Below are positions 1-64,000 of a DNA stretch of 64,000 nt, in pieces. The position numbers and the translations under genes are program-made. Source of the stretch: Bacteroides fluxus YIT 12057 (GTDB lineage: Bacteria > Bacteroidota > Bacteroidia > Bacteroidales > Bacteroidaceae); assembly GCF_000195635.1 (NCBI RefSeq), contig NZ_GL882619.1, forward strand, positions 38,015 to 102,014, read 5' to 3'. Below the pieces are notes generated by a model. That model made no database searches, was not told the DNA's origin, and was given only the letters and a program-made list of their open reading frames with translations. Each line of letters starts with the position of its first letter. The stretch's first letter is position 1.

Positions 1-34
1 AGATAGATACTTGTCTATTATAGATAGATACTTG
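1..34. repeat. pair of 13-bp direct repeats at window edge
   Basis: AGATAGATACTTG occurs at 1-13 and again at 22-34, so the copies start 21 bp apart, about two helical turns. They lie upstream of the arsR promoter, but what precedes them is outside the window. They could be protein-binding sites or the edge of a longer repeat array; no function can be assigned. Confidence 0.5.
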
Positions 35-62
35 CACCCATCCCCAAAAAACACACGTATTA

Positions 63-100
63 TTTGGTTATTAAAAAGAGTGTTCGTAGTTTTGCGAACA
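63..100 (+). promoter_or_regulatory. arsR promoter with overlapping ArsR-type operator
   Basis: A Bacteroidetes-type promoter is visible: TTTG at 63-66, a 20-bp spacer, then TAGTTTTG (TAnnTTTG) at 87-94. An inverted repeat covers the -7 box: TGTTCG at 81-86 and CGAACA at 95-100. ArsR-family repressors bind such dyads and release on As(III), so autorepression of the ars operon is inferred. A similar dyad recurs at 476-491. Confidence 0.7.
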
Positions 101-123
101 ACAAATAAGAAAAGAATATTGAA

Positions 124-450
124 ATGAAAGAGAAACAGTACACAACAGAACAGGAACAGATTGCTCGTTTCGCCAAAGCAATGGGGCATCCGGCACGGAT
201 GGCTATTCTTGCTTTTTTGGCAAAACAAGACAGTTGTTTCTTCGGTGATATTCACGAAGAACTGCCTATCGCCAAAGCAACTGTTTCACAGCATTTGAAA
301 GAACTGAAAGAAGCTGGCTTAATTCAAGGTGAAATAGAAACGCCAAAAGTCCGGTATTGTATAAACCGGGAGAACTGGGAACTTGCCCGAAAATTGTTTG
401 CTGCTTTTTTAGGAGACTGCAAATGTAAAGGTACATCGTGCTGTGAATAG
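124..450 (+). CDS. arsR: ArsR-family arsenic-responsive repressor
   Basis: A 108-residue winged-helix protein of the ArsR/SmtB family, the usual length. The recognition region contains [17 protein letters not shown] (about residues 51-67), and the start matches the family pattern of [11 protein letters not shown]. Candidate As(III) ligands are a cysteine near residue 38 and a C-terminal cluster [10 protein letters not shown] (residues 99-108), rather than the classical ELCVCDL motif. It should bind the dyad over its own -7 box and repress the operon until arsenite binds. First gene of the operon; the ATG at 124 lies about 25 bp after the operator. Family assignment is firm; arsenic specificity follows from the neighbours. 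Confidence 0.92.
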
Positions 451-472
451 CAGCACCTTTTTTTTGATATAA

Positions 473-655
473 TTGTTCGTAGTTCTACGAATCACGATTA
501 TCATATTAACTTTAACATGGATTCTAGCGTACAGTGTTGCCGGACTGGGTAAATTTTACAACCGGATGCAAATATTCGAGAAATGGTTTCGTAAAATAGT
601 TGCCATCCTCTTTATTGCGGTAGGTATTTATTATGCAGTAGTCTTTTATCTATAA
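473..655 (+). pseudogene. C-terminal fragment of a membrane permease (ArsG/CcdA-like)
   Basis: An open frame of 60 residues that begins with TTG directly after an in-frame TAA (470-472) and has no good ATG near its 5' end. It encodes two hydrophobic stretches (about residues 3-25 and 41-59) around NRMQIFEKWFRKIVAIL. This looks like the last helices of a CcdA/DsbD-like transporter such as ArsG, which is often found in ars operons of this group; that assignment rests on resemblance and context only. The start coincides with a duplicate of the operator motif, as if a deletion removed the rest of the gene. It could instead be a small expressed membrane protein. Confidence 0.45.
476..491. promoter_or_regulatory. 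second ArsR-like inverted repeat inside the operon
   Basis: TTCGTAG at 476-482 and CTACGAA at 485-491 form a perfect 7-bp dyad. The 16-mer matches 14 of 16 positions of the operator core at 83-98. No correctly spaced promoter boxes accompany it here, so it may be a relic of a rearrangement or an internal operator. It overlaps the start of the permease fragment. Confidence 0.5.
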
Positions 656-689
656 ATAAAAACAGAGTATCATTTAAAATAAAAACAGC

Positions 690-998
690 ATGAAAAAGAT
701 AGAAATTTTCGACCCGGCAATGTGTTGCCCTACGGATCTTTGTGGGACCAATATCGACCCGGAATTAATGCGTATTGCGGTTGTTATTGAAACTGTATTT
801 GAAGCCGAACGCTTGCAAATGGATTTACAACGTGCCGGGATTAATAATAAATGGTGGGTCGTGAATGCTTGCTTGTCATTAACTGACACCGAAAATTCTT
901 TCTTGCGGGCAAAGGCGCAAAATGAATTGGTTTGGATTAAGAAAGTAGAAGAATTGTCAAAGGGCAATGCCGCCCTGATAACTTGGAAAAATAACTAA
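690..998 (+). CDS. arsD: ArsD arsenic metallochaperone
   Basis: A 102-residue ArsD protein. The three As(III)-binding cysteines are in place: Cys12, Cys13 and Cys18 in MCCPTDLCG. In known systems ArsD collects arsenite from glutathione or thiols and hands it to the ArsA ATPase. No arsA is present here: arsC follows after only 4 bp. ArsD may therefore serve an ArsA encoded elsewhere, act as a weak co-repressor, or be left over from a larger operon. Cytoplasmic. Family call is secure; present-day function is uncertain without its partner. Confidence 0.88.
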   Translation: MKKIEIFDPAMCCPTDLCGTNIDPELMRIAVVIETVFEAERLQMDLQRAGINNKWWVVNACLSLTDTENSFLRAKAQNELVWIKKVEELSKGNAALITWKNN

Positions 999-1002
999 AA
1001 AC

Positions 1003-1431
1003 ATGAAGATTTTAATTCTTTGTACAGGAAATAGCTGCCGCAGCCAAATGGCACACGGCTTTTTACAATCATTTGACAATAAACTGGATGTCTATTCAGC
1101 AGGAACCAAACCCGCTGAAAAGGTTAATCCGATGGCAGTAAAGGTTATGGATGAAATGGGTATAGATTTAACCCGCCATACCCCTAAAAGTGTAAACCTA
1201 TATATAGGGCAGGAATGGGACTATGTTATTACGGTCTGCGGTGGGGCAAACGAAAGCTGCCCGATGTTTACGGGTGAAGTAAGAAACAGGCTGCATATAG
1301 GATTTGACGACCCCTCGGAAGCAACCGGAACGCCGGAGTTTATAAACAGTGAATTTCATCGGGTACGGGATGAAATAAAAGCCCGCTTCTATGATTTCTA
1401 CCAGAACGAATTAAAACCGCAATTAAGCTAA
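1003..1431 (+). CDS. arsC: thioredoxin-type arsenate reductase
   Basis: A 142-residue low-molecular-weight-phosphatase-fold arsenate reductase. The P-loop CTGNSCR (Cys7-X5-Arg13) starts the protein, and Cys79 (VCGG) and Cys86 (ESCP) are placed as the two resolving cysteines of the thioredoxin-coupled class. It reduces As(V) to As(III), which the downstream Acr3 then exports. It is tightly packed between arsD (4 bp upstream) and acr3 (12 bp downstream), so co-transcription is expected. Confidence 0.93.
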   Translation: MKILILCTGNSCRSQMAHGFLQSFDNKLDVYSAGTKPAEKVNPMAVKVMDEMGIDLTRHTPKSVNLYIGQEWDYVITVCGGANESCPMFTGEVRNRLHIGFDDPSEATGTPEFINSEFHRVRDEIKARFYDFYQNELKPQLS

Positions 1432-1443
1432 ATAGTTGTTGTT

Positions 1444-2490
1444 ATGGAAAAGAAACAAGGAATTGGATTTTTTGAAAAATACCTGACTATCTGGGTTGCC
1501 TTGTGCATCATTATTGGAATCGCTGTGGGACAATGGCTTCCGGCAATTCCGCAAACATTAAGCAAATTTGAATATGCCAACGTGTCTATACCCGTGGCAA
1601 TCTTGATTTGGTTAATGATTTATCCGATGATGCTAAAAGTGGATTTTCAAAGTGTCAAGAATGTCGGCAAGCGTCCGAAAGGAATAATAGTCACTTGCGT
1701 TACCAATTGGCTGATAAAGCCATTTACCATGTTCGGAATAGCTTATTTATTCTTCTATGTGGTTTTCAAAGCCTTTATACCTGCCGGATTAGCCGAAGAA
1801 TATTTAGCCGGGGCGGTATTATTAGGGGCTGCACCTTGTACAGCTATGGTGTTCGTGTGGAGTTACCTTACTAAAGGGGATGCCGCTTATACGCTGGTAC
1901 AAGTGGCAGTGAACGATTTAATCATATTGGTAGCATTTGCCCCTATCGTCGCTTTCCTGCTGGGAGTTGGCGGCGTATCTATCCCGTGGGACACTCTGTT
2001 GCTGTCCGTAGGGCTGTTTGTTGTGATACCACTTGCTGCCGGAGTCATTACCCGCATGATGGTTATCCGCCGCAAAGGGGTGGAATATTTCAATAATGTA
2101 TTTATTAAGAAATTTAATAATTATACGGTAGGTGGGTTGCTATTGACGCTTATTATCCTGTTTTCATTTCAAGGAGAAACGATACTGAACAATCCTCTGC
2201 ATATCTTACTGATTGCTGTTCCGCTTGTATTGCAAACGGTTCTGATATTCTTCATTGCTTACGGTTGGGCGAAATGGTGGAAATTACCCCATGATGTTGC
2301 CGCACCTGCCGGAATGATCGGGGCAAGTAATTTCTTTGAATTGGCGGTTGCTGTAGCTATTTCCCTTTTCGGTTTACAATCCGGAGCCGCTTTAGCTACG
2401 GTAGTGGGTGTATTGGTCGAAGTCCCGGTGATGTTGATGTTAGTAAGGATTGCCAATAACACACGAAGTTGGTTTCCGGCTACAAAATAA
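1444..2490 (+). CDS. acr3: Acr3-family arsenite efflux permease
   Basis: A 348-residue inner-membrane protein of the Acr3 (BASS superfamily) type with about ten hydrophobic helices. The signature GAAPCTAMVFVWS (about residues 128-140) holds the conserved cysteine required for As(III) transport, and GASNFFELAVA near residue 293 is the second conserved family block. It uses the proton-motive force to export arsenite made by ArsC. Last gene of the ars operon, followed by a strong hairpin. Sometimes called arsB in annotations, but it is not the ArsB family. Confidence 0.93.
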   Translation: MEKKQGIGFFEKYLTIWVALCIIIGIAVGQWLPAIPQTLSKFEYANVSIPVAILIWLMIYPMMLKVDFQSVKNVGKRPKGIIVTCVTNWLIKPFTMFGIAYLFFYVVFKAFIPAGLAEEYLAGAVLLGAAPCTAMVFVWSYLTKGDAAYTLVQVAVNDLIILVAFAPIVAFLLGVGGVSIPWDTLLLSVGLFVVIPLAAGVITRMMVIRRKGVEYFNNVFIKKFNNYTVGGLLLTLIILFSFQGETILNNPLHILLIAVPLVLQTVLIFFIAYGWAKWWKLPHDVAAPAGMIGASNFFELAVAVAISLFGLQSGAALATVVGVLVEVPVMLMLVRIANNTRSWFPATK

Positions 2491-2541
2491 ATTAAGAGTT
2501 ATGCAAGCTATGGATTTAACCATTTCAGACAACTAAATAAA

Positions 2542-2588
2542 AAAGCCGGAAGTTTTGCAAATATCTTTCTTGCAGAACTCCCGGCTTT
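2542..2588. terminator. hairpin ending the ars operon
   Basis: The arms at 2542-2560 and 2570-2588 pair over about 19 bp with one mismatch and one G-U, closing with AAAGCCGG/CCGGCTTT. There is no long T-run after it, so termination is inferred from the stable stem and its position 50 bp after acr3. Its 3' arm touches the att repeat at 2587. Confidence 0.6.
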
Positions 2589-2601
2589 GCGGAGAGACGG
2601 G
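2587..2601. repeat. left attachment-site copy (attL)
   Basis: This is the 15-bp match to the 3' end of tRNA-Ser(GGA). Beyond the identical part, 2602-2611 still aligns with the tRNA T-arm (CGAACC at the same offset), giving 21 of 25 matches over 2587-2611. It looks like a displaced tRNA 3' end that has diverged. Confidence 0.7.
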
Positions 2602-2718
2602 CTCCCGAACCTACGCTTTCAGAAAATATCATAAAATTGCAAATCATTGATAATCATATATTATCTACAATGCAGAGTAAATCTAAATCTTTCTAAATGC
2701 CTTTTGCTATTTCAATTT

Positions 2719-2758
2719 TTGGGTGTATATTTGGGTGTAGAATTTCAAACGCACCCAA
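2719..2758. repeat. candidate integrase arm-type sites, left end
   Basis: TTGGGTGT occurs at 2719-2726 and 2731-2738, starting 12 bp apart, followed by an inverted CACCCAA at 2752-2758 just before the integrase ATG. The same pair with the same 12-bp period lies at 14516-14535 near the other end. Matching short repeats at both ends of a tyrosine-recombinase element suggest arm-type integrase or excisionase sites. Confidence 0.55.
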
Positions 2759-2760
2759 TT

Positions 2761-4044
2761 ATGAATATCAAACGTAACATCATTTTTGCATTGGAGAGCC
2801 GGAAGAAGAACGGTGTGCCAATCGTAGAGAACGTGCCTATCCGTATGCGTGTCATATACGCAAGCCAACGCATCGAGTTTACAACAGGCTACCGGATTGA
2901 CGTAGCCAAATGGGATGCCGACAAACAACGGGTAAAGAACGGATGCACCAACAAGCTGAAACAAAGCGCATCCGAAATCAATGCAGACTTGCTGAAATAC
3001 TATGCCGAAATGCAAAACGTGTTCAAGGAGTTTGAGGTGCAGGAAACCATGCCCACCACCCAACAGCTAAAGGATGCGTTCAATCTGCGGATGAAAGAGA
3101 GCAGTGAAGAACAACAGGAAGAAGCACCGATTAGTTTTTGGGAAGTGTTTGATGAGTTTGTAAAAGAGTGTGGCAACCAGAATAATTGGACGGCATCCAC
3201 ATACGAGAAATTTGCAGCGGTGAGAAATCACATCAAAGAGTTCAAGGAGGATGTAACCTTTGAATACTTCAACGAATTCGGGCTAAATGAGTATGTCAAT
3301 TTCTTGCGTGACAAAAAGGACATGAGAAACAGCACCATCGGTAAACAAATGGGATTTCTCAAATGGTTCCTGCGTTGGAGCTTCAAAAAAGGACATCATC
3401 AGAACATTGCATACGACGCATTCAAACCCAAATTGAAAACAACCCCTAAAAAGGTAATATTCCTGACATGGGATGAACTGAACAAACTGAAAGATTATCA
3501 TATACCGCATGACAAACAGTATTTGGAACGTGTCAGGGATGTCTTTCTGTTCTGCTGCTTCACGAGTTTACGATATTCGGATGTTCGTAACCTTAAAAGA
3601 AGTGATATTAAACCCGACCACATTGAAGTCACCACAGTCAAGACTGCGGACAGCCTGATAATCGAACTGAACGACCACAGCAAAGCCATTCTTGAAAAAT
3701 ACAAGGATGTTCATTTCGAGAACCACATGGCATTGCCTGTCATAAGCAATCAGAAGATGAACGATTATCTGAAAGAACTGGGTGAACTGGCAGAAATCAA
3801 CGAACCTGTACGGGAAACCTACTACAAGGGAAATGAGCGCATAGATGAAGTCACACCCAAATACGCATTGTTAAGTACCCATGCCGGAAGAAAGACTTTC
3901 ATCTGTAATGCGTTGGCACTCGGAATTCCGGCACCGGTGGTTATGAAATGGACTGGACACAGTGATTACAAAGCCATGAAGCCCTACATTGACATAGCGG
4001 ATGACATCAGGGCAAACGCCATGAACAAGTTTAATCAACTATAA
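2761..4044 (+). CDS. int: tyrosine recombinase / integrase of the element
   Basis: A 427-residue tyrosine site-specific recombinase. The N-terminal arm- and core-binding part (about 1-220) is followed by the catalytic domain. Visible catalytic residues: Arg in FTSLRYSDVRN, His and Arg in STHAGRKT, His in WTGHSDYKAM, and the nucleophile Tyr in MKPYID. The ATG at 2761 was chosen because it starts MNIKRNIIF as in related integrases, and because a longer reading from TTG 2647 would run through the arm-site repeats. It should catalyse integration and excision at the tRNA-Ser site. It is the first gene inside attL and reads into the element. Confidence 0.9.
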   Translation: MNIKRNIIFALESRKKNGVPIVENVPIRMRVIYASQRIEFTTGYRIDVAKWDADKQRVKNGCTNKLKQSASEINADLLKYYAEMQNVFKEFEVQETMPTTQQLKDAFNLRMKESSEEQQEEAPISFWEVFDEFVKECGNQNNWTASTYEKFAAVRNHIKEFKEDVTFEYFNEFGLNEYVNFLRDKKDMRNSTIGKQMGFLKWFLRWSFKKGHHQNIAYDAFKPKLKTTPKKVIFLTWDELNKLKDYHIPHDKQYLERVRDVFLFCCFTSLRYSDVRNLKRSDIKPDHIEVTTVKTADSLIIELNDHSKAILEKYKDVHFENHMALPVISNQKMNDYLKELGELAEINEPVRETYYKGNERIDEVTPKYALLSTHAGRKTFICNALALGIPAPVVMKWTGHSDYKAMKPYIDIADDIRANAMNKFNQL

Positions 4045-4109
4045 AAGTATCAATTAGTTTCATAGATTACCACCATTGAAGTATATTTGTATTCTGAAAA
4101 TATCATAAG

Positions 4110-5399
4110 ATGAGCAACAACGGACATAACATAGAAAAGACGAACTTTGACGCATTTATAAATGCTGTCGGTTCGGAAATACAACAGGCGCAAGTACGGC
4201 TGATTACCGCAGCCAATGCGCAAATGCTGTTCCACTACTGGAAAATGGGCAACTATATTCTTTATCATCAGCAACTGCATGGATGGGGAAGCAAAACCAT
4301 CAAACAGTTGGCAAAGGCTATCCGGCTGAATTTCCCTGAAAAGAAAGGCTATTCGGAACGCAACCTTACCTATATGTGTCAGTTTGCAAGAACATATCCA
4401 TTGAGAGTATTGCAGAATTTCATTGAAACGGATGCAAAACTAATAGCTCCAAGTGTGAAGAAAATTGAAGATGAAGTACACTACTTAAACGATTCGCAAT
4501 TTACGCAAGAACCTCTTGCGCAAATTCAATCTACTGGTAACAAGGAAATTACAATCACGCAAGAACCTCTTGCACAAATTCATAATGTTGCTAAAACCGT
4601 ATCCGACATTTACCGTATGGAAATTAAGGATATAGAAAACGTATTTATGGCATCACCTGTTGCAAAAACCAATTGGGCGAGCCATGTGATTATGCTTAAC
4701 AGTTCGCTTCCATTGGGTGTAAGCTATTGGTACATGAAACAGTCCGTAGAAATGGGCTGGAGCAGCAATGTTCTTAAAATACAAATTGAAACCAATCTGT
4801 ATAGCAGACAAATCAGCAACAACAAGGTTAATAATTTCACAGTCACGCTTCCTGCACCGCAAAGCGACCTTGCCAATTACCTTCTGAAAGACCCATACAT
4901 CTTTGACTTGGCTGGAACTAAGGAAAAGGCAGACGAAAGGGACATAGAAGAACAACTGGTTAAGCACGTCACCCGTTACTTGCTGGAAATGGGAAATGGC
5001 TTTGCTTTCGTTGCCCGACAAAAACACTTTCAAATTGGCAACAGCGATTTCTTTGCCGACCTGATTCTGTATTCAATCCCCCTGCACGCATACATCGTAG
5101 TGGAATTGAAAGCAACCCCATTCAAACCGGAGTATGCAGGGCAACTGAACTTCTACATCAATGTGGTGGACGACAAACTGAGGGGAGAGAATGACAACAA
5201 GACTATCGGATTGTTGCTGTGCAAGGGGAAAGACGAAGTTGTAGCGCAATACGCATTGACAGGCTACGACCAGCCGATAGGCATCAGCGATTACCAGTTG
5301 AGCAAGGCTATACCTGAAAACTTAAAATCGGCTCTGCCAAGTATAGAGGAAGTGGAGGAAGAACTGACTTCCTTTCTTGATAAAGATAAGAACCCATAA
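4110..5399 (+). CDS. DUF1016 / YhcG-type PDDEXK nuclease-domain protein
   Basis: A 429-residue protein with an N-terminal DUF1016 helical/winged-helix domain (about 15-115, including GWGSKTIKQLAKAIR) and a C-terminal PDDEXK-fold nuclease. Candidate metal-binding residues are Asp near 317 and Glu-Leu-Lys near 331-333 (DLILY...VELK). Proteins of this family are common on islands and are suspected DNA-processing or defence enzymes; the cellular role is not established. The linker near residues 133-156 holds a duplicated TQEPLAQI. It lies 65 bp after int and 11 bp before an unknown gene that may be its partner. Confidence 0.8.
   Translation: MSNNGHNIEKTNFDAFINAVGSEIQQAQVRLITAANAQMLFHYWKMGNYILYHQQLHGWGSKTIKQLAKAIRLNFPEKKGYSERNLTYMCQFARTYPLRVLQNFIETDAKLIAPSVKKIEDEVHYLNDSQFTQEPLAQIQSTGNKEITITQEPLAQIHNVAKTVSDIYRMEIKDIENVFMASPVAKTNWASHVIMLNSSLPLGVSYWYMKQSVEMGWSSNVLKIQIETNLYSRQISNNKVNNFTVTLPAPQSDLANYLLKDPYIFDLAGTKEKADERDIEEQLVKHVTRYLLEMGNGFAFVARQKHFQIGNSDFFADLILYSIPLHAYIVVELKATPFKPEYAGQLNFYINVVDDKLRGENDNKTIGLLLCKGKDEVVAQYALTGYDQPIGISDYQLSKAIPENLKSALPSIEEVEEELTSFLDKDKNP
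4503..4582. repeat. 26-bp in-frame repeat containing a palindrome
   Basis: Positions 4503-4528 and 4557-4582 match at 25 of 26 bases, 54 bp (18 codons) apart. Each copy contains CGCAAGA-ACC-TCTTGCG or a one-base variant, a 7-bp-arm palindrome. It lies in the linker of the DUF1016 gene and encodes TQEPLAQI twice. Confidence 0.7.
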
Positions 5400-5410
5400 A
5401 CCAAGCGTAT

Positions 5411-6436
5411 ATGGCAGGAGAAATACAGATTATGATTCCCCAATATGGTGAACTCAATCGGATATACAACGACTTTTTAATCAGCCATACTTTCTCTTTT
5501 GACAGGCAGAAATTCATCACGGACTTCTACAAGCAATACAATAACACAAAAGCTTTCGAAGCCGCCATCCTTGAACTGGTGCTTGACAAACCGAAGGAAC
5601 AATATACTCTAGTTCTCAACAGCCTGAGAACCGAAATAGAGAAAAACATACTGATTTACGAAAAACATCCATTGTTTGATAACGAGGTAATTTCTCGTGT
5701 ATGCTACAACTTCGCAGGCAGATATGACGCTGATATAAAGGCACAATTGGAGGTTACACAAAAATTAAGCAAGCCTTTGAATGAAGCATACAACAGGTAT
5801 GATTCCATTGGCTATAGGGTACATACGGCAGCAGAAGAAAAGCAAGCCGAAAAGGAGTATGAACGCTGCAAGGCTGAATATGAGAAGGAAAAAAAAGAAC
5901 TGGAAAGGCTTTATGAATTGGAAAGGCAGGCAAGAAAGGAAGCTTTCCAATACATTGAGAACTGTTGCGGAGATATTTATAAACTGAGTTTTCATTTTAT
6001 GGAAATATTGGCAAAATATATTCCCGTAGCAAAAGACAAGCCGGATGAACCGAGCAAGCAAGAGAAACAGCAGGATGCGCCAAAGGAGCAACCCGAATAT
6101 TTCGATGCAGAATTACTTTCGCTTATTCATAAAGTCTGTGTGGGGGAACAGTTTGAAGATATTGCAACGCAGGACTTTTATGCCAACATGAACCTCTACT
6201 CCTGTAAAAAGGAATTAAAAATCAAGGCACGAGAAAAAATACGGGTGTGTTACCTGATATTCCTGATGAGTGAAAGACTGCCCAAACAAGACAGGGATAA
6301 ATGGAAGAATATAATCCTGAAACAGTTGGATATTGACGAGAACTACTACAAGTCAAAGTACAAGGAACCGGTGTCGGATTTTCCAAGTGACAGTAACCAA
6401 AAGTTCGCTAAAGAAATGGACGCAATATTCCGATAA
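5411..6436 (+). CDS. hypothetical coiled-coil protein of the element
   Basis: A 341-residue protein I do not recognise. The N-terminal 120 residues look helical; residues about 135-185 are very rich in Glu, Lys and Arg (for example EKEYERCKAEYEKEKKELE), a likely coiled coil; a Pro/Gln/Glu-rich hinge near 212-228 leads to a C-terminal helical domain. There is no signal peptide or membrane segment, so it is probably cytoplasmic. It starts 11 bp after the DUF1016 gene and ends just before a strong terminator, so the two probably form one transcript and may work together. Confidence 0.6.
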   Translation: MAGEIQIMIPQYGELNRIYNDFLISHTFSFDRQKFITDFYKQYNNTKAFEAAILELVLDKPKEQYTLVLNSLRTEIEKNILIYEKHPLFDNEVISRVCYNFAGRYDADIKAQLEVTQKLSKPLNEAYNRYDSIGYRVHTAAEEKQAEKEYERCKAEYEKEKKELERLYELERQARKEAFQYIENCCGDIYKLSFHFMEILAKYIPVAKDKPDEPSKQEKQQDAPKEQPEYFDAELLSLIHKVCVGEQFEDIATQDFYANMNLYSCKKELKIKAREKIRVCYLIFLMSERLPKQDRDKWKNIILKQLDIDENYYKSKYKEPVSDFPSDSNQKFAKEMDAIFR

Positions 6437-6476
6437 TCCGTGATATGTCCTGACATTTTACGAAATCACCACTTTT

Positions 6477-6510
6477 ACCACTCAAATTAATTTTTGAGTG
6501 GTATTTTTAT
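6477..6510 (+). terminator. Rho-independent terminator
   Basis: ACCACTCAAA at 6477-6486 pairs perfectly with TTTGAGTGGT at 6493-6502, followed by ATTTTTATTATTT. It closes the int-proximal gene block and separates it from the replication/mobilization block. Confidence 0.85.
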
Positions 6511-6582
6511 TATTTGATATTCAGAGAAATAACAGGATATTCCATTTACACCAACCACATCCTTACCACTCACGCCCCTACC

Positions 6583-6590
6583 TAATTTTG
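6583..6590 (+). promoter_or_regulatory. -7 box of the replication/mobilization operon
   Basis: TAATTTTG fits the TAnnTTTG consensus and lies 70 bp upstream of the DUF3853 gene. No clear TTTG -33 box is seen, so the promoter may be weak or activated. Confidence 0.4.
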
Positions 6591-6659
6591 CATCGTTCGA
6601 GAACAGAGATAACAGCCAGTGCGCAGGGCTGATTGTTTAACGGCTAAATAGATTGAACG

Positions 6660-6968
6660 ATGACAAATCTTCAAGAGTTATTATTAAAACCCGTCTGGCA
6701 GATGACAGGCGAAGAGTTCATATTCCTGAGCAAGCACGCTTCCGGTCAAACGGAAACGCAACCACGACCCGTTACGGACACAGAAAGAAAATATGTGTAC
6801 GGAATACTGGGCATTGCCAAACTGTTCGGGTGTAGTCTGCCCACCGCCAACCGTATAAAGAAAAGCGGTAAGATAGACAAAGCTATTACGCAAATAGGGC
6901 GCAAGATTATCGTTGATGCGGAACTTGCCCTTGAACTGGCAGGAAAGAAAACCGGAGGACGGAAATAA
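6660..6968 (+). CDS. DUF3853-family small DNA-binding protein
   Basis: A 102-residue protein of the DUF3853 type found in Bacteroides mobilizable elements. Residues about 48-90 (GILGIAKLFGCSLPTANRIK) form a MerR/excisionase-like helix-turn-helix that would recognise DNA. It may act as an excisionase/recombination directionality factor, or as a regulator of the downstream RepA-like gene, which starts 8 bp after its stop. Start ATG at 6660 sits at the end of a 70-bp leader. Family call is good; role is inferred from position. Confidence 0.75.
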   Translation: MTNLQELLLKPVWQMTGEEFIFLSKHASGQTETQPRPVTDTERKYVYGILGIAKLFGCSLPTANRIKKSGKIDKAITQIGRKIIVDAELALELAGKKTGGRK

Positions 6969-6976
6969 CGGGTGGT

Positions 6977-8059
6977 ATGGCTATGGACTATATGAAAGAG
7001 ATTAAGGACATATCGGCAGAAGAAGCCGTAATCCTTTGGCAAGCCTCACGTTTGAGCCTGTCGAAAAGTTATGAGAAAGCACCCGAAATCCTCAAAGTGC
7101 ATGGTTCTGTCATTGGGACATTGGGCAACTTCAGCGCATCCATCGGCAAAGCCAAAAGTAAAAAGACATTCAATGTATCGGCTATCGTAGCCGCTACATT
7201 GAAGAATGGCACTGTGTTGCGGTATGTGGCAGAGCTCTCCGACGGGAAGCGGAAAGTGCTTTATGTTGATACGGAGCAAAGCCCTTATCATTGCCTGAAA
7301 GTCATGAAACGCATTTTACGGATGGCTGGCTTGCCCGATGACAGGGACAGCGAAAACCTTGAATTTCTCGCTTTGAGGAAATACACGCCTGAACAGCGTA
7401 TCAGGATTGTCGAACAGGCTATCTATAATACGCCCGACATTGGTCTTGTAATCATAGACGGCATCCGTGACATGGTATATGACATCAACAGCCCCGGCGA
7501 ATCCACACGCATCATATCCAAACTGATGCAGTGGACGGACGACAGGCAGATACACATCCATACGATACTGCATCAGAACAAAGGGGATGAGAATGCGAGA
7601 GGGCATATCGGCACGGAGTTAAACAATAAGGCGGAAACCGTATTGCTGGTGGAAAAGGACAAGAGCAACGGGGATATAAGCAGTGTTTCAGCCATGCACA
7701 TCCGGGCAATGGATTTCGAGCCTTTTGCCTTTCGCATCAACGACAATGCCTTGCCCGAACTCATAGAGGGTTACAAAACAGAAAGCAAGAAACCGGGAAG
7801 ACCCGAGGAAGAAAAGTTCGACCCTTACAGGCATATCACCGAACAGCAGCACCGCATCGCATTGGAAGCCGTTTTCGGGCTGAAAGAGGAATACGGTTAC
7901 AAGGAACTGGAAGATGCTTTAATCAAAAGCTATACGTCAATAGGTGTAAAACTGAACCATCAAAAGGCAGTACCGCTCATCACCATGCTTCGCAACAAAC
8001 GGATGATAGTGCAAGAGAACGGCAGAAAATACACATTCATGCCCGACTTCCACTATTAA
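6977..8059 (+). CDS. RepA-like AAA/RecA-fold ATPase
   Basis: A 360-residue cytoplasmic ATPase of the RepA/DnaB-like (AAA_25) class. A Walker A-type loop is seen at about residues 49-61 (SASIGKAKSKKTF), a LYVDTEQ switch near 94-100, and Walker B in IGLVIIDGIRD near 155-165. The last 70 residues form a separate, probably winged-helix, domain. Such proteins are the hexameric helicase component of plasmid-like replication units and occur with primase and Mob genes in mobilizable elements. Directly downstream is a repeat-rich stretch that could be its origin. Confidence 0.78.
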   Translation: MAMDYMKEIKDISAEEAVILWQASRLSLSKSYEKAPEILKVHGSVIGTLGNFSASIGKAKSKKTFNVSAIVAATLKNGTVLRYVAELSDGKRKVLYVDTEQSPYHCLKVMKRILRMAGLPDDRDSENLEFLALRKYTPEQRIRIVEQAIYNTPDIGLVIIDGIRDMVYDINSPGESTRIISKLMQWTDDRQIHIHTILHQNKGDENARGHIGTELNNKAETVLLVEKDKSNGDISSVSAMHIRAMDFEPFAFRINDNALPELIEGYKTESKKPGRPEEEKFDPYRHITEQQHRIALEAVFGLKEEYGYKELEDALIKSYTSIGVKLNHQKAVPLITMLRNKRMIVQENGRKYTFMPDFHY

Positions 8060-8073
8060 CCCGTTACCTGCAA

Positions 8074-8192
8074 TCGCTTCACTTCATTCTGTGGGTCTAT
8101 ATATTAAGGATAAAGCGAAGTGATGCAAGGAATGGATAAACCGCTTCACTTTATTGCCGTATTCTATATATACGACAATTTAGTGAAGTGGT
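8074..8192. repeat. four origin-like repeats in alternating orientation
   Basis: A motif close to YCRCTTCRCTTTAT occurs at 8074-8087 (+), 8110-8123 (-), 8140-8153 (+) and 8179-8192 (-), giving two consecutive inverted pairs. TCTATATA-type AT-rich blocks sit beside them (about 8095, 8163 and 8192). The stretch lies exactly between the RepA-like helicase gene and the primase gene. Iteron-like repeats plus an AT-rich tract suggest a replication origin or control region. Confidence 0.6.
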
Positions 8193-8271
8193 TATATAGA
8201 CCGTACTTCTTAAAATGGTACGGGCGAAAAGAAAAATAAATCAATTCACCAACTACTCAAACAATTATCTT

Positions 8272-9228
8272 ATGGATATACAGACAGCCAAGCAAATCAG
8301 GATAGCAGATTATCTGCACAGTTTGGGATATTCTCCCGTCAAACAACAGGGTATCAACCTATGGTATAAATCACCGTTAAGGGAAGAAACTGAAGCCTCG
8401 TTCAAGGTAAATATCGAGCGTAACCAATGGTATGATTTTGCACTCGGCAAAGGCGGCGGCACCATCGAACTGGCGTCACACTTATATGCTACCGACCATA
8501 TACCTTATATATTGGAACGCATAGCGGAACAGACACCACATATCCGTCCTGATTCTTTCTCTTTTGGCAAGCAGTCATCTTCCGAGCCACGTTTTCAACA
8601 ACTGGAGATTGTACCGCTTTCTTCGCCTGCCCTACTCTCATATTTGCAGGAAAGGGGAATAAACACGGAACTGGCGAAAAGAGAATGCCGCGAAGCTCAT
8701 TTCACCAACAACGGCAAACGGTATTTCGCCATTGCCTTTCCAAACATATCGGGCGGCTATGAGATTCGCAACCGTTATTTCAAGGGCTGTATTGCCCCTA
8801 AGGAAATCTCCCACATCAGACAGGCGGGAAAAGCGAGGGAAACGTGTTATGTGTTCGAGGGATTTATGGACTATCTTTCATTTCTTACTTTGAGATTGGA
8901 AAATTGCCCGAAATTTCCCGAACTGGACAGACAAGATTATATGGTATTGAACTCTGTATCGAATGTGAGCAAGGCTCTCTATCCGTTGGGTAGCTACGAG
9001 CGCATACATTGTTTCTTTGACAATGACCGTGCAGGGATGGAAGCACTCCGGCAAATTCGTATGGAATACGGCAGGGATTTATACATCCGTGACGCTTCGC
9101 AAACCTACAGCGGATGCAAGGACTTGAACGAATACTTACAGAAACAGGCTGAAAGAAACAGGCAAGTCCAGTCCGTAAGAGAGACGCACACCCAGCCACC
9201 GAAAAAGAAGAACGGTTTTCGGTTATAG
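8272..9228 (+). CDS. Toprim-domain DNA primase
   Basis: A 318-residue primase: an N-terminal CHC2-like zinc-binding region without the classical cysteines but with WYKSPLREETEASFKV and WYDFALGKGGG, and a C-terminal Toprim domain with the catalytic Glu in YVFEGFMDY and the metal-binding DND in CFFDNDRAG. I prefer ATG 8272 (MDIQTAKQ) because related primases start there; ATG 8215 would add 19 unrelated residues. It would prime replication of the transferred or excised strand. It lies between the candidate origin and the hairpin array. Confidence 0.82.
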   Translation: MDIQTAKQIRIADYLHSLGYSPVKQQGINLWYKSPLREETEASFKVNIERNQWYDFALGKGGGTIELASHLYATDHIPYILERIAEQTPHIRPDSFSFGKQSSSEPRFQQLEIVPLSSPALLSYLQERGINTELAKRECREAHFTNNGKRYFAIAFPNISGGYEIRNRYFKGCIAPKEISHIRQAGKARETCYVFEGFMDYLSFLTLRLENCPKFPELDRQDYMVLNSVSNVSKALYPLGSYERIHCFFDNDRAGMEALRQIRMEYGRDLYIRDASQTYSGCKDLNEYLQKQAERNRQVQSVRETHTQPPKKKNGFRL

Positions 9229-9385
9229 CCCACTATAACTACACGCTCCGCTTTCGTAGTTGTGGGCTCTCCCGAGGGGATTAGGGCTTTGCCCTAATAA
9301 CCCACTCAGGGCGTTCACCCCTGAGAACCCCGAGCAAAGAGTGACCCTCTCTTTGCAATCACCGCTTATGGGTTGCACCCCTAAG
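9228..9385. other. hairpin array, candidate oriT
   Basis: Five inverted repeats follow one another between the primase and the relaxase: 9228-9267 (one 3-nt bulge), 9280-9298 (perfect, 8-bp arms ATTAGGGC/GCCCTAAT), 9305-9325 (CTCAGGG/CCCTGAG), 9334-9356 (GCAAAGAG/CTCTTTGC) and 9365-9385 (one bulge). AGAACCCC recurs at about 9324 and 9384. MobV relaxases nick at hairpin-containing oriT sites just upstream of their own gene, which fits this location. Confidence 0.6.
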
Positions 9386-9434
9386 AACCCCACTGCGGAA
9401 GCGAACAAAGTAATCTAATGTAAACAAAAAAACT

Positions 9435-10838
9435 ATGGCAACAAAATCAAGCATACATATCAAGCCTTGCAACATCGCATCGAGCGAGGCACACAACCGA
9501 AGGACTGCCGAGTACATACGCAACATCGGAGAGTCCAGAATCTATGTCGTTTCCAAACTTTCCACCAATAACGAGCAGTGGGTAAATCCTGACTTCGGCA
9601 CTACCGAATTGCGGACACATTACGACAACATCAAACGGATGGTCAAGGAAAAGACCGGACGTGCCATGCAGGAGAAAGAACGTGAACGCAAAGGCAAGAA
9701 CGGAAAAATCATCAAGGTGGCAGGGTGTTCACCTATCCGTGAGGGGGTGTTGCTCATCAGAGCGGACACCACATTGGCAGATGTGCATAAATTTGGCGAG
9801 GAGTGCAAACAACGCTGGGGTATTACTCCGCTGCAAATCTTCCTGCACAAAGATGAAGGACATTGGCTGAGCGGACAACCCGAAGCTGAAGACAGAGAGA
9901 GTTTCCAAATTGATGGAAAGTGGTTCAAGCCGAATTATCACGCTCATATCGTTTTCGATTGGATGAACCACGATACAGGAAAAAGCTGTAAACTCAATGA
10001 CGAGGATATGACCGAAATGCAAAGTTTGGCTTCTGACATTCTCCTGATGGAACGAGGACAATCTAAAACCGAAACAGGCAAGGAACATCTGGAACGTAAC
10101 GATTTCATCATAAAGAAACAGAAAGCCGAACTGCAACGTATAGAGGAAACCCAAAGGCACAAGAAGCAGCAGGTAACTCTTGCTGAGCAAGAACTCAAAC
10201 AGGTAAAATCGGAAATACGCACCGACAAACTCAAAAGCGCAGCTACCGATGCAGCCACAGCCATAGCAAGCGGTGTCGGTTCTCTTTTCGGAAGCGGAAA
10301 ATTGAAAGATTTGGAACAAACTAATGAGAATTTACGTCATGAAATTGCCAAGCGTGACAAGGGTATTGATGAATTAAAAGCCAAGATGCAACAAATGCAG
10401 GAACAGCACGGCAAGCAGATTCGTAACCTACAAGGAATACATAATCAAGAGCTTGAAATCAAAGACAAGGAAATATCACGATTGAACACCATTCTTGAAA
10501 AAGCGTTCAACTGGTTCCCTTTACTCAAAGAGATGTTGAGAATGGAAAAATTCTGCTATGCCATCGGATTTACCAAAGATATGGTAAACAATCTTTTGAC
10601 AAAAAAAGAAGCAATCAGATGCAATGGGAAAATCTATTCCGAAGAGCATAGACGAAAGTTTGACATAAAGAACGATATTTTCAAGATTGAGAAAAGTTCG
10701 GTTGATAATAATAAATTGGTGCTTACAATAAACAGGCAACCGATAGGCGAATGGTTCAAAGAGCAATGGGAGAAACTCCGGCAAGGTTTACGACAATCAG
10801 CGGAAGAGCCAAGAAAAAGTAGAGGATTCAAGCTATAA
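9435..10838 (+). CDS. mobV: MobV-family relaxase
   Basis: A 467-residue Pre/Mob (MobV) relaxase. The N-terminal nuclease domain carries the family motifs SSEAHNRR (about 16-23), HKDEGHW (His near 138) and NYHAHIVFDW (His-X-His near 168-170), the metal-binding histidine triad. Residues about 215-370 are a long coiled coil. In transfer it nicks oriT, stays bound to the strand end and escorts it through a helper conjugation system. It follows the hairpin array by 50 bp, as expected for a relaxase and its oriT. Confidence 0.9.
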   Translation: MATKSSIHIKPCNIASSEAHNRRTAEYIRNIGESRIYVVSKLSTNNEQWVNPDFGTTELRTHYDNIKRMVKEKTGRAMQEKERERKGKNGKIIKVAGCSPIREGVLLIRADTTLADVHKFGEECKQRWGITPLQIFLHKDEGHWLSGQPEAEDRESFQIDGKWFKPNYHAHIVFDWMNHDTGKSCKLNDEDMTEMQSLASDILLMERGQSKTETGKEHLERNDFIIKKQKAELQRIEETQRHKKQQVTLAEQELKQVKSEIRTDKLKSAATDAATAIASGVGSLFGSGKLKDLEQTNENLRHEIAKRDKGIDELKAKMQQMQEQHGKQIRNLQGIHNQELEIKDKEISRLNTILEKAFNWFPLLKEMLRMEKFCYAIGFTKDMVNNLLTKKEAIRCNGKIYSEEHRRKFDIKNDIFKIEKSSVDNNKLVLTINRQPIGEWFKEQWEKLRQGLRQSAEEPRKSRGFKL

Positions 10839-10872
10839 TTCCACTCTATATAATGCAAAACATCAATAAAAT

Positions 10873-10884
10873 AACTAATTTTGC
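10873..10884 (+). promoter_or_regulatory. possible promoter of the cargo operon
   Basis: The stretch AACTAATTTTGC around 10873-10884 contains TAATTTTG (10877-10884), a TAnnTTTG -7 box. A transcript from here would include the whole structured leader at 10944-11090 and then the cargo genes. A convincing -33 TTTG is not visible. Confidence 0.4.
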
Positions 10885-10943
10885 ATTCGGATAGGGGCAA
10901 CTCTTTCCAAGACATAAGAAAAAGAAGCGTTATGCTCATCTTG

Positions 10944-11090
10944 TAACTTGAAAACCTGAGAGCCTTTCAAATTTGATGCAAGAGATAGCATAGTGGTTCT
11001 CACGCATATAGCGTGGGCTGCTATCGTTGTATCTGCATCATAGGCTTTCTCAGGGCCGTCAAGTTAGATTGACATAGGTAGTCCACGCTT
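10944..11090 (+). ncRNA. nested hairpin leader RNA with alternative pairing
   Basis: The sequence folds into stacked helices: TAACTTGA/TCAAGTTA (10944-10951 with 11059-11066), CCTGAGA/TCTCAGG (10955-10961 with 11048-11054), GCCT/AGGC (10962-10965 with 11042-11045), TGATGCA/TGCATCA (10974-10980 with 11034-11040), GATAGCA/TGCTATC (10984-10990 with 11019-11025) and CTCACGC/GCGTGGG (10999-11005 with 11011-11017). In addition, 11010-11021 can pair over 12 bp (two G-U) with 11078-11089, just before TTTTG. The pairings exclude each other, as in attenuators or riboswitches. I do not recognise the class. Confidence 0.6.
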
Positions 11091-11141
11091 TTGTATTTAA
11101 TAACCTACCCTGTTGGACTGATGGGCGAAAAGGAAAACGAT

Positions 11142-11705
11142 ATGGAACAAAAATTCTGTCAAAGCTGCGGAATGCCGCTAACAAACGAAATCCTCGGTAC
11201 GAATACCGATGGCACACTCAATGAAGATTATTGCATCTACTGCTACAAAGATGGCAAGTTTGCGCAGGATATGACTATGGAGCAGATGATTGACCACTGC
11301 GCCCAATTCACTGATGAGATAAACAAACAGTCAGGACAGAACTTGACACAGGAACAGGCTAAAGACATGATGCGTCAATTCTTCCCTCACCTTAAACGCT
11401 GGAAAAATAGACTCGTTATGTTTATTGCAATTCTCACATACAAAAAGCCGTTGAGCGAGGTTGATAACTATCTGAGTGCGCACCGTGAATATCTCGCCAA
11501 ACATTATGCCATCGGAGATTTCATAACATCTGGGCCACAGATCCCTCGCATTGGTGGCGTGATAATGATAAAAGCCAACAACCGTGAAGCGGTTGATGCT
11601 ATTATTTCCGAAGATCCGTTCCACATCAACGACATTGCCAACTATCAGATTGTGGAATTTACCCCGACAATGTTTTGCAATGAAGAGTTGAAAACAATTC
11701 TATAA
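11142..11705 (+). CDS. zinc-ribbon plus YCII-like domain protein
   Basis: A 187-residue protein (start at ATG 11142, MEQKFCQSCG, after AAGGAAAA; an upstream TTG reading would overlap the RNA leader). The N-terminus has a putative zinc ribbon with CQSCGMPL and CIYCYKDG (about residues 6-9 and 29-32); the C-terminal 95 residues (RLVMFIAILTYKKPLSEVDNY) resemble a YCII-related ferredoxin-like fold. Enzymatic role unknown. First gene of the cargo operon; its stop overlaps the next start by one base. Confidence 0.65.
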   Translation: MEQKFCQSCGMPLTNEILGTNTDGTLNEDYCIYCYKDGKFAQDMTMEQMIDHCAQFTDEINKQSGQNLTQEQAKDMMRQFFPHLKRWKNRLVMFIAILTYKKPLSEVDNYLSAHREYLAKHYAIGDFITSGPQIPRIGGVIMIKANNREAVDAIISEDPFHINDIANYQIVEFTPTMFCNEELKTIL

Positions 11706-12220
11706 TGATGCGCCTTAGTCTTAGACCATATCAGCCCACAGATGCCAATGTAATTACTACTTGGCTAAAAAACGAATATCTTATGCGCCAATGGTGCGCT
11801 GACAGATATGAGTGTTACCCGGTCACACCAGAAGATATGAATATCTATCACGAGCGGTATATTGACGGACAAAGTCAACGCGCCCTGACAATGTTGAATG
11901 GCAATAACATTGTGGGATATATCACCCTGCGCACTCCGGCAGATGATTCATCGGAACAACGCTTGGGATTCGTCATTGTCGATGATTCAAAACGTGGTCA
12001 AGGTTTTGGTAAAACTCTTGTTTCAATGGCAGTCAAATATGCTTTTGAGACGCTTGGTGCTACGAAAGTATCACTCGGTGTCTTTGAAAATAATCCGTCA
12101 GCCATCCATTGCTATAAGTCTGCCGGATTCAGGCGCGTGATTGTTCCAACAACAGAAAGCTATTCTTGCTTGGGCGAAACTTGGAATTGCATTGAAATGG
12201 AACAATACAAAGGACTATGA
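11705..12220 (+). CDS. GNAT-family N-acetyltransferase
   Basis: A 171-residue acetyltransferase. The acetyl-CoA motif A is seen in GFVIVDDSKRGQGFGKTLV (about 96-114), and the C-terminal ENNPSAIHCYKSAGF motif (about 135-149) is typical of RimI/RimJ-like GNAT proteins. The acceptor substrate cannot be told; it could be a small toxic molecule or a protein amine. It overlaps the previous stop by one base and the next gene by 4 bases, so translation is probably coupled. Confidence 0.82.
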   Translation: MMRLSLRPYQPTDANVITTWLKNEYLMRQWCADRYECYPVTPEDMNIYHERYIDGQSQRALTMLNGNNIVGYITLRTPADDSSEQRLGFVIVDDSKRGQGFGKTLVSMAVKYAFETLGATKVSLGVFENNPSAIHCYKSAGFRRVIVPTTESYSCLGETWNCIEMEQYKGL

Positions 12221-12783
12221 AAGTAATTGGAATTAACGGCAGCTCACGGAAAGATGGTAATACAGCTATCATAATCCGCACGATATTTGAGGAACTGAAT
12301 AAGAGAGGTATTGAAACCGAGTTTATCCAATTGGCCGATGTCGATATAGAGCCATGCCGTGCTTGTTTTGCCTGTAAAGGTAAAGGTAATTGTGTATTCC
12401 GCAAAGACGGTTTTGCCGAGGTATTTAGCAAAATAGTTGGAGCTGACGGGATAATTCTCGGTTCGCCGGTTTATTCAGCAGATGTTTCCTCTCGAATGAA
12501 AGCATTGTTGGACAGAGGTGGCGTTGTCGCTGCTGTCAATCCGGGAATATTGAAACACAAACTGGGCGTGGCAGTTGCCGCCGTTCGTCGTGCCGGAGGT
12601 ATGACGGCGGTCGATACAATGAATCATTTTTTCTTAAACAAGGAGATGATAGTTGCTGGTTCCACATACTGGAACATGGTTTATGGGCGAGAAATTGGCG
12701 ATGTTCTTAAAGATAATGAAGGAATTGCCAATATGCGCAATCTCGGTCAGAACATGGCTTCAATCCTGTTCAAATTAAATTAA
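12217..12783 (+). CDS. flavodoxin-like NAD(P)H-dependent FMN oxidoreductase
   Basis: A 188-residue flavoprotein of the NADPH-dependent FMN reductase / iron-sulfur flavoprotein fold. The FMN-binding GINGSSRKDGNT (4-15) opens the protein, CRACFACKGKGNC (about 48-60) contains four cysteines as in Isf-like members, and GSPVYSADVSSRMKALLDR (about 79-97) is the second flavin loop. It may reduce quinones or nitro compounds or transfer electrons. ATG overlaps the stop of the GNAT gene by 4 bases. Confidence 0.8.
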   Translation: MKVIGINGSSRKDGNTAIIIRTIFEELNKRGIETEFIQLADVDIEPCRACFACKGKGNCVFRKDGFAEVFSKIVGADGIILGSPVYSADVSSRMKALLDRGGVVAAVNPGILKHKLGVAVAAVRRAGGMTAVDTMNHFFLNKEMIVAGSTYWNMVYGREIGDVLKDNEGIANMRNLGQNMASILFKLN

Positions 12784-12811
12784 TGGTAACGAATCCGATA
12801 GCAAGTAACCC

Positions 12812-13669
12812 ATGATTGAAATAAAAAACCTCGAAGGCATTTCATTCGAGCAAATATATACGGCTTTCAAGTCAGCTTTCTCGGATTACGAAATCAGCGT
12901 GGATAAGACAGAATTGAAGTCAATGCTGAAACGGCGAGGCTTCAATCCGGCTTTATCATTCGGTGCATTCTATGATGACAATATCGTGGCGTTCACGTTT
13001 AATGGTATTGGTAAATACTATAATGGCAAACTTACTGCATACGATACGGGAACAGGTACAAGAAAAGAGTTCAGAGGGCAAGGACTTGCCAAAAGAATAT
13101 TTACGCACTCTATGCCATTCCTGAAAAATGCCGGTATAGAGAATTATTTGCTTGAGGTGCTTCAACATAATAAAAGAGCGTTAAAAATATATGAAAGTCT
13201 CGGTTTCGAGATTTTACGAGAATTTAATTTCTTCACTCAAAAGAAGCAACTGGTTGTTAACCATCTATCTGACAAACCTGCCAAATGCTCCATCGTCGCG
13301 CTGAAGTCTGAAGATATTTTGTCAGCCCAATCATTCCATGATTTTACCCCATCCTGGCAGAATGACATTGAATCTATTAAGAGAGCAGGTGATGATTTGG
13401 TGACGTTGGGAGCTATGGTTGATTCTGTTTTGTCAGGATACTGTGTTTTCTCTCCAAAGTCCGGTGACATTACCCAGATAGCTGTTGATCCGACTTTCCG
13501 CAGAAAAGGCGTCGCATCTTCCTTGCTAAAACAAATGATTGAGATGACTGAATCTGAAATAGTAAAAGTAATCAATGTCGAATCTCCAACTCCTTCTTTG
13601 GACGCATTTCTCGCGTCCAAAGGTGTTTGCCTCGCCGGTAAACAATTTGAGATGGTTTTGACATTATAA
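12812..13669 (+). CDS. two-domain GNAT acetyltransferase
   Basis: A 285-residue protein with two GNAT domains. The first has GTRKEFRGQGLAKRIF (about 84-99) and NKRALKIYESLGFE (about 120-133); the second, weaker, has IAVDPTFRRKGVASSLLKQM (about 223-242). Eis-like and other tandem GNAT enzymes have this plan, with one domain often catalytically dead. Acceptor unknown. It follows the flavoprotein by 28 bp in the same operon. Confidence 0.8.
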   Translation: MIEIKNLEGISFEQIYTAFKSAFSDYEISVDKTELKSMLKRRGFNPALSFGAFYDDNIVAFTFNGIGKYYNGKLTAYDTGTGTRKEFRGQGLAKRIFTHSMPFLKNAGIENYLLEVLQHNKRALKIYESLGFEILREFNFFTQKKQLVVNHLSDKPAKCSIVALKSEDILSAQSFHDFTPSWQNDIESIKRAGDDLVTLGAMVDSVLSGYCVFSPKSGDITQIAVDPTFRRKGVASSLLKQMIEMTESEIVKVINVESPTPSLDAFLASKGVCLAGKQFEMVLTL

Positions 13670-13683
13670 AAATGTAACATCAA

Positions 13684-14037
13684 ATGACACCGAAAGAAGT
13701 ACTGGAGAAATGGATTGATTGTTTCAACGCGTCCGACGTGGAGGGAATCGCCGCGCTATATGCGGACGATGCCGTAAACCATCAGGTGGCGAACGCTCCC
13801 GTGGCTGGAAAAGAAGCCATACGCCGGATGTTTGCCGGGGAGTTCGCAACGGCTAAAATGGTTTGTATTGTTGAAAATATTTTTGAAGATGGAGAATGGG
13901 CTATATTGGAATGGAAAGACCCATTGGGGTTGCGTGGTTGCGGCTTCTTCCATATCAAAAACAATCTTATTGTATATCAGAGGGGCTACTGGGACAAACT
14001 TAGTTTCTTGAAGCAACACAATCTTCCAATCGAATAG
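13684..14037 (+). CDS. NTF2-like / SnoaL-type protein
   Basis: A 117-residue protein with the NTF2-like cone fold pattern: an opening helix PKEVLEKWIDCFNASDVEGIAALYADDAV and a central GKEAIRRMFAGEF. Members bind small hydrophobic ligands or act as isomerases/hydrolases; here no substrate can be named. It lies 14 bp after the double GNAT gene. Confidence 0.75.
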   Translation: MTPKEVLEKWIDCFNASDVEGIAALYADDAVNHQVANAPVAGKEAIRRMFAGEFATAKMVCIVENIFEDGEWAILEWKDPLGLRGCGFFHIKNNLIVYQRGYWDKLSFLKQHNLPIE

Positions 14038-14066
14038 ACGTTTTGTAATGCCAAAACACTTTTACA

Positions 14067-14267
14067 ATGCCATACATATCAGTTGAAAGCGGAGCATTGA
14101 CCGCCGAACAAAAGAAAGAACTTATTGAGCGGCTGACAGCGACAGCCGCCGAAATAATCCATATTCCGGCGCAGTTCTTCACCGTAACCATTAAGGAATT
14201 GCCGGATGAGAACTTTGGTATCGGCGGCAAGTCGATTGACGAAATCAAGCGAAATTATAAATCTTGA
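14067..14267 (+). CDS. 4-oxalocrotonate tautomerase-family protein
   Basis: A 66-residue tautomerase. Pro2, directly after the initiator Met, is the catalytic base of the family, and the rest (PYISVESGALTAEQKKELIERLT) shows the expected beta-alpha-beta pattern. These enzymes work as oligomers on keto-enol or related substrates. It is next to the NTF2-like gene in the cargo operon, which suggests a shared small-molecule pathway, but the substrate is unknown. Confidence 0.8.
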   Translation: MPYISVESGALTAEQKKELIERLTATAAEIIHIPAQFFTVTIKELPDENFGIGGKSIDEIKRNYKS

Positions 14268-14285
14268 TTTGCAAATAGATGGATA

Positions 14286-14432
14286 ATGAAATTCGAAAAT
14301 AAGAACTATATCTATTGGCTATGCGCCACAATTATCGTCATGTTCATGCTACCTTTCGTTGAGGCTCAGCTCGCATCGGAGTGTAGCGGCATGGTGTTGT
14401 GTATGATTTTGTTTCATGACTTCATAAGGTAA
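14286..14432 (+). CDS. small membrane protein, 48 aa
   Basis: A short frame from ATG 14286 encodes 48 residues starting MKFENKNYIYWLCATI. One hydrophobic helix (about residues 8-26) is followed by EAQLASECSG and a second hydrophobic stretch near the C-terminus. It lies 18 bp after the tautomerase gene in the same direction and would be the last cargo gene. It is too short to assign; it could be a real membrane peptide or the remnant of a longer protein. Confidence 0.4.
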   Translation: MKFENKNYIYWLCATIIVMFMLPFVEAQLASECSGMVLCMILFHDFIR

Positions 14433-14495
14433 TTGTAAATGGAAAGAATCACTGATCAATGCATAGTCGCTCGGCAGTTTTCTTAAATAATACAA

Positions 14496-14537
14496 AAACA
14501 CCCAATTTTACATTATTGGGTGTAAAATTGGGTGTTT
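14496..14537. terminator. 17-bp-arm hairpin at the right end of the element
   Basis: AAACACCCAATTTTACA (14496-14512) is perfectly inverted at 14521-14537 with an 8-base loop. On the minus strand the stem is followed by TTTTTGTATT, so it can end the tRNA-Ser(GGA) transcript. It also contains two direct TTGGGTGT sites (14516-14523, 14528-14535), the same arrangement as near the integrase, so it may double as an integrase arm region. Confidence 0.7.
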
Positions 14538-14567
14538 GTTTTGTAATTTGCTGATTTCCAACATTTA

Positions 14568-14582
14568 TTGCGGAGAGACGGG
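14568..14582. repeat. right attachment-site copy (attR) in tRNA-Ser
   Basis: This is the 15-bp sequence identical to 2587-2601. Twelve of its bases are the 3' end of the tRNA-Ser(GGA) gene, so integration here leaves the tRNA intact. Confidence 0.75.
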
Positions 14583-14658
14583 GATTCGAACCCCGGATAC
14601 CCTTTAGGGGTATACACGCTTTCCAGGCGTGCCTCTTCAACCACTCGAGCATCTCTCC
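14571..14658 (-). tRNA. tRNA-Ser (anticodon GGA)
   Basis: An 88-nt tRNA on the minus strand. The acceptor stem GGAGAGA/TCTCTCC, T-loop GGTTCGAATCC, long class II variable arm (GTATACCCCTAAAGGGTAT) and anticodon loop CTGGAAA give tRNA-Ser(GGA). Only CA of the CCA end is encoded. It is the target of the 12-kb element. Confidence 0.95.
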
Positions 14659-14670
14659 TCTTACGGGTCG

Positions 14671-14702
14671 CAAAAGTAGGTTAAGTTTTCGGAATTACCA
14701 AA
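14671..14702 (-). promoter_or_regulatory. promoter of tRNA-Ser(GGA)
   Basis: On the minus strand a TTTG box (14699-14702), a 20-bp spacer and TACTTTTG (14671-14678) match the Bacteroides promoter consensus, 12 bp before the tRNA. Confidence 0.75.
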
Positions 14703-14738
14703 TGTTTGGAGAAAATAAAATCATTTTCTCCAAACATA
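14703..14738. terminator. 15-bp-arm hairpin after the thioredoxin gene
   Basis: ATGTTTGGAGAAAAT (14703-14717) is perfectly inverted at 14724-14738 with a 6-base loop. It lies between the thioredoxin stop and the tRNA promoter, so it probably ends the thioredoxin transcript, although the T-run after it is short. Confidence 0.6.
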
Positions 14739-14815
14739 ACTTTATCGTGAGCGACCCGAGATTCCTGACAGAAGGCATCAGCAAGGTGGTAGTAGCCTCA
14801 TTGAAAAGTTCACAC

Positions 14816-15139
14816 TCAAGCCTTAAGACCTCTCACCGCTTTCTCCAGTCTCTTTAGAGTAAGTTCTCCGGATTGCCGCCAGAGCTGCTCCCCTTTCCTC
14901 ATCAATACAAATGTGGGGACCGTATCTATAGCATAGAAGTCAGAAAGGGAACTTTCCTGATCCACATCAATCTGTACAACCTCAAGAACCCCTTCCACCG
15001 ATTTCTTGAATTCTTCTACAATAGGCTGCATGCGTTTGCAATGAGGACACCACGTAGCATAAAATTCAGCCATTATCCAATCGGCATTTGTCAATTCCTC
15101 TCTATTCCGTTCTTCACGGGTCTCTTTCTTTTCTTCCAT
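14816..15139 (-). CDS. thioredoxin-fold protein
   Basis: A 107-residue thioredoxin-like protein with the active site WCPHC (about residues 31-35; the textbook form is WCGPC) and the cis-proline in DTVPTFVLM. No signal peptide is seen, so it is probably cytoplasmic. The charged N-terminal 18 residues (MEEKKETREERNREEL) are unusual. It would reduce disulfides of partner proteins, possibly including the thioredoxin-dependent ArsC and BCP of this window. It stands alone between two tRNA-Ser genes. Confidence 0.85.
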   Translation of the reverse strand: MEEKKETREERNREELTNADWIMAEFYATWCPHCKRMQPIVEEFKKSVEGVLEVVQIDVDQESSLSDFYAIDTVPTFVLMRKGEQLWRQSGELTLKRLEKAVRGLKA

Positions 15140-15375
15140 ATGGGTATGCTTTTAAATAAATAACTATACTCTCAACAATACCCGGAGAGAAAATGTTTCA
15201 TCGCAAGACAATCAGTCCAATATTTTTTCCATTATACGTGCCGTTTCCAATCAGTAATTTAACATCAAAATCGTTACTGTTTTATTTCGTCTGATTTTCA
15301 GTAACGATTTAGTAACGCTACTTTGTACAAACGGGGCATTTTCTTGTCTTTCGCTTGCCTGTCGACAAAATAGAA
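15140..15375. other. non-coding stretch upstream of the thioredoxin gene
   Basis: No convincing gene was found here. Two AGTAACG-type copies (around 15299 and 15310) and the related CGTTACTG nearby (about 15272) make a loose repeat cluster in a likely promoter region for the thioredoxin gene. Confidence 0.3.
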
Positions 15376-15409
15376 AAAGTCCCGTAAAACCTTAGTTCTA
15401 CGGGACTTT
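15376..15409 (-). terminator. terminator of tRNA-Ser(TGA)
   Basis: AAAGTCCCGTA (15376-15386) pairs with TACGGGACTTT (15399-15409); on the minus strand the stem is followed by TTCTATTTT. It lies 36 bp beyond the 3' end of the tRNA. Confidence 0.8.
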
Positions 15410-15444
15410 CCTTAGCTTTTCCACCATTTGCCTTTAGTGTTCAG

Positions 15445-15529
15445 CGGAGAGACAGGGATTCGAACCCCGGGTGCCTCGCAGCACAACGGTTTTCAAGACC
15501 GCCGCAATCGACCACTCTGCCACCTCTCC
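15445..15529 (-). tRNA. tRNA-Ser (anticodon TGA)
   Basis: An 85-nt tRNA on the minus strand with acceptor stem GGAGAGG/TCTCTCC, T-loop GGTTCGAATCC, a class II variable arm and anticodon loop CTTGAAA, giving tRNA-Ser(TGA). The CCA end is not encoded. Confidence 0.95.
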
Positions 15530-15568
15530 AAAACTTCATTTAAGGAATGCTTCTCTCTTAAAGCGGTG

Positions 15569-15599
15569 CAAAGATACAATCCTTTTTTAATACTACAAA
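15569..15599 (-). promoter_or_regulatory. promoter of tRNA-Ser(TGA)
   Basis: On the minus strand TTTG (15596-15599), a 19-bp spacer and TATCTTTG (15569-15576) match the consensus, 39 bp before the tRNA 5' end. Confidence 0.7.
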
Positions 15600-15648
15600 C
15601 AAAATGATAAAAAAAATGCAAGACCCGCATTAATAACGAATTATTCAG

Positions 15649-15656
15649 TAATTTTG
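15649..15656 (+). promoter_or_regulatory. -7 box of mutS2
   Basis: TAATTTTG matches TAnnTTTG only 7 bp before the ATG at 15664. If used, transcription would begin at or near the start codon, giving a nearly leaderless mRNA. Confidence 0.45.
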
Positions 15657-15663
15657 CGCCATC

Positions 15664-18195
15664 ATGATATACCCACAGAATTTTGAACAAAAAATAGGTT
15701 TTGACCAAATCCGCCAATTACTGAAAGAGAAATGTCTCAGTACTTTAGGCGAAGAACGAGTGACAGATATGGCATTCTCCGACCGCTTCAGCGAAGTGGA
15801 AGAACGTCTGAATCAAGTCACTGAATTTGTCCGTATCATACAAGAAGAAGATAATTTCCCCGCACAATATTTCTTTGATGTCCGTCCGTCCCTAAAAAGA
15901 ATACGGGTAGAAGGTATGTATTTAGACGAACAGGAACTTTTCGACTTACGCCGTTCGCTGGAAACGATACGTGACATTGTACGCTTTCTGCAAAAAGACG
16001 ATGAAGAAGAAAATGGCTCCCCCTACCCTTGCCTGAAACGACTTGCCGGGGATATCACCGTGTTCCCCCAACTCATTGGAAAAATAAACGGCATCCTTTC
16101 CCCATACGGCAAGATAAAAGACAACGCCTCTACAGAACTGGCACGCATCCGCCGGGAGCTGGCGAACACCATGGGAAGCATTTCCCGTTCCTTAAACAGT
16201 ATTCTGAGGAATGCGCAGTCCGAGGGAGTGGTGGACAAAGACGTTACCCCCACCATGCGCGACGGCCGTCTGGTCATTCCCGTAGCTCCAGCTCTGAAAC
16301 GGAAGATCAAAGGTATTGTACACGATGAGTCTGCCAGTGGAAAAACGGTTTTTATCGAACCTGCCGAAGTAGTGGAAGCCAACAACCGCATCCGTGAACT
16401 GGAAGGAGATGAACGGCGTGAGATTATCCGCATCCTGACGGATTTCTCCAATCAACTGCGTCCTTCTATCCCCGATGTATTGTTATCATACGAATTTCTT
16501 GCCGAAATAGACTTCATACGTGCCAAAGCCTTGTTTGCCGAACAAACCGCCGGACTGAAACCTGCGCTTGAGAACAGGCAGATATTGGATTGGACTATGG
16601 CCGTACATCCGTTACTGCAACTATCTCTTGCCAAACATGACAAGAAAGTGGTGCCTCTTGATATCGAATTGAACGAGAAGCAACGCATCCTCATCATCTC
16701 CGGGCCGAATGCCGGTGGCAAGTCCGTTTGCCTGAAAACAGTGGGACTGCTGCAATATATGCTGCAATGCGGACTGCTCATCCCCATGCATGAGCGCAGC
16801 CATGCCGGGATATTCAGCAGCATCTTCATCGATATCGGCGACGAACAATCTATAGAAGACGACCTGAGTACCTACTCCTCCCATCTTACGAACATGAAAA
16901 TCATGATGAAAAACTGCAATGAATGCAGCCTCATCCTGATTGACGAATTCGGCGGCGGAACGGAGCCCCAGATTGGAGGCGCCATTGCCGAAGCGGTGCT
17001 GAAGCGTTTCAACCGGAAGCTTACTTTCGGTGTCATCACCACACATTACCAGAATCTGAAGCATTTTGCCGAAGACCACGAAGGGGTAGTAAACGGAGCC
17101 ATGCTGTATGACCGTCACTTGATGCAGGCTTTATTCCAACTTCAGATAGGCAATCCCGGAAGTTCATTCGCCGTGGAGATCGCCCGCAAAATCGGCCTGC
17201 CGGAAGATGTCATTGCCGACGCTTCCGAAATTGTCGGCAACGAATATATCAATGCAGACAAATACCTGCAAGACATTGTACGTGACAAGCGCTACTGGGA
17301 AGGCAAACGCCAAACCATCCGCCAGCGCGAGAAGCACATGGAAGAGACGATCGAGCGCTACCAGGCAGAAATCGAAGAATTACAGAAATCCCGTAAGGAG
17401 ATTCTGCGAAAAGCCAAGGAAGAAGCGGAACAATTGATGCAGGAAGCCAATTCACGCATCGAAAACACCATACGTACCATCAAGGAAGCACAAGCGGAAA
17501 AAGAGAAAACCCGCCAAGTGCGCCAAGAACTGACTGATTTCCGCAAGTCTATGGAGAATTTTGCCGACAAAGAGCAAGAAGAGAAAATAGCCCGCAAGAT
17601 GGAGAAGCTGAAAGAAAAGCAGAACCGGAAAAAGGAAAGAAAAGCAGGAAAGAGCCAGGAAGAAGCCTTGTCGGCTCAAGGCCAGGCAGAATTGCAGGCA
17701 CGGAAAGAGGCCGAACGTCTGGCTGCCATCGTGCCCGGCTGTAATGTCCGGATCAAAGGGCAAACTTCTGTCGGTGAAGTAATGGAAATAAACGGCAAGA
17801 ATGCCATGGTCGCTTTCGGAAGTATCAAGACCACCGTCAAACTGGATAAACTGGAACGTACCAACGCCCAGCCCAAACAAGCTGACGTATCTACCAAAAG
17901 TACATACATCAGCGCCCAGACGCAGGACAGCATGTATGAAAAAAAGCTGAACTTCAAACAAGACATTGATGTCCGCGGCATGCGCGGGGATGAAGCACTG
18001 CAAGCCATTACCTATTTTATTGACGATGCCATCCTCGTGGGAATGTCCCGGGTGCGCATCCTGCACGGCACCGGTACAGGTATCCTGCGTACCCTGATCC
18101 GCCAATATCTGCAGACTACTCCCGGAGTGCGCCATTTTGCCGACGAGCACATCCAATTCGGCGGCGCAGGCATCACGGTAGTGGACCTGGAATAG
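15664..18195 (+). CDS. mutS2: MutS2 family ATPase with Smr domain
   Basis: An 843-residue MutS2 protein. A helical lever/core part (about 1-320) is followed by the MutS ATPase domain with Walker A GPNAGGKS (about 345-352) and Walker B LILIDEFGGGTEP, a long coiled coil (about 520-680) and a C-terminal Smr domain (about 765-843) with DVRGMRGDEAL and HGTGTGIL. MutS2 suppresses recombination by acting on branched DNA and, in some bacteria, rescues collided ribosomes. It stands alone and is expected to be a housekeeping gene. Confidence 0.93.
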   Translation: MIYPQNFEQKIGFDQIRQLLKEKCLSTLGEERVTDMAFSDRFSEVEERLNQVTEFVRIIQEEDNFPAQYFFDVRPSLKRIRVEGMYLDEQELFDLRRSLETIRDIVRFLQKDDEEENGSPYPCLKRLAGDITVFPQLIGKINGILSPYGKIKDNASTELARIRRELANTMGSISRSLNSILRNAQSEGVVDKDVTPTMRDGRLVIPVAPALKRKIKGIVHDESASGKTVFIEPAEVVEANNRIRELEGDERREIIRILTDFSNQLRPSIPDVLLSYEFLAEIDFIRAKALFAEQTAGLKPALENRQILDWTMAVHPLLQLSLAKHDKKVVPLDIELNEKQRILIISGPNAGGKSVCLKTVGLLQYMLQCGLLIPMHERSHAGIFSSIFIDIGDEQSIEDDLSTYSSHLTNMKIMMKNCNECSLILIDEFGGGTEPQIGGAIAEAVLKRFNRKLTFGVITTHYQNLKHFAEDHEGVVNGAMLYDRHLMQALFQLQIGNPGSSFAVEIARKIGLPEDVIADASEIVGNEYINADKYLQDIVRDKRYWEGKRQTIRQREKHMEETIERYQAEIEELQKSRKEILRKAKEEAEQLMQEANSRIENTIRTIKEAQAEKEKTRQVRQELTDFRKSMENFADKEQEEKIARKMEKLKEKQNRKKERKAGKSQEEALSAQGQAELQARKEAERLAAIVPGCNVRIKGQTSVGEVMEINGKNAMVAFGSIKTTVKLDKLERTNAQPKQADVSTKSTYISAQTQDSMYEKKLNFKQDIDVRGMRGDEALQAITYFIDDAILVGMSRVRILHGTGTGILRTLIRQYLQTTPGVRHFADEHIQFGGAGITVVDLE

Positions 18196-18273
18196 CCGAC
18201 AGCCGATAATAAAAATGAATAAAACAGTAATTTCAACCGTAAATAACAAATCTTTAAATCGTAAATATATTAT

Positions 18274-19485
18274 ATGAAATCAATCAAAGAACTTTACCGA
18301 ATTGGCACAGGGCCGTCAAGCAGCCATACCATGGGGCCACGAAAAGCCGCTGAAATCTTTTTGGGACGACACCCTGAAGCTGCCGCATTCCAAGTAACCT
18401 TGTACGGTAGCCTCGCCGCCACCGGGAAAGGTCACATGACCAATGTAGCCATCACCGAAACACTGCAGCCTGCCGCACCTGTAGAAATCATATGGGAACC
18501 CAAGATTTTCCTCCCTTTCCACCCTAACGGCATGAAATTCGTTTCCTTGGACAGTGAAGGAAAAGAAACCGACCAATGGACGGTGTTCAGCGTGGGCGGA
18601 GGTGCCCTGGCGGAAGAAAATGACGGGGACACTTCCATCAATACTCCGGACGTGTATGAAATGAACCGCATGACGGAAATTCTGGAGTGGTGCGAACGTA
18701 CCGGAAAAAGCTATTGGGAGTATGTCAAGGAACGTGAGGACAACGATATATGGGATTACCTGCAGGAAGTATGGAAAACCATGCAGGCTGCCGTAAAGCG
18801 CGGACTGGAACAGGAAGGCGTCTTGCCCGGCCCATTGAACCTGCGCCGTAAGGCCTCCACCTATTATATACGCGCCAGCGGATACAAACAGTCGCTTCAG
18901 TCCCGCGGATTAGTATTCTCGTACGCACTTGCCGTAAGTGAAGAGAACGCCTCGGGAGGTGTCATTGTCACCGCTCCCACTTGCGGATCATGCGGAGTGG
19001 TGCCGGCCGTGCTTTATCATTTGGCAAAAAGCCGCGACTTCAGTGACACACGTATTCTCCGCGCCCTCGCCACAGCCGGATTGGTAGGAAATATCGTCAA
19101 GAAGAATGCTTCTATTTCCGGTGCAGAAGCCGGATGCCAGGCAGAAGTCGGTGTAGCTTGCTCCATGGCTTCGGCCGCCGCCAACCAATTGTTCGGAGGC
19201 AGCCCTGCCCAAATTGAATATGCAGCGGAAATGGGATTGGAACATCATTTGGGCATGACCTGCGACCCCGTATGCGGACTGGTACAGATTCCCTGTATCG
19301 AACGTAATGCCTATGCCGCCGCCCGCGCTCTGGATGCCAACCTCTACTCGTCGTTCACCGACGGCATGCACCGCGTATCCTTCGATAAAGTGGTCGAAGT
19401 AATGAAAGAGACCGGAAATGACTTGCCTTCACTCTATAAGGAAACCAGCGAAGGAGGGTTGGCAAAAGATTATAAACCGATGTAA
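18274..19485 (+). CDS. sdaA: L-serine dehydratase (single-chain, iron-sulfur)
   Basis: A 403-residue L-serine ammonia-lyase with fused beta and alpha domains. GTGPSSSHTMGPR (about 10-22) is the N-terminal signature of the beta part; the cysteines in TCGSCGVVPA and CDPVCGLVQIPC in the alpha part are the expected ligands of the catalytic 4Fe-4S cluster. It converts L-serine to pyruvate and ammonia in the cytoplasm. It follows mutS2 by 78 bp and ends before a strong bidirectional terminator. Confidence 0.94.
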   Translation: MKSIKELYRIGTGPSSSHTMGPRKAAEIFLGRHPEAAAFQVTLYGSLAATGKGHMTNVAITETLQPAAPVEIIWEPKIFLPFHPNGMKFVSLDSEGKETDQWTVFSVGGGALAEENDGDTSINTPDVYEMNRMTEILEWCERTGKSYWEYVKEREDNDIWDYLQEVWKTMQAAVKRGLEQEGVLPGPLNLRRKASTYYIRASGYKQSLQSRGLVFSYALAVSEENASGGVIVTAPTCGSCGVVPAVLYHLAKSRDFSDTRILRALATAGLVGNIVKKNASISGAEAGCQAEVGVACSMASAAANQLFGGSPAQIEYAAEMGLEHHLGMTCDPVCGLVQIPCIERNAYAAARALDANLYSSFTDGMHRVSFDKVVEVMKETGNDLPSLYKETSEGGLAKDYKPM

Positions 19486-19520
19486 GAACTGCTCAGAAGG
19501 CAACAGGCAGTGACAGAAAA

Positions 19521-19572
19521 ATGATAAAGTGGTAAGCGGCAGCCCCCAACCGCCTCTCTACCACTTTATCAT
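19521..19572. terminator. bidirectional terminator between convergent genes
   Basis: ATGATAAAGTGGTA (19521-19534) is perfectly inverted at 19559-19572. It lies between the stop of the serine dehydratase gene and the stop of the convergent PepSY-like gene, so it can serve both. Confidence 0.8.
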
Positions 19573-19594
19573 CTTATCACGGATTCAATGATTC

Positions 19595-20092
19595 CTATTC
19601 ATTCGTTACCGGCCAATGCGTATCATCTTTTCCCGTAACATCCCTCGTCTGCATTAAATTACCTTCCTCAGAGTAGAACAACTGGTACTCGATCTTTCCC
19701 TTTTCCACTTCAATAACATATTGAAGTGGTTGCAACGGAGATTCAAGCAGGTCAATATCTTCCCGTTCCCAAGTGGCATACTCACTGCTATTGAAAGCAG
19801 TCTGCACAGTACCGGGAAGTCCGGTCCAGAGGATATCCGTTTCTGTCAATTGCCATTCGGCCTGTACATTGAACCATACATCCATCTCCCTGCCGTCCAT
19901 TCTGCAATCGGCTACATAATAAGCGCCTTTTTGCTTCCACTCGATGTGGGTAGCAGCAGCATATTTTTCTTTCAAGGCTTGTGAGATATTCTCGGGAACG
20001 GTCATACGACCCTTGTCATCATCGTCACTGCAAGCACTGAATGCCAGTGCGGCAATGAACATCACAGCCAACATTTGAATGCCAACTTTCAT
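19595..20092 (-). CDS. PepSY-like lipoprotein
   Basis: A 165-residue predicted lipoprotein: a short signal ending in LAFSACSDDDD (lipobox Cys near 21), then two PepSY-like repeats of the type often named DUF2874 in Bacteroides (EKYAAATHIEWKQKGAYYVADC and the later LQYVIEVEKGKIEYQLFYSEEG). These proteins sit in the periplasm or at the inner face of the outer membrane. The function is unknown; a role in sensing or protecting envelope proteins is only inferred. It lies downstream of a second PepSY-like gene and a two-component pair on the same strand. Confidence 0.75.
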   Translation of the reverse strand: MKVGIQMLAVMFIAALAFSACSDDDDKGRMTVPENISQALKEKYAAATHIEWKQKGAYYVADCRMDGREMDVWFNVQAEWQLTETDILWTGLPGTVQTAFNSSEYATWEREDIDLLESPLQPLQYVIEVEKGKIEYQLFYSEEGNLMQTRDVTGKDDTHWPVTNE

Positions 20093-20139
20093 ATTTCTGT
20101 CTTTAAAGTTCAGGTTAAATAGTTACTGACGGCATGAGC

Positions 20140-20583
20140 TCAATCATCCATACTGACAAATTTTCCTTTTTTATTGAATTTCAAAGAATAATCATTGCTC
20201 AGTTCCACTTCCACACCGCTGCGCCCGCGTTCAATCTTGGTAATGATTTCTCCCGGGAAGTTCTTCTTTACATAGTCTTTTACGGGAACAGAGACCAATG
20301 CAGCAGGAACAGCAGATTTCTGGCAATCTACCTCTATCCAATTTCCCTTGCTGTCAAAATCGATCTCGGTACGGTCTGTCAATATCACCTCATACTTCTT
20401 GGTCTGCAGAATCTCACTTTCTATTTTAATATGGGAGATTTGCGGCTTGCTGAAATACTGGTTGATAAAATTGCGTGCCGTCAAAGGCAACTGTTTTGCA
20501 TCCTGAGTGATTACATCACCCGCAAAAGCTAATTGTACGGCTACAAGAGCCAATAGCAGAACAGATAAAAATTTCTTCATCAT
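20140..20583 (-). CDS. PepSY-like periplasmic protein
   Basis: A 147-residue secreted protein. The signal peptide (MMKKFLSVLLLALVAVQLAFA, cleavage near residue 21) is followed by two PepSY-like units (for example SHIKIESEILQTKKYEVILTDRTEIDFDSKGN). It is preceded by the sensor kinase gene by 93 bp and followed by a related lipoprotein gene 47 bp on, all on the minus strand. PepSY-like genes next to two-component genes are a repeated arrangement in Bacteroides; regulation by, or of, the kinase is an inference. Confidence 0.78.
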   Translation of the reverse strand: MMKKFLSVLLLALVAVQLAFAGDVITQDAKQLPLTARNFINQYFSKPQISHIKIESEILQTKKYEVILTDRTEIDFDSKGNWIEVDCQKSAVPAALVSVPVKDYVKKNFPGEIITKIERGRSGVEVELSNDYSLKFNKKGKFVSMDD

Positions 20584-20676
20584 CGTTATTGTTTTAAAGT
20601 GTCATTAAATAAATCTTATATCAATCACACTGCAAATAACGGTACAGAAACGGGAAAGATTTGGGAATAACAGGCG

Positions 20677-21966
20677 TTAACGATAGTTTTTGGTTTCTTT
20701 AACAAGATAGAAACAATGCATACCGTCCTGCCAGCTGTAAGTCAGTCTTAAAGAGACGGAACATGCAATGGAACGTGCAATGGCAAGCCCCAAACCTGTA
20801 GAATCCTTCTTCCCGTCCATGCTATGATAGAAACGCCGGAACAGTTTCTCACCATCCAGCGGAGTGTCACCGGTATTTCTGATGGCCAGTGAAGCCGGAG
20901 TGGTAATAATCTGCAACTCTCCCCCTTCCCGGTTGTGGAGCAGAGAGTTTTTCACCAGATTGGAAATCAGTATCTGGGCCAACGAATGGTTGCAATGAAT
21001 CATAAAAGGCTCCTCACCTTGCTTACGCACCAGACGCACCTGCTTATGCTCATAAATATCCATCAAGTCGGGCAACAGGCCATCCAATACCTCATCCACC
21101 GATACATCCTCCATCTCCGTATATTGGCCGTTTTCAATGCGGGACAGCAACAGCAACGACTTGTTCAGCTTCACGGCACGCCCCAGAGTAGAATAAATGG
21201 CATCCAGTTCCTTCATCTGCTGTTCCGTCAGTTCCTCATTCTCGGCCAGCAGTTCCACCTTACCGCGGGCAATGGCAAGCGGTGTCTGCAACTCATGAGA
21301 TGCATTTTCTATGAACTGCTTCTGCTCCACATACGCTTTATAACTGCGATTTCCCATATCCACCGCAGCCTCACTCAATTGGCGGAATTCACGTATCGCA
21401 GTCGGATTATCCAAAGGAGGTACCTCCTTGCCCGGCTGGATGCCGTGCAGCCAGTCCAGGAGTTTGTGCAACGGGCGGAACACCCCTTTCAACACCAGCC
21501 TGATGCCGATAGATGTACATATCAGAAAAAGCAGGAACAAAGCTCCCAAGTACCACAGCATGGCTTCCACCATATCATCCCGTTCCAGAATGGAAATCAT
21601 CAACGTCAGTTCGTAATATTCTCCGCCGGGCATACGGAAAGCGGTCCGCATGACACGCACCGGCTCATCCTCATCTTCCATCTCTACATAAACGGTGGAA
21701 TCATAAAACACATCCGCATAATGTTTGCCCACCTCTTCTGAAATAGGCCGGAATTTATAGAAAGACATCAACGTGCCTTCCGTATCAAGGACTGAAGGGT
21801 CATGCAAAGCGTTCTTTATCAATATCCGGGCATAATTCTCAAGGGTATCATCCGTTTCGTCCACCACCTCGTCAAGAATGGCATAATAAAACAACACGCC
21901 CCATACTGCCATCAGCAGAAAGAGCAACAATGAAAGTTTGCGGTAAGTATAGTGCAGCAGTTTCAT
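20677..21966 (-). CDS. membrane sensor histidine kinase
   Basis: A 429-residue sensor kinase: TM1 (about 11-31), a periplasmic sensor region of about 100 residues, TM2 (about 136-155), a HAMP-like linker, a HisKA domain with the phosphorylated His in NASHELQTPLA, and a HATPase_c domain with the N box SNLVKNSLLHN and the G box GLGLAIAR. It overlaps the response regulator gene by 4 bp, so they are translated together. The stimulus is unknown; the PepSY-like products next door may be part of it. Confidence 0.9.
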   Translation of the reverse strand: MKLLHYTYRKLSLLLFLLMAVWGVLFYYAILDEVVDETDDTLENYARILIKNALHDPSVLDTEGTLMSFYKFRPISEEVGKHYADVFYDSTVYVEMEDEDEPVRVMRTAFRMPGGEYYELTLMISILERDDMVEAMLWYLGALFLLFLICTSIGIRLVLKGVFRPLHKLLDWLHGIQPGKEVPPLDNPTAIREFRQLSEAAVDMGNRSYKAYVEQKQFIENASHELQTPLAIARGKVELLAENEELTEQQMKELDAIYSTLGRAVKLNKSLLLLSRIENGQYTEMEDVSVDEVLDGLLPDLMDIYEHKQVRLVRKQGEEPFMIHCNHSLAQILISNLVKNSLLHNREGGELQIITTPASLAIRNTGDTPLDGEKLFRRFYHSMDGKKDSTGLGLAIARSIACSVSLRLTYSWQDGMHCFYLVKETKNYR

Positions 21967-22640
21967 ACTTCAGACAGTTTGTAGCCGAAGCCATACACAG
22001 CCTTCAGTTCTACCGTGGCATCCGCCAGTTTCAGTTTCTTCCGCAGATTCTTCACCTGTGAATAGATAAAATCCAGCGAATCCGCCTGGTCGATGTTATC
22101 TCCCCATACAGACTCGGCAAGGCTCATCTTATTGATTACCCGGTCAGGATTCACCACAAAATAGTACAGCAGATCAAATTCCTTGCGGTTCAGCTGCAAA
22201 GGCGCACCGTTCACCTCCGCCTGCCGTTTATCAGGATACAGCAGCAGGTTTCCAATAGTAACAGATACATCCCCCTGGGTTTGCCGGCGGCGTATCAACG
22301 ATTTTACACGGGCATTCAGTTCCGCCAAGTGGAATGGTTTGGTCAAGTAGTCATCGGCTCCCAACTCCAGCCCGTCCACCTTGTCATCCAAAGAGTCTTT
22401 GGCAGAGATGATAAGCACGCTATCACTCCGGTGAAGCCGTTTCAACTCACGCAACAGGTCCAGACCACTCCCGCCGGGCAGCATGATATCCAGCAGGATG
22501 CAGTCGTAATCGTAGTCATTTATCTTGTCCAACGCCGCAAAATAGTCAGCTGCGGTTTCTACGACAAACTTTTCTTTCAGCAGCGAAGTACGGATAGTCT
22601 CCCGTAAACCTTGCTCATCTTCTACAATCAGGATTTTCAT
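21963..22640 (-). CDS. OmpR-family response regulator
   Basis: A 225-residue regulator with a receiver domain (Asp51 in LLDIMLPG is the phosphoacceptor; Glu7/Asp8 form the acidic pocket; Lys near 101 in LTKPF) and a C-terminal winged-helix DNA-binding domain (about 130-222). First gene of the two-component pair on the minus strand. Its targets probably include the adjacent PepSY-like genes, although no binding site could be identified by eye. Confidence 0.92.
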   Translation of the reverse strand: MKILIVEDEQGLRETIRTSLLKEKFVVETAADYFAALDKINDYDYDCILLDIMLPGGSGLDLLRELKRLHRSDSVLIISAKDSLDDKVDGLELGADDYLTKPFHLAELNARVKSLIRRRQTQGDVSVTIGNLLLYPDKRQAEVNGAPLQLNRKEFDLLYYFVVNPDRVINKMSLAESVWGDNIDQADSLDFIYSQVKNLRKKLKLADATVELKAVYGFGYKLSEV

Positions 22641-22700
22641 AGCGGCAAAGATGGTTCATAAAACTGGAAACAATCTGGAAAGGAAAAAATAAATAAAACA

Positions 22701-23249
22701 TCAACGGATGGAGTCAGGCTGATAATCTTCCATCAACTCTTCTTTTGCCATGGAAATATTGCCGTCGGCAGTGATAGTCAGCCGGATGGGAACATAAAGA
22801 TCCGACTGCGGATAACACACACTGGCCGCATAAATCATTCCCCCGGGGGTTGTCTGGTCAAAAACCAACCCTTCAAGAATGGCGTATTTCATAAATCGGG
22901 CGTCAACCAGAGAGGCGAAACTTTCCTTCGTGAACACCTTGTCCACCACCTGTTTGCCACCACTCATTATACGCAGCGTAATACGGTTGTCTATGAATTT
23001 CCCTCCCTGTTCGTCTGTCACGACCGGAAGACTTTCATCCGGCTGACGCACAACGGATGACCTGTACTCTTTCCCTTTATATGTAAAAGTAGTTTTCACA
23101 TCAGATACCTGCATACGTTGCGGACCGGCAACCTCTGTACTGTCCTGCATCAATACCTGCATATCACTTCCGTCTTTACTCTTCGACGAACAGGCGGAAA
23201 GAAAGAGAACCGACACACATGCCAACATATAGACTATATTCTTCATCAT
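22701..23249 (-). CDS. DUF4738-type lipoprotein
   Basis: A 182-residue predicted lipoprotein with lipobox LFLSACSS after MMKNIVYMLACVSV. The start at 23249 was chosen because it places the signal peptide at the N-terminus; the longer frame from 23345 would add 32 residues and overlap a hairpin. The rest is a beta-rich domain of the DUF4738 type (TTFTYKGKEYRSSVVRQPD). Function unknown; envelope location expected. It lies upstream of the regulator gene on the same strand. Confidence 0.65.
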   Translation of the reverse strand: MMKNIVYMLACVSVLFLSACSSKSKDGSDMQVLMQDSTEVAGPQRMQVSDVKTTFTYKGKEYRSSVVRQPDESLPVVTDEQGGKFIDNRITLRIMSGGKQVVDKVFTKESFASLVDARFMKYAILEGLVFDQTTPGGMIYAASVCYPQSDLYVPIRLTITADGNISMAKEELMEDYQPDSIR

Positions 23250-23323
23250 TTCGTTTTTGTAAGTTGAGTAGCGCAAAGAAACAAAAAGAGCGGCAAAAAC
23301 ACAAGGAAAAGGCTGAAAACAAT

Positions 23324-23385
23324 AAAGAGACTGAACCGGAAACATGGTAATCCTTCTCTTTTACCATGTTCCCATCAGTCTCTTT
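23324..23385 (-). terminator. terminator after the DUF4890 gene
   Basis: A two-part stem: AAAGAGACTGA (23324-23334) with TCAGTCTCTTT (23375-23385), and AACATGGTAA (23341-23350) with TTACCATGTT (23361-23370). It stands just beyond the stop of the DUF4890 gene on the minus strand. Confidence 0.75.
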
Positions 23386-23406
23386 TTATACTAACACACT
23401 GAAAAC

Positions 23407-23880
23407 TCAAGCCTTTACGGCCTCTTTTCTCTTAGATTCCATTTTAGTTTTTCTCTCTTGCATCTTCTTGCTGTAGGCGGCATACTGCTCTTTGGTCATA
23501 ATCTTCTGAAGCTGTGCATCATAATCAGTACGGGCCGCTTTCATTTCTTCATGTCTCTTTTCTATTTCAGCCTTTCTTTCAGCCCGTTGCTCATCAGTCA
23601 GCTGAGGTCTTTTCCCCTCTTTTTTAGCCACTCTGTTCTCTTTCCGGTGATGCTTGCCCGGCCGGTTCCCCATCTTCTCCACAAATGCCAGATTGGCTTC
23701 CAGCAACTGTTTCTTCTGGTTATCATCCAGGGAGTATTCCTTTGCCATCCGTTCCGTCATGCGTTCGGCACGAACTTTCGGATCGGGCATCTTATCACCA
23801 CGGCGAGCATGCTGCGCCATTACCGCACCTCCCATAAAGAAGGCTGCCACCAACATCAAAACTATCTTTTTCATTATCAT
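23407..23880 (-). CDS. DUF4890 / Spy-like periplasmic protein
   Basis: A 157-residue exported protein: signal peptide MIMKKIVLMLVAAFFMGGAVMA, then a basic, highly charged helical domain (PDPKVRAERMTERMAKEYSL; LTDEQRAERKAEIEKRHEEM). The two repeated helical units with MTERMAKEYSLDDNQKKQL resemble CpxP/Spy-like periplasmic chaperones, and DUF4890 proteins of Bacteroides have this pattern. A role in envelope stress is likely but not shown. Monocistronic, with a terminator right after it. Confidence 0.75.
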   Translation of the reverse strand: MIMKKIVLMLVAAFFMGGAVMAQHARRGDKMPDPKVRAERMTERMAKEYSLDDNQKKQLLEANLAFVEKMGNRPGKHHRKENRVAKKEGKRPQLTDEQRAERKAEIEKRHEEMKAARTDYDAQLQKIMTKEQYAAYSKKMQERKTKMESKRKEAVKA

Positions 23881-23947
23881 ATTCCTTTTTTAATTAATAC
23901 TTTATATAATTATACCTATTGTGTTGCAACGATTATAGGACAAAAAT

Positions 23948-23982
23948 AAAAGCGGAAAGTTTAATGGCAACTTTCCGCTTTT
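23948..23982 (-). terminator. terminator after the DUF4248 gene
   Basis: AAAAGCGGAAAGTT (23948-23961) is perfectly inverted at 23969-23982, 30 bp beyond the DUF4248 stop on the minus strand. Confidence 0.8.
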
Positions 23983-24011
23983 AACATAAAAAAATGAGTT
24001 TGAAAACTTTA

Positions 24012-24239
24012 TTAAGGTTCGTCCAGATATTGAACGATAAGACTTACTTGCTTCGGCATAAAGGTTCTTGTCCTGACATTATATCCCGTATTCACCAAAG
24101 CTCTATATAGTTCCGTGTTTCTTTTTATCCATCGGGTAAGCGTACGGATGGCGCATCGTGCGGTCGAGTCGGGGCAATACAGGCAAGCCAGCTCTTTCTT
24201 CTTATAAGTAGTGATTCGAAAGCCATTTTTTGTTTTCAT
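24012..24239 (-). CDS. DUF4248 small DNA-binding-like protein
   Basis: A 75-residue basic protein of the DUF4248 family, with RITTYKKKELACLYCPDS at the start and a helix-turn-helix-like middle (ARCAIRTLTRWIKRNTEL). DUF4248 genes commonly lie next to HU-like genes in Bacteroides genomes, as here, but their role is unknown. It follows the HU-like gene after a strong hairpin, so the two may be separately terminated units. Confidence 0.7.
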   Translation of the reverse strand: MKTKNGFRITTYKKKELACLYCPDSTARCAIRTLTRWIKRNTELYRALVNTGYNVRTRTFMPKQVSLIVQYLDEP

Positions 24240-24305
24240 AGTTGGTTTTATTTTTAATTTGTTGATGTAAAGATACTACATTCTGAAGGCGAAGTCAAGT
24301 AATTC

Positions 24306-24349
24306 AAGGAGAATATGAACCTTTTCTGAAAACAATTCATATTCTCCTT
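24306..24349 (-). terminator. terminator after the HU-like gene
   Basis: AAGGAGAATATGAA (24306-24319) is perfectly inverted at 24336-24349, directly beyond the HU-like stop on the minus strand. Confidence 0.75.
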
Positions 24350-24361
24350 ATTTCTACAGGT

Positions 24362-24832
24362 TTATCCTAATGGGTTTTCATTTTCATCTCCATCCGAACC
24401 GGAACCTCCACCGTCAGAATTGGAGCCCTCTCCGGAAACGGAACCCGTAAAATTCAATTTCTCAACACTGGCACGGGTCAACATATCCTTGAAATAAACT
24501 CCCGGAGTAAAGATAATCTTCCGGCGATAAATGGTACTGGCCGTCACTTCCTCCAGTTTTTCCTGACTCTTGGCATTAATGCCCGGACGAAAACAGCCAA
24601 ATTCCCCCAACTGTACAGAGAATCCTTTGTTGAGATCCATATTCAATGTATCAATCAGGCCATCCAGCACCAATTTCACCACCCCTCGGGGAGCCATGCC
24701 TATTTTAGAAACCTCATCACATAAATCTTTAAACCCTACCACTCCCAAGGTTTTCATCTGGGCAACATACTTTTCTGTTTTTGTCTTGTCAAAACCGAAC
24801 GCTCTCTTCTTTACTTCGTAATTTAAAGCCAT
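24362..24832 (-). CDS. HU-like DNA-binding protein (Bacteroides type)
   Basis: A 156-residue HU/IHF-fold protein of the longer Bacteroides type (HU-HIG). The helical dimerisation part (residues about 1-60, with FKDLCDEVSKIGMAPRGVVKLVLDG) is followed by the beta-arm region (GFSVQLGEFGCFRPGI). The C-terminus is an acidic, Gly/Ser-rich tail (SGEGSNSDGGGSGSDGDENENPLG). It probably binds DNA as a dimer. A promoter of consensus type precedes it. Confidence 0.82.
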   Translation of the reverse strand: MALNYEVKKRAFGFDKTKTEKYVAQMKTLGVVGFKDLCDEVSKIGMAPRGVVKLVLDGLIDTLNMDLNKGFSVQLGEFGCFRPGINAKSQEKLEEVTASTIYRRKIIFTPGVYFKDMLTRASVEKLNFTGSVSGEGSNSDGGGSGSDGDENENPLG

Positions 24833-24916
24833 AATTTTTTTAATTTTAAATGATTAATAAAAATCGGTCTTGTTCACTCGTCAGCCAGCAAAACCTGTTT
24901 GTTTGTGATCACGATG

Positions 24917-24924
24917 CAAAGATA
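24917..24924 (-). promoter_or_regulatory. -7 box of the HU-like gene
   Basis: On the minus strand TATCTTTG matches TAnnTTTG, 85 bp before the HU-like start. Confidence 0.5.
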
Positions 24925-25124
24925 TAATGAGGGCGAACCGGGGGTGTGCTTTAACGGTAGATTAAGAGGATTTTCGCAGGATAAAAAAGGATATTGGAGG
25001 AAAAGAAAAGAACTGATAGACAGGAAGTAAAAAAATAGTTGAAAATAATCGAGACTGCAATTTGAGCCGTGCCGTCAAAGTTGATGATTTATATGACACA
25101 ATTCAAATTACAGCCTCCTAAGGT
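24925..25124. other. intergenic stretch with one hairpin
   Basis: No gene was seen. A stem joins CTGCAATTTGA near 25054-25064 with TCAAATTACAG near 25103-25113 (one mismatch, C opposite A); it lies just beyond the stop of the propeller lipoprotein gene and probably ends its transcript. Confidence 0.45.
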
Positions 25125-26285
25125 TTATCTATACTTTATCACCATGATTACCGGATTGGATTCTTCATTCAGTCCGGCTGCGATTTCTTTCAAACGGCCT
25201 TTTAACTCACCATTCTGATAAGCATCCAGAAGCCGGTCAGCCGATAAGTTCTGGAACGTGGCTACTTCGCCGTCTCCTGCTCTCGAAAACAAATCCACGT
25301 TCTTGCTGTTGTCTGCATTAAGAACTACGGGGTTGAAAACGGCATTTTCCTGCTTGTCATACATCAAGCCTATAGAAGCAAATCCCCTTCTTTTTTCAAA
25401 ATTAAACTTTTTCTCTATGGCCTGCATAAAATAATAACGGTCGGTCACAACTCCCATGCTGAGAAACATTTCAGGATCTACCGTAGGCCTTTTGGCAAGG
25501 AATGGAATCGGTTCGCTATTATCCGGCGCATAGCGATACACCGTGTCGGAAGAAGTCTCTGTAAGGAACCAGCTATCCCGGCATGGAGTTATCGAACGTA
25601 CCGATGCAACGGCTACCGCATCCCCATTTTGTATGAAAGGGGCTTTGACAACGTCAAAAGGAATCGGAATGTTACGGGTGACGCTTCCGTCTTTTTTCGA
25701 AATGAGTGCATGATACGATTGATCCCCTCTTTTTTCACCTTCCTTATAATATACGGACATGTCGTAGCGAATCAGATTGTCTTTGTCGTAATTGTACACC
25801 TCCATATATTCCGCACCTTCCGTATGGTTGAAGCTTCGCTTGAAGTTGCCTTGCAGGTCATATACAAATATTTTTTTCATCGAGATGCTGTTGACGAACA
25901 TTTCGTCGCGGTCTTCATCCAAGACAATACCGTTGATGAAAGCATATTCTTCGGCACCTTGCCCCATCCGGTTTATCTTTCGCAGGCCCTTGCCTGTTTT
26001 CCTATCAAAGATATAGATATTACCATCGTTAATATGGTTTTTCACTATGATGAATTCATTCCCGATTGCCATCACGCTTCCTTGGGTGATAAACTCTTCA
26101 TTCGTCTCCAACGGGATATATTCCACATCCATAAAGTCTTGAAGAATCATTTCTTTTTCCGGATAATCGGCTTTTACGTCAATGGTTACCAGCGTGTCGG
26201 TTGTTCCAGAGGACTTGCATCCTGTCATCCCTGTCCCTAACATAAGAGACAGAGCAAGCACTCCGATAGTCTTTCTTTTTTTCAT
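25125..26285 (-). CDS. 6-bladed beta-propeller lipoprotein
   Basis: A 386-residue predicted lipoprotein (signal MKKRKTIGVLALSLMLGTGM, lipobox Cys in MTGCKSS) with the fold pattern of the Bacteroides 6-bladed beta-propeller family: repeated blade motifs such as IYIFDRKTGKGLRKINRMGQGAEEY and KIFVYDLQGNFKRSFNH. These surface or periplasmic proteins are probable ligand-binding modules; the ligand is unknown. It follows the FGE-like lipoprotein gene by 17 bp, so the two are probably co-expressed. Confidence 0.8.
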   Translation of the reverse strand: MKKRKTIGVLALSLMLGTGMTGCKSSGTTDTLVTIDVKADYPEKEMILQDFMDVEYIPLETNEEFITQGSVMAIGNEFIIVKNHINDGNIYIFDRKTGKGLRKINRMGQGAEEYAFINGIVLDEDRDEMFVNSISMKKIFVYDLQGNFKRSFNHTEGAEYMEVYNYDKDNLIRYDMSVYYKEGEKRGDQSYHALISKKDGSVTRNIPIPFDVVKAPFIQNGDAVAVASVRSITPCRDSWFLTETSSDTVYRYAPDNSEPIPFLAKRPTVDPEMFLSMGVVTDRYYFMQAIEKKFNFEKRRGFASIGLMYDKQENAVFNPVVLNADNSKNVDLFSRAGDGEVATFQNLSADRLLDAYQNGELKGRLKEIAAGLNEESNPVIMVIKYR

Positions 26286-26302
26286 AATATAGAATTACAT
26301 TA

Positions 26303-27181
26303 TTAATTTTCAAGCTTTTGTACGGGAATGAGTCCAAGAACTATGCGGAAACCGCCATATTCATCACTGTAACTCCCCATATCGTAATCAACGTAGGACA
26401 CACGGCATCCTTTGGCCGTTCCTCCCCAGCTTCCGCCACGCAGCACACGGCGGAAATAAAGGTGCGTCCCCTTAAACGGCCATCCCGAATGGACGGACTT
26501 GCCATTCTGCTGGTACTCCTTGGTATATAAATCTTCACACCATTCCCACACATTTCCGCTCATGTCGTACAGCCCCAATTCATTGGGCTGCTTCATGCCC
26601 ACCGGATGTGTAGTACCCTTGTCTCCTGATTTTTTTTTCTGATAATTGTCAACATACCAGGCAACCTTGTCTATGTCATGGCTGCCACTGTATTTATATC
26701 CCTTGCTCCGCTTGCCGCCACGGGCGGCATATTCCCATTCCGTTTCGGTGGGCAGACGGAAAGGCAGTTTCGTGAGGATACTCAATTTGGTGACAAATAC
26801 CTGTGCATCGTTCCAACTTACACCTTCCACCGGACAATCATCGCATCCGGTATTAAAGGAAGGGTTGTGTTCGCTACCGATTACGGCATTCCACAATCTT
26901 TGAGTCACTTCATACTTTCCTATATAGAAAGAATCCACTTTCTCTTCATGTACCGTTTTTTCATTCTCTTCGCAATCCTTTCCCTGCTCCTTTGTGCCTC
27001 CCATCATGAAGGTTCCGCCTTCCACCAGAACCATTTCAAAGTTTTCACCGTTTACAGTAAAAGTTTTGGTCAGATTTGGTTCTTGTTCGGATTTGTCGGG
27101 GGTACATGCCATTGCACAACTCAGCACAAAAAGAAGTATCAGACTGTTTATTCGGTTGGTATTTGAAATATTTTCGTGCAT
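26303..27181 (-). CDS. SUMF1/formylglycine-generating-enzyme-fold lipoprotein
   Basis: A 292-residue predicted lipoprotein (lipobox LSCAMAC near residue 26) with an FGE-sulfatase (SUMF1/EgtB/PvdO) domain: FEMVLVEGGTFMMGGT, VTQRLWNAVIG, PVEGVSWNDAQVF, LPTETEWEYAARGG, LGLYDMSGNVWEWCEDLY, RVLRGGSWGGT and GFRIVL in the family order. The canonical active-site cysteine pair of true sulfatase activators is not obvious, so it is more likely a ligand- or carbohydrate-related member. It lies upstream of the propeller lipoprotein gene. Confidence 0.82.
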   Translation of the reverse strand: MHENISNTNRINSLILLFVLSCAMACTPDKSEQEPNLTKTFTVNGENFEMVLVEGGTFMMGGTKEQGKDCEENEKTVHEEKVDSFYIGKYEVTQRLWNAVIGSEHNPSFNTGCDDCPVEGVSWNDAQVFVTKLSILTKLPFRLPTETEWEYAARGGKRSKGYKYSGSHDIDKVAWYVDNYQKKKSGDKGTTHPVGMKQPNELGLYDMSGNVWEWCEDLYTKEYQQNGKSVHSGWPFKGTHLYFRRVLRGGSWGGTAKGCRVSYVDYDMGSYSDEYGGFRIVLGLIPVQKLEN

Positions 27182-27265
27182 ACATTTTTACTATTTTTAC
27201 GGTTCAAATATACCTTTTTTCTCTGATATACAAAAAGAATATTTCAAAATCATGTTAGGAAAATT

Positions 27266-27886
27266 TTACTTTCGCCTTGCATACACCACACTCGGCCCCA
27301 TCCCATGCCTCATCAGCATTCCTGCCTCTATAAAGCGGTTCAAATCGACAACAGCCTGCTTATAGCTGCGCCCTGCCAGCCGTGCATACTGGGCACGATT
27401 GATGCAGGGATACTGCTGCAAATACTCATCCAGCAACTGCCACCGCTGCTCCACACCCAACGCCTCATCGGCAGATGAAGCAGGCGCCGATGCCGATCGC
27501 GGACAGCGCTCCAACTGCATCTTTCCTTTCAAATCTTTATAGAACTCCCTGCCCAGACGGAAATTTAAACCACGCAAAGCAATGGAAGCGGCACGAAGCT
27601 CTTTCTTGTCCGTAGCCTGGCGGGTGCAACTCAAAGAGGGGGTGAAGTAACCCAGTTCGCCAAGCTCTACCGTCCAGCCATTGGCCAGGCAGTCGCGCAA
27701 CTCGTCCATAAAGCCTGCCATCGCTCCTTCCAGCAGGCTGCGGCTGAGGCCGGTGAAAAGATGCACACGCTCGATAAATTCCTTGCGGTCAATGGTGCCC
27801 TTGGGTACAAAACGGGCATAAAGGGATTGTTGCTCTCCGGTCTGGCGGACGTCGGGTTTCTCAAAAAGGTCGTAATACGCACTCAT
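27266..27886 (-). CDS. HU-like protein with C-terminal winged-helix-like tail
   Basis: A 206-residue HU-HIG type protein. Residues about 1-125 show the HU-like fold (VPKGTIDRKEFIERVHLFTGLSRSLLEGAM and WTVELGELGYFTP); the C-terminal 70 residues (LDEYLQQYPCINRAQYARLAGRSYKQAVVDLNRFIEAG) look like a small winged-helix domain. Start: ATG 27886 (MSAYYDLFEK) is preferred over ATG 27916, which adds ten residues. It is possibly a nucleoid-associated regulator. It lies next to the 22-bp repeat array at 27967. Confidence 0.7.
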   Translation of the reverse strand: MSAYYDLFEKPDVRQTGEQQSLYARFVPKGTIDRKEFIERVHLFTGLSRSLLEGAMAGFMDELRDCLANGWTVELGELGYFTPSLSCTRQATDKKELRAASIALRGLNFRLGREFYKDLKGKMQLERCPRSASAPASSADEALGVEQRWQLLDEYLQQYPCINRAQYARLAGRSYKQAVVDLNRFIEAGMLMRHGMGPSVVYARRK

Positions 27887-27966
27887 ATATATTCTGTCTT
27901 TAAAGGGTTCTGCCATTCCGTTTTTTCTTCTTCCCCGGCATTAAGGAGAAGAAATGCTATTCTTTA

Positions 27967-28060
27967 ATCATTCCACCATGGAGAAAATATCATTCCACCA
28001 CGGAAGAAAAATCGTTCCACCATGGTGGAACGATTTTTCTCACACGATGGAACGATTTAA
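27967..28060. repeat. array of 22-bp near-palindromes (locus A)
   Basis: Three units start exactly 22 bp apart at 27967, 27989 and 28011, each built on a TTCCACCATGG-like palindromic core; the third closes into the perfect 24-bp palindrome 28011-28034. A fourth, inverted unit lies at about 28044-28060. The same family with four 22-bp units is at 46248. The array sits upstream of the HU-like gene on the minus strand. Confidence 0.75.
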
Positions 28061-28316
28061 TCTTAGGATACAAAGATACTCATCCAAGGGAGGGAAAGCA
28101 AGAAAACATTCTTTTTTATTCACTATTTTGTGAACAAAAAAAAGAATCCCCATATTTAATAGCCAAAGCCGATAAATCGTTTTTGGAAAGACTGGCCAAT
28201 ATCAGAAAAATTGCAGCTATGCTATAAATACGGGCTCGATATACTTTAAAGTAATGAAAAGAATATACCTCAAGGGATGGCTGAAACTCCATCCCTACAA
28301 AAACATCCATTCCCTC

Positions 28317-29003
28317 TTACAGCGCCTTCCAGAACTTCCGGAAGTCCCGGTAGCGTCCGTAGCACACTAACTGGTCACCTGCCTGTATCTGGTCGTTCTC
28401 CGTAAACTCATTGACGACATTGTGCTCTGTAAAGGAGATGCCAAGGCAATTCTTCAGCACTTCGGCACGCTTCAAGGCAAGCATTTTCAGTCCGAACTCC
28501 TTATCCAGATTCAATTCGTTGACATAATAACCCACAAATTTTTCAGGAACCGTGAACTTGACGACATAATAATCCGGAGCAATGCGGAAAGTTTCCATAT
28601 CGGCCCCGAACTCCAGCCGGCGGACCAGACCACGTGCCGCATCCTCCTCCGGGGTAAGAATGCGCTCCAGTTCGAATGCCTCGAGCACGGAACGGTGAAC
28701 CGCATCAATGGCACGGGCGTAGATGTGCTTCACCTTATACTGCTTCAGCAAGGCAACCACACGGATGGATGCGCCGAAATTCTCGCCGATGGCAACAATC
28801 ACCACGTCTACCGTATTCAAAGGAAGAATGGCCAACGCATGCTCATCCGTCGCATTAATGACAAAAGCGGTAGCTATCTTATCCTTCAGACTATCTACAC
28901 GCGCCGGGCTGATATCCGCCCCTATCACTTCGTGCCCCAAAGCAGAAAGCTCTTCTGCAAGCACATGACCGTAATTTCCTAAACCGATAATAATATACTT
29001 CAT
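28317..29003 (-). CDS. trkA: TrkA/KtrA potassium-channel regulatory subunit
   Basis: A 228-residue cytoplasmic RCK protein. The N-terminal Rossmann fold has the nucleotide motif IGLGNYGHVLAEEL (about 5-18) and the acidic ADIS that binds the ribose; the C-terminal RCK-C/TrkA-C domain is about residues 140-228. It binds NAD(H) or ATP and gates the membrane subunit encoded 6 bp upstream. The pair imports potassium. Confidence 0.9.
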   Translation of the reverse strand: MKYIIIGLGNYGHVLAEELSALGHEVIGADISPARVDSLKDKIATAFVINATDEHALAILPLNTVDVVIVAIGENFGASIRVVALLKQYKVKHIYARAIDAVHRSVLEAFELERILTPEEDAARGLVRRLEFGADMETFRIAPDYYVVKFTVPEKFVGYYVNELNLDKEFGLKMLALKRAEVLKNCLGISFTEHNVVNEFTENDQIQAGDQLVCYGRYRDFRKFWKAL

Positions 29004-29009
29004 GTTTTT

Positions 29010-30839
29010 TTAATTGATTATAATCTGCCCACTCGGATACTGGTATTTCGTATGTTTCTTCTGCTTGATTATGCCAAGCATCAACGTTATCAACCCTACA
29101 CGGCCTATGAACATCAGCAAGGCAACCAGCAGCTTGCTGTCACTGCCCAGTGAAGGGGTAAGATTCAGGCTGGACCCTACCGTACTCAGTGCCGAAACAC
29201 ACTCGAAGGTGATTGCCATCAGTGAAACTCCCGGCTCCAAGATACTGATGACAAAAACAAACAGGAACAAGGTTCCGAACGACATCACCACCGTGGCATT
29301 GGAACGGCGGATAGAATCGTACGACAACTCACGGCCGAATACCTCCACACGGTCCGTACCCCGCAACACAGCCACCAGGTTCAACACGACCACAGCAAAG
29401 GCATTGACCTTGATACCGCCCGCCGTGGATTGGGAACCACCGCCCACCCACATCAGGAAGAGATAGACCAGCAATGTCTGCACACCTAAACCTGCCAGAT
29501 CCACACTGGAAAAGCCGGCCGTACGGGGACATGCCGCATTGAAGAAAGCCTGTGTCCACTTGTCGGCAACCGACATTCCCGCAAAGGAGGCGTTCCATTC
29601 AAACAGGGCAATCCCTGCCGTACCGAACAATAAAAGCAGGAAAGTGACAATCAGGACAATACGGGTATTCAAATCGTACAGATGATAAAAACGGCGTCCG
29701 TCCCAGTTCCACGTACGGAGAAAATTCCATACGCGGCGCAGATGATAGACGGCAATATCCTTGAAATTCACCAGGATGGGGAATCCGATACCGCCCAGAA
29801 TAATCAGCAAAGAGATATAGATATAGAACGGATTATGCCCGGTCATCACCAACGGGTTGCCCAAGTTGCCGGGCAGCGTGGAAAAACCCGCATTACAGAA
29901 TGCCGAAATGGCATGAAAAGCGGAAAAAGCCAGCTCCTCCTGCAAATCCATACCCATCGTGCCGTGAATATCGCTCCAGATGGCAAGCATGCCTGCCCCC
30001 TCGATCGCCAACGTGAAAACAAGAATATAGACCAAAGTGCTCAACAGTGAATTCAGAGAATTGGAACTGACCATGTCACGCACCACCAGCTGGTTGTATA
30101 AAGAAGTGTTCCCCATAAAGAACATCGCAAAAAAACTGGTCAGCGTCATCACTCCCAAACCTCCTATCTGGATAAGGAGGATAATCACCACAAAGCCTGC
30201 CGGAGTAAACGTAGATGCCACATCTACCGAAGTCAGCCCTGTGACACACACCGCACTGGTAGATATAAACAAGGAATCCACCCAAGAGATTCCGTTCACG
30301 GTGCAGCGCGGAAGCATCAGCAGCCCCGTACCGACAAGTATGATGATCAGGAAGCTGACAGCCAGGATGAGTGAAGGATTCGTGCGCCGCCCCAACAGCC
30401 TCACCAGTCCGTTTGATATATTCAGAAAAGAGAATAACAGCAATAGAACCACCTGGTAAGTCTTGCCGTGCAGGAAATCCCAAAACTGCAGGATAGCCCC
30501 TTCTTCTTCCGGACGATGGAAAATGACCGGCACCAGCGTAAGATAAAGCAATACGGTCAATATCCAGGTCAGTTTGCTGAAGGTGCGGCGGGTATCTTTA
30601 TATTCAAGCAGGATACGCAACGTCACATCTGCCATGAATACCGTCCAGACCCCGCGATAAAGCAGGTGGAGTTGCCGGAGTTCCTCCGCCGAGATAGTAA
30701 ATCCATGTTCGTAAACCACCCCCACAATCAAAAGGAGGGAAGCCAGATAAGTAAGGGAAGTCATGATCCCCAATATCATCCTGACGTAGGGATGAATCCA
30801 TTTATTTTGATAGAGCAGGAATTTATGATAAATCTTCAT
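29010..30839 (-). CDS. trkH: TrkH/KtrB potassium-transporting membrane subunit
   Basis: A 609-residue inner-membrane protein with several membrane segments. It contains the four pore repeats of Trk/Ktr transporters (for example SAVCVTGLTSVDVA, HAISAFCNAGFSTLPG, AACPRTAGFSSVDL and FECVSALSTVGSSL), in which the conserved glycines line the K+ filter. It forms the channel for the TrkA subunit encoded directly downstream. An unusual N-terminal hydrophobic region of about 150 residues precedes the Trk core. Confidence 0.9.
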   Translation of the reverse strand: MKIYHKFLLYQNKWIHPYVRMILGIMTSLTYLASLLLIVGVVYEHGFTISAEELRQLHLLYRGVWTVFMADVTLRILLEYKDTRRTFSKLTWILTVLLYLTLVPVIFHRPEEEGAILQFWDFLHGKTYQVVLLLLFSFLNISNGLVRLLGRRTNPSLILAVSFLIIILVGTGLLMLPRCTVNGISWVDSLFISTSAVCVTGLTSVDVASTFTPAGFVVIILLIQIGGLGVMTLTSFFAMFFMGNTSLYNQLVVRDMVSSNSLNSLLSTLVYILVFTLAIEGAGMLAIWSDIHGTMGMDLQEELAFSAFHAISAFCNAGFSTLPGNLGNPLVMTGHNPFYIYISLLIILGGIGFPILVNFKDIAVYHLRRVWNFLRTWNWDGRRFYHLYDLNTRIVLIVTFLLLLFGTAGIALFEWNASFAGMSVADKWTQAFFNAACPRTAGFSSVDLAGLGVQTLLVYLFLMWVGGGSQSTAGGIKVNAFAVVVLNLVAVLRGTDRVEVFGRELSYDSIRRSNATVVMSFGTLFLFVFVISILEPGVSLMAITFECVSALSTVGSSLNLTPSLGSDSKLLVALLMFIGRVGLITLMLGIIKQKKHTKYQYPSGQIIIN

Positions 30840-30864
30840 AAAAACATCAATTAACGAGACGCGG

Positions 30865-30896
30865 CAAACTTACCCAAAAATGCTTTCATGTACAAA
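30865..30896 (-). promoter_or_regulatory. promoter of trkH-trkA
   Basis: On the minus strand TTTG (30893-30896), a 20-bp spacer and TAAGTTTG (30865-30872) match the consensus. Confidence 0.65.
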
Positions 30897-30934
30897 AAAC
30901 AACTGCAAAAAGAAATTGGTTTAAAAATTATGGC

Positions 30935-30942
30935 TACATTTG
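30935..30942 (+). promoter_or_regulatory. -7 box of the TrpB-like gene
   Basis: TACATTTG matches TAnnTTTG about 30 bp before ATG 30973. A transcript from here would start downstream of the TTG at 30940, so that codon cannot be the start. Confidence 0.55.
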
Positions 30943-30972
30943 GGCATTGAATCATTAATTTTTTTAACCACT

Positions 30973-32340
30973 ATGAGCAACAAGACAAAAAGATTTATCC
31001 TCCCTGAAGAGGAAATTCCGCATTACTGGTACAACATACAGGCCGATATGGTGAACAAGCCCATGCCGCCGCTCCACCCCGGCACCAAGCAACCGCTGAA
31101 AGCAGAAGATTTATATCCCATCTTTGCCGAGGAACTCTGCCGGCAGGAATTAAACCAGACAGATGCCTGGATTGAAATACCCGAGGAAGTACGAGAAATG
31201 TACAAATACTACCGCAGCACTCCTTTGGTGCGCGCTTACGGACTGGAAAAAGCGCTCGGCACACCGGCGCATATCTACTTCAAGAACGAAAGCGTCAGTC
31301 CGATGGGATCGCATAAGCTGAATTCAGCCATTCCGCAGGCTTATTATTGCAAGAAAGAAGGGGTTACCAACGTGACCACCGAAACCGGTGCCGGACAATG
31401 GGGAGCTTCACTTGCATACGCCGCACGTCTTTTCGGGCTGGAGGCTGCCGTTTACCAGGTGAAAATCAGCTATGAGCAGAAGCCCTACCGCCGCAGTGTG
31501 ATGCAGACATTCGGTGCGCAGGTCACTCCCTCCCCTTCCATGTCCACCCGTGCCGGAAAAGATATCCTCACGGCACATCCCAACCACCAGGGTTCGCTCG
31601 GCACGGCCATTTCCGAAGCAATCGAACTGGCGCAGAACACACCGAACTGTAAATATACCCTCGGCTCCGTGTTGAGCCACGTCACTTTGCACCAGACCGT
31701 CATAGGCCTGGAAGCGGAAAAGCAGATGGCTATGGCAGGCGAATACCCCGATGTCGTGATAGGCTGCTTCGGTGGAGGTTCCAACTTTGGCGGTATCTCT
31801 TTCCCGTTCATGCGCCACAATATCCTTGAAGGGAAGAAAACCCGTTTCGTGGCAGCCGAACCCGCCTCCTGCCCCAAACTGACACGCGGCAAGTTCCAGT
31901 ATGACTTTGGTGACGAGGCCGGTTACACTCCCTTGCTTCCCATGTTCACACTGGGGCATAACTTCGCTCCCGCCAATATTCATGCGGGCGGACTGCGCTA
32001 TCACGGTGCCGGCGTCATTGTTTCACAACTGCTGAAGGACGGGTTGATGGAAGCCATGGACATCAAACAGCTGGAATCTTTTGACGCAGGAGTCCTGTTC
32101 GCACGGGCCGAAGGCATCATTCCCGCACCGGAATCATGCCACGCCATTGCAGCCGCCGTACGCGAAGCAAACAAATGCAAGGAAACGGGTGAGGAAAAGG
32201 TTATCCTGTTCAATCTCTCCGGCCACGGACTGATCGACATGGCATCTTACGACAAGTACCTCTCCGGTGACTTGGTGAACTATGAACTGACCGACGACGA
32301 CATCCAAAAGAATTTAGACGAAATCGGCAGCCTGGCCTAA
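30973..32340 (+). CDS. TrpB-like PLP enzyme (TrpB2 type)
   Basis: A 455-residue PLP-dependent enzyme of the TrpB2 group. The PLP lysine is in GSHKLNSA (about residue 115), the phosphate loop is in FGGGSNFGG (about 265), and ETGAGQWG near 139 is the substrate-carboxylate motif. It catalyses beta-replacement (indole plus serine to tryptophan) or a related reaction; TrpB2 proteins often act without TrpA. No other trp genes are nearby, so a salvage role is likely. Start is ATG 30973 because the promoter's -7 box lies just before it. Confidence 0.88.
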   Translation: MSNKTKRFILPEEEIPHYWYNIQADMVNKPMPPLHPGTKQPLKAEDLYPIFAEELCRQELNQTDAWIEIPEEVREMYKYYRSTPLVRAYGLEKALGTPAHIYFKNESVSPMGSHKLNSAIPQAYYCKKEGVTNVTTETGAGQWGASLAYAARLFGLEAAVYQVKISYEQKPYRRSVMQTFGAQVTPSPSMSTRAGKDILTAHPNHQGSLGTAISEAIELAQNTPNCKYTLGSVLSHVTLHQTVIGLEAEKQMAMAGEYPDVVIGCFGGGSNFGGISFPFMRHNILEGKKTRFVAAEPASCPKLTRGKFQYDFGDEAGYTPLLPMFTLGHNFAPANIHAGGLRYHGAGVIVSQLLKDGLMEAMDIKQLESFDAGVLFARAEGIIPAPESCHAIAAAVREANKCKETGEEKVILFNLSGHGLIDMASYDKYLSGDLVNYELTDDDIQKNLDEIGSLA

Positions 32341-33935
32341 TAGATGTTGGCCATGCTGACAAGCGGCTCGTAGAGCTTCTCTATATCTTGCGAATCCATT
32401 TCAATCTGTACCTGGTCTCCCGGAATCAAACGTGTTCCTTGGGGGACCAGATTCTTTCCATCCCTTTGCACATTGATTATCAGGCAACGTTCCGGCAACA
32501 ATAATTCGTCAACCAGTTTGCCGTCCAGATACGAATCGGTCATAATCTCCACCGAAAGCGTATAGCGCTTTTCCTCCTCAAAGCCGGAAGCATGTATCAT
32601 GTCTTCATACAAAATGACGTTGAACGGCTTCATCTGAAGAAGTTCCGTAAAATAGTACGTCAGTCCGCCTACCACCACCGAAGGATAGAAAACTTCAAAA
32701 TGCCCCGTAATCTCAGTAATCAGCACGATGGCAGTGAGTGGTGTACGCTCAATGGCCACTAAGAAGGCCGACATGGAAATCAACATCACATAACTTACAT
32801 TTTCGTGTTGGATAATGCCATAACGCACTCCAAGCAAACCCACGACCTGTCCCAGCAAGCCTCCCGTGACCAAAGTAGGGATGAAATTTCCGCCCGGCAA
32901 TCCCGATGACTCCGAAAATACCGAAAAGCCGAAATGAAGAAGCATGACGGCCGCCACCCAAGCCACGTCCGTGCTGCCACCCCGAGCCTGCCCCAAAAGA
33001 AACTGCTCACCGCCTCCCGTCAGATTCACCTGCATCAGCGTGATGGTATAGGCCACCAGCATCAGATAAAACAACTTGACGTGTCCGGGAGTATCTGCTT
33101 GGGCATAAGCCCGCTTAAAGGCAATCATGATGGACGAATAAATCTTTCCGCAGACGGAAATGATGACTGCCAGAATCAGAAAATATTTCATCTGGATGAA
33201 AAAGGCGAAGGCAGGTTCGGCAACCTGTATCAGATGATAGGGATTGACTGTAAAGACCAGACTTGCCACAGCACCCGCCACCACGCCCGCCAACAAAGTA
33301 GTAATGGCTGTTTTGGGGGCATCAAAGCGTTCGATAGACTCGATGACGATAAGCGAGGATGCCAAAGGCGCGGAAAAAGCGGCCGCAATCCCTGCTCCCG
33401 CCCCTGCTGCCAGCAATTGCTTCCGTTCGCCCTGCAGGACATGCGTCCACCGGGAAACCAAGTTGCCCACATACGAACCTATCTGCACGGAAGGCCCCTC
33501 ACGCCCCAACGAAAGTCCCGCCGAAACGGCAAGAATACCTCCGGTGAACTTGGATGCCAGTTCCAGAAAAGGATGCCTGTAAGTGATGCGCCCATTGATG
33601 ACGCCACGTGTCTGGGGAATTCCGCCACCACCGATAAGAGGCATCTTTTTAACCATCCATGACACAAAAACCAGTATCCCCCAAAACAACAGGAATAACG
33701 GAACATGCCAGTACCACGCCGGACGGGAAGCATAAAATTCACCACGGACGTGCAACAGATAATATAGCAGGTAGTGATAAGGCACAGCGACCAGCCCCGT
33801 CAACAGCCCTACGATCATACTGACAAAATATAACCTCGCATCCACCAGCTTCAGCTTCCAGATGTGCCAGTCACGGACTGTCTTCCAATTCTTTATCCTC
33901 GTCCAAATCCTTTTTGCCTTATCCCGTACTTCCAT
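32337..33935 (-). CDS. CLC-type chloride channel/antiporter with RCK-C domain
   Basis: A 532-residue CLC membrane protein. Visible family motifs: GGGIPQTRG (about 103-111), GREGPSVQIG (144-153; the glutamate is the gating Glu146) and GLPGGNFIPTLVTGG (the GxFxP anion site). Residues about 460-532 form a TrkA-C/RCK-C domain that may bind a ligand. It exchanges chloride and protons across the inner membrane. Its stop overlaps the convergent TrpB-like gene by 4 bp. Confidence 0.9.
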   Translation of the reverse strand: MEVRDKAKRIWTRIKNWKTVRDWHIWKLKLVDARLYFVSMIVGLLTGLVAVPYHYLLYYLLHVRGEFYASRPAWYWHVPLFLLFWGILVFVSWMVKKMPLIGGGGIPQTRGVINGRITYRHPFLELASKFTGGILAVSAGLSLGREGPSVQIGSYVGNLVSRWTHVLQGERKQLLAAGAGAGIAAAFSAPLASSLIVIESIERFDAPKTAITTLLAGVVAGAVASLVFTVNPYHLIQVAEPAFAFFIQMKYFLILAVIISVCGKIYSSIMIAFKRAYAQADTPGHVKLFYLMLVAYTITLMQVNLTGGGEQFLLGQARGGSTDVAWVAAVMLLHFGFSVFSESSGLPGGNFIPTLVTGGLLGQVVGLLGVRYGIIQHENVSYVMLISMSAFLVAIERTPLTAIVLITEITGHFEVFYPSVVVGGLTYYFTELLQMKPFNVILYEDMIHASGFEEEKRYTLSVEIMTDSYLDGKLVDELLLPERCLIINVQRDGKNLVPQGTRLIPGDQVQIEMDSQDIEKLYEPLVSMANIY

Positions 33936-33939
33936 AAAA

Positions 33940-33990
33940 AAACAACTCCCGTTACTTGCGCTTTACAACAACAAGCAACGGGAGTTGTTT
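33940..33990 (-). terminator. terminator after the DUF4250 gene
   Basis: AAACAACTCCCGTT (33940-33953) is perfectly inverted at 33977-33990, 18 bp beyond the DUF4250 stop on the minus strand. On the minus strand the stem is followed by a T-run. Confidence 0.8.
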
Positions 33991-34007
33991 TATGTAGAAA
34001 CATTAAT

Positions 34008-34184
34008 TTACCAAAATCTGTTTTTAGCCGGATTATACTCAAATCCCACTGTTTTCAGTTTTCGTACAATGTCTTCCTTTTCTACATCCATATCCTCGCA
34101 AAGGGCATCCAAAGAAGGATAAAAATCACGCAGTTTCATATTGATGAAGCTATACAGCATCACCGGATCTTCAGGTAATTTCAT
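34008..34184 (-). CDS. DUF4250 small protein, 58 aa
   Basis: A short gene of 58 residues starting MKLPEDPVMLYSFIN, matching the conserved DUF4250 family seen in anaerobes (KLPEDPVMLLSFINTQLRD pattern). The charged middle (LDALCEDMDVEKEDIVRKL) is helical and looks like a small helix-turn-helix domain. The function is unknown. It lies 138 bp downstream of btuC on the same strand and has its own terminator. Confidence 0.75.
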   Translation of the reverse strand: MKLPEDPVMLYSFINMKLRDFYPSLDALCEDMDVEKEDIVRKLKTVGFEYNPAKNRFW

Positions 34185-34322
34185 AGTTACAGCCTTTTTA
34201 AATTAAAACTAATACCGGCGCAAAATTACTATAAAAAATGAAATATTGAACCGGACTACACTAAATTAAACTAAATCACATCCGGCATCGTTTGCATTAA
34301 AAATCTGTTCTATCTTCGACCA

Positions 34323-35396
34323 TTAATTGAAATGCTGCGGTTTTCTCTGACTCAAGATCACATAAATAATGACCGGCGCCCCAATAACAGGTGTAACTGC
34401 ATTCAGAGGGATGATGCCTGCCTCGCCCGGCAAAACACAGATTAAATTGCACAGCAATGCCACCGCACCGCCGCTCAGTATGGTCACCGGCAACAAAGAG
34501 TTATGATTGGATGTCCCCAAAATCATCCGCGCTACATGCGGTACAGCCAAGCCGATAAAAGCTACCGGGCCGCAAAACGCTGTTGTAATGGCTGTCAGCA
34601 GTCCTGTTATCACCAAAAGCCAATTACGCACACGACGGATGTTCACCCCTAAGTTCTCGGCATAACGTTCGCCCAACAACAAAGCATTCAAAGGCTTTAT
34701 CAACAGCAGAGAGCCGAAAAGTCCTATGATGGTAACTACTGCAAAAGCGGGCATCTGCTGCAAGGAAACACCTCCAAAGTTACCCATTCCCCAAATCATA
34801 TAAGACTGCACCCCTTCGGCAGTAGCAAAGAAATTGAGCAACGCAATGGCGGAAGAGGCTATATATCCAATCATAATGCCTGTTATCAGCAACATGACAT
34901 TACTTTTTATCAATGTGGAAAAGAAAAGAATGAGTGTCATTATCAGCATGGCTCCAATAAAAGCGCCTGCCAATATGGAGAAGAAACCGGACAGACTGAA
35001 AGTGCCTGCCGTAATGCTACCTCCAAACAGCAACATAACGAAAGCCACTCCCAGGCTTGCCCCGGAATTTATGCCCAGAATGGACGGCCCCGCCAACGGG
35101 TTCTTGAATGCCGTCTGCAACATCAAGCCGCAAACCGCCAATGCTCCGCCACAAAGCAGAGCAGTCAATGCCTGTGGAAACCGGGATTCCCAAATAATAA
35201 AATTCCAACTGGACTTTCCTCCTTCTCCTCCCAAAAGAATATCAAAGACATCTGCCGGCGGAATCGCAACCGACCCCACCAACAAATTTGCCATGAAGAG
35301 CAACAAGATTACCGCTCCTAAGCCCATGCCATATTTCCAGCCTTTACACACGTTCAATAAAAATGAGTGGTTAAGAATTCTCATTTCAGCTTGCAA
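34323..35396 (-). CDS. btuC: vitamin B12 ABC transporter permease
   Basis: A 357-residue FecCD/BtuC-family permease with about ten membrane helices. GPSILGINSGASLGVA and GLAVPHVARMILGTSNHN (the latter the contact loop for the ATPase) are the conserved blocks of the family. With the substrate-binding protein it would carry cobalamin into the cytoplasm. The gene overlaps btuF by 16 bp. No btuD ATPase gene follows; the next gene is DUF4250. Confidence 0.85.
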   Translation of the reverse strand: MQAEMRILNHSFLLNVCKGWKYGMGLGAVILLLFMANLLVGSVAIPPADVFDILLGGEGGKSSWNFIIWESRFPQALTALLCGGALAVCGLMLQTAFKNPLAGPSILGINSGASLGVAFVMLLFGGSITAGTFSLSGFFSILAGAFIGAMLIMTLILFFSTLIKSNVMLLITGIMIGYIASSAIALLNFFATAEGVQSYMIWGMGNFGGVSLQQMPAFAVVTIIGLFGSLLLIKPLNALLLGERYAENLGVNIRRVRNWLLVITGLLTAITTAFCGPVAFIGLAVPHVARMILGTSNHNSLLPVTILSGGAVALLCNLICVLPGEAGIIPLNAVTPVIGAPVIIYVILSQRKPQHFN

Positions 35397-36505
35397 AAAT
35401 AACGCAAACCACCCAAATCTCCCATTTCGGGATGCAAAATCTGTATGAGATCGGACAACAAATAGTCGGGACGGAAAGGTGTCTCTTCATAAAAAGGTAC
35501 TTTTGCCGTATTACAACCATATATGTTACGTTCTTTAAAGGCCTTGAAACCCGTATAGCCTGTATAGTCCGCCTGTAAGTCCGAATAAGTCATATCGTGG
35601 TCACGATTATACTTGATAGTCCATACATCCGAATCGCCTGCTTTGTCGAAAACGGTTTCAAAGGAAAGAGGAATGGAACCGCTATGAGCATCATCTGCAA
35701 AGGCATAACGTCCGCAGGCATCCCGAAAAAGCTTGCCTATGGTACTGCGCCCTCCCGGGACGTACCACGCCGAACTACTTTTCAGTTCACTGACAATTGA
35801 CAAAGAAACCGATGAAAGCGCAGCACGCCTTTTAAGCTGCTGATAGCAACTGTCCACCTCCGCAAAAAGGCTATCGGCTTGTGACGCGGCGCCGAAAAGC
35901 ATTCCATAAAAACGCATCCACTCGGCACGTCCCAAAGCGGAAGTTTCCATATAGTCGGCACACTCGATGATGGGGATATTCAGTTTCCCGATACGGCCAT
36001 AACCGCCGCTGTTCTCGAACGGAGACAGAAGGATGGCATCGGGATGCAGGTCGATGATACGTTCCATATCGGGATTCATACCGTCACCGCAATCGGCGAT
36101 CACTCCGTTTTTACAGGCTTCCTGCACAGAAGGCAGTTTGATATACTTCAAGTCACACACACCGCCGATACTCTTGAAAGCACCCAGTTTATCAATCAGA
36201 CTGCAATGGACGGAAGAGTAGATGACCGATTTGGAAAGCGGGGTACGAACGACAGTGCCTTCGGGAAGTTGCTCCGGCAAAGGTTTCTCTTTGGGCACTA
36301 ATATATAGGTATGCAGAGTCTTCAAGGTATCCCAAGGATTGCGCAGGGTGGCAATGGTATAATCGGGATAGGTTACTAATGTCAGATTCTCGGCATAATG
36401 CAGAGAAAGGGTGTCTCCCGTTTCCGAAGACACCATTCCCTGCTTCCCCCCCTGGCAGGCAGAGAGGAAAAGGAGGGCCAAGCAAAGCAATGAAAGAGGT
36501 TTCAT
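35381..36505 (-). CDS. btuF: B12 ABC transporter substrate-binding lipoprotein
   Basis: A 374-residue predicted lipoprotein (lipobox LFLSACQGG near residue 16) with a BtuF/FhuD-like periplasmic-binding fold (IVSELKSSSAWYVPGGRSTIGKLFRDA). It would take cobalamin from BtuB in the periplasm and deliver it to BtuC. The gene is 40 bp downstream of btuG. Substrate is inferred from the riboswitch and BtuG; the fold alone would also allow iron-siderophore or heme. Confidence 0.82.
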   Translation of the reverse strand: MKPLSLLCLALLFLSACQGGKQGMVSSETGDTLSLHYAENLTLVTYPDYTIATLRNPWDTLKTLHTYILVPKEKPLPEQLPEGTVVRTPLSKSVIYSSVHCSLIDKLGAFKSIGGVCDLKYIKLPSVQEACKNGVIADCGDGMNPDMERIIDLHPDAILLSPFENSGGYGRIGKLNIPIIECADYMETSALGRAEWMRFYGMLFGAASQADSLFAEVDSCYQQLKRRAALSSVSLSIVSELKSSSAWYVPGGRSTIGKLFRDACGRYAFADDAHSGSIPLSFETVFDKAGDSDVWTIKYNRDHDMTYSDLQADYTGYTGFKAFKERNIYGCNTAKVPFYEETPFRPDYLLSDLIQILHPEMGDLGGLRYFCKLK

Positions 36506-36545
36506 TCTGATTCGTCGTTTGAATAAAGCTTGCCGTTCATCCTAT

Positions 36546-37643
36546 TTATTTAAGAAATGCCATATAGACAGCCCCTACACCTACATCGAATTTCTTGATG
36601 AAGGTTCCGTCAGCCGAATACTCGTTTACATAGCCCGGGGTATCGGCAGAAGCAAAACCGCCTACCAAATTGTAAGAAGTGATAAAGATATGCTCAGTAA
36701 CAGGATCAATTGCCAAGCCAACAGCTGCATCGGCCGGAGTGGAAACAAAGTTATCCTTAACCATTTCGCCTGTCAAGGTATTATATACCACATACTTCAT
36801 GGCAGTAGCTGTAGCTCCCCAGGGAGAATCAATTACGTAGATAGAATTGCCTTTTGTCGCCATCAAGGTACCGGTAACCTTCCACTCTTCAGCCTCATCT
36901 TTACTGTTTATCTTCCAAAGTGAAGAGGGAACAGCACCGTAATCACCCATACACAGCGCAAAAACATTTCCTGAGGCATCTGCAGCTATCTTGGTAGGAT
37001 TCATTCCTACTGCTATTTTCTTTTCTTCCGTGAAAGTAGATAACGCAATCTTCGAAACGCTTTTGCCATTGGCATAGCCGGCGTTATAATTCATTCCGTC
37101 AGAGTTCACTACATATAAAAAGCCATTCGCAACTACCATCTCCTCCGGATTAGGGCCTACTTGGATAGTTTTATCGATTGTATTGGTTGACGGGTCAATG
37201 CGCAGTACATGTCCCGAAAACATGGAAACATAGATGTTCTTCCCGTCTGTCACGATGTCACGAGGACCTTTACCTTGTGCAGCCGTCGGTCTTATCTGAG
37301 CTATGCTCACTAAAGTATTCTTGTTTACAACTTCAATGGTATTAGATTCATATACAGCAACAAACAAGTTATTACCCAATACTACACCATCTTGAACCGT
37401 AGAGCCCAAACTACGGCTATTGGCAATTTTGAACACATCATTCGTCACCGTTTCCGTTTTCTCATCAATAAAGGACAAAGACCCTTCTATGCTTTTTCCT
37501 TGGTTACCGGAGTTAAATACATATACTCCTTTCTCAACGAAAATGGGGTATTCCTCTTGATAATCATTACTATCACAAGCCACAAAGGCCATCGGCAGTG
37601 CCAGCACAAAGGCTAACAGTCTCAATTGTTCTTTCAGTTTCAT
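36546..37643 (-). CDS. btuG: surface B12-binding lipoprotein BtuG
   Basis: A 365-residue predicted lipoprotein (signal ending in FVACDSN, lipobox Cys near 23) with a YncE-like seven-bladed beta-propeller fold of repeated blades (GVYVFNSGNQG; NIYVSMFSGHVLRIDPSTN; NSIYVIDSPWGATATA). In Bacteroides, BtuG is a surface-exposed protein with very high affinity for B12 that caps BtuB. Here it lies 13 bp after the btuB-like gene, the arrangement of known btuBG pairs. Assignment comes from fold plus context. Confidence 0.85.
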   Translation of the reverse strand: MKLKEQLRLLAFVLALPMAFVACDSNDYQEEYPIFVEKGVYVFNSGNQGKSIEGSLSFIDEKTETVTNDVFKIANSRSLGSTVQDGVVLGNNLFVAVYESNTIEVVNKNTLVSIAQIRPTAAQGKGPRDIVTDGKNIYVSMFSGHVLRIDPSTNTIDKTIQVGPNPEEMVVANGFLYVVNSDGMNYNAGYANGKSVSKIALSTFTEEKKIAVGMNPTKIAADASGNVFALCMGDYGAVPSSLWKINSKDEAEEWKVTGTLMATKGNSIYVIDSPWGATATAMKYVVYNTLTGEMVKDNFVSTPADAAVGLAIDPVTEHIFITSYNLVGGFASADTPGYVNEYSADGTFIKKFDVGVGAVYMAFLK

Positions 37644-37656
37644 TTCTTGTTAATTT

Positions 37657-39675
37657 TTAAATGGATATTTTAAGTGTCAGTTTATACGAGCGCCCCGGCA
37701 TGGGATAACTCTTCACTATACTATATTGCTTATTGCCTATATTCTGTATATCACCTCGCAACGAACAGTCTATTCCTTTCAGACGGAAAGAGCGGTAGAG
37801 AGATACGCCACACTCCATGTAGCCTTCCAGTTCATTCTCTACTATATTCTGCACCGATGAATAACGCTTGCTGACGCCTGTAGCATGAAAAGATGCATTG
37901 CAATAAGGATTCTCCCAAGCCAAAGAAAATGCCCCCGAATGGGCGGGTGTATATGGAATCTGGTCTTTATAATACACAGAAGAGGGATCGGTCTTATCTA
38001 CCGCATATTGATAGGTATAGGATGCCGACGCCAGCAACTGATGGCGGGAAGCAAGGCGGAAAGTAATATCCGCATTGGCATCTACACCAAAGATATCTAC
38101 ATGCCCCAAATTGAGCATGGTCCAGAAAAACATATTATAAGGTACGGCTACAATCTTATTCTTTACATAATTATAGTAACCATCTACCGAGAAATGCGCA
38201 GCAGTGAGCCAGGAAGAGGCAGCTGTATGTCCCAAGGTGATGCCGACATTATATTGTCGTGCCACTTCCGGCTTCAAATCACGGCTACCCCAACGATCGA
38301 AGTAGTTCTCGGTAAAGGTTGCCACACGGAAAATATCCTTATAGGAAGCACGCAAATACAAGTCTTTACTCCCCCAAGGTTTCCATGACAAAGAAACGGA
38401 AGGAGACAACCGCCGGGCATCACCGGCACTTTCTCCGATTTTCGCACCGTTCATATAGATAGAACCCAACATCAAGGCAGTAACCGTAATTTGTGGAGTG
38501 CGGTAGCGTGCAGTCAAGGTTTGTAGTACCGTATGACGATAAGGTTTTACACCCGAAGCGGCATTTGTACTTAGATTATTGTAAGAATAATCGGCAGCAT
38601 ACGAGAAAGCCCAAGTATCCCACGGAGTATACAGCAAGGCAGCAGACCCATAATATTCGCGCTGATGGTAGATGTTGTTCATCTCTCCGCCAGGAAACTC
38701 AGTTCCTTCATCGTGATAGCGCGAGTAGGCCCAATTGAACTTTCCGTTCACTTGCAAAGAGAAATTGTTTTCCCAGTAAGTCATGTAGTGCAGTTGAGAG
38801 AAGAAGTTCCGTTCATTCAACTCCTCTTCCGAAGTATTATTATATAGGATTACCGGTCCGGGCAGTTCTCTGAAAGAGTCATAATAATAGACCTTACCAT
38901 TGAGCACGGAGTGTTCGCCGGGCTTTGCATAGATATTCCATTCGCCCCGGTAGGTCTCGATATAGTTATTGTCGCGGCGTTCTTCGGTTACATACTTTCC
39001 GTTTACCAATGTAAAAGGATAAAGATTATCGGCACGCATAAAGTCACCGGAAACTGACATAGACACTTTCTCTGCCAAACGCCGGTCATAGCGCAAGAAA
39101 GGATTTACCAGTCCGAATGAACCGGTTTTGAGTTCCGCCTGCAGCCGGGCACTCTTCTCCGAGAAGTCGGGCATAAGGGTCTGCAATCGAAGCGAAGCAG
39201 CAGACGCAACCGTACGGGCAGGCAGAAAAATATCATCATTATCACCAATAGCCAAAGAGAGGGAGCGGATATTATCCAACGAAAAGCGGGAAAGATCGAC
39301 CTGCCCGCTCTGGCAGTCAGTCACGGTAATCCCATCATAAGCCACCGCCGTATGCTGTGAACCCAGGCTTCGCACAGAAACAGTTTTCATACCTCCTGCC
39401 CCGCCGTAATCTTTCACGTTCACCCCCGAAAAGCGACGCAAGGCATCGGCAAGATCCGTCACTCCCTGCTGCTCCAGTTGCTTGCGCGAGAGCATCTGTA
39501 TCGGTGCCGTACTCGTTACATTCCTCACCGGAGAAGAAGCACTGACCGTTACCTCATCCAGCCTATGTACCTTACTGACAATGGTATCATTACTAACCGT
39601 CTGAGCAGAAAGCCGGAATACCCCCACGCCAAAGAAACCGATACAGCCCAGCCATACCTTAATTCTTCCCATCAT
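37657..39675 (-). CDS. btuB: TonB-dependent B12 receptor BtuB
   Basis: A 672-residue outer-membrane receptor: signal peptide (about 1-25), TonB box region (KVHRLDEVTVSAS, about 36-48), plug domain (about 50-165, LEQQGVTDLADALRRFSGVNV), and a C-terminal beta-barrel ending in KLTLKISI. It moves cobalamin across the outer membrane using TonB energy. First gene of the B12 operon, behind a cobalamin riboswitch about 70 bp upstream. The riboswitch makes B12 rather than siderophore the likely substrate. Confidence 0.9.
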   Translation of the reverse strand: MMGRIKVWLGCIGFFGVGVFRLSAQTVSNDTIVSKVHRLDEVTVSASSPVRNVTSTAPIQMLSRKQLEQQGVTDLADALRRFSGVNVKDYGGAGGMKTVSVRSLGSQHTAVAYDGITVTDCQSGQVDLSRFSLDNIRSLSLAIGDNDDIFLPARTVASAASLRLQTLMPDFSEKSARLQAELKTGSFGLVNPFLRYDRRLAEKVSMSVSGDFMRADNLYPFTLVNGKYVTEERRDNNYIETYRGEWNIYAKPGEHSVLNGKVYYYDSFRELPGPVILYNNTSEEELNERNFFSQLHYMTYWENNFSLQVNGKFNWAYSRYHDEGTEFPGGEMNNIYHQREYYGSAALLYTPWDTWAFSYAADYSYNNLSTNAASGVKPYRHTVLQTLTARYRTPQITVTALMLGSIYMNGAKIGESAGDARRLSPSVSLSWKPWGSKDLYLRASYKDIFRVATFTENYFDRWGSRDLKPEVARQYNVGITLGHTAASSWLTAAHFSVDGYYNYVKNKIVAVPYNMFFWTMLNLGHVDIFGVDANADITFRLASRHQLLASASYTYQYAVDKTDPSSVYYKDQIPYTPAHSGAFSLAWENPYCNASFHATGVSKRYSSVQNIVENELEGYMECGVSLYRSFRLKGIDCSLRGDIQNIGNKQYSIVKSYPMPGRSYKLTLKISI

Positions 39676-39744
39676 AGAAACAAGTAAAGATTATCGTAAA
39701 ATCACATTGCGCACTACCCACTTTCCTCGAATGGATAATTTTTC

Positions 39745-39935
39745 GACTTTGTTTTGCAGGTCTTCTGACTCGTTTCCGGTACATCGCCTTCCCGTTCTTC
39801 TTAATGAACAGTGGCATAAAGATACAGGATGCACCCAATTTTGAAACTCACAGCAGCGGGACTGTCCGGGACTTTCACCCGATTCCCTTTTCATCCAACC
39901 CCTCCGAACAGAAGGATGCGGAACAAAACATCGGC
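39745..39935 (-). promoter_or_regulatory. cobalamin riboswitch
   Basis: On the minus strand the conserved cobalamin-riboswitch parts appear in order: GGGAATCGGGTGAAAGTCCC (39868-39887), GGACAGTCCCGCTGCTGTGA around 39849-39868, and the B12 box AGTCAGAAGACCTGC (about 39756-39770). It lies in the leader of btuB, where B12 binding is expected to reduce expression of the uptake operon. Confidence 0.88.
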
Positions 39936-40044
39936 AAAGATAGGGAAAATAGATAAAAAAATGAATAGTTTTTCATACTATATCCTCAAAATAAAGTAAC
40001 TTGCAGACAATTTCAACAGGAAGTGTAAACAAATCAGTATAACC

Positions 40045-41277
40045 ATGAAATATAAACTATTAGTTCTTGACGTAGATGGAACTCTACTCAACGAAGCAAA
40101 AGAAATCAGCAAACGCACTCTGGCTGCCTTATTAAAGGTACAACACATGGGGGTGCGCATCGTTTTAGCATCCGGCAGACCAACCTACGGCCTCTTGTCG
40201 ATAGCCAAAACTCTTGAATTAGGCAACTTTGGCGGTTTTATCGTTTCTTATAACGGTTGCCAGATTATCAATGCACAGGACGGAAAAATCCTCTTTGAAC
40301 GACGCATCAATCCAGAAATGCTGCCTTACCTGGAAAAGAAAGCTCAAAAAAACGGATTCGACCTGGTCACCTATCAGGATAATACGCTCATCACCAATGC
40401 TCCCGAAAATGATTTTATCCGGAAGGAAGCCAAGTTGAACGATTTGATAATCATTGACGAAGAAGAATTCTCGACTTCCATTGACTTTACGCCTTGCAAA
40501 TGCGTGCTTGTCAGTGATGACGAGGAAGCCTTGATAGATCTGGAAAATCACTGGAAGAAACGTTTGGATGGTACCTTGGATGCATTCCGCTCCGAGTCTT
40601 ATTTTCTGGAAGTAGTCCCTCCCGGAGTTGACAAAGCCAATACCTTGGGGGTCTTGATGGAGCAACTGGGTGTGGCACGCGAGGAAGTCATCGCCATCGG
40701 AGACGGCGTCTGCGATGTGACCATGCTCCAGTTGGCCGGTTTAGGGATAGCCATGGGACATTCACAAGACTCCGTAAAAGTCTGCGCGGACTATGTGACA
40801 GCCTCAAACGAAGAAGACGGCGTTGCCCAGGCTGTCGAGAAAATGATTCTGGCTGAAGTTCACGCCGCCGAAATTCCCCTTGACTTACTGAATGAACGGG
40901 CACGTCATGCCTTGATGGGAAACTTGGGTATCCAGTACACTTATGCATCCAAGGAGCGCATAGAGGCAACCATGCCCGTAGATTACCGGACCCGCCAACC
41001 TTTCGGCATACTACATGGCGGCGCCACCCTCGCCTTGGCAGAAACCGTTGCCGGGCTCGGCTCCATGATCATCTGCCAACCGGACGAGATTGTCGTAGGA
41101 ATGCAGGTCAGTGGAAATCATATTTCCTCTGCACACGAAGGTGACACGGTACGTGCAGTCGGTACCATTGTGCATAAAGGGCATTCATCCCATGTATGGA
41201 ATGTAGATGTATTTACTTCAACCAACAAATTAGTGTCTTCCGTACGGGTAGTAAATAGTGTGATGAAAAAAAGATAA
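40045..41277 (+). CDS. HAD hydrolase / hotdog thioesterase fusion
   Basis: A 410-residue fusion. Residues about 1-275 are a Cof-type HAD-IIB phosphatase (LDVDGTLL with the nucleophile Asp; GDGVCDVTML near the C-terminal end of the domain). Residues about 285-410 are a PaaI/MenI-like hotdog thioesterase (FGILHGGATLALAETVAGLGS; the ExxG-type site is in this stretch). The hotdog half resembles the DHNA-CoA thioesterase of menaquinone synthesis, so a role in that pathway is possible. Stop codon overlaps the start of the 34-bp repeat at 41276. Confidence 0.82.
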   Translation: MKYKLLVLDVDGTLLNEAKEISKRTLAALLKVQHMGVRIVLASGRPTYGLLSIAKTLELGNFGGFIVSYNGCQIINAQDGKILFERRINPEMLPYLEKKAQKNGFDLVTYQDNTLITNAPENDFIRKEAKLNDLIIIDEEEFSTSIDFTPCKCVLVSDDEEALIDLENHWKKRLDGTLDAFRSESYFLEVVPPGVDKANTLGVLMEQLGVAREEVIAIGDGVCDVTMLQLAGLGIAMGHSQDSVKVCADYVTASNEEDGVAQAVEKMILAEVHAAEIPLDLLNERARHALMGNLGIQYTYASKERIEATMPVDYRTRQPFGILHGGATLALAETVAGLGSMIICQPDEIVVGMQVSGNHISSAHEGDTVRAVGTIVHKGHSSHVWNVDVFTSTNKLVSSVRVVNSVMKKR

Positions 41278-41309
41278 AACACATAGCAACCATGAACCCC
41301 ATAAATGCA
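41276..41309. repeat. left 34-bp direct repeat of the islet
   Basis: Identical over 34 bp to 43955-43988. It starts inside the stop codon of the HAD/hotdog gene (AAAACACATAGCAACC...) and contains ATGAACCCCATAAATG. Confidence 0.85.
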
Positions 41310-41359
41310 TAATAATCAAAAGTCTGTGGCAATTTTAACAGATTCTTCAGTTTTATCCT

Positions 41360-41367
41360 TACCTTTG
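41360..41367 (+). promoter_or_regulatory. -7 box of the islet operon
   Basis: TACCTTTG fits TAnnTTTG; transcription would start about 35 bp before ATG 41412. A short dyad (TTGGG at 41378-41382 with CCCAA at 41391-41395) lies in the leader and may be a repressor site. Confidence 0.5.
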
Positions 41368-41411
41368 TGTATGACATTGGGGTGTTATACCCAAACAACA
41401 ATAAGGGAACT

Positions 41412-42989
41412 ATGCAGATACATAACAATACATTGATAGCGGAATGCCCGACTTACGATTTCAAGGAAATGTTGGAACGCAAAAAAGTGAAGTCATGGCT
41501 TAAATCGGTGTCGGCTTTTGCCAATACCGATGGTGGCAGTTTGTTCTATGGAGTGAACGATGACGGAGTGATTGTGGGGTTAGAAAATCCGCAAGCCGAT
41601 GCCGACTTTATCAGTGAAACGATAAAGGCACGACTTGACCCAGTGCCGGAAGTTCAACTTATTCCGATAGAACACGAAAGGCATACCCTGCTTGAAGTGA
41701 AAGTAAAGGCAGGAACGCTTACACCTTATTATTACTATCAGGATGGAACACGTACTGCATATATGCGAATTGGCAATGAAAGCGTGGAGTGTAATTCGCA
41801 ACAACTTCTTTCATTGGTGTTGAAAGGTACACACATGACATGGGATTCTCTTCCTACCCAAGTGGATGCCAGCAAGCACTCTTTCATCATCCTTGCCAAT
41901 ACCTTCCGTGAGCAAACCCATCAGGAATGGAACGATAAGTATTTGGAATCATTCGGACTGGTTACTCCTGATGGAAAACTGACCAATGCCGGATTGCTGT
42001 TTGTTGATAATTGCACGGTATTTCAATCGCGTATTTTCTGCACCCGTTGGACTGGACTCTATAAGGATGATGCTATCAGTTCCGTAGAGCATCGGGATAA
42101 CCTTGTATTGCTATTGAAATATGGCATGGACTTCATCAAGAACTACACTATGAGCGGATGGGTAAAGATGCCCAATTATCGCCTAAATCTTCCCGACTAT
42201 TCCGACCGTGCCATCTTTGAAGGACTGGTAAACCACCTTATCCATAGAGATTATACTGTAATGGGCGGTGAAGTACATATCGACATTTATGATGACCGCG
42301 TAGAACTGGTATCACCCGGTGCTATGCTTGACGGTACACAAATTCAAGACCGTGACATATTCAAAGTGCCTTCCATGCGTCGTAATCCTGTCATTGCAGA
42401 TGTGTTTACACAGTTGGATTATATGGAGAAACGTGGTTCCGGTTTACGTAAAATGCGAGAGCTTACAGAGAAGTTACCTAATTTCCTGCAAGGAAAAGAA
42501 CCGCAATATCAAACGGAAGCGACCTCTTTCTACACCACATTCTATAATCTGAACTGGAACGAAAACGGAAGAATACCTGTCGAAGAAGTAGCCAACAGGG
42601 TAAATAGTACCCTCGAAAAGTACCCTGTAAACGAAGAAAGTTCGGTCGAAAAGTTCAGTGAAAACAGCAAAAGTTCGGTGAAAACCTTTGGTGGTACGCA
42701 AGAAAGTTCGGAGAAAGGTTCGGAGATAATGCAAAAAGGTTCGGAGAAAAAGTTCGGAGATTTGAAAAACAAATCTAAAAGCATTGGGAAAACCGCACAA
42801 AAGATTATTGATTTCGTCATTTCCGACCCATCAATGTCTGCAGAAACAATGGCCTATAAAATAGGAATAAGCTCCCGAGCCGTAGAAAAACATATTTCAA
42901 AGCTTCGTTCTATGGGAATTTTGTCTCGTGAAGGAGCAGACCATGGTGGCTATTGGCGCATTGTAATTAATCCTCAAACCGAGCAATAA
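41412..42989 (+). CDS. Schlafen AlbA_2-domain putative DNA-binding ATPase-like protein
   Basis: A 525-residue cytoplasmic protein. Residues about 8-140 are an AlbA_2/Schlafen-type domain (TYDFKEML; WLKSVSAFANTDGGSLFYGVNDDGVIVGL). Residues about 250-360 resemble the HATPase_c_4-like part of this family (AIFEGLVNHLIHRDYT; DYMEKRGSGLRKM). A low-complexity linker with repeated SSVEKF, SSVKTF and GSEKKF units (about 412-455) leads to a C-terminal winged helix (SAETMAYKIGISSRAVEKHISKLR). Such proteins are predicted regulators or defence-associated factors. ATG 41412 is preceded by AAGGGAAC and is better than the GTG at 41367. The next gene starts 4 bp after its stop. Confidence 0.8.
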   Translation: MQIHNNTLIAECPTYDFKEMLERKKVKSWLKSVSAFANTDGGSLFYGVNDDGVIVGLENPQADADFISETIKARLDPVPEVQLIPIEHERHTLLEVKVKAGTLTPYYYYQDGTRTAYMRIGNESVECNSQQLLSLVLKGTHMTWDSLPTQVDASKHSFIILANTFREQTHQEWNDKYLESFGLVTPDGKLTNAGLLFVDNCTVFQSRIFCTRWTGLYKDDAISSVEHRDNLVLLLKYGMDFIKNYTMSGWVKMPNYRLNLPDYSDRAIFEGLVNHLIHRDYTVMGGEVHIDIYDDRVELVSPGAMLDGTQIQDRDIFKVPSMRRNPVIADVFTQLDYMEKRGSGLRKMRELTEKLPNFLQGKEPQYQTEATSFYTTFYNLNWNENGRIPVEEVANRVNSTLEKYPVNEESSVEKFSENSKSSVKTFGGTQESSEKGSEIMQKGSEKKFGDLKNKSKSIGKTAQKIIDFVISDPSMSAETMAYKIGISSRAVEKHISKLRSMGILSREGADHGGYWRIVINPQTEQ

Positions 42990-42993
42990 ACCT

Positions 42994-43146
42994 ATGGGAA
43001 CATCTTTCATTCCACTTTGTGCAATAATTGCCGTTTTGATTATCGCCTTTTTGTTTGCCTCCTTGCCACAAGTAAGCCACAAAATGCGATACAGAGTGCT
43101 TTATGCAATAGCCATCATCATGCTATTTGCCGTTATTCCTTATTAG
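42994..43146 (+). CDS. small two-helix membrane protein, 50 aa
   Basis: A 50-residue frame starting MGTSFIPLCAIIAVLII, with two hydrophobic helices (about 5-23 and 34-49) joined by a short basic loop (SHKMRYR). It begins 4 bp after the AlbA gene and ends 62 bp before the Vsr gene. It is a plausible small membrane protein, possibly an effector or a toxin-like part of the islet, but no family is recognised. Coding status rests on position and hydrophobic pattern. Confidence 0.5.
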   Translation: MGTSFIPLCAIIAVLIIAFLFASLPQVSHKMRYRVLYAIAIIMLFAVIPY

Positions 43147-43208
43147 ATTATCTCAAAACGCATCACAAAAAAATGACAGTTACATGAGCATTGCCACACT
43201 TTACAAGT

Positions 43209-43727
43209 ATGGATAAATTAACTAAAGAACAACGCCATCGTTGTATGTCCGCCATAAAAGGGAGGAATACAAAACCTGAATTGCTGGTTCGCAAGTTCCT
43301 TTTTAGCCGTGGCTTCCGCTATCGGCTAAACCATCCACGCCTGCCTGGCCATCCTGATTTGGTACTTCGCAAATACCGAACAGTTATTTTTGTGAATGGT
43401 TGCTTTTGGCATGGTCATGATAATTGCAGATACTTTCGCCTACCTAAAACAAACATTGACTTTTGGCAAAAGAAAATAGAGCGAAACAAAAAGCGTGACA
43501 AAAAAGAACAATGCCAGCTTGCTGCTATGGGCTGGCATTGTATTACAGTTTGGGAATGTCAACTAAAACCTAAAGTCCGCATACAAACACTTGAATCATT
43601 GGCTTATACTTTGAATCACATTTTTCTTGAAGACAGGAAAATAAAAACATACGACTTACCTGATATAAATAATACACTTATGGCAGCAGAACCAGAAGTA
43701 GCTTATGGAAGAAAGGGGCAACAGTAA
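43209..43727 (+). CDS. vsr: Vsr-type (very short patch repair) endonuclease
   Basis: A 172-residue Vsr-family nuclease. CMSAIKGRNTKPELLVRKFLFSRGFRYRL, LPGHPDLVLRKY with the catalytic Asp, and VIFVNGCFWHGHD with the zinc-binding/catalytic region appear in family order. Vsr nicks at T:G mismatches that arise in cytosine-methylated sites and normally accompanies a Dcm-type methyltransferase; none is found in the window. The gene may be an orphan DNA-nicking enzyme used in a defence module. The ATG at 43209 fits the family start (MDKLTKEQRHRCMS); the TTG at 43191 would add six residues. Confidence 0.88.
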   Translation: MDKLTKEQRHRCMSAIKGRNTKPELLVRKFLFSRGFRYRLNHPRLPGHPDLVLRKYRTVIFVNGCFWHGHDNCRYFRLPKTNIDFWQKKIERNKKRDKKEQCQLAAMGWHCITVWECQLKPKVRIQTLESLAYTLNHIFLEDRKIKTYDLPDINNTLMAAEPEVAYGRKGQQ

Positions 43728-43734
43728 ACAAACC

Positions 43735-43841
43735 ACTTTACCACATTTTGGGGAACAATAATAGCTGTCAAGTGTTTTTGCGACAAAAATTTTGCCGCAG
43801 ACTTTACACTTCCTTTTGATTTCAAATCCGATTGTTGGCAT
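43735..43841 (-). pseudogene. 5' fragment of an excisionase-like zinc-finger gene
   Basis: On the minus strand ATG 43841 opens a frame beginning MPTIGFEIKRKCKVCGKIF and containing CKVCGKIFVAKTLDSYYCSPKC, the N-terminal zinc ribbon seen in small DNA-binding (excisionase-like) proteins near Bacteroides integrases. After about 36 residues the similarity stops and the frame runs into vsr. It looks like the surviving 5' end of a gene from an integrative element that lost its integrase. Confidence 0.5.
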
Positions 43842-43912
43842 ATTTTCTACTTTTAAGTATGTATTAGTTGAGATTAGTAGGATTTTGTTCCACATTATCT
43901 ACTTTTTTGTCT

Positions 43913-43934
43913 TGTCGCAAATATGTCGCAAATA
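43913..43934. repeat. tandem 11-bp repeats, candidate integrase arm sites
   Basis: TGTCGCAAATA occurs twice in a row (43913-43923, 43924-43934), 21 bp from the right 34-bp repeat. Tandem short repeats next to an att end resemble the TTGGGTGT pairs of the first element and may be remaining arm sites of a lost integrase. Confidence 0.5.
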
Positions 43935-43954
43935 AGAGATAAAAAAGCCCATAG

Positions 43955-43988
43955 AAAACACATAGCAACCATGAACCCCATAAATGCA
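43955..43988. repeat. right 34-bp direct repeat of the islet
   Basis: Identical over 34 bp to 41276-41309. Its end touches the 5' arm of the terminator shared by the HAD/hotdog gene and dnaK. Confidence 0.85.
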
Positions 43989-44023
43989 AAAAGCGTGCAA
44001 CTCATTGAGCTGCACGCTTTTGC
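43988..44023. terminator. terminator of dnaK (and originally of the HAD gene)
   Basis: AAAAAGCGTGCA starting at 43988 pairs with TGCACGCTTTT ending at 44022; the stem is flanked by A-runs on one side and T-runs on the other, so it works in both directions. Confidence 0.8.
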
Positions 44024-44054
44024 TTATTGTTTATTATCTGTATCCTTATCGGAA

Positions 44055-45974
44055 TCATTTGACCTCCTCAAAGTCAGCATCCTGCACATTGTCACCATGC
44101 TTGCTGTTATCCTGGGCACCGCCTTGTTGACCTGCATTCATATCAGGACCAGCCTGAGCGCCACCCTGAGCACCGCTTTGGGCATACATCTCAGCACTTG
44201 CAGCCTGGAATGCCGTATTCAGTTCAGCCATTGCGGAGTCAACGGCAGCCAAATCCTGAGCCTTGTGGGCATCTTTCAGTTTCTGCAAAGCAGCTTCAAT
44301 CGGAGCCTTCTTGTCGGCAGGCAACTTGTCGCCCAATTCCTTCAACTGATTTTCAGTAGTGAAGATCATTGAGTCGGCCTGGTTCAGCTTGTCAACTTTC
44401 TCACGCTCTTTCTTGTCAGCTTCGGCATTGGCTTCAGCTTCGGCTTTCATCTTTTCAATCTCGTCCTTGCTCAAGCCGCTGGAAGCTTCGATACGGATAG
44501 CCTGTTCCTTACCGGTAGCCTTGTCTTTGGCAGACACCTTCAAGATACCGTTGGCATCAATATCGAATGTCACCTCAATCTGAGGAATACCGCGACGTGC
44601 CGGAGCAATACCTGTCAGATTGAACTGACCGATTGACTTGTTCTGTGCAGCCATCGGACGCTCACCCTGCAATACGTGGATGGTAACCTCCGTCTGGTTG
44701 TCGGCGGCAGTAGAGAATGTCTCGCTCTTCTTGCACGGAATGGTCGTGTTGGCATCAATCAACTTAGTCATCACACCACCCATAGTCTCGATACCCATAG
44801 ACAGCGGAGTAACGTCCAGCAACACAACACCCTTGATTTCGTCCGTCAAGACGGCTCCCTGCACGGCAGCACCTACGGCTACTACCTCATCCGGATTAAC
44901 GCCCTTGGAAGGAACTTTACCGAAGAAGTCTTCTACCAGCTTCTGTACAGCCGGAATACGTGAAGAACCACCTACAAGGATTACCTCGTCAATGTCCGCA
45001 TTGTTCAGACCGGCATCGCTCATGGCTTTCTTGCACGGTTCCAGACAAGCCTGAATCAAGTTGTGGGCCAGAGCCTCGAACTTGGCACGGGTCAGCGTCT
45101 TCACCAAGTGCTTGGGCACACCGCCTACCGGCATGATGTACGGCAAGTTGATTTCGGTGCTTGTAGAAGAAGACAATTCAATCTTAGCCTTTTCAGCAGC
45201 CTCTTTCAGACGTTGCATGGCCATCGGGTCTTGAGTCAAGTCGGCACCTTCGTCGTTCTTGAACTCCTGAACCAGCCAGTCGATGATTACCTGGTCGAAG
45301 TCGTCACCACCCAGGTGAGTGTCACCGTTGGTTGACAATACTTCGAACACACCGCCACCGAATTCGAGGATAGAGATATCGAATGTACCGCCACCAAGGT
45401 CGAACACGGCAACTTTCATGTCTTTATGAGACTTGTCGATACCGTACGCAAGAGCTGCGGCAGTCGGTTCGTTCACGATACGCTTTACTTCAAGACCTGC
45501 AATCTGACCGGCTTCCTTCGTAGCCTGGCGCTGAGAGTCGGAGAAGTATGCCGGAACGGTGATTACAGCTTCCGTCACTTCCTGTCCCAAATAGTCCTCG
45601 GCGGTCTTTTTCATTTTCTGCAGAATCATCGCAGAGATTTCCTGCGGAGTATAAAGACGGCCGTCAATATCTACACGCGGAGTATTGTTGTCACCCTTTA
45701 CTACTTTATAAGGCATACGGCCGATTTCTTTCTGTACCTGGTCCCAGTTTTCACCCATGAAACGTTTGATGGAGAAAACCGTACGTGTCGGGTTCGTAAT
45801 AGCCTGACGCTTGGCGGGATCACCGATTTTACGTTCGCCACCATCAACAAACGCTACTACTGAAGGAGTAGTGCGCTTACCTTCACTGTTTGCGATTACT
45901 ACAGGTTCGTTACCTTCGAATACTGCAACGCAAGAGTTTGTTGTTCCTAAGTCAATACCAATAATTTTTCCCAT
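44055..45974 (-). CDS. dnaK: chaperone DnaK (Hsp70)
   Basis: A 639-residue Hsp70: ATPase domain with [18 protein letters not shown] at the start and [12 protein letters not shown] near residue 194, then linker [14 protein letters not shown] and the substrate-binding domain. The C-terminus has a Gly/Gln/Ala-rich tail ending in ADFEEVK. It folds and protects proteins in the cytoplasm with DnaJ and GrpE, which are not in this window. It stands alone and is convergent with the HAD/hotdog gene. Confidence 0.96.
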
Positions 45975-46090
45975 GATCGTTATTATTTTATTTGTTATTA
46001 TTCTGTTTCAACGTCCGCCTCAATGGCAGACGCCTATAAAAGGACAAACGTTGTGCCAAATTGTTCAGAGTAGTTTCAGATTTATACTTG

Positions 46091-46116
46091 TGGCAGTTTG
46101 TCTGTCAGTTTGGCAG
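46091..46116 (-). promoter_or_regulatory. repeat-rich dnaK upstream region
   Basis: About 120 bp before the dnaK start, TGGCAGTTTG and CAGTTTGGCAG flank TCTGT (46091-46116). On the minus strand this reads CTGCCAAACTGACAG...ACTGCC. It may be part of the heat-shock promoter or operator; no consensus can be claimed. Confidence 0.35.
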
Positions 46117-46247
46117 AATTAAATGTGTTTTTTCTGTCGGAAATTAACAAATGGTAATTTCCAATCCATTCAAAAGTCCTACTTTTGTCGCCCGATTAAA
46201 GAAAACAAAGCATGGGTAGCATTAATCATTTTCCTTGCATACCTTTA

Positions 46248-46337
46248 ATCGTTCTTCCATGGAGGAAATATCGTTCCACCATGGGGGAAATATCGTTCCA
46301 TCACGATGGAAATATCGTTCCTCCATGGTGGAACGAT
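46248..46337. repeat. array of 22-bp near-palindromes (locus B)
   Basis: Four units start exactly 22 bp apart at 46248, 46270, 46292 and 46314, each of the form ATCGTTCC...CCATGG-like palindromic core. The last closes into a 24-bp palindrome (ATCGTTCC/GGAACGAT, 46314-46337). It is the same family as at 27967, and it sits 80 bp upstream of the MATE gene. Confidence 0.78.
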
Positions 46338-46418
46338 TAAGGATTAGTTAACATTCGGCTTAATCATAGCAACGGAAATGATTGGTTTTCACATATAAAA
46401 GGAATAAACAAGAAGAGT

Positions 46419-47834
46419 ATGGAAAAGATGAGAGACAGTATCGACTTCAAGAACACGGACATCAAGACTTTGTTCCGTAAATTATTGCTCCCTACTGTAT
46501 TGGGGATGATTTTCTCGGCGCTATTCGTCATCACAGACGGTATCTTTGTCGGGAAGGGAATCGGCAGTGACGCTTTGGCGGCTGTCAACATCGTGGCACC
46601 GCTATGGCTGTTTTCCACGGGCATCGGACTGATGTTCGGTGTCGGCGCATCTGTAGTAGCATCCATTCACTTGTCACATGGGAAGGTGAAGGTGGCACGG
46701 ATCAATATCACGCAATCCATAGTCATCTCCTCCCTATTGCTGATGTGTACCTCCGCCCTATTCTGTTCATTTGCCCCGCAGGTGGTAAAACTGCTCGGAG
46801 GCTCCGAACGGCTCACACCATTGGCGGTGGAATATATGCTCTGGTTTGTGCCTTTCTCTCTGTTCACGGCGTTGCTCAATTCGGGCATGTTCTTTCTGAG
46901 GCTGGACGGTTCGCCCAACTTTGCCATGATGTGCAACGTGGTGGCTGCCGTCCTGAACATTATATTGGATTATCTGTTCATCTTCCCCTTCGGCTGGGGT
47001 ATGTTCGGCGCCGCGTTTGCCAGTGCCATAGGCACTACGGTAGGCGCATTGATGATCGTATTCTACCTGATGCGCCGCCGGTGCGCACTGCGCCTCCATC
47101 CGATCAAGATGAGCCGGAGAAGCATGCAGTTGATGCGCCGCAACATCGGCTATATGTGCCGCCTGGGTTCGTCGGCCTTCTTGTGCGAGGTGGCGATTGC
47201 CTGCATGATGTTTGTCGGCAACCAGGTGTTCATCCATTACCTGAAGGAAGACGGAGTGGCGGCATTCAGCATTGCTTGCTATTTCTTTCCTATCATATTT
47301 ATGGTATATAACGCAATCGCACAGTCGGCACAGCCGATCATCAGCTATAATTACGGTTTGAACGAGAGCCTCCGCGTCCGCCGCGCATACCTGCTGGCAC
47401 TGAAGACCGCCATCGGCTGCGGGGTATGCTTCGCTCTGGTCACGATATTCTGCAGCCGGGAAATTGTAGCCATGTTCATAGACCGCAGTTATCCTGCCTA
47501 TGAAATAGCCGCAAAAGGCCTGCCGTTGTATGCCACCGGCTTCGTGTTCTTTGCCATCAACATCGTATCCATCGGATACTTCCAAAGCGTAGAACGTGCC
47601 AAGTATGCCACTTTCATTACTCTGCTGCGCGGCTTCATCCTGCTGACGGCCTGTTTCTTCGGATTACCTTTATTATTGGGAAATCCGGGAATCTGGCTTG
47701 CCACGCCGTTGGCGGAACTGTTAACAACACTTCTTATAGGCATTATTTATTGTTTCAGCAAAAAGAAGCGCCCCAAAAAAGTCCTATCTTTGCAACATGG
47801 AAAAGATGATCAGGAATTTCTGCAAGAAATATAA
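46419..47834 (+). CDS. MATE-family efflux transporter
   Basis: A 471-residue multidrug/toxic-compound extrusion transporter with about twelve membrane helices (GMIFSALFVITDGIFVGKGIGSDALAAVNIV and the second-half equivalent PIISYNYGLNESLRVRRAYL). It exports cationic compounds or metabolites by ion exchange. It overlaps the Crp-like gene by 38 bp on the same strand, so the regulator could control it. The 22-bp repeat array lies upstream. Confidence 0.87.
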   Translation: MEKMRDSIDFKNTDIKTLFRKLLLPTVLGMIFSALFVITDGIFVGKGIGSDALAAVNIVAPLWLFSTGIGLMFGVGASVVASIHLSHGKVKVARINITQSIVISSLLLMCTSALFCSFAPQVVKLLGGSERLTPLAVEYMLWFVPFSLFTALLNSGMFFLRLDGSPNFAMMCNVVAAVLNIILDYLFIFPFGWGMFGAAFASAIGTTVGALMIVFYLMRRRCALRLHPIKMSRRSMQLMRRNIGYMCRLGSSAFLCEVAIACMMFVGNQVFIHYLKEDGVAAFSIACYFFPIIFMVYNAIAQSAQPIISYNYGLNESLRVRRAYLLALKTAIGCGVCFALVTIFCSREIVAMFIDRSYPAYEIAAKGLPLYATGFVFFAINIVSIGYFQSVERAKYATFITLLRGFILLTACFFGLPLLLGNPGIWLATPLAELLTTLLIGIIYCFSKKKRPKKVLSLQHGKDDQEFLQEI

Positions 47835-48372
47835 ATTACCGGAGAAAAATCTATTCGAACTTCTGTCGAACATGACAGAAGTTCGCTTCTCTAAAGGAGA
47901 GCTTATCATTAAGGAAGGGGAACGAAACACCAATTTCCATCTTCTGAAAAAAGGTATATGGCGGGCTTATTTTCTGAAAGACGGTACGGAGAATTCCCTA
48001 TGGTTTGCCGGCCCGGGGGACGTTGCCTTTTCTTCATGGGGGTATGTTGACGGAGAAGCTTCACAAATCAACATTGAATCCGTGAACGACAGCGTGGCCT
48101 ACTGCATATCCAAAGCTGATTTGGAAATGTTATATTCGCAATCTATAGACATGGCCAATTTCGGCAGAAAGATTTTCGAGCGCGAGATTTTGTCCGTTGA
48201 CATTTCTTCGGTGGCCTATGGTACTCCCCCTACCGCCAAAGAACGGTATTTGACACTGATGGAGGAAAATCCGGAACTGCTGCAAGATGTGCCCCTCAAA
48301 CATTTGGCATCCTATTTATACATCACTCCGCAATCTTTGAGCCGTATCAGGGCGGGACTAAAGAAAAAGTGA
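47797..48372 (+). CDS. Crp/Fnr-family transcription regulator
   Basis: A 191-residue regulator: a cNMP-binding-like domain (about 15-115, GELIIKEGERNTNFHLLKKGIW) and a C-terminal helix-turn-helix (LKHLASYLYITPQSLSRIRAGL). No ligand can be named, and the cAMP-binding residues are not all present. It begins inside the end of the MATE gene (47797-47834). TATCTTTG at 47785-47792, just before its ATG, could be its own -7 box. Confidence 0.85.
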   Translation: MEKMIRNFCKKYKLPEKNLFELLSNMTEVRFSKGELIIKEGERNTNFHLLKKGIWRAYFLKDGTENSLWFAGPGDVAFSSWGYVDGEASQINIESVNDSVAYCISKADLEMLYSQSIDMANFGRKIFEREILSVDISSVAYGTPPTAKERYLTLMEENPELLQDVPLKHLASYLYITPQSLSRIRAGLKKK

Positions 48373-48383
48373 CAGAAAAGGCG

Positions 48384-48552
48384 GTGTCAAAACCCAGATT
48401 TTGAAACAATGAACTTATCATTTGGAATCCGAGCATATTAAAAGACCAAAGAAAGGGCCGTATCATTACTCAATACAGAGCTTGATACGACCCTTTTAAG
48501 TGTTATAGTTATAAGCTGTAACTTCGGGGAGTGGTCATTTCAGTTTTGACAC
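48384..48552. repeat. palindromic element interrupted by 117 bp
   Basis: The left part (48384-48423) is close to the left arm and loop of the element after recA; the right part (48535-48552) matches its right arm. Between them is an extra segment bounded by TCATTT at 48418-48423 and 48535-48540, like a target duplication. Removing 48418-48534 restores a continuous copy of the recA-type element. Confidence 0.55.
48452..48497. terminator. hairpin inside the inserted segment
   Basis: AAAGGG/GTATCA (48452-48465) pairs with TGATAC/CCCTTT (48483-48496), one mismatch and a short loop, followed by TTAAG. It can end the Crp-like transcript. Confidence 0.65.
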
Positions 48553-48581
48553 CCTCTTTTTACTATTGTAACACGTCCCGG

Positions 48582-49373
48582 TCACTTCTTCACCAATACC
48601 ATCACCAGGTTATTATCCGCATCATAGAAACCGATGCCGCCACCTGCCAGCTTACCGAAAGACTTGGCAGCGTTCAAAGCCTTCAGTACGCGGCTTTCCA
48701 CTTCCATGTCGGGGCAAGCCATCATCGTGCTGATCACTTGAGGGAAAGAAACGGCCGTCGGATTTTCATCATCCACCTGCACGGCACCGTTGATGATGTT
48801 GCATCCGGCGTTACCATGCAATCTCTTTTCCGAAATGTTGAATTCAATGAACGGCTGCTTTTCCATTCCTTCGGGAATGGCTTCACCGCCAGCTTCACTT
48901 ATCATCCACTTTCCTGCCAGATCAGCCAACTTAACCGTAGCCTCTTTCTTTTGCAGCACAATGACAGGACGATTGGAAGAACCGCACAAAGCCATGTTGT
49001 CCTTCCCCAACTTCTTATACTTCTTTACTTGCGCCAAAGCCGACAACACATTCTGCTCCACAGTCATGTCCGGACATGCCATACGCGTGCTGCCTATAGC
49101 GCCGAGGGAGATTGTGCCGGGTTTGGCATTCACGTCAAACGAACCTGTCATACGGTTGCATCCGCTATTGCCATAGACCGTCCCGTTCTTTGTGTCAAAA
49201 CCGATAAAAGGGAACTCCTGACCCGGTGCAGGAACTACAGCCGTACCATTTATTTCGATGATGTTCCACTCGCCGCCAATGGATGAAAGGGTAGCGGCAT
49301 TTTTAGTTGAACCACAGGATGACAAGCCCATCAACGTACCTGCCATACAAAGAGAAACAAACATTTTTTTCAT
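48582..49373 (-). CDS. META-domain (HslJ-like) lipoprotein, two repeats
   Basis: A 263-residue predicted lipoprotein (lipobox LSSCGST near 20) with two META/HslJ-like domains (GEWNIIEINGTAV near 35, and WMISEAGGEAIPEG near 157). Each has the NRMTG/NIINGAV and MACPDM motif near its end. HslJ proteins are linked to heat and stress resistance and to folding of outer-membrane proteins in other bacteria; the precise role is unknown. It is convergent with the Crp-like gene. Confidence 0.8.
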   Translation of the reverse strand: MKKMFVSLCMAGTLMGLSSCGSTKNAATLSSIGGEWNIIEINGTAVVPAPGQEFPFIGFDTKNGTVYGNSGCNRMTGSFDVNAKPGTISLGAIGSTRMACPDMTVEQNVLSALAQVKKYKKLGKDNMALCGSSNRPVIVLQKKEATVKLADLAGKWMISEAGGEAIPEGMEKQPFIEFNISEKRLHGNAGCNIINGAVQVDDENPTAVSFPQVISTMMACPDMEVESRVLKALNAAKSFGKLAGGGIGFYDADNNLVMVLVKK

Positions 49374-49565
49374 TGTCCTTTGTTGTTTAAGTTAATTTTT
49401 TCGGGACAAATATAGGCAAAAGAACCCAAATGTCAAGAGTTTGTTTAAAAATAGAAGTACTTCTCCAAAGTATTTAGCAGGATTTTAATGTTTATCTGAG
49501 AATTAACCCTTATATTTGCTCTCCGTATTTTTTATGAACCTAATATAATAATGTAATTAGAAGAA

Positions 49566-50759
49566 ATGGGTAAAGTTCTTATTATCGGTGCAGGCGGTGT
49601 AGGTACCGTTGTTGCGCACAAAGTGGCTCAAAATCCTGACGTATTTACCGAAATCATGATTGCCAGCCGCACAAAGTCCAAATGTGACGCCGTTGTAAAA
49701 GCGATTGGTAACCCTAACATCAAAACCGCCCAGGTAGATGCAGACAGCGTGGACGAACTGGTGGCACTCTTCAATAGTTTCAAACCCGAAATCGTTATAA
49801 ACGTAGCCCTGCCTTATCAGGACCTCACCATTATGGAGGCTTGCCTGAAGACCGGCGTGAACTATCTGGATACCGCAAATTATGAACCCAAAGATGTAGC
49901 TCATTTTGAATACAGCTGGCAATGGGCTTACAAAAAACGTTTCGAAGATGCGGGGCTTACCGCCATTCTGGGTTGCGGTTTCGATCCGGGCGTAAGCGGC
50001 ATTTACACAGCATACGCAGCCAAGCATCATTTTGACGAGATACAATATCTGGATATTGTGGATTGCAATGCCGGTAATCACCACAAAGCATTTGCCACCA
50101 ACTTCAATCCGGAAATCAATATCCGTGAAATCACCCAGAACGGACGTTATTACGAAAATGGGCAATGGGTCACCACCCAACCGTTGGAAATCCATAAAGA
50201 CTTGACTTATCCCAACATCGGTCCCCGTGATTCTTACCTGCTTTATCATGAAGAGCTGGAGTCTTTGGTAAAGAATTTCCCCACCATCAAGCGTGCACGT
50301 TTCTGGATGACATTCGGACAGGAGTATCTCACCCACTTGCGCGTTATCCAGAATATCGGTATGGCACGCATTGACGAAGTGGAATACAACGGCATGAAGA
50401 TCGTTCCGCTGCAATTCTTGAAAGCTGTGCTTCCCAATCCGCAAGACCTCGGAGAAAACTACGAAGGAGAAACTTCCATCGGCTGCCGTATCCGTGGACT
50501 GAAAGACGGAAAAGAACGTACTTATTATGTATATAATAACTGTAGCCACCAGGAGGCCTATAAAGAAACCGGCATGCAGGGAGTTAGTTATACCACCGGC
50601 GTTCCTGCCATGATCGGTGCCATGATGTTCCTCAAAGGCCTGTGGAAGAAACCGGGCGTATGGAATGTGGAAGAATTCAATCCCGATCCGTTCATGGAGC
50701 AACTGAACAAGCAGGGGCTGCCTTGGCATGAAGTTATTGACGGAGATCTGGAAGTTTAG
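49566..50759 (+). CDS. carboxynorspermidine dehydrogenase (saccharopine-dehydrogenase family)
   Basis: A 397-residue NAD(P)H-dependent enzyme with an N-terminal Rossmann fold (KVLIIGAGGVGTVVAHKV, 3-20). The remaining sequence (GVNYLDTANYEP; GCGFDPGVSGIYTAYAA) matches the saccharopine-dehydrogenase-like family used in Bacteroides for polyamine synthesis: aspartate semialdehyde plus a diamine to carboxynorspermidine or carboxyspermidine. The matching decarboxylase is not in the window. It stands alone, before the BCP gene. Confidence 0.84.
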   Translation: MGKVLIIGAGGVGTVVAHKVAQNPDVFTEIMIASRTKSKCDAVVKAIGNPNIKTAQVDADSVDELVALFNSFKPEIVINVALPYQDLTIMEACLKTGVNYLDTANYEPKDVAHFEYSWQWAYKKRFEDAGLTAILGCGFDPGVSGIYTAYAAKHHFDEIQYLDIVDCNAGNHHKAFATNFNPEINIREITQNGRYYENGQWVTTQPLEIHKDLTYPNIGPRDSYLLYHEELESLVKNFPTIKRARFWMTFGQEYLTHLRVIQNIGMARIDEVEYNGMKIVPLQFLKAVLPNPQDLGENYEGETSIGCRIRGLKDGKERTYYVYNNCSHQEAYKETGMQGVSYTTGVPAMIGAMMFLKGLWKKPGVWNVEEFNPDPFMEQLNKQGLPWHEVIDGDLEV

Positions 50760-50761
50760 GG

Positions 50762-50829
50762 ATTAATCACTAAACATTAATCATGCGAATCAGTAGTTAA
50801 AGTAGTTCGCATTAATCATTAAACATTAA
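50762..50829. repeat. pair of 19-bp direct repeats before bcp
   Basis: ATTAATCACTAAACATTAA at 50762-50780 and a copy with one change at 50811-50829, 49 bp apart. Between them the arms TGCGAA and TTCGCA form an inverted pair. This is probably a regulatory stretch between the two genes. Confidence 0.55.
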
Positions 50830-50833
50830 CAAA

Positions 50834-51280
50834 GTGAATATAGGAGATAAAGCACCCGAAGTCTTGGGTATCAACGAGAAAGGGGAAGAAATACGCCTGA
50901 GTGACTATAAAGGAAAGAAGATCGTTCTATACTTCTATCCCAAAGACATGACTTCCGGTTGTACCGCACAGGCTTGTAACCTGCGTGACAACTATGCCGA
51001 ATTGCGTAAGGCCGGATACGAAGTGATCGGCGTAAGCGTGGATAACGAGAAGTCTCACCAGAAATTTATTGAGAAAAACAATCTGCCCTTTACCTTGATT
51101 GCAGATACGGACAAGAAGCTGGTCGAACAGTTTGGCGTATGGGGCGAAAAAAGCATGTACGGACGTAAGTATATGGGGACTTTCCGCACGACCTTCATCA
51201 TCAACGAGGAAGGAATGATTGAACGTATCATCGCGCCTAAGGAGGTAAAAACCAAAGACCACGCCGCACAAATCTTATGA
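50834..51280 (+). CDS. bcp: thioredoxin-dependent peroxiredoxin (BCP)
   Basis: A 148-residue peroxiredoxin of the BCP/PrxQ group. The catalytic Cys is in DMTSGCTAQACN (about residues 40-51; the second Cys, five residues on, is the resolving one). GTG at 50834 is the start (NIGDKAPE). It reduces hydroperoxides with electrons from thioredoxin and protects the cell from oxygen stress. It lies between the polyamine gene and recA, and ends about 110 bp before recA. Confidence 0.92.
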   Translation: MNIGDKAPEVLGINEKGEEIRLSDYKGKKIVLYFYPKDMTSGCTAQACNLRDNYAELRKAGYEVIGVSVDNEKSHQKFIEKNNLPFTLIADTDKKLVEQFGVWGEKSMYGRKYMGTFRTTFIINEEGMIERIIAPKEVKTKDHAAQIL

Positions 51281-51388
51281 TGCCGATGGGACGATTTTAT
51301 GATTCGATAATCGACGGACGGTTGCTGAATCAGAACCGTAAATGACATCATAAGACAAAAAAAAGTAATTTAAATTGTAAATAAAAGG

Positions 51389-52426
51389 ATGGCAAAAAAA
51401 GACGAACTTAATTTTGAAAATGGAACCAACATGGCATCAAGTGAAAAGCTGAAAGCTCTACAAGCTGCCATGGACAAGATAGAAAAGAGCTTTGGCAAGG
51501 GTTCTATCATGAAGATGGGCGACGAAAGTGTTGAACAAGTTGAAGTGATCCCTACCGGCTCTATCGGACTGAATGTGGCATTGGGCGTAGGCGGTTACCC
51601 GCGTGGCCGTATCATCGAAATCTACGGTCCTGAATCTTCCGGTAAAACAACTTTAGCAATCCATGCCATTGCCGAAGCGCAGAAAGCGGGCGGCATCGCC
51701 GCATTCATCGATGCCGAACACGCCTTCGACCGCTTCTATGCAGCCAAACTAGGTGTGGATGTGGATAACCTGTTGATTTCACAACCGGACAATGGTGAGC
51801 AGGCCTTGGAAATTGCAGAACAGCTGATACGTTCTTCGGCCATCGATATCATCGTGGTGGACTCTGTAGCAGCCTTGACACCGAAAGCGGAAATCGAAGG
51901 TGATATGGGGGACAACAAGGTGGGATTGCAGGCCCGACTCATGTCACAAGCCCTGCGTAAGCTAACTTCCGCAGTCAGCAAAACCCGCACTACTTGCATC
52001 TTCATCAACCAGTTGCGTGAGAAGATCGGTGTGATGTTCGGCAATCCGGAAACAACCACCGGAGGTAATGCACTGAAATTCTATGCTTCCGTACGTCTTG
52101 ATATCCGTGGAAGCCAGGCCATCAAGAACGGTGATGAGGTGATAGGCAAGCAAACCAAAGTGAAGGTGGTTAAAAACAAAGTGGCCCCTCCTTTCCGCAG
52201 AGCAGAATTTGACATCATGTTCGGTGAAGGCATTTCCCGCGCAGGCGAAATCATTGACCTGGGCGCAGATTTGGGCATCATCAAGAAAAGCGGTTCATGG
52301 TTCAGCTACAACGACACGAAAATAGCCCAGGGACGCGATGCTGCCAAACAAGTAATTCTCGACAATCCGGAGTTGGCAGAAGAACTGGAAGGACTTATCT
52401 TTGAAGAATTGAGAAAAGACAAGTAA
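51389..52426 (+). CDS. recA: recombinase RecA
   Basis: A 345-residue RecA with Walker [10 protein letters not shown] (80-88), Walker B in [12 protein letters not shown], the DNA loops [21 protein letters not shown] and [14 protein letters not shown]. It promotes homologous pairing and strand exchange and activates SOS cleavage where a LexA-type system exists. Its transcript ends at a very strong hairpin (52431-52501). Confidence 0.97.
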
Positions 52427-52430
52427 CAAA

Positions 52431-52501
52431 AAACTTGAGGATGTCAAAACTCAAATTTTGAAAGTATGAACTTATAATTTGAGTTTTGACACCTCAAGTT
52501 T
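52431..52501. terminator. 26-bp hairpin after recA (repeat-family member)
   Basis: 52431-52457 pairs with 52476-52501 over 26 bp with one bulged A, and the 18-base loop TTGAAAGTATGAACTTAT separates them. The same loop and left arm, slightly changed, occur at 48384. It ends recA and the convergent DUF4252 gene, and may be a mobile palindromic repeat used as a terminator. Confidence 0.75.
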
Positions 52502-52517
52502 CCCTAAAAGGTGCTTC

Positions 52518-53228
52518 CTATTCCATTTTTTCCAAACGTTCTTCCAAAGCCTCCATGCTTTTTTCAAAACGTTTCCATGTATCGGCATCCATTTGTTCTT
52601 TCAGGAACTTGTTGTCTTTCAGCTTGGCTACATTTTCCAGTCCTTTCAATGCCAGTTCTTGCGGATGCTTCAATTCTCCAAGCCAATCGCGGTTTTTCAG
52701 CTTCTCTATCTCCGCCCAGTTTATATCCGGAAACTGTATATTCACATTGTTCCCATTCCAGCTGGAATCCTGGTACATCATGATTCTCTGGATATCCTTC
52801 AAAGTCATTTCACCTTCCAGATATACGAATTTCAAGGTAGCGGCACCGTCAATAATCATAATCAGCTCTTTCACCTTATCCCCTTTACGGCTGATATAAA
52901 ACTCAGAGCTGGACACAGTACCTTTCTGCTTCATCAGCAGTTCATATCTGGAAGACTGCACCAAAGAACGGAGATCCTTGCGCATATCTTTCTTTACATT
53001 ATTATCCATTGTAGATAGTACCTGGACCGAGTTCAACTGTCCCGATACCTTGCCTATATAAATATCCTTTGTAAACAAGTTAGGATTCGTCTCAATCATT
53101 GCCTTGGATATATACACCGAAGATACCCCCTTCAAATCATTGTACTTATTAAACAAATTCTTCTGCGCCTGGCAGAGTAACGGCAACAACAATAATATGC
53201 CGGCTAAAATCATTCTACTTGTCTTCAT
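52518..53228 (-). CDS. DUF4252 exported protein
   Basis: A 236-residue exported protein (signal peptide ending in LLCQAQ, residues 1-22) with the DUF4252 domain (LKGVSSVYISKAMIETNP; EFYISRKGDKVKELIMII). DUF4252 proteins are often encoded with ECF sigma/anti-sigma pairs, as here. It starts 6 bp beyond the anti-sigma-like stop, so it is probably part of the same transcript. Role in envelope stress is only inferred. Confidence 0.75.
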   Translation of the reverse strand: MKTSRMILAGILLLLPLLCQAQKNLFNKYNDLKGVSSVYISKAMIETNPNLFTKDIYIGKVSGQLNSVQVLSTMDNNVKKDMRKDLRSLVQSSRYELLMKQKGTVSSSEFYISRKGDKVKELIMIIDGAATLKFVYLEGEMTLKDIQRIMMYQDSSWNGNNVNIQFPDINWAEIEKLKNRDWLGELKHPQELALKGLENVAKLKDNKFLKEQMDADTWKRFEKSMEALEERLEKME

Positions 53229-53234
53229 ATCAGA

Positions 53235-53762
53235 TTATCTTTGAATTTCATTCCTAATTTCCCGATTCACCGTCAACACATCCAACCTGGTTGCCTCTAC
53301 CTGCTCAATTCCCTTGTTAAGATGGGTAGAAACTTCTATCAATGTGGCCTGTAATGCCCTATAAGCAGCCTCCGGGTCAGAAAAGGTATCCTGCAGCGCA
53401 GGCGGGCACTTATCTTCTCCTATATTTGGAATGGCATAGCCGATTCCTATCAGAAGCAAGACAGTAGCTGCAATCCCTCCTATCCAGTGCCAGTTGCGTT
53501 TCACTTTATTGCGATGAAAAAACATCTGCTCCTCTGCGGCCTTTTCATCAATCAGCCGACTCAGTTTACTTTCCAATCCGGCAGGAGCATTCTCCACATT
53601 CACTTCCTGCTCCAAAAGACTCTGGAAAAGTCTCTTGTCCGTCAGCAAGTGTCCGGGCACTTCATCTGTCCTGAAAGCTTCCTTCAACAGCTCTTCTTCC
53701 TGCTCATCCGTATTTCCTTCATAAAAACCGGCAAGCAATTTTTCAAATTCTTCGACTTTCAT
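53235..53762 (-). CDS. putative anti-sigma factor, membrane-anchored
   Basis: A 175-residue membrane protein. The acidic cytoplasmic N-terminus (MKVEEFEKLLAGFYEGNTDEQE) precedes a single membrane helix (about residues 92-110, WIGGIAATVLLLIGIGYAI), then a periplasmic domain. The plan fits anti-sigma factors of Bacteroides ECF systems. ATG 53762 was chosen because the sigma gene ends at 53743, a 20-bp overlap; the longer frame to 53837 starts deep inside the sigma gene. Confidence 0.68.
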   Translation of the reverse strand: MKVEEFEKLLAGFYEGNTDEQEEELLKEAFRTDEVPGHLLTDKRLFQSLLEQEVNVENAPAGLESKLSRLIDEKAAEEQMFFHRNKVKRNWHWIGGIAATVLLLIGIGYAIPNIGEDKCPPALQDTFSDPEAAYRALQATLIEVSTHLNKGIEQVEATRLDVLTVNREIRNEIQR

Positions 53763-54258
53763 AGTTACTCCATTTATTAAATTCCTCACGTATTCTCTTT
53801 CTAGCCCGGGACAACAACACACGGACATTGGTGGCATTCAATCCGGTGGCATGTTCTATTTCTTCATAAGAACACCCTTTCACGTCCCTTAGTGTTACAA
53901 TACGTTGTTGCTGTTCGGGCAAGCGGGCAATGATGTTCTTCACTTGTTGTACCTCATCACGTATCTCCAGATTATCTGCCGGAGAAACCGTATGCACTTC
54001 CGTCAGTTCCACAAGCTGCTTGCTCAAAGCATATTTTCCGGAACGGAGCAAATCAAAGCACATATTTTTCACCAGAATAACACTGAAAGCTTCCGGATTG
54101 CTGATCACTGCCAGTCCTTCCCTTTTATCCCATAGCTTCAGATAAGCCTCCTGCACCAAGTCTTCAGCATCAGCGGCATTCTCCAATAACCTATAGGCTA
54201 TGCAATACAGCTTATGATGATAGGGTAGAAACTCTTTTTTAAAACTTTCAGCATCCAT
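53743..54258 (-). CDS. ECF-type RNA polymerase sigma factor
   Basis: A 171-residue ECF sigma factor with region 2 (LVQEAYLKLWDKREGLA for -10 recognition) and region 4 helix-turn-helix (LRDVKGCSYEEIEHATGLNATNVRVLLSRARKRIRE). It directs transcription of an unknown stress regulon and would be held by the product of the overlapping downstream gene. First gene of the sigma/anti-sigma/DUF4252 operon. Confidence 0.9.
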   Translation of the reverse strand: MDAESFKKEFLPYHHKLYCIAYRLLENAADAEDLVQEAYLKLWDKREGLAVISNPEAFSVILVKNMCFDLLRSGKYALSKQLVELTEVHTVSPADNLEIRDEVQQVKNIIARLPEQQQRIVTLRDVKGCSYEEIEHATGLNATNVRVLLSRARKRIREEFNKWSNYESRRI

Positions 54259-54387
54259 GGGCTTTTAAATGATACTCAATGATTCTTTTATACCCTTAGA
54301 CGTAAACCGGAAGGATTTTGTTACAGTACGGAAAGAAAAATGGAGATATAAAAAAACACCCCGGCAATCACGGGGTGTGTACTTGCT

Positions 54388-55419
54388 TTAGAACCAATAA
54401 ATATAGGCCAATGTACTCAGGCTGATTACCACCCACAGCAGCACACCTTGCACCAAAGGTTTGATGCCCACTGCTTTCAACACATCGCGCGACAAGGAAG
54501 CACCGATAAAGAACAACGTAATAGTCAGTGTCTTGCGTGCAAAGTCATTGATACCCGCCCCGACTTGCATGCCCATTTCGGTTGTACTCAATACATAAGT
54601 GTTGAAAATCATGGCCAATACAAAGAAGAAAATGAACCAGGGAATGCTAATCTTCTGTCCCTTGCTCTTGAATATGAACGAAGTAATAAATGCCAAAGGT
54701 ATGATCCATAACGCACGCGTCAGTTTGATGGTGGTTGCCACCTTCAGCGCTTCTTCCCCGTAAGCGGCACCTGCGCCTACCACCGAACTGGTATCATGGA
54801 TGGCAATGGCCGCCCATGTCCCGAACTCATGCTGGCTCATGTTCAAGGCGTGCCCGATCATCGGGAAGATGAACAGTGCAATGGCATTCAAGATGAAGAT
54901 AGTGCCCAATGCCACTGACATTTCACTGTCCTTTGCCTTCAATACCGGTCCGACGGCTGCAATGGCACTCCCCCCGCAAATGGCAGTACCGGAACTGATG
55001 AGGTAAGATGTATCACGATCTACTTTCAAGAACTTACGGCCAATCACCCAACCGACAAGCAATGTGCCTACCACGGAAATAACAGTAAATTCCATCCCTT
55101 CCTTACCGGAAGCCAAAGAAGCCTGCAGATTCATGCCGAACCCCAAGCCCACAACAGAATACTGCAACAGATATTTGGAAGTCTTTTTATTGAATTTGGG
55201 ATGGGCCTGCCCGCACAGCAACGCAAAAGCCAGTCCTAAAAACAAAGCTACCGGAGGGGTAACCCATGCAGAATAGGCATGCATGCCGGGAATGTAGTCC
55301 AGAAACAAGAAGAATGAGAGAAGAGTGAGGAGAGAAACATAGATAATCTTTTTATTGTCCTGCAGAAAAGGCAAGTTGATACTCTTTGCCAATACTCGAT
55401 TTGAAGCCATACTTTTCAT
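54388..55419 (-). CDS. YeiH-family membrane transporter (UPF0324)
   Basis: A 343-residue inner-membrane protein with about ten helices of the YeiH/UPF0324 (putative sulfate/anion exporter) family. Signature stretches are SSGTAICGGSAIAAVGPVL and AAIAIHDTSSVVGAGAAYG. The substrate is not known with certainty. It lies next to a LysR-type regulator gene on the same strand, 79 bp downstream, the usual pairing with YeiH genes. Confidence 0.85.
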   Translation of the reverse strand: MKSMASNRVLAKSINLPFLQDNKKIIYVSLLTLLSFFLFLDYIPGMHAYSAWVTPPVALFLGLAFALLCGQAHPKFNKKTSKYLLQYSVVGLGFGMNLQASLASGKEGMEFTVISVVGTLLVGWVIGRKFLKVDRDTSYLISSGTAICGGSAIAAVGPVLKAKDSEMSVALGTIFILNAIALFIFPMIGHALNMSQHEFGTWAAIAIHDTSSVVGAGAAYGEEALKVATTIKLTRALWIIPLAFITSFIFKSKGQKISIPWFIFFFVLAMIFNTYVLSTTEMGMQVGAGINDFARKTLTITLFFIGASLSRDVLKAVGIKPLVQGVLLWVVISLSTLAYIYWF

Positions 55420-55498
55420 TTTTTAAGTTTGTTCTTATTTTTCCGGGTGCAAAGTTAGGCTTCTTTTCCCAAACACACCAATCGTTTCTACTTATAAG

Positions 55499-56395
55499 CT
55501 ATAACTTATGATTATGATGTATGGCAAACTGCATGAATACCTGCGCCAAACCACTCTCCTGTCCTTGCGGTTGTGCAAAACTAAACTCGCGCTGCATGGG
55601 CATGCTTTTTATTTCGACAACACGCAGTTGCCCTGAATAGAGCTCACGGCCGATAGAGCGCACAGAAACGATTCCCAGACAATCCGTATGTTCCAAAAAG
55701 AGCTTTATGCTTTCCGTACTGCCCAGATACATCAAGACCTTCAATGACGATAACTTTATATTATGCTGTTGCAACGCTCTTTCAAAAACATCCAGCGTAC
55801 CGGACCCTCTTTCACGGAGCACCAAAGGCAAATCCAACAACTCCTCCGGTGTGATTTCTTCTCCCACCGGCAACTTGGAATTAGTACGGATTACAGCCAC
55901 AAGCTCATCTTCAAGAAAAGTGGTATATTTAAGATTCGGCAAGCGGAATACGCCTTCCACCAATCCCAAATCTATGCGGTGTTCCTGCAGGGCAACTTCT
56001 ATCTCGCGCGAGTTGCCGTTCATCAATGACAGGCTGACTTCCGGAAACTTTCCTATGAAACCGCCCAACATCGCAGGAAGCACATACTGCGCAATGGTTG
56101 TACTGGCACCCAATTTCAGTTCACCGGTATATTCATTGTGCAGCAGGTGCATCTCATACTCCAACCGTTTATAGTCTTCCAAAATCCGTTCACAATGTTC
56201 CAACAGCAGCTTGCCCGATTCCGTCAGGCTGATTTTACTTCCCTGGCGGTCGAACAGACGCGTCTGATAGGCAGTCTCCAATTCCTGTACATGCTTGGTG
56301 ATGGCAGGCTGGCTGATAAACAATTCCTGCGAAGCTTTTGTAAAGCTCAGATTCTTCGCTACTGACTGGAACACTTTCAAACGAAAATCACCCAT
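55499..56395 (-). CDS. LysR-family transcription regulator
   Basis: A 298-residue LTTR: N-terminal winged helix (LSFTKASQELFISQPAITKHVQELE, about residues 16-40) and a C-terminal periplasmic-binding-like effector domain (about 90-290, LGASTTIAQYVLPAMLGGF). It is close to CysB/YeiE-type regulators. The adjacent transporter gene is its likely target. It follows the gene at 56411-57007 by 15 bp on the same strand. Confidence 0.9.
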   Translation of the reverse strand: MGDFRLKVFQSVAKNLSFTKASQELFISQPAITKHVQELETAYQTRLFDRQGSKISLTESGKLLLEHCERILEDYKRLEYEMHLLHNEYTGELKLGASTTIAQYVLPAMLGGFIGKFPEVSLSLMNGNSREIEVALQEHRIDLGLVEGVFRLPNLKYTTFLEDELVAVIRTNSKLPVGEEITPEELLDLPLVLRERGSGTLDVFERALQQHNIKLSSLKVLMYLGSTESIKLFLEHTDCLGIVSVRSIGRELYSGQLRVVEIKSMPMQREFSFAQPQGQESGLAQVFMQFAIHHNHKL

Positions 56396-56410
56396 AAAAC
56401 TTCCTATATC

Positions 56411-57007
56411 CTATAATTCATCAGACTTAATGCCAAGAACGTGCGCCAAAGAATAAATCACCGGTTCCCAACGGCAATGTACCGGCTCCATAGGTTCCTC
56501 CAGTGTGAAATAGACTGCCTTACCCTTCTCTTCCTCACTTTTATCCTTGAAGAAACCAGCCAGTTTCTCTTCCACCCTGCTACCATATACCTGATGGAAA
56601 GGCAACAGCATCAGACATTTCACATCAGCAGAATCAAGCGCCAGATTCATCAAGTCGAGAAACAACTCCTCTGTCGATACAAAACCGGAAGAAGTTACGG
56701 AAGAAAATGCGAATTCACCCAACGGTGTACGACATGCCTGATGGTTCAACTTATCCACATCGGACGGTTCACAACATCTCAGCACATGCCCTGCCTGGGT
56801 GTGCACCAATAACACTTCCACCTCATTTTCTCCTTCTCTCAAACCGGCGTCCAGCGCCAGATAGCTCAGCCATGCCGGCAGGTCAATATCGGGCAACTTT
56901 CGTCCCAACTTGTTTTCCAAGAAGTTCTTTGCACTACATACCGTCTCATTCAAAAATGCAACATCTATCAATATCACATTCGCCGGGAACTTTATTTCAT
57001 CGTTCAT
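56411..57007 (-). CDS. hypothetical Bacteroidales protein (possibly DUF6621)
   Basis: A 198-residue cytoplasmic protein I can recognise only as a conserved Bacteroidales protein, possibly DUF6621. No signal peptide or membrane helices. It begins MNDEIKFPANVILIDVAFLNE and has short hydrophobic beta-like strands (VILIDVAF; VEVLLVHTQAGHVL; CLMLLPFHQVYG) in a mostly alpha/beta pattern. It lies upstream of the LysR gene on the same strand. Confidence 0.55.
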   Translation of the reverse strand: MNDEIKFPANVILIDVAFLNETVCSAKNFLENKLGRKLPDIDLPAWLSYLALDAGLREGENEVEVLLVHTQAGHVLRCCEPSDVDKLNHQACRTPLGEFAFSSVTSSGFVSTEELFLDLMNLALDSADVKCLMLLPFHQVYGSRVEEKLAGFFKDKSEEEKGKAVYFTLEEPMEPVHCRWEPVIYSLAHVLGIKSDEL

Positions 57008-57330
57008 TGTTTCCTGTTTTTTTATTTGTTTATTTGTTTAAGACTCCGATCCCACCAAGGAATCAAGCCAATGAAAGTGTAAAAGTACAAAAATAATCAT
57101 CAACACCCGCCATATATGCGAAAAAACGAATGACAAAGCAACTTATTTATCAAGATACACTCGTAGTATAAGAGAAGCAGGGTGCCCCGTATAGACAAGT
57201 GGGCTGAAAATGAGACATTTTGTCATCCATCGCACTCTTTTTACTGAAATTTTGTCCGGAATATGCCAATGGCAAATCTTTTGCGCCTTCCCAAGTGTTA
57301 TGAAACCGATAAAAGAAAGGAGAACAAAAT
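57008..57330. other. divergent intergenic region upstream of clpB
   Basis: This stretch lies between the divergent gene at 56411 and clpB. TGCCAATGGCA (57264-57274) is a perfect short palindrome and GACATTTTGTC (57214-57224) is another. They may be parts of the heat-shock promoter. No gene was found. Confidence 0.4.
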
Positions 57331-59925
57331 ATGAACTTTAACAACTTTACCATTAAAGCGCAAGAAGCAGTGCAGGAAGCTGTGAATCTTGTACAAGGCC
57401 GGGGACAGCAAGCCATCGAACCCGTGCATGTGCTTCAGAGTGTGATGAAAGTGGGTGAAAATGTCACCAACTTCATCTTCCAGAAGCTCGGCATGAACGG
57501 TCAGCAGATAGCGCTTGTACTGGACAAGCAGATTGATTCCCTGCCTAAAGTATCCGGCGGAGAGCCCTACTTGAGCCGCGAAACGAACGAAGTATTCCAG
57601 AAGGCCACCCAATACTCCAAGGAAATGGGTGATGAATTCGTCTCCTTGGAACCGGTACTGCTGGCTCTGCTGAACGTGAAAAGTACGGCATCTACCATCC
57701 TGAAGGATGCCGGGATGACGGAACGCGAACTGCGGGAAGCCATCAACGAACTGCGAAAAGGAGAAAAGGTTACTTCACAATCCAGTGAAGACACTTACCA
57801 GTCGTTGGAAAAGTATGCCATTAATCTGAACGAAGCCGCCCGCAGCGGCAAACTGGATCCCGTCATCGGCCGTGACGAGGAGATACGGCGTGTCCTGCAG
57901 ATTCTGAGCCGGCGTACCAAGAACAACCCGATTCTTATCGGTGAACCTGGTACCGGTAAAACGGCCATCGTGGAAGGACTTGCCCACCGTATATTGCGCG
58001 GGGATGTCCCCGAGAACCTGAAGAACAAGCAGGTCTATTCTCTGGATATGGGTGCACTGGTGGCCGGCGCCAAATACAAAGGCGAATTTGAAGAACGTCT
58101 GAAGGCCGTTATCAATGAAGTAAAGAAGTCGGAAGGGGACATCATCCTCTTCATTGATGAAATCCATACCCTGGTGGGTGCGGGAAAGGGCGAGGGCGCC
58201 ATGGATGCCGCCAACATTCTGAAACCGGCCCTGGCACGCGGTGAACTGAGAAGCATCGGAGCCACTACCCTTGATGAATATCAGAAGTATTTCGAAAAGG
58301 ACAAAGCCTTGGAACGCCGTTTCCAGATTGTCATGGTGAACGAGCCGGATACGCTGAGTACCATTTCCATCCTGCGTGGCCTGAAGGAGCGTTATGAGAA
58401 CCATCATCACGTACGTATCAAAGACGATGCCATCATTGCTGCCGTGGAATTGAGCAACCGTTACATTACCGACCGTTTCTTGCCGGACAAGGCCATTGAC
58501 CTTATGGATGAAGCTGCTGCCAAACTCCGCATGGAAGTGGATTCGGTACCGGAAGAGCTGGATGAAATCTCCCGGAAAATCAAGCAGCTGGAAATAGAAC
58601 GGGAAGCCATCAAACGTGAAAACGACAAGCCCAAACTGGAGCAAATCGGTAAAGAGCTTGCCGAATTGAAAGAACAGGAAAGTTCCTATAAAGCCAAATG
58701 GCAAAGTGAAAAGACCCTGGTCAATAAAATCCAGCAGAATAAAATCGAAATCGAGAATCTGAAATTCGAAGCAGACAAAGCCGAACGTGAAGGAGATTAC
58801 GGAAAGGTTGCCGAAATCCGTTACGGAAAGCTGCAGGCCTTGAACAAAGAAATCGAGGAGACACAGCAGAAGCTGCACGGAATGCAAGGTGACAAAGCCA
58901 TGATCAAGGAAGAAGTGGATGCCGAAGACATAGCGGATGTTGTATCCCGCTGGACGGGCATACCGGTGAGCAAGATGCTGCAAAGTGAAAAAGACAAGCT
59001 GCTGCACCTGGAAGACGAGTTGCACCAACGCGTCATCGGCCAGGACGAAGCCATTGCAGCCGTCAGCGACGCCGTGCGCCGTAGCCGTGCCGGATTGCAA
59101 GATCCGAAGCGCCCCATCGGTTCATTCCTCTTTCTGGGAACCACCGGTGTGGGCAAAACGGAACTGGCAAAGGCTTTGGCCGAGTTTCTCTTCGACGACG
59201 AGACGATGATGACCCGTATCGACATGAGCGAATATCAGGAGAAGCATAGCGTTTCACGCCTGGTCGGAGCGCCTCCGGGATACGTAGGCTACGATGAAGG
59301 CGGGCAGCTGACGGAGGCCGTACGACGCAAGCCTTACTCTGTCGTCTTGTTCGACGAAATCGAGAAAGCGCATCCGGATGTATTCAACATCTTGCTGCAA
59401 GTGCTCGACGACGGACGTCTGACAGACAATAAAGGCCGTACCGTGAACTTCAAGAATACCATCATCATCATGACCTCCAATATGGGTAGCGCCTACATCC
59501 AAAGCCAGATGGAGAAACTGAACAGCTCCAACAAGGAAGAGATTGTGGAGGAAACCAAGAAAGAGGTGATGAATATGCTGAAAAAGACCATACGTCCGGA
59601 ATTCTTGAACCGTATTGACGAAACGATCATGTTCCTGCCATTGACAGAAAAAGAAATCAAGCAGATTGTAGTTCTTCAAATCAAGAGCGTACAGAAAATG
59701 CTTTCGGCCAATGGTGTGGATCTGGTACTGGCCGACGCGGCTATAGACTTCCTCTCCAACACCGGCTATGACCCCGAATTCGGCGCCCGCCCGGTAAAAC
59801 GTGCCATCCAGCACTATCTGCTGAACGACTTGTCCAAGAAGTTGCTGGCACAAGAGGTAGATCGCAGCAGACCGATTATCGTGGATGCCAATGCTGCCAA
59901 CGACGGATTGATTTTCAAGAACTAA
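57331..59925 (+). CDS. clpB: disaggregase ClpB
   Basis: An 864-residue AAA+ chaperone: N-terminal Clp_N domain, first ATPase domain with Walker A GEPGTGKT (204-211), the M-domain coiled coil (about 415-530), second ATPase domain with Walker A GTTGVGKT (603-610), and a C-terminal domain. It threads and untangles aggregated proteins together with DnaK. It stands alone and is terminated at 59948-59987. Confidence 0.96.
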
Positions 59926-59947
59926 GTTGCGGCTTATTCCAAATAAA

Positions 59948-59987
59948 AAAACAGCTTTGAAACCGATACGTTTCAAAGCTGTTTTTA
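59948..59987. terminator. terminator between clpB and the DUF5606 gene
   Basis: AACAGCTTTGAAAC (59950-59963) and GTTTCAAAGCTGTT (59970-59983) form a perfect 14-bp stem with T-runs outside it. It can serve both convergent genes. Confidence 0.85.
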
Positions 59988-60024
59988 TATTATAGGCAGG
60001 CTTTTACCCGGAAATCATACCGGC

Positions 60025-60453
60025 TTATTCTGCACTTTCTTCTTTTGCCTCTTCAGCCGGAGCCTCTTCAAAATCCGTCATACCACTCTTTACAAGCAAG
60101 TTATACCAGGAAATCAGCTTCTTGATATCTGACAGGTGCACACGGTCACGATCAAAAGAAGGCAACACCTCTCCCAAATATGAATAAAGTTCCTCGGAAG
60201 TCGCTTTCTTCAAATCCATTGCTACAGCTTCACCGTTTTCCTTCGTCTTCATAGAAAGAAACACGTCTTTCAAAGGAACGTCTTCCGTATCTGTGTACAT
60301 GGCGATATCACCCAACGAAATAATTTTCTCATTACCATAAGCAGGAAAACGCTTCTTGTCAGCAAGTGACTCTACAATCAGCATGTTTTTTCCTTGAGAA
60401 ACGAGTTTATACAATCCCGGTTTACCGGAAATAGACAAAATAGTCTTCAACAT
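60025..60453 (-). CDS. DUF5606 protein
   Basis: A 142-residue cytoplasmic protein of the DUF5606 type: MLKTILSISGKPGLYKLVSQGKNM at the start, an N-terminal beta-rich SH3-like part, and a C-terminal acidic tail (APAEEAKEESAE). It is conserved in Bacteroidales but of unknown function. ATG 60453 was chosen because the longer frame from 60510 adds 19 residues (MHYLCPPKKQ...) without family pattern. Confidence 0.7.
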   Translation of the reverse strand: MLKTILSISGKPGLYKLVSQGKNMLIVESLADKKRFPAYGNEKIISLGDIAMYTDTEDVPLKDVFLSMKTKENGEAVAMDLKKATSEELYSYLGEVLPSFDRDRVHLSDIKKLISWYNLLVKSGMTDFEEAPAEEAKEESAE

Positions 60454-60543
60454 AGTATATTCTGTTTTGATTATTAGTAGTTGCTTTTTCGGTGGGCAAA
60501 GATAGTGCAAGCCAAAGACAATACAAAATAAGCTTGCTTATTT

Positions 60544-61173
60544 TTATCGCTGAGGCGGTGCCTGTCTTCTCGAAAGACAACCGCTTTTCTTGGACAGCGA
60601 ATCAATCAGCTCTAAAACCTGTGGAATCAACGGAGCCTCACCGTCGTTTACAATGACAAAATCTGCCTGCCTGCGCTTCTCTTCATCACTCATCTGGCTC
60701 CGGACGCGTTTCTCTATCAGTTCCCGTGAAGAAGAATCACGCCTGACGGCACGCTCAATCCGTATTTCTTCCGGTGCATAAACCATGACCACGACATCCA
60801 CCTCTCCTGCAAAACCGGCCTCAATCAATATGGCCGATTCGATAGCCACTACCGGAAACACATCATGGCACTGTACCCAACGCCTGAAGTCCTCCTTCAC
60901 ACGGGGATGTACAATGCCGTTTACCTGCCGGGCATGCCCGGGATCTCCAAACAGATAGGAAGCCAGCAACGGTTTATTCAGCACGCCGTCCGCATAAACG
61001 TTTTCGCCGAGCAATGCAACCAGTCCTTCACGGATAGAAAAATCCGCAACCATCAGTTGCTTAGTCTCCGCATCCGATATGTACACAGGAACTCCCATGA
61101 CTTCCAACAACCGGCATACAAGGCTCTTGCCGCTGCCGATACCACCGGTTATACCCAACTTAATTGCCATCAT
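60544..61173 (-). CDS. coaE: dephospho-CoA kinase
   Basis: A 209-residue P-loop kinase with Walker A GGIGSGKS (about residues 10-17) and the family motif DAETKQLM near 34-41. It carries out the last step of coenzyme A synthesis, phosphorylating dephospho-CoA at the 3' hydroxyl. The gene overlaps the YbbR gene by 14 bp. Confidence 0.93.
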
Positions 61174-62176
61174 TCGGGGAAACTTGCTCTATCAGGAAAT
61201 CGACCTGTTCCGGATTAAAACGTACATGACTTACACCCTTCGGTACATTTTTCAATTTTACGGTATATTTATCGGACCCTAAACGCAACAGTTCTTCATA
61301 GGAAACATAGATATGAAAATCATTCGCGCCGATTTGCCGGAAGCGGCTCAACCCTATTTGAAAGGTAACCTGCACCTTAGAAGGAAATGCACGCAACACT
61401 TTGTCTGCCGGAAAATTCACTCCCCGCAAGGGCACTTCTACCGACTTTTCCGTATAAATATCTACCGGAAGCATCATTTCAATGGATGCAGGAACAAACT
61501 TCACCCCTTTCTGATTGACCAACGGCACTTGCTGCTTCAAAGTGTCGGATATATCTTCCAACTTGACACGCCGGGTATAGGCAGCCGTTATGGTATCCAA
61601 CACATCCGCCGGGGCATATACCAAGACTGAATCGGGACTGAATATCGTATCGGAAAGATAATACTGCCGTCCTGCGCTCACCGTACCTTGAAGCTTGACA
61701 GGCACCAGCTTGGAGGCTCCCGTGGAATAATAATATTCCAACGTATCGGGCTTCATCGAAAGCAAACGGGTCGAAACGTTCAGCTGGCTCAGAATCTTCT
61801 TCTCAAACTGAGGGGCAAAAACCCTTACATGGTTGTTGTTTCCCTTATAATCCGCAAAATCCAAAGTAACGGGATAAAAACTCTTTCCCAACATATAGTT
61901 AAGAAGCACAGTGCCCTTATCCTTTACCTTGATTCTGAGTTCCGGAGCCGGTTCCGAAGTAATCACCATGTTATTGGGAACTCCCTTCAGCTTTACAGGA
62001 ATGGAGAATTCGGTTTCATAATCGTTGTTCAGTGTCTGCAACAGCCAAAAGCCACCGGCTATGAAGAAGAAAAACAAAAAAATGAAGAACTCCCTGCTCT
62101 TATCACTGAGCAGGAAGTCCTTCATTTGTCTGACTATCTTTAGATATATTCTTTGTATGTTCCTACGTTCGAACAT
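61160..62176 (-). CDS. YbbR-domain membrane-anchored protein
   Basis: A 338-residue protein with one N-terminal membrane helix (about 31-48, [17 protein letters not shown]) and several YbbR-type beta repeats (for example [18 protein letters not shown] and [19 protein letters not shown]). YbbR/CdaR proteins lie outside the inner membrane and, in other bacteria, influence c-di-AMP cyclase activity. It lies between yajC and coaE, the usual neighbours in Bacteroidetes. Confidence 0.8.
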
Positions 62177-62193
62177 AGGCTCACCGTCCCTTA

Positions 62194-62529
62194 TTATTTA
62201 GAAGCCTGGCTGCTGTTGGCATCAGCCGCCGCAGCAAAAATAGAATTCTTGTCGATACGTATCTTAACGTTGGAAGCAATTTCAAGAACTACGTCGTTGT
62301 CATTGATTTCCTTGATAACGCCATGAATACCACCGGCTGTAATCACTTTCTGGTTCACCTGGAGTGATTTGCGAAAGTTTGCAATTTCCTTCTGTTTCTT
62401 ATTCTGCGGGCGAATCATAAAGAAATACATGATAACGAACATAGCTATCAGCATAATCCACATTAAGCTACCGCCTCCAGCAGGACCTGCAGCAGGAGCT
62501 TGCAGGAAAAATACAGTCATTAAGTTCAT
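62194..62529 (-). CDS. yajC: preprotein translocase subunit YajC
   Basis: A 111-residue YajC with an N-terminal membrane helix (about 24-42, WIMLIAMFVIMYFFMIRPQNKKQ) and the cytoplasmic domain that follows (VITAGGIHGVIKEINDNDVVLEI). It belongs to the SecDF-YajC accessory complex of protein export. Part of the nusB-yajC-ybbR-coaE run on the minus strand. Confidence 0.92.
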   Translation of the reverse strand: MNLMTVFFLQAPAAGPAGGGSLMWIMLIAMFVIMYFFMIRPQNKKQKEIANFRKSLQVNQKVITAGGIHGVIKEINDNDVVLEIASNVKIRIDKNSIFAAAADANSSQASK

Positions 62530-62568
62530 AAAATACTCAGTTTTAGTTTTTAATATTCAACAAAGGTA

Positions 62569-63495
62569 TCAGTTTTTCGTTAACTTACCTTCTTTTTTCA
62601 ATTGATTAACTATTCCATCCAAAGTGCCATTAACAAAGCTTCCACTTTTAACCGTGCTATATACTTTGGCTATATCCACGTACTCATTTAACGAAACACT
62701 GACCGGAATGTTCGGAAAGCTCAAAATCTCGGCCAATGCACATTGCATAATCACAACGTCCATAAATGCCACACGGTCCAAATCCCAGTTACGGGTATTC
62801 TCGCTAATAAGATGGCGGTAGTAATCACAATTCAAGATGGTACGGCGGAAGAGGCGACGGGCAAATTCCTGGTCCTCATCATCTTTGAATTCGGGCAACA
62901 ATTCCTGGTTAGCCCCTTTCTTCTCCTCAAAACGTTTGATGGTTTTCAACACGAATGTATCGACAATTTCCTTGTCATCATTCCAATAAAGACTCTGATC
63001 CTCAAGCAAGGCATCCAAGGCCTCATCATTAAAGACAAATGTCTTGTAGAGTTTCCTCCACAATTCACGGTCGGCTTCATAAGAATCATCCGAAGAAGCC
63101 ATATATTCCTTATATATATCAGAACCTATAATCTTCTCATATAATCCCTTGACAAAATCTTCATCATTTGTCCAAGTACGTTTCTGGTTGGCACTGAATT
63201 CCAACAATTGCTTGTTCACCTCCAATTGGGAAATGAACTTGTTTTCCACAAATTTCATGTTGGGATACAACTCTTCTGCCGTAGGGGCTAACTTGGCTTT
63301 TGCCGCATCAATGCGCTTTTGTGCGTAGTTCGTCAGCGCTATCATCAGCATCAGCAAGTAGTTGTAAAGGTCGTATGCCTTGGACAGGCTAAAGAACAAC
63401 TCTTTCTCCGCTGAGTCTAAATTTTTACTGCCGTTCTGATAATAAGCATATACAATCTGTATAATCTTAAGACGAATAAGAACTCTGTTAATCAT
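62569..63495 (-). CDS. nusB: transcription antitermination factor NusB (long form)
   Basis: A 308-residue protein, about twice the usual NusB length (near 140). The C-terminal half carries the NusB fold (ARRLFRRTILNCDYYRHLISENTRNWDLDRVAFMDVVIMQCALAEIL), while the N-terminal 150 residues (RVLIRLKIIQIVYAYYQNGS and helices after it) form a long helical extension typical of Bacteroidetes. NusB joins NusE (S10) at boxA to support rRNA antitermination. Confidence 0.88.
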   Translation of the reverse strand: MINRVLIRLKIIQIVYAYYQNGSKNLDSAEKELFFSLSKAYDLYNYLLMLMIALTNYAQKRIDAAKAKLAPTAEELYPNMKFVENKFISQLEVNKQLLEFSANQKRTWTNDEDFVKGLYEKIIGSDIYKEYMASSDDSYEADRELWRKLYKTFVFNDEALDALLEDQSLYWNDDKEIVDTFVLKTIKRFEEKKGANQELLPEFKDDEDQEFARRLFRRTILNCDYYRHLISENTRNWDLDRVAFMDVVIMQCALAEILSFPNIPVSVSLNEYVDIAKVYSTVKSGSFVNGTLDGIVNQLKKEGKLTKN

Positions 63496-63530
63496 AATTC
63501 TAAAGTAAATACTGGTGTTTTAACGAGTTG

Positions 63531-63538
63531 CAAAAGTA
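63531..63538 (-). promoter_or_regulatory. -7 box of nusB operon
   Basis: On the minus strand TACTTTTG matches TAnnTTTG, 36 bp before nusB. No clear -33 box. Confidence 0.45.
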
Positions 63539-63675
63539 GGCATTTTTAATGAGTTTACATAAATAAATCACATTTTTTAATGCAGATATTGATTATCCGT
63601 GCTTTTTCTTTTGACAGTTTAAAAAAAATCGTCAATTTTGAACCCGATAACACCAAAATTGAGACCTATTATAAT

Positions 63676-64000
63676 ATGGAAGACTTAAAAAAGAAAGCCG
63701 GAGCGGATATGAACGACAAGGAAATTGTATTCTCCCAATCCATTAAGGCAGGAAAACGCATCTACTATTTAGACGTCAAGAAAAACAGGAAAGACGAAAT
63801 GTTTCTCGCTATCACAGAAAGTAAAAAGATAGTGATGGGCGAAGGGGATGACTCACAAGTCAGCTTCGAGAAACATAAAATCTTTCTATATAAAGAAGAT
63901 TTCGAGAAGTTCATGAATGGTTTGCAGCAAGCCGTTAATTTTATCCAGGAGCAACAAGACTATACAAGGCAGCTTGACGACAGTGAAACCACCGGCATGG
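63676..64000 (+). CDS. DUF3276 / PUR-alpha-like nucleic-acid-binding protein (partial)
   Basis: The frame opens at ATG 63676 (MEDLKKKAGADMNDKEIVFS) and runs past the window end after about 108 residues. The sequence contains SIKAGKRIYYLDVKKNRKDEMFLAITESKK, the PUR-alpha-like repeat of DUF3276 proteins, which bind single-stranded DNA or RNA in Bacteroidetes. The Glu-rich HKIFLYKEDFEKFMNGLQQAV follows. It is divergent from nusB. Confidence 0.75.
   Translation, partial: MEDLKKKAGADMNDKEIVFSQSIKAGKRIYYLDVKKNRKDEMFLAITESKKIVMGEGDDSQVSFEKHKIFLYKEDFEKFMNGLQQAVNFIQEQQDYTRQLDDSETTGM

What the first reader, a model, noticed from the sequence alone, without database searches (positions are those of the whole stretch)
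10944..11090. Nested leader RNA with two mutually exclusive pairings
Six consecutive helices can form from 10944 to 11066. The inner strand 11010-11021 can instead pair over 12 bp with 11078-11089, immediately before TTTTG and the first cargo gene. This is the design of a switch: attenuator, riboswitch or anti-terminator. It does not match any class I know (the CTGAGA in it is not followed by the rest of a thi-box).
Basis: partly seen in the sequence, partly recalled or inferred. Interest (0 to 1): 0.7.

Follow-up and report, generated by a model that had tools for sequence, protein, structure and literature searches.

The report
Widespread Bacteroidales leader-RNA family, switch-like
The folded stretch is the start of the messenger RNA of a mobile element's cargo genes and belongs to a large, apparently undescribed family of structured RNAs that sits in front of dozens of unrelated, mostly exported, accessory genes in gut bacteria and probably switches them on or off.

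Summary
In detail: 10944-11066 folds into a nested rod (z -5.1), and 11010-11021 can instead pair with 11078-11089 over 12 bp. No Rfam family matches it. Homologs show real RNA: a covariance model matches in 72 of 111 genus genomes and 64 of 247 order genomes, up to 12 copies each. Helices P1-P3 covary strongly; the plus strand folds better in 77 of 80 representatives. Start codons cluster 45-63 nt downstream (79 of 123). Downstream genes are unrelated but enriched for exported proteins (53 of 63 against 72 of 226). A U-rich tract follows S3. Best reading: a cis-acting two-state leader controlling read-through and/or translation of cargo; signal unknown.

The parts
10876..10883 (+). Bacteroides-type -7 promoter box TAATTTTG (consensus TAnnTTTG recalled)
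   Evidence: in the 80 representatives such a box (TAnnTTTG or one base longer) lies within 110 nt upstream in 67, against 13% in mononucleotide shuffles (79 of 80 have 110 nt upstream)
10889..10908 (+). P0: 5' hairpin at the presumed start of the transcript
   Evidence: In the MFE; this region folds at -6.9 on average against -3.0 for mononucleotide shuffles in the 63 of 80 representatives with a suitable box, 32 of 63 at p <= 0.05
10924..10930 (+). 5' strand of the outer closing helix (GAAGCGT); pairs with 11085-11091 (ACGCTTT)
   Evidence: one pair covaries: G-C 29, A-U 18, G-U 14, unpaired 4 of 65, so 61 paired against 53.2 in shuffles, 0 of 2000 as high (15 of 80 representatives did not fit the search motif). 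Whole-strand swap test not informative (7 of 80, mean rank 0.36)
10932..10946 (+). Possible uORF MLIL*
   Evidence: ATG in 50 of 61 close but 1 of 19 distant representatives; frame 0 ends within 9 codons in 48 of 51, frames +1/+2 in 32 and 16 of 51
10944..10951 (+). P1 5' strand, pairs with 11059-11066
   Evidence: P1 covaries: own -5.6 against swapped -0.8 kcal/mol
10955..10965 (+). P2 5' strand, pairs with 11042-11054
   Evidence: GTAGGAAA/TTTCCTAC exchanged for CTGAGAAA/TTTCTCAG in relatives
10974..10989 (+). P3 5' strand, pairs with 11026-11040
10990..11024 (+).
11026..11066 (+). 3' strands of P3, P2 and P1
11078..11089 (+). S3, the switching strand
   Evidence: 12 bp with 11010-11021; 97.2% of cells paired in relatives
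11089..11098 (+). U-rich tract after S3 (TTTTGTATTT)
   Evidence: T in 5.2 of 8 (61 close) and 5.9 of 8 (19 distant) positions after S3 against 2.4 and 2.1 background
11104..11128 (+). P5 hairpin; its loop strand 4 (11113-11121, TTGGACTGA) pairs with the 5' half of S3
   Evidence: the window element is represented there by the identical L162: 3:4 -9.5, P5 -4.8; over 61 representatives P5 flanks own -5.8 against swapped -2.9; 3:4 own -8.7 against swapped -6.4
11142..11705 (+). First cargo gene: Zn_ribbon_2 + YCII protein
   Evidence: spacing as in relatives
9435..10838 (+). Relaxase-type gene directly upstream
   Evidence: a relative (30% identity over residues 250-467) in L003 is annotated MobV; no Pfam or NCBIfam match of its own

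Best explanation
10889-11128 is a cis-acting structured mRNA leader, one copy of a large Bacteroidales RNA family that carries its own promoter and controls whatever accessory gene lies about 54 nt downstream. Supported by comparison: an outer helix, the P1-P4 rod, and a pseudoknot between S3 and the loop of hairpin P5 just before the start codon. These can all coexist (S3's 3' half in the outer helix, its 5' half in the pseudoknot) and form state F. Conserved but not proven by covariation: S3 pairs instead with the rod's inner arm (state T), which excludes P4, the outer helix and the pseudoknot and places a G+C-rich stem directly before a U-rich tract. Inferred: a signal shifts the balance between F and T; state T reduces transcription read-through, and/or P5 with the pseudoknot gates ribosome entry at the start codon. 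The signal (small molecule, protein, or translation of a short uORF in the close group) is unknown.
For: Fold and shuffles. Family size and spread. Covariation: 13 pairs with double change against 8.1 shuffled, 110 cells against 29.1, 0 of 500 for both; 80 representatives under 85% identity: P1 in 74, P2 in 43, P3 in 65 of 80 better than 90% of swapped partners; 3:4 in 31 of 80, mean rank 0.72 against 0.44-0.52 in three controls with 7, 10 and 10 of 80; P5 in 34 of 61; outer helix, one pair. Plus-strand RNA: consensus energy -29.2 with 47 pairs on the plus strand, -16.1 with 29 pairs on the minus strand, and the plus strand is the more stable in 77 of 80. mRNA leader: start codons in the 45-63 nt bin in 79 of 123, the next fullest 19-nt bin 10; promoter box upstream. 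Switch: 2:3 paired in 97.2% of cells; 2:3 at -10 kcal/mol or better in 72 of 80; 2:3 at -8 or better together with 3:4 at -7 or better in 55 of 80; in L027 a change that weakens P4 is matched in S3, and in L178 and L196 the strands change together; U-rich tract.
Against: No expression, probing or reporter data. 2:3 covariation is not clearly above shuffles in the close alignment and weak in the deep set (14 of 80, mean rank 0.57; variable parts mean rank 0.67, 19 above 90%); 8 of 80 lack 2:3 at -10. The 2:3 hairpin would enclose about 55 nt, unusual for an intrinsic terminator, and the scan found no plus-strand terminator. The U-rich tract can also be explained as partner of the A-rich strand of the outer helix. 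In the window the nested fold is 10 kcal/mol better. 19 of 80 representatives lack a 3:4 pairing of -6 or better, and in 8 of the 61 that have it the best strand 4 lies at or past the start codon picked.
Confidence: 0.62

Rival explanations
1. Translation-coupled attenuator: ribosomes on the short uORF (MLIL* and variants) melt the 5' strands of P1/P2 and so set which S3 pairing forms, as in tetQ- or erm-type leaders (recalled); the inducer would be a translation inhibitor or the translational state.
For: ATG in 50 of 61 close representatives; frame 0 closes within 9 codons in 48 of 51 against 32 and 16 of 51 in the other frames; cargo includes a MUN beta-lactamase and a relative of lincosamide nucleotidyltransferases, the latter below the models' cut-offs.
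Against: Distant members with the same fold and position lack the ATG (1 of 19). Most cargo is not antibiotic-related. The frame comparison uses related sequences.
Confidence: 0.2
2. A stand-alone small RNA that ends at the U-rich tract; downstream genes are only read-through neighbours.
For: Own promoter and 5' hairpin; compact rod; U-rich tract.
Against: Preferred 45-63 nt spacing to start codons; P5, just before the start codon, and S3 covary.
Confidence: 0.1
3. A folded-DNA recombination site (like integron attC) at which cargo is inserted.
For: Different genes follow the same kind of element; of 60 relaxase loci 30 have it and 30 do not, 3 of the latter at a contig end.
Against: The plus strand folds better than the minus strand in 77 of 80 and in the consensus; G-U 367 against A-C 14 on the plus structure (a plus-strand prediction favours G-U by construction, and the minus strand's own prediction gives 103 to 24). 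Copies lie 5' of genes at a preferred distance with a promoter.
Confidence: 0.05

Closest known systems
Multi-copy riboswitches such as c-di-GMP-I (GEMM); comparison recalled, not tested
   Same: One conserved leader class in several copies per genome before unrelated, often surface or secreted genes, also in mobile elements
   Different: No Rfam match to any riboswitch on the element; ligand unknown; different architecture
tetQ leader of CTnDOT (translational attenuation; recalled, paper not seen)
   Same: Bacteroides mobile-element leader with possible short uORF and alternative hairpins
   Different: Not a ribosome-protection gene here; homology not tested (no tetQ leader sequence was compared); uORF missing in distant members
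Trp-type 1:2 / 2:3 / 3:4 attenuators (recalled)
   Same: Logic of a middle strand with competing partners
   Different: 2:3 rather than 3:4 precedes the U-rich tract; 3:4 is a loop-strand pairing near the start codon; no run of regulatory codons
HMP_4078 (Fremin and Bhatt 2021, PMC8040213; passages read)
   Same: 109-bp palindromic candidate RNA in Bacteroidetes near D5_N and phage integrase domains; could be the core of this element

Membership tests
TPP riboswitch (thi-box) | Match to the Rfam TPP model | tested here: not met
   No match at gathering score in the window or up to E 10 in 10800-11200
Any of 4227 Rfam 15 families | Match at gathering score | tested here: not met
   Window: matches only elsewhere, a cobalamin riboswitch and two tRNAs; 10800-11200: two matches at E 2.8 and 6.9, below gathering; 20 loci with distant homologs: none
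cis-regulatory leader RNA | Conserved structure with covariation | tested here: met
cis-regulatory leader RNA | Preferred position 5' of the gene on the same strand, with promoter upstream | tested here: met
   79 of 123 in one 19-nt bin; promoter box
cis-regulatory leader RNA | Changes downstream expression in response to a signal | not testable with these tools
   Needs reporter or RNA-seq data
riboswitch | Binds a small molecule | not testable with these tools
   Conserved nucleotides outside the covarying helices across deep divergence are compatible but no proof
intrinsic-terminator attenuator | G+C-rich stem followed by U tract | tested here: inconclusive
   S3 followed by U-rich tract, but the stem encloses about 55 nt and the scan, limited to loops of 3-8, found no plus-strand terminator
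uORF attenuator | Conserved short ORF in the leader | tested here: inconclusive
   Close group yes, distant group no
attC-like DNA site | Structure selected as single-stranded DNA on either strand | tested here: not met
   Clear plus-strand preference of the fold, G-U excess on that strand

The most novel reading that the evidence does not exclude
A new class of riboswitch, or other signal-sensing leader, for a global signal of Bacteroidota: one aptamer-like fold with an S3/P5 pseudoknot platform, in up to a dozen copies per genome, that ties dozens of unrelated exported and mobile cargo genes to one cue, so that a mobile element's cargo plugs into the host's signalling by carrying the leader along.
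Probability: 0.35. Interest if true: 0.88.

Novelty: new variant of a known kind. Interest (0 to 1): 0.74.

Why it matters
A structured leader this common in gut Bacteroidales (72 of 111 genus genomes) and not found in Rfam would be a major unassigned regulatory RNA of the gut microbiota. It would suggest that horizontally moved genes, including some related to antibiotic resistance, arrive with a ready-made promoter and switch, and it gives a concrete handle for finding the signal they obey.

Tried and rejected
Rfam at permissive threshold gave two chance-level matches in 10800-11200. Folded-DNA recombination site: disfavoured by the plus-strand preference and the G-U excess; the deep-set G-U count (545 to 49) is on an alignment fitted to the model. 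6S-like stand-alone RNA: disfavoured by position before start codons. A further pairing PX (5' TATCTTGT with ACAAGGATA inside the rod) looked striking by eye in single relatives but is weak in the swap test (18 of 80, mean rank 0.60) and is left out of the model. The uORF was first taken as universal, then found missing in distant members. Defence-gene cargo: PADLOC matched 8 families, one protein each, among 81 cargo proteins; no common function (67 Pfam families, none in more than 2 of 81). Those 81 are 80 of the 86 non-redundant first genes plus the DarT-type gene of L005; six of the 86 were left out (L157, L159, L170, L029, L143, L015).

Choices before counts. A1 (sequence-only, 41 sequences, 37 distinct) left out L008, L024, L064 and L087 (incomplete elements) and L002 (search motif failed) of 46 distinct sequences. 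From the 165 rows of A3 and A4 I dropped 14 (13 antisense matches and a weak same-strand second match in L194) and then duplicates, leaving 135 distinct elements. The swap tests use segments cut from A3/A4, which lean to the model; the 80 representatives still include damaged copies such as L024 and L087. The size of the distant group differs by rule (17 of 69, 18, 19). The exported-protein rule is a crude hydropathy threshold and its background is uncurated ORFs of the fetched loci.

Literature. Searches (listings) showed no description of this element in the held library; supplements could not be read. Passages only were read of PMC8040213, PMC2864571, PMC7366714, PMC10989005 and PMC10294740. 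The roc leader of B. thetaiotaomicron (PMC10294740) is a regulated leader of the same group; its sequence was not compared. blastn of the L003 leader against the E. coli collection found nothing.

Full report
Setting. An integrase gene (2647-4044), DNA-handling genes and a relaxase-type gene (9435-10838) precede the feature; the same 15-base repeat stands at 2587-2601 and at 14568-14582 by a tRNA gene, so the whole looks like a 12-kb integrated mobilizable element. The feature lies between the relaxase-type gene and a set of cargo genes: Zn-ribbon/YCII, GNAT, FMN reductase, double GNAT, SnoaL-like and tautomerase proteins.

Observation. The nested rod and the 12-bp alternative are there, and the fold is far more stable than shuffles (z -5.1). 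Rfam has nothing for it.

Homologs. BLAST finds relatives in 60 of 119 genus genomes, in 7 plasmid records and in 1 phage record. A covariance model from 41 sequences finds matches at E <= 0.001 in 72 of 111 genus genomes, up to 12 in one, in 64 of 247 order genomes from 46 of 165 genera, and in 4 of 247 of a phylum-wide draw, one of them the window's own genome. The listed matches cover the whole model with one exception and one; both lists are capped. Distant members keep the fold with other helix sequences. Of 60 loci with an intact relaxase 3' end, 30 have the element and 30 do not, 3 of the latter because the contig ends there. In 19 of 46 distinct copies no relative of this relaxase was found in the fetched flank, often only 1.5 kb.

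Structure. On the sequence-only alignment A1, P1-P4 have 96.4% of cells paired, 13 pairs with double changes and 110 such cells, against 87.7%, 8.1 and 29.1 in shuffles. On 80 representatives under 85% identity, swapping partners between unlike copies weakens P1 (own -5.6, swapped -0.8 kcal/mol), P2 (-7.4, -2.9) and P3 (-4.1, -0.6); P4 is weaker evidence (-13.7, -11.2; 25 of 80) because its sequence is conserved. The outer helix showed nothing in that test (7 of 80) but has one covarying pair: G-C 29, A-U 18, G-U 14, unpaired 4 of 65.

Strand. On the plus-strand consensus structure G-U cells number 367 and A-C cells 14. Since a plus-strand prediction favours G-U by construction, I also folded the minus strand: its consensus is poorer (-16.1 against -29.2; 29 against 47 pairs; G-U 103, A-C 24), and single elements fold better on the plus strand in 77 of 80. 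The selected molecule is plus-strand RNA.

The 3' domain. By eye the 5' half of S3 (CAGTTCC before ACGCTT) is complementary to a strand in the loop of a small hairpin P5 just before the start codon. The swap test supports 3:4 (-8.7 own, -6.4 swapped, 31 of 80 above 90% of swaps; controls 7, 10 and 10 of 80). Among the 61 of 80 with a 3:4 pairing of -6 or better, the flanks of strand 4 form P5 (-5.8 own, -2.9 swapped, 34 of 61); in 8 of the 61 strand 4 lies at or past the start codon picked. The outer helix uses the 3' half of S3 and 3:4 its 5' half, so both can hold at once with the rod.

The alternative 2:3. Single members are telling: in L027 a change that weakens P4 is matched in S3; in L178 and L196 the strands change together. 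The stretch from the inner arm to S3 folds better with its native than with a shuffled inside (mean z -2.1, 63 of 80 below -1), and S3 is followed by a U-rich tract. I take 2:3 as a probable, unproven second state.

Gene context. The start codon lies 45-63 nt after the element in 79 of the 123 elements (of 135) with an ORF of 60 aa or more starting within 300 nt. First genes are unrelated: 67 Pfam families over 81 proteins, none in more than 2. Of those with at least 150 aa, 53 of 63 have a hydrophobic N-terminus against 72 of 226 other ORFs in the fetched loci (Fisher p 1e-13). The window's own first cargo genes are not of that kind. Resistance-related cases are a MUN beta-lactamase (L003) and a relative of lincosamide nucleotidyltransferases (L156).

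uORF. The ATG at 10932 opens MLIL*. In the close group ATG is present in 50 of 61 and the frame closes within 9 codons in 48 of 51 (32 and 16 of 51 in the other frames), but 1 of 19 distant members has it. It may be a lineage-specific layer.

Mechanism. Supported: conserved RNA structure, leader position, S3-P5 pairing. Inferred: two states, and control of read-through and/or ribosome entry. Unknown: the signal. By function the nearest analogy is a multi-copy riboswitch or an attenuator; membership in any named family is not met or not testable.

Novelty. Rfam and the held library (listings) show no description. HMP_4078 of PMC8040213 (passage) may be an earlier automatic sighting and could not be checked.

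Noticed in passing
window 2587-2601 and 14568-14582: 15-base direct repeat TTGCGGAGAGACGGG, the right copy at a tRNA gene (14571-14658, minus strand): likely attachment sites of the 12-kb mobilizable element.
   Followed up: partly
L008, L028, L030, L131, L137, L214: Six copies end CACGCTT followed by GAACC or GAGCC and share TGATACC....AG(T/C)TCCC some 60-75 nt on; in most no ORF starts at the usual distance: possibly cargo-less copies or another 3' partner.
   Followed up: partly
L137 1501-2398; L228 5001-7934: Several copies of the element within a few kilobases, on both strands; L194 has a weak second match beside the first.
   Followed up: no
L162 1501-1669: A copy identical to the window's element over 169 bases in a genome of another family of the order: recent transfer.
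   Followed up: no
window 39738-39943, minus strand: Cobalamin riboswitch.
   Followed up: no
window 124-2490: Genes that look like an arsenic operon (ArsR-type regulator, ArsD-, phosphatase- and Acr3-like, by eye only) left of the mobilizable element.
   Followed up: no
relaxase loci without the element, e.g. L060, L068, L073: Other loci with the same relaxase have what looks by eye like an ordinary terminator hairpin after it and carry different genes.
   Followed up: no
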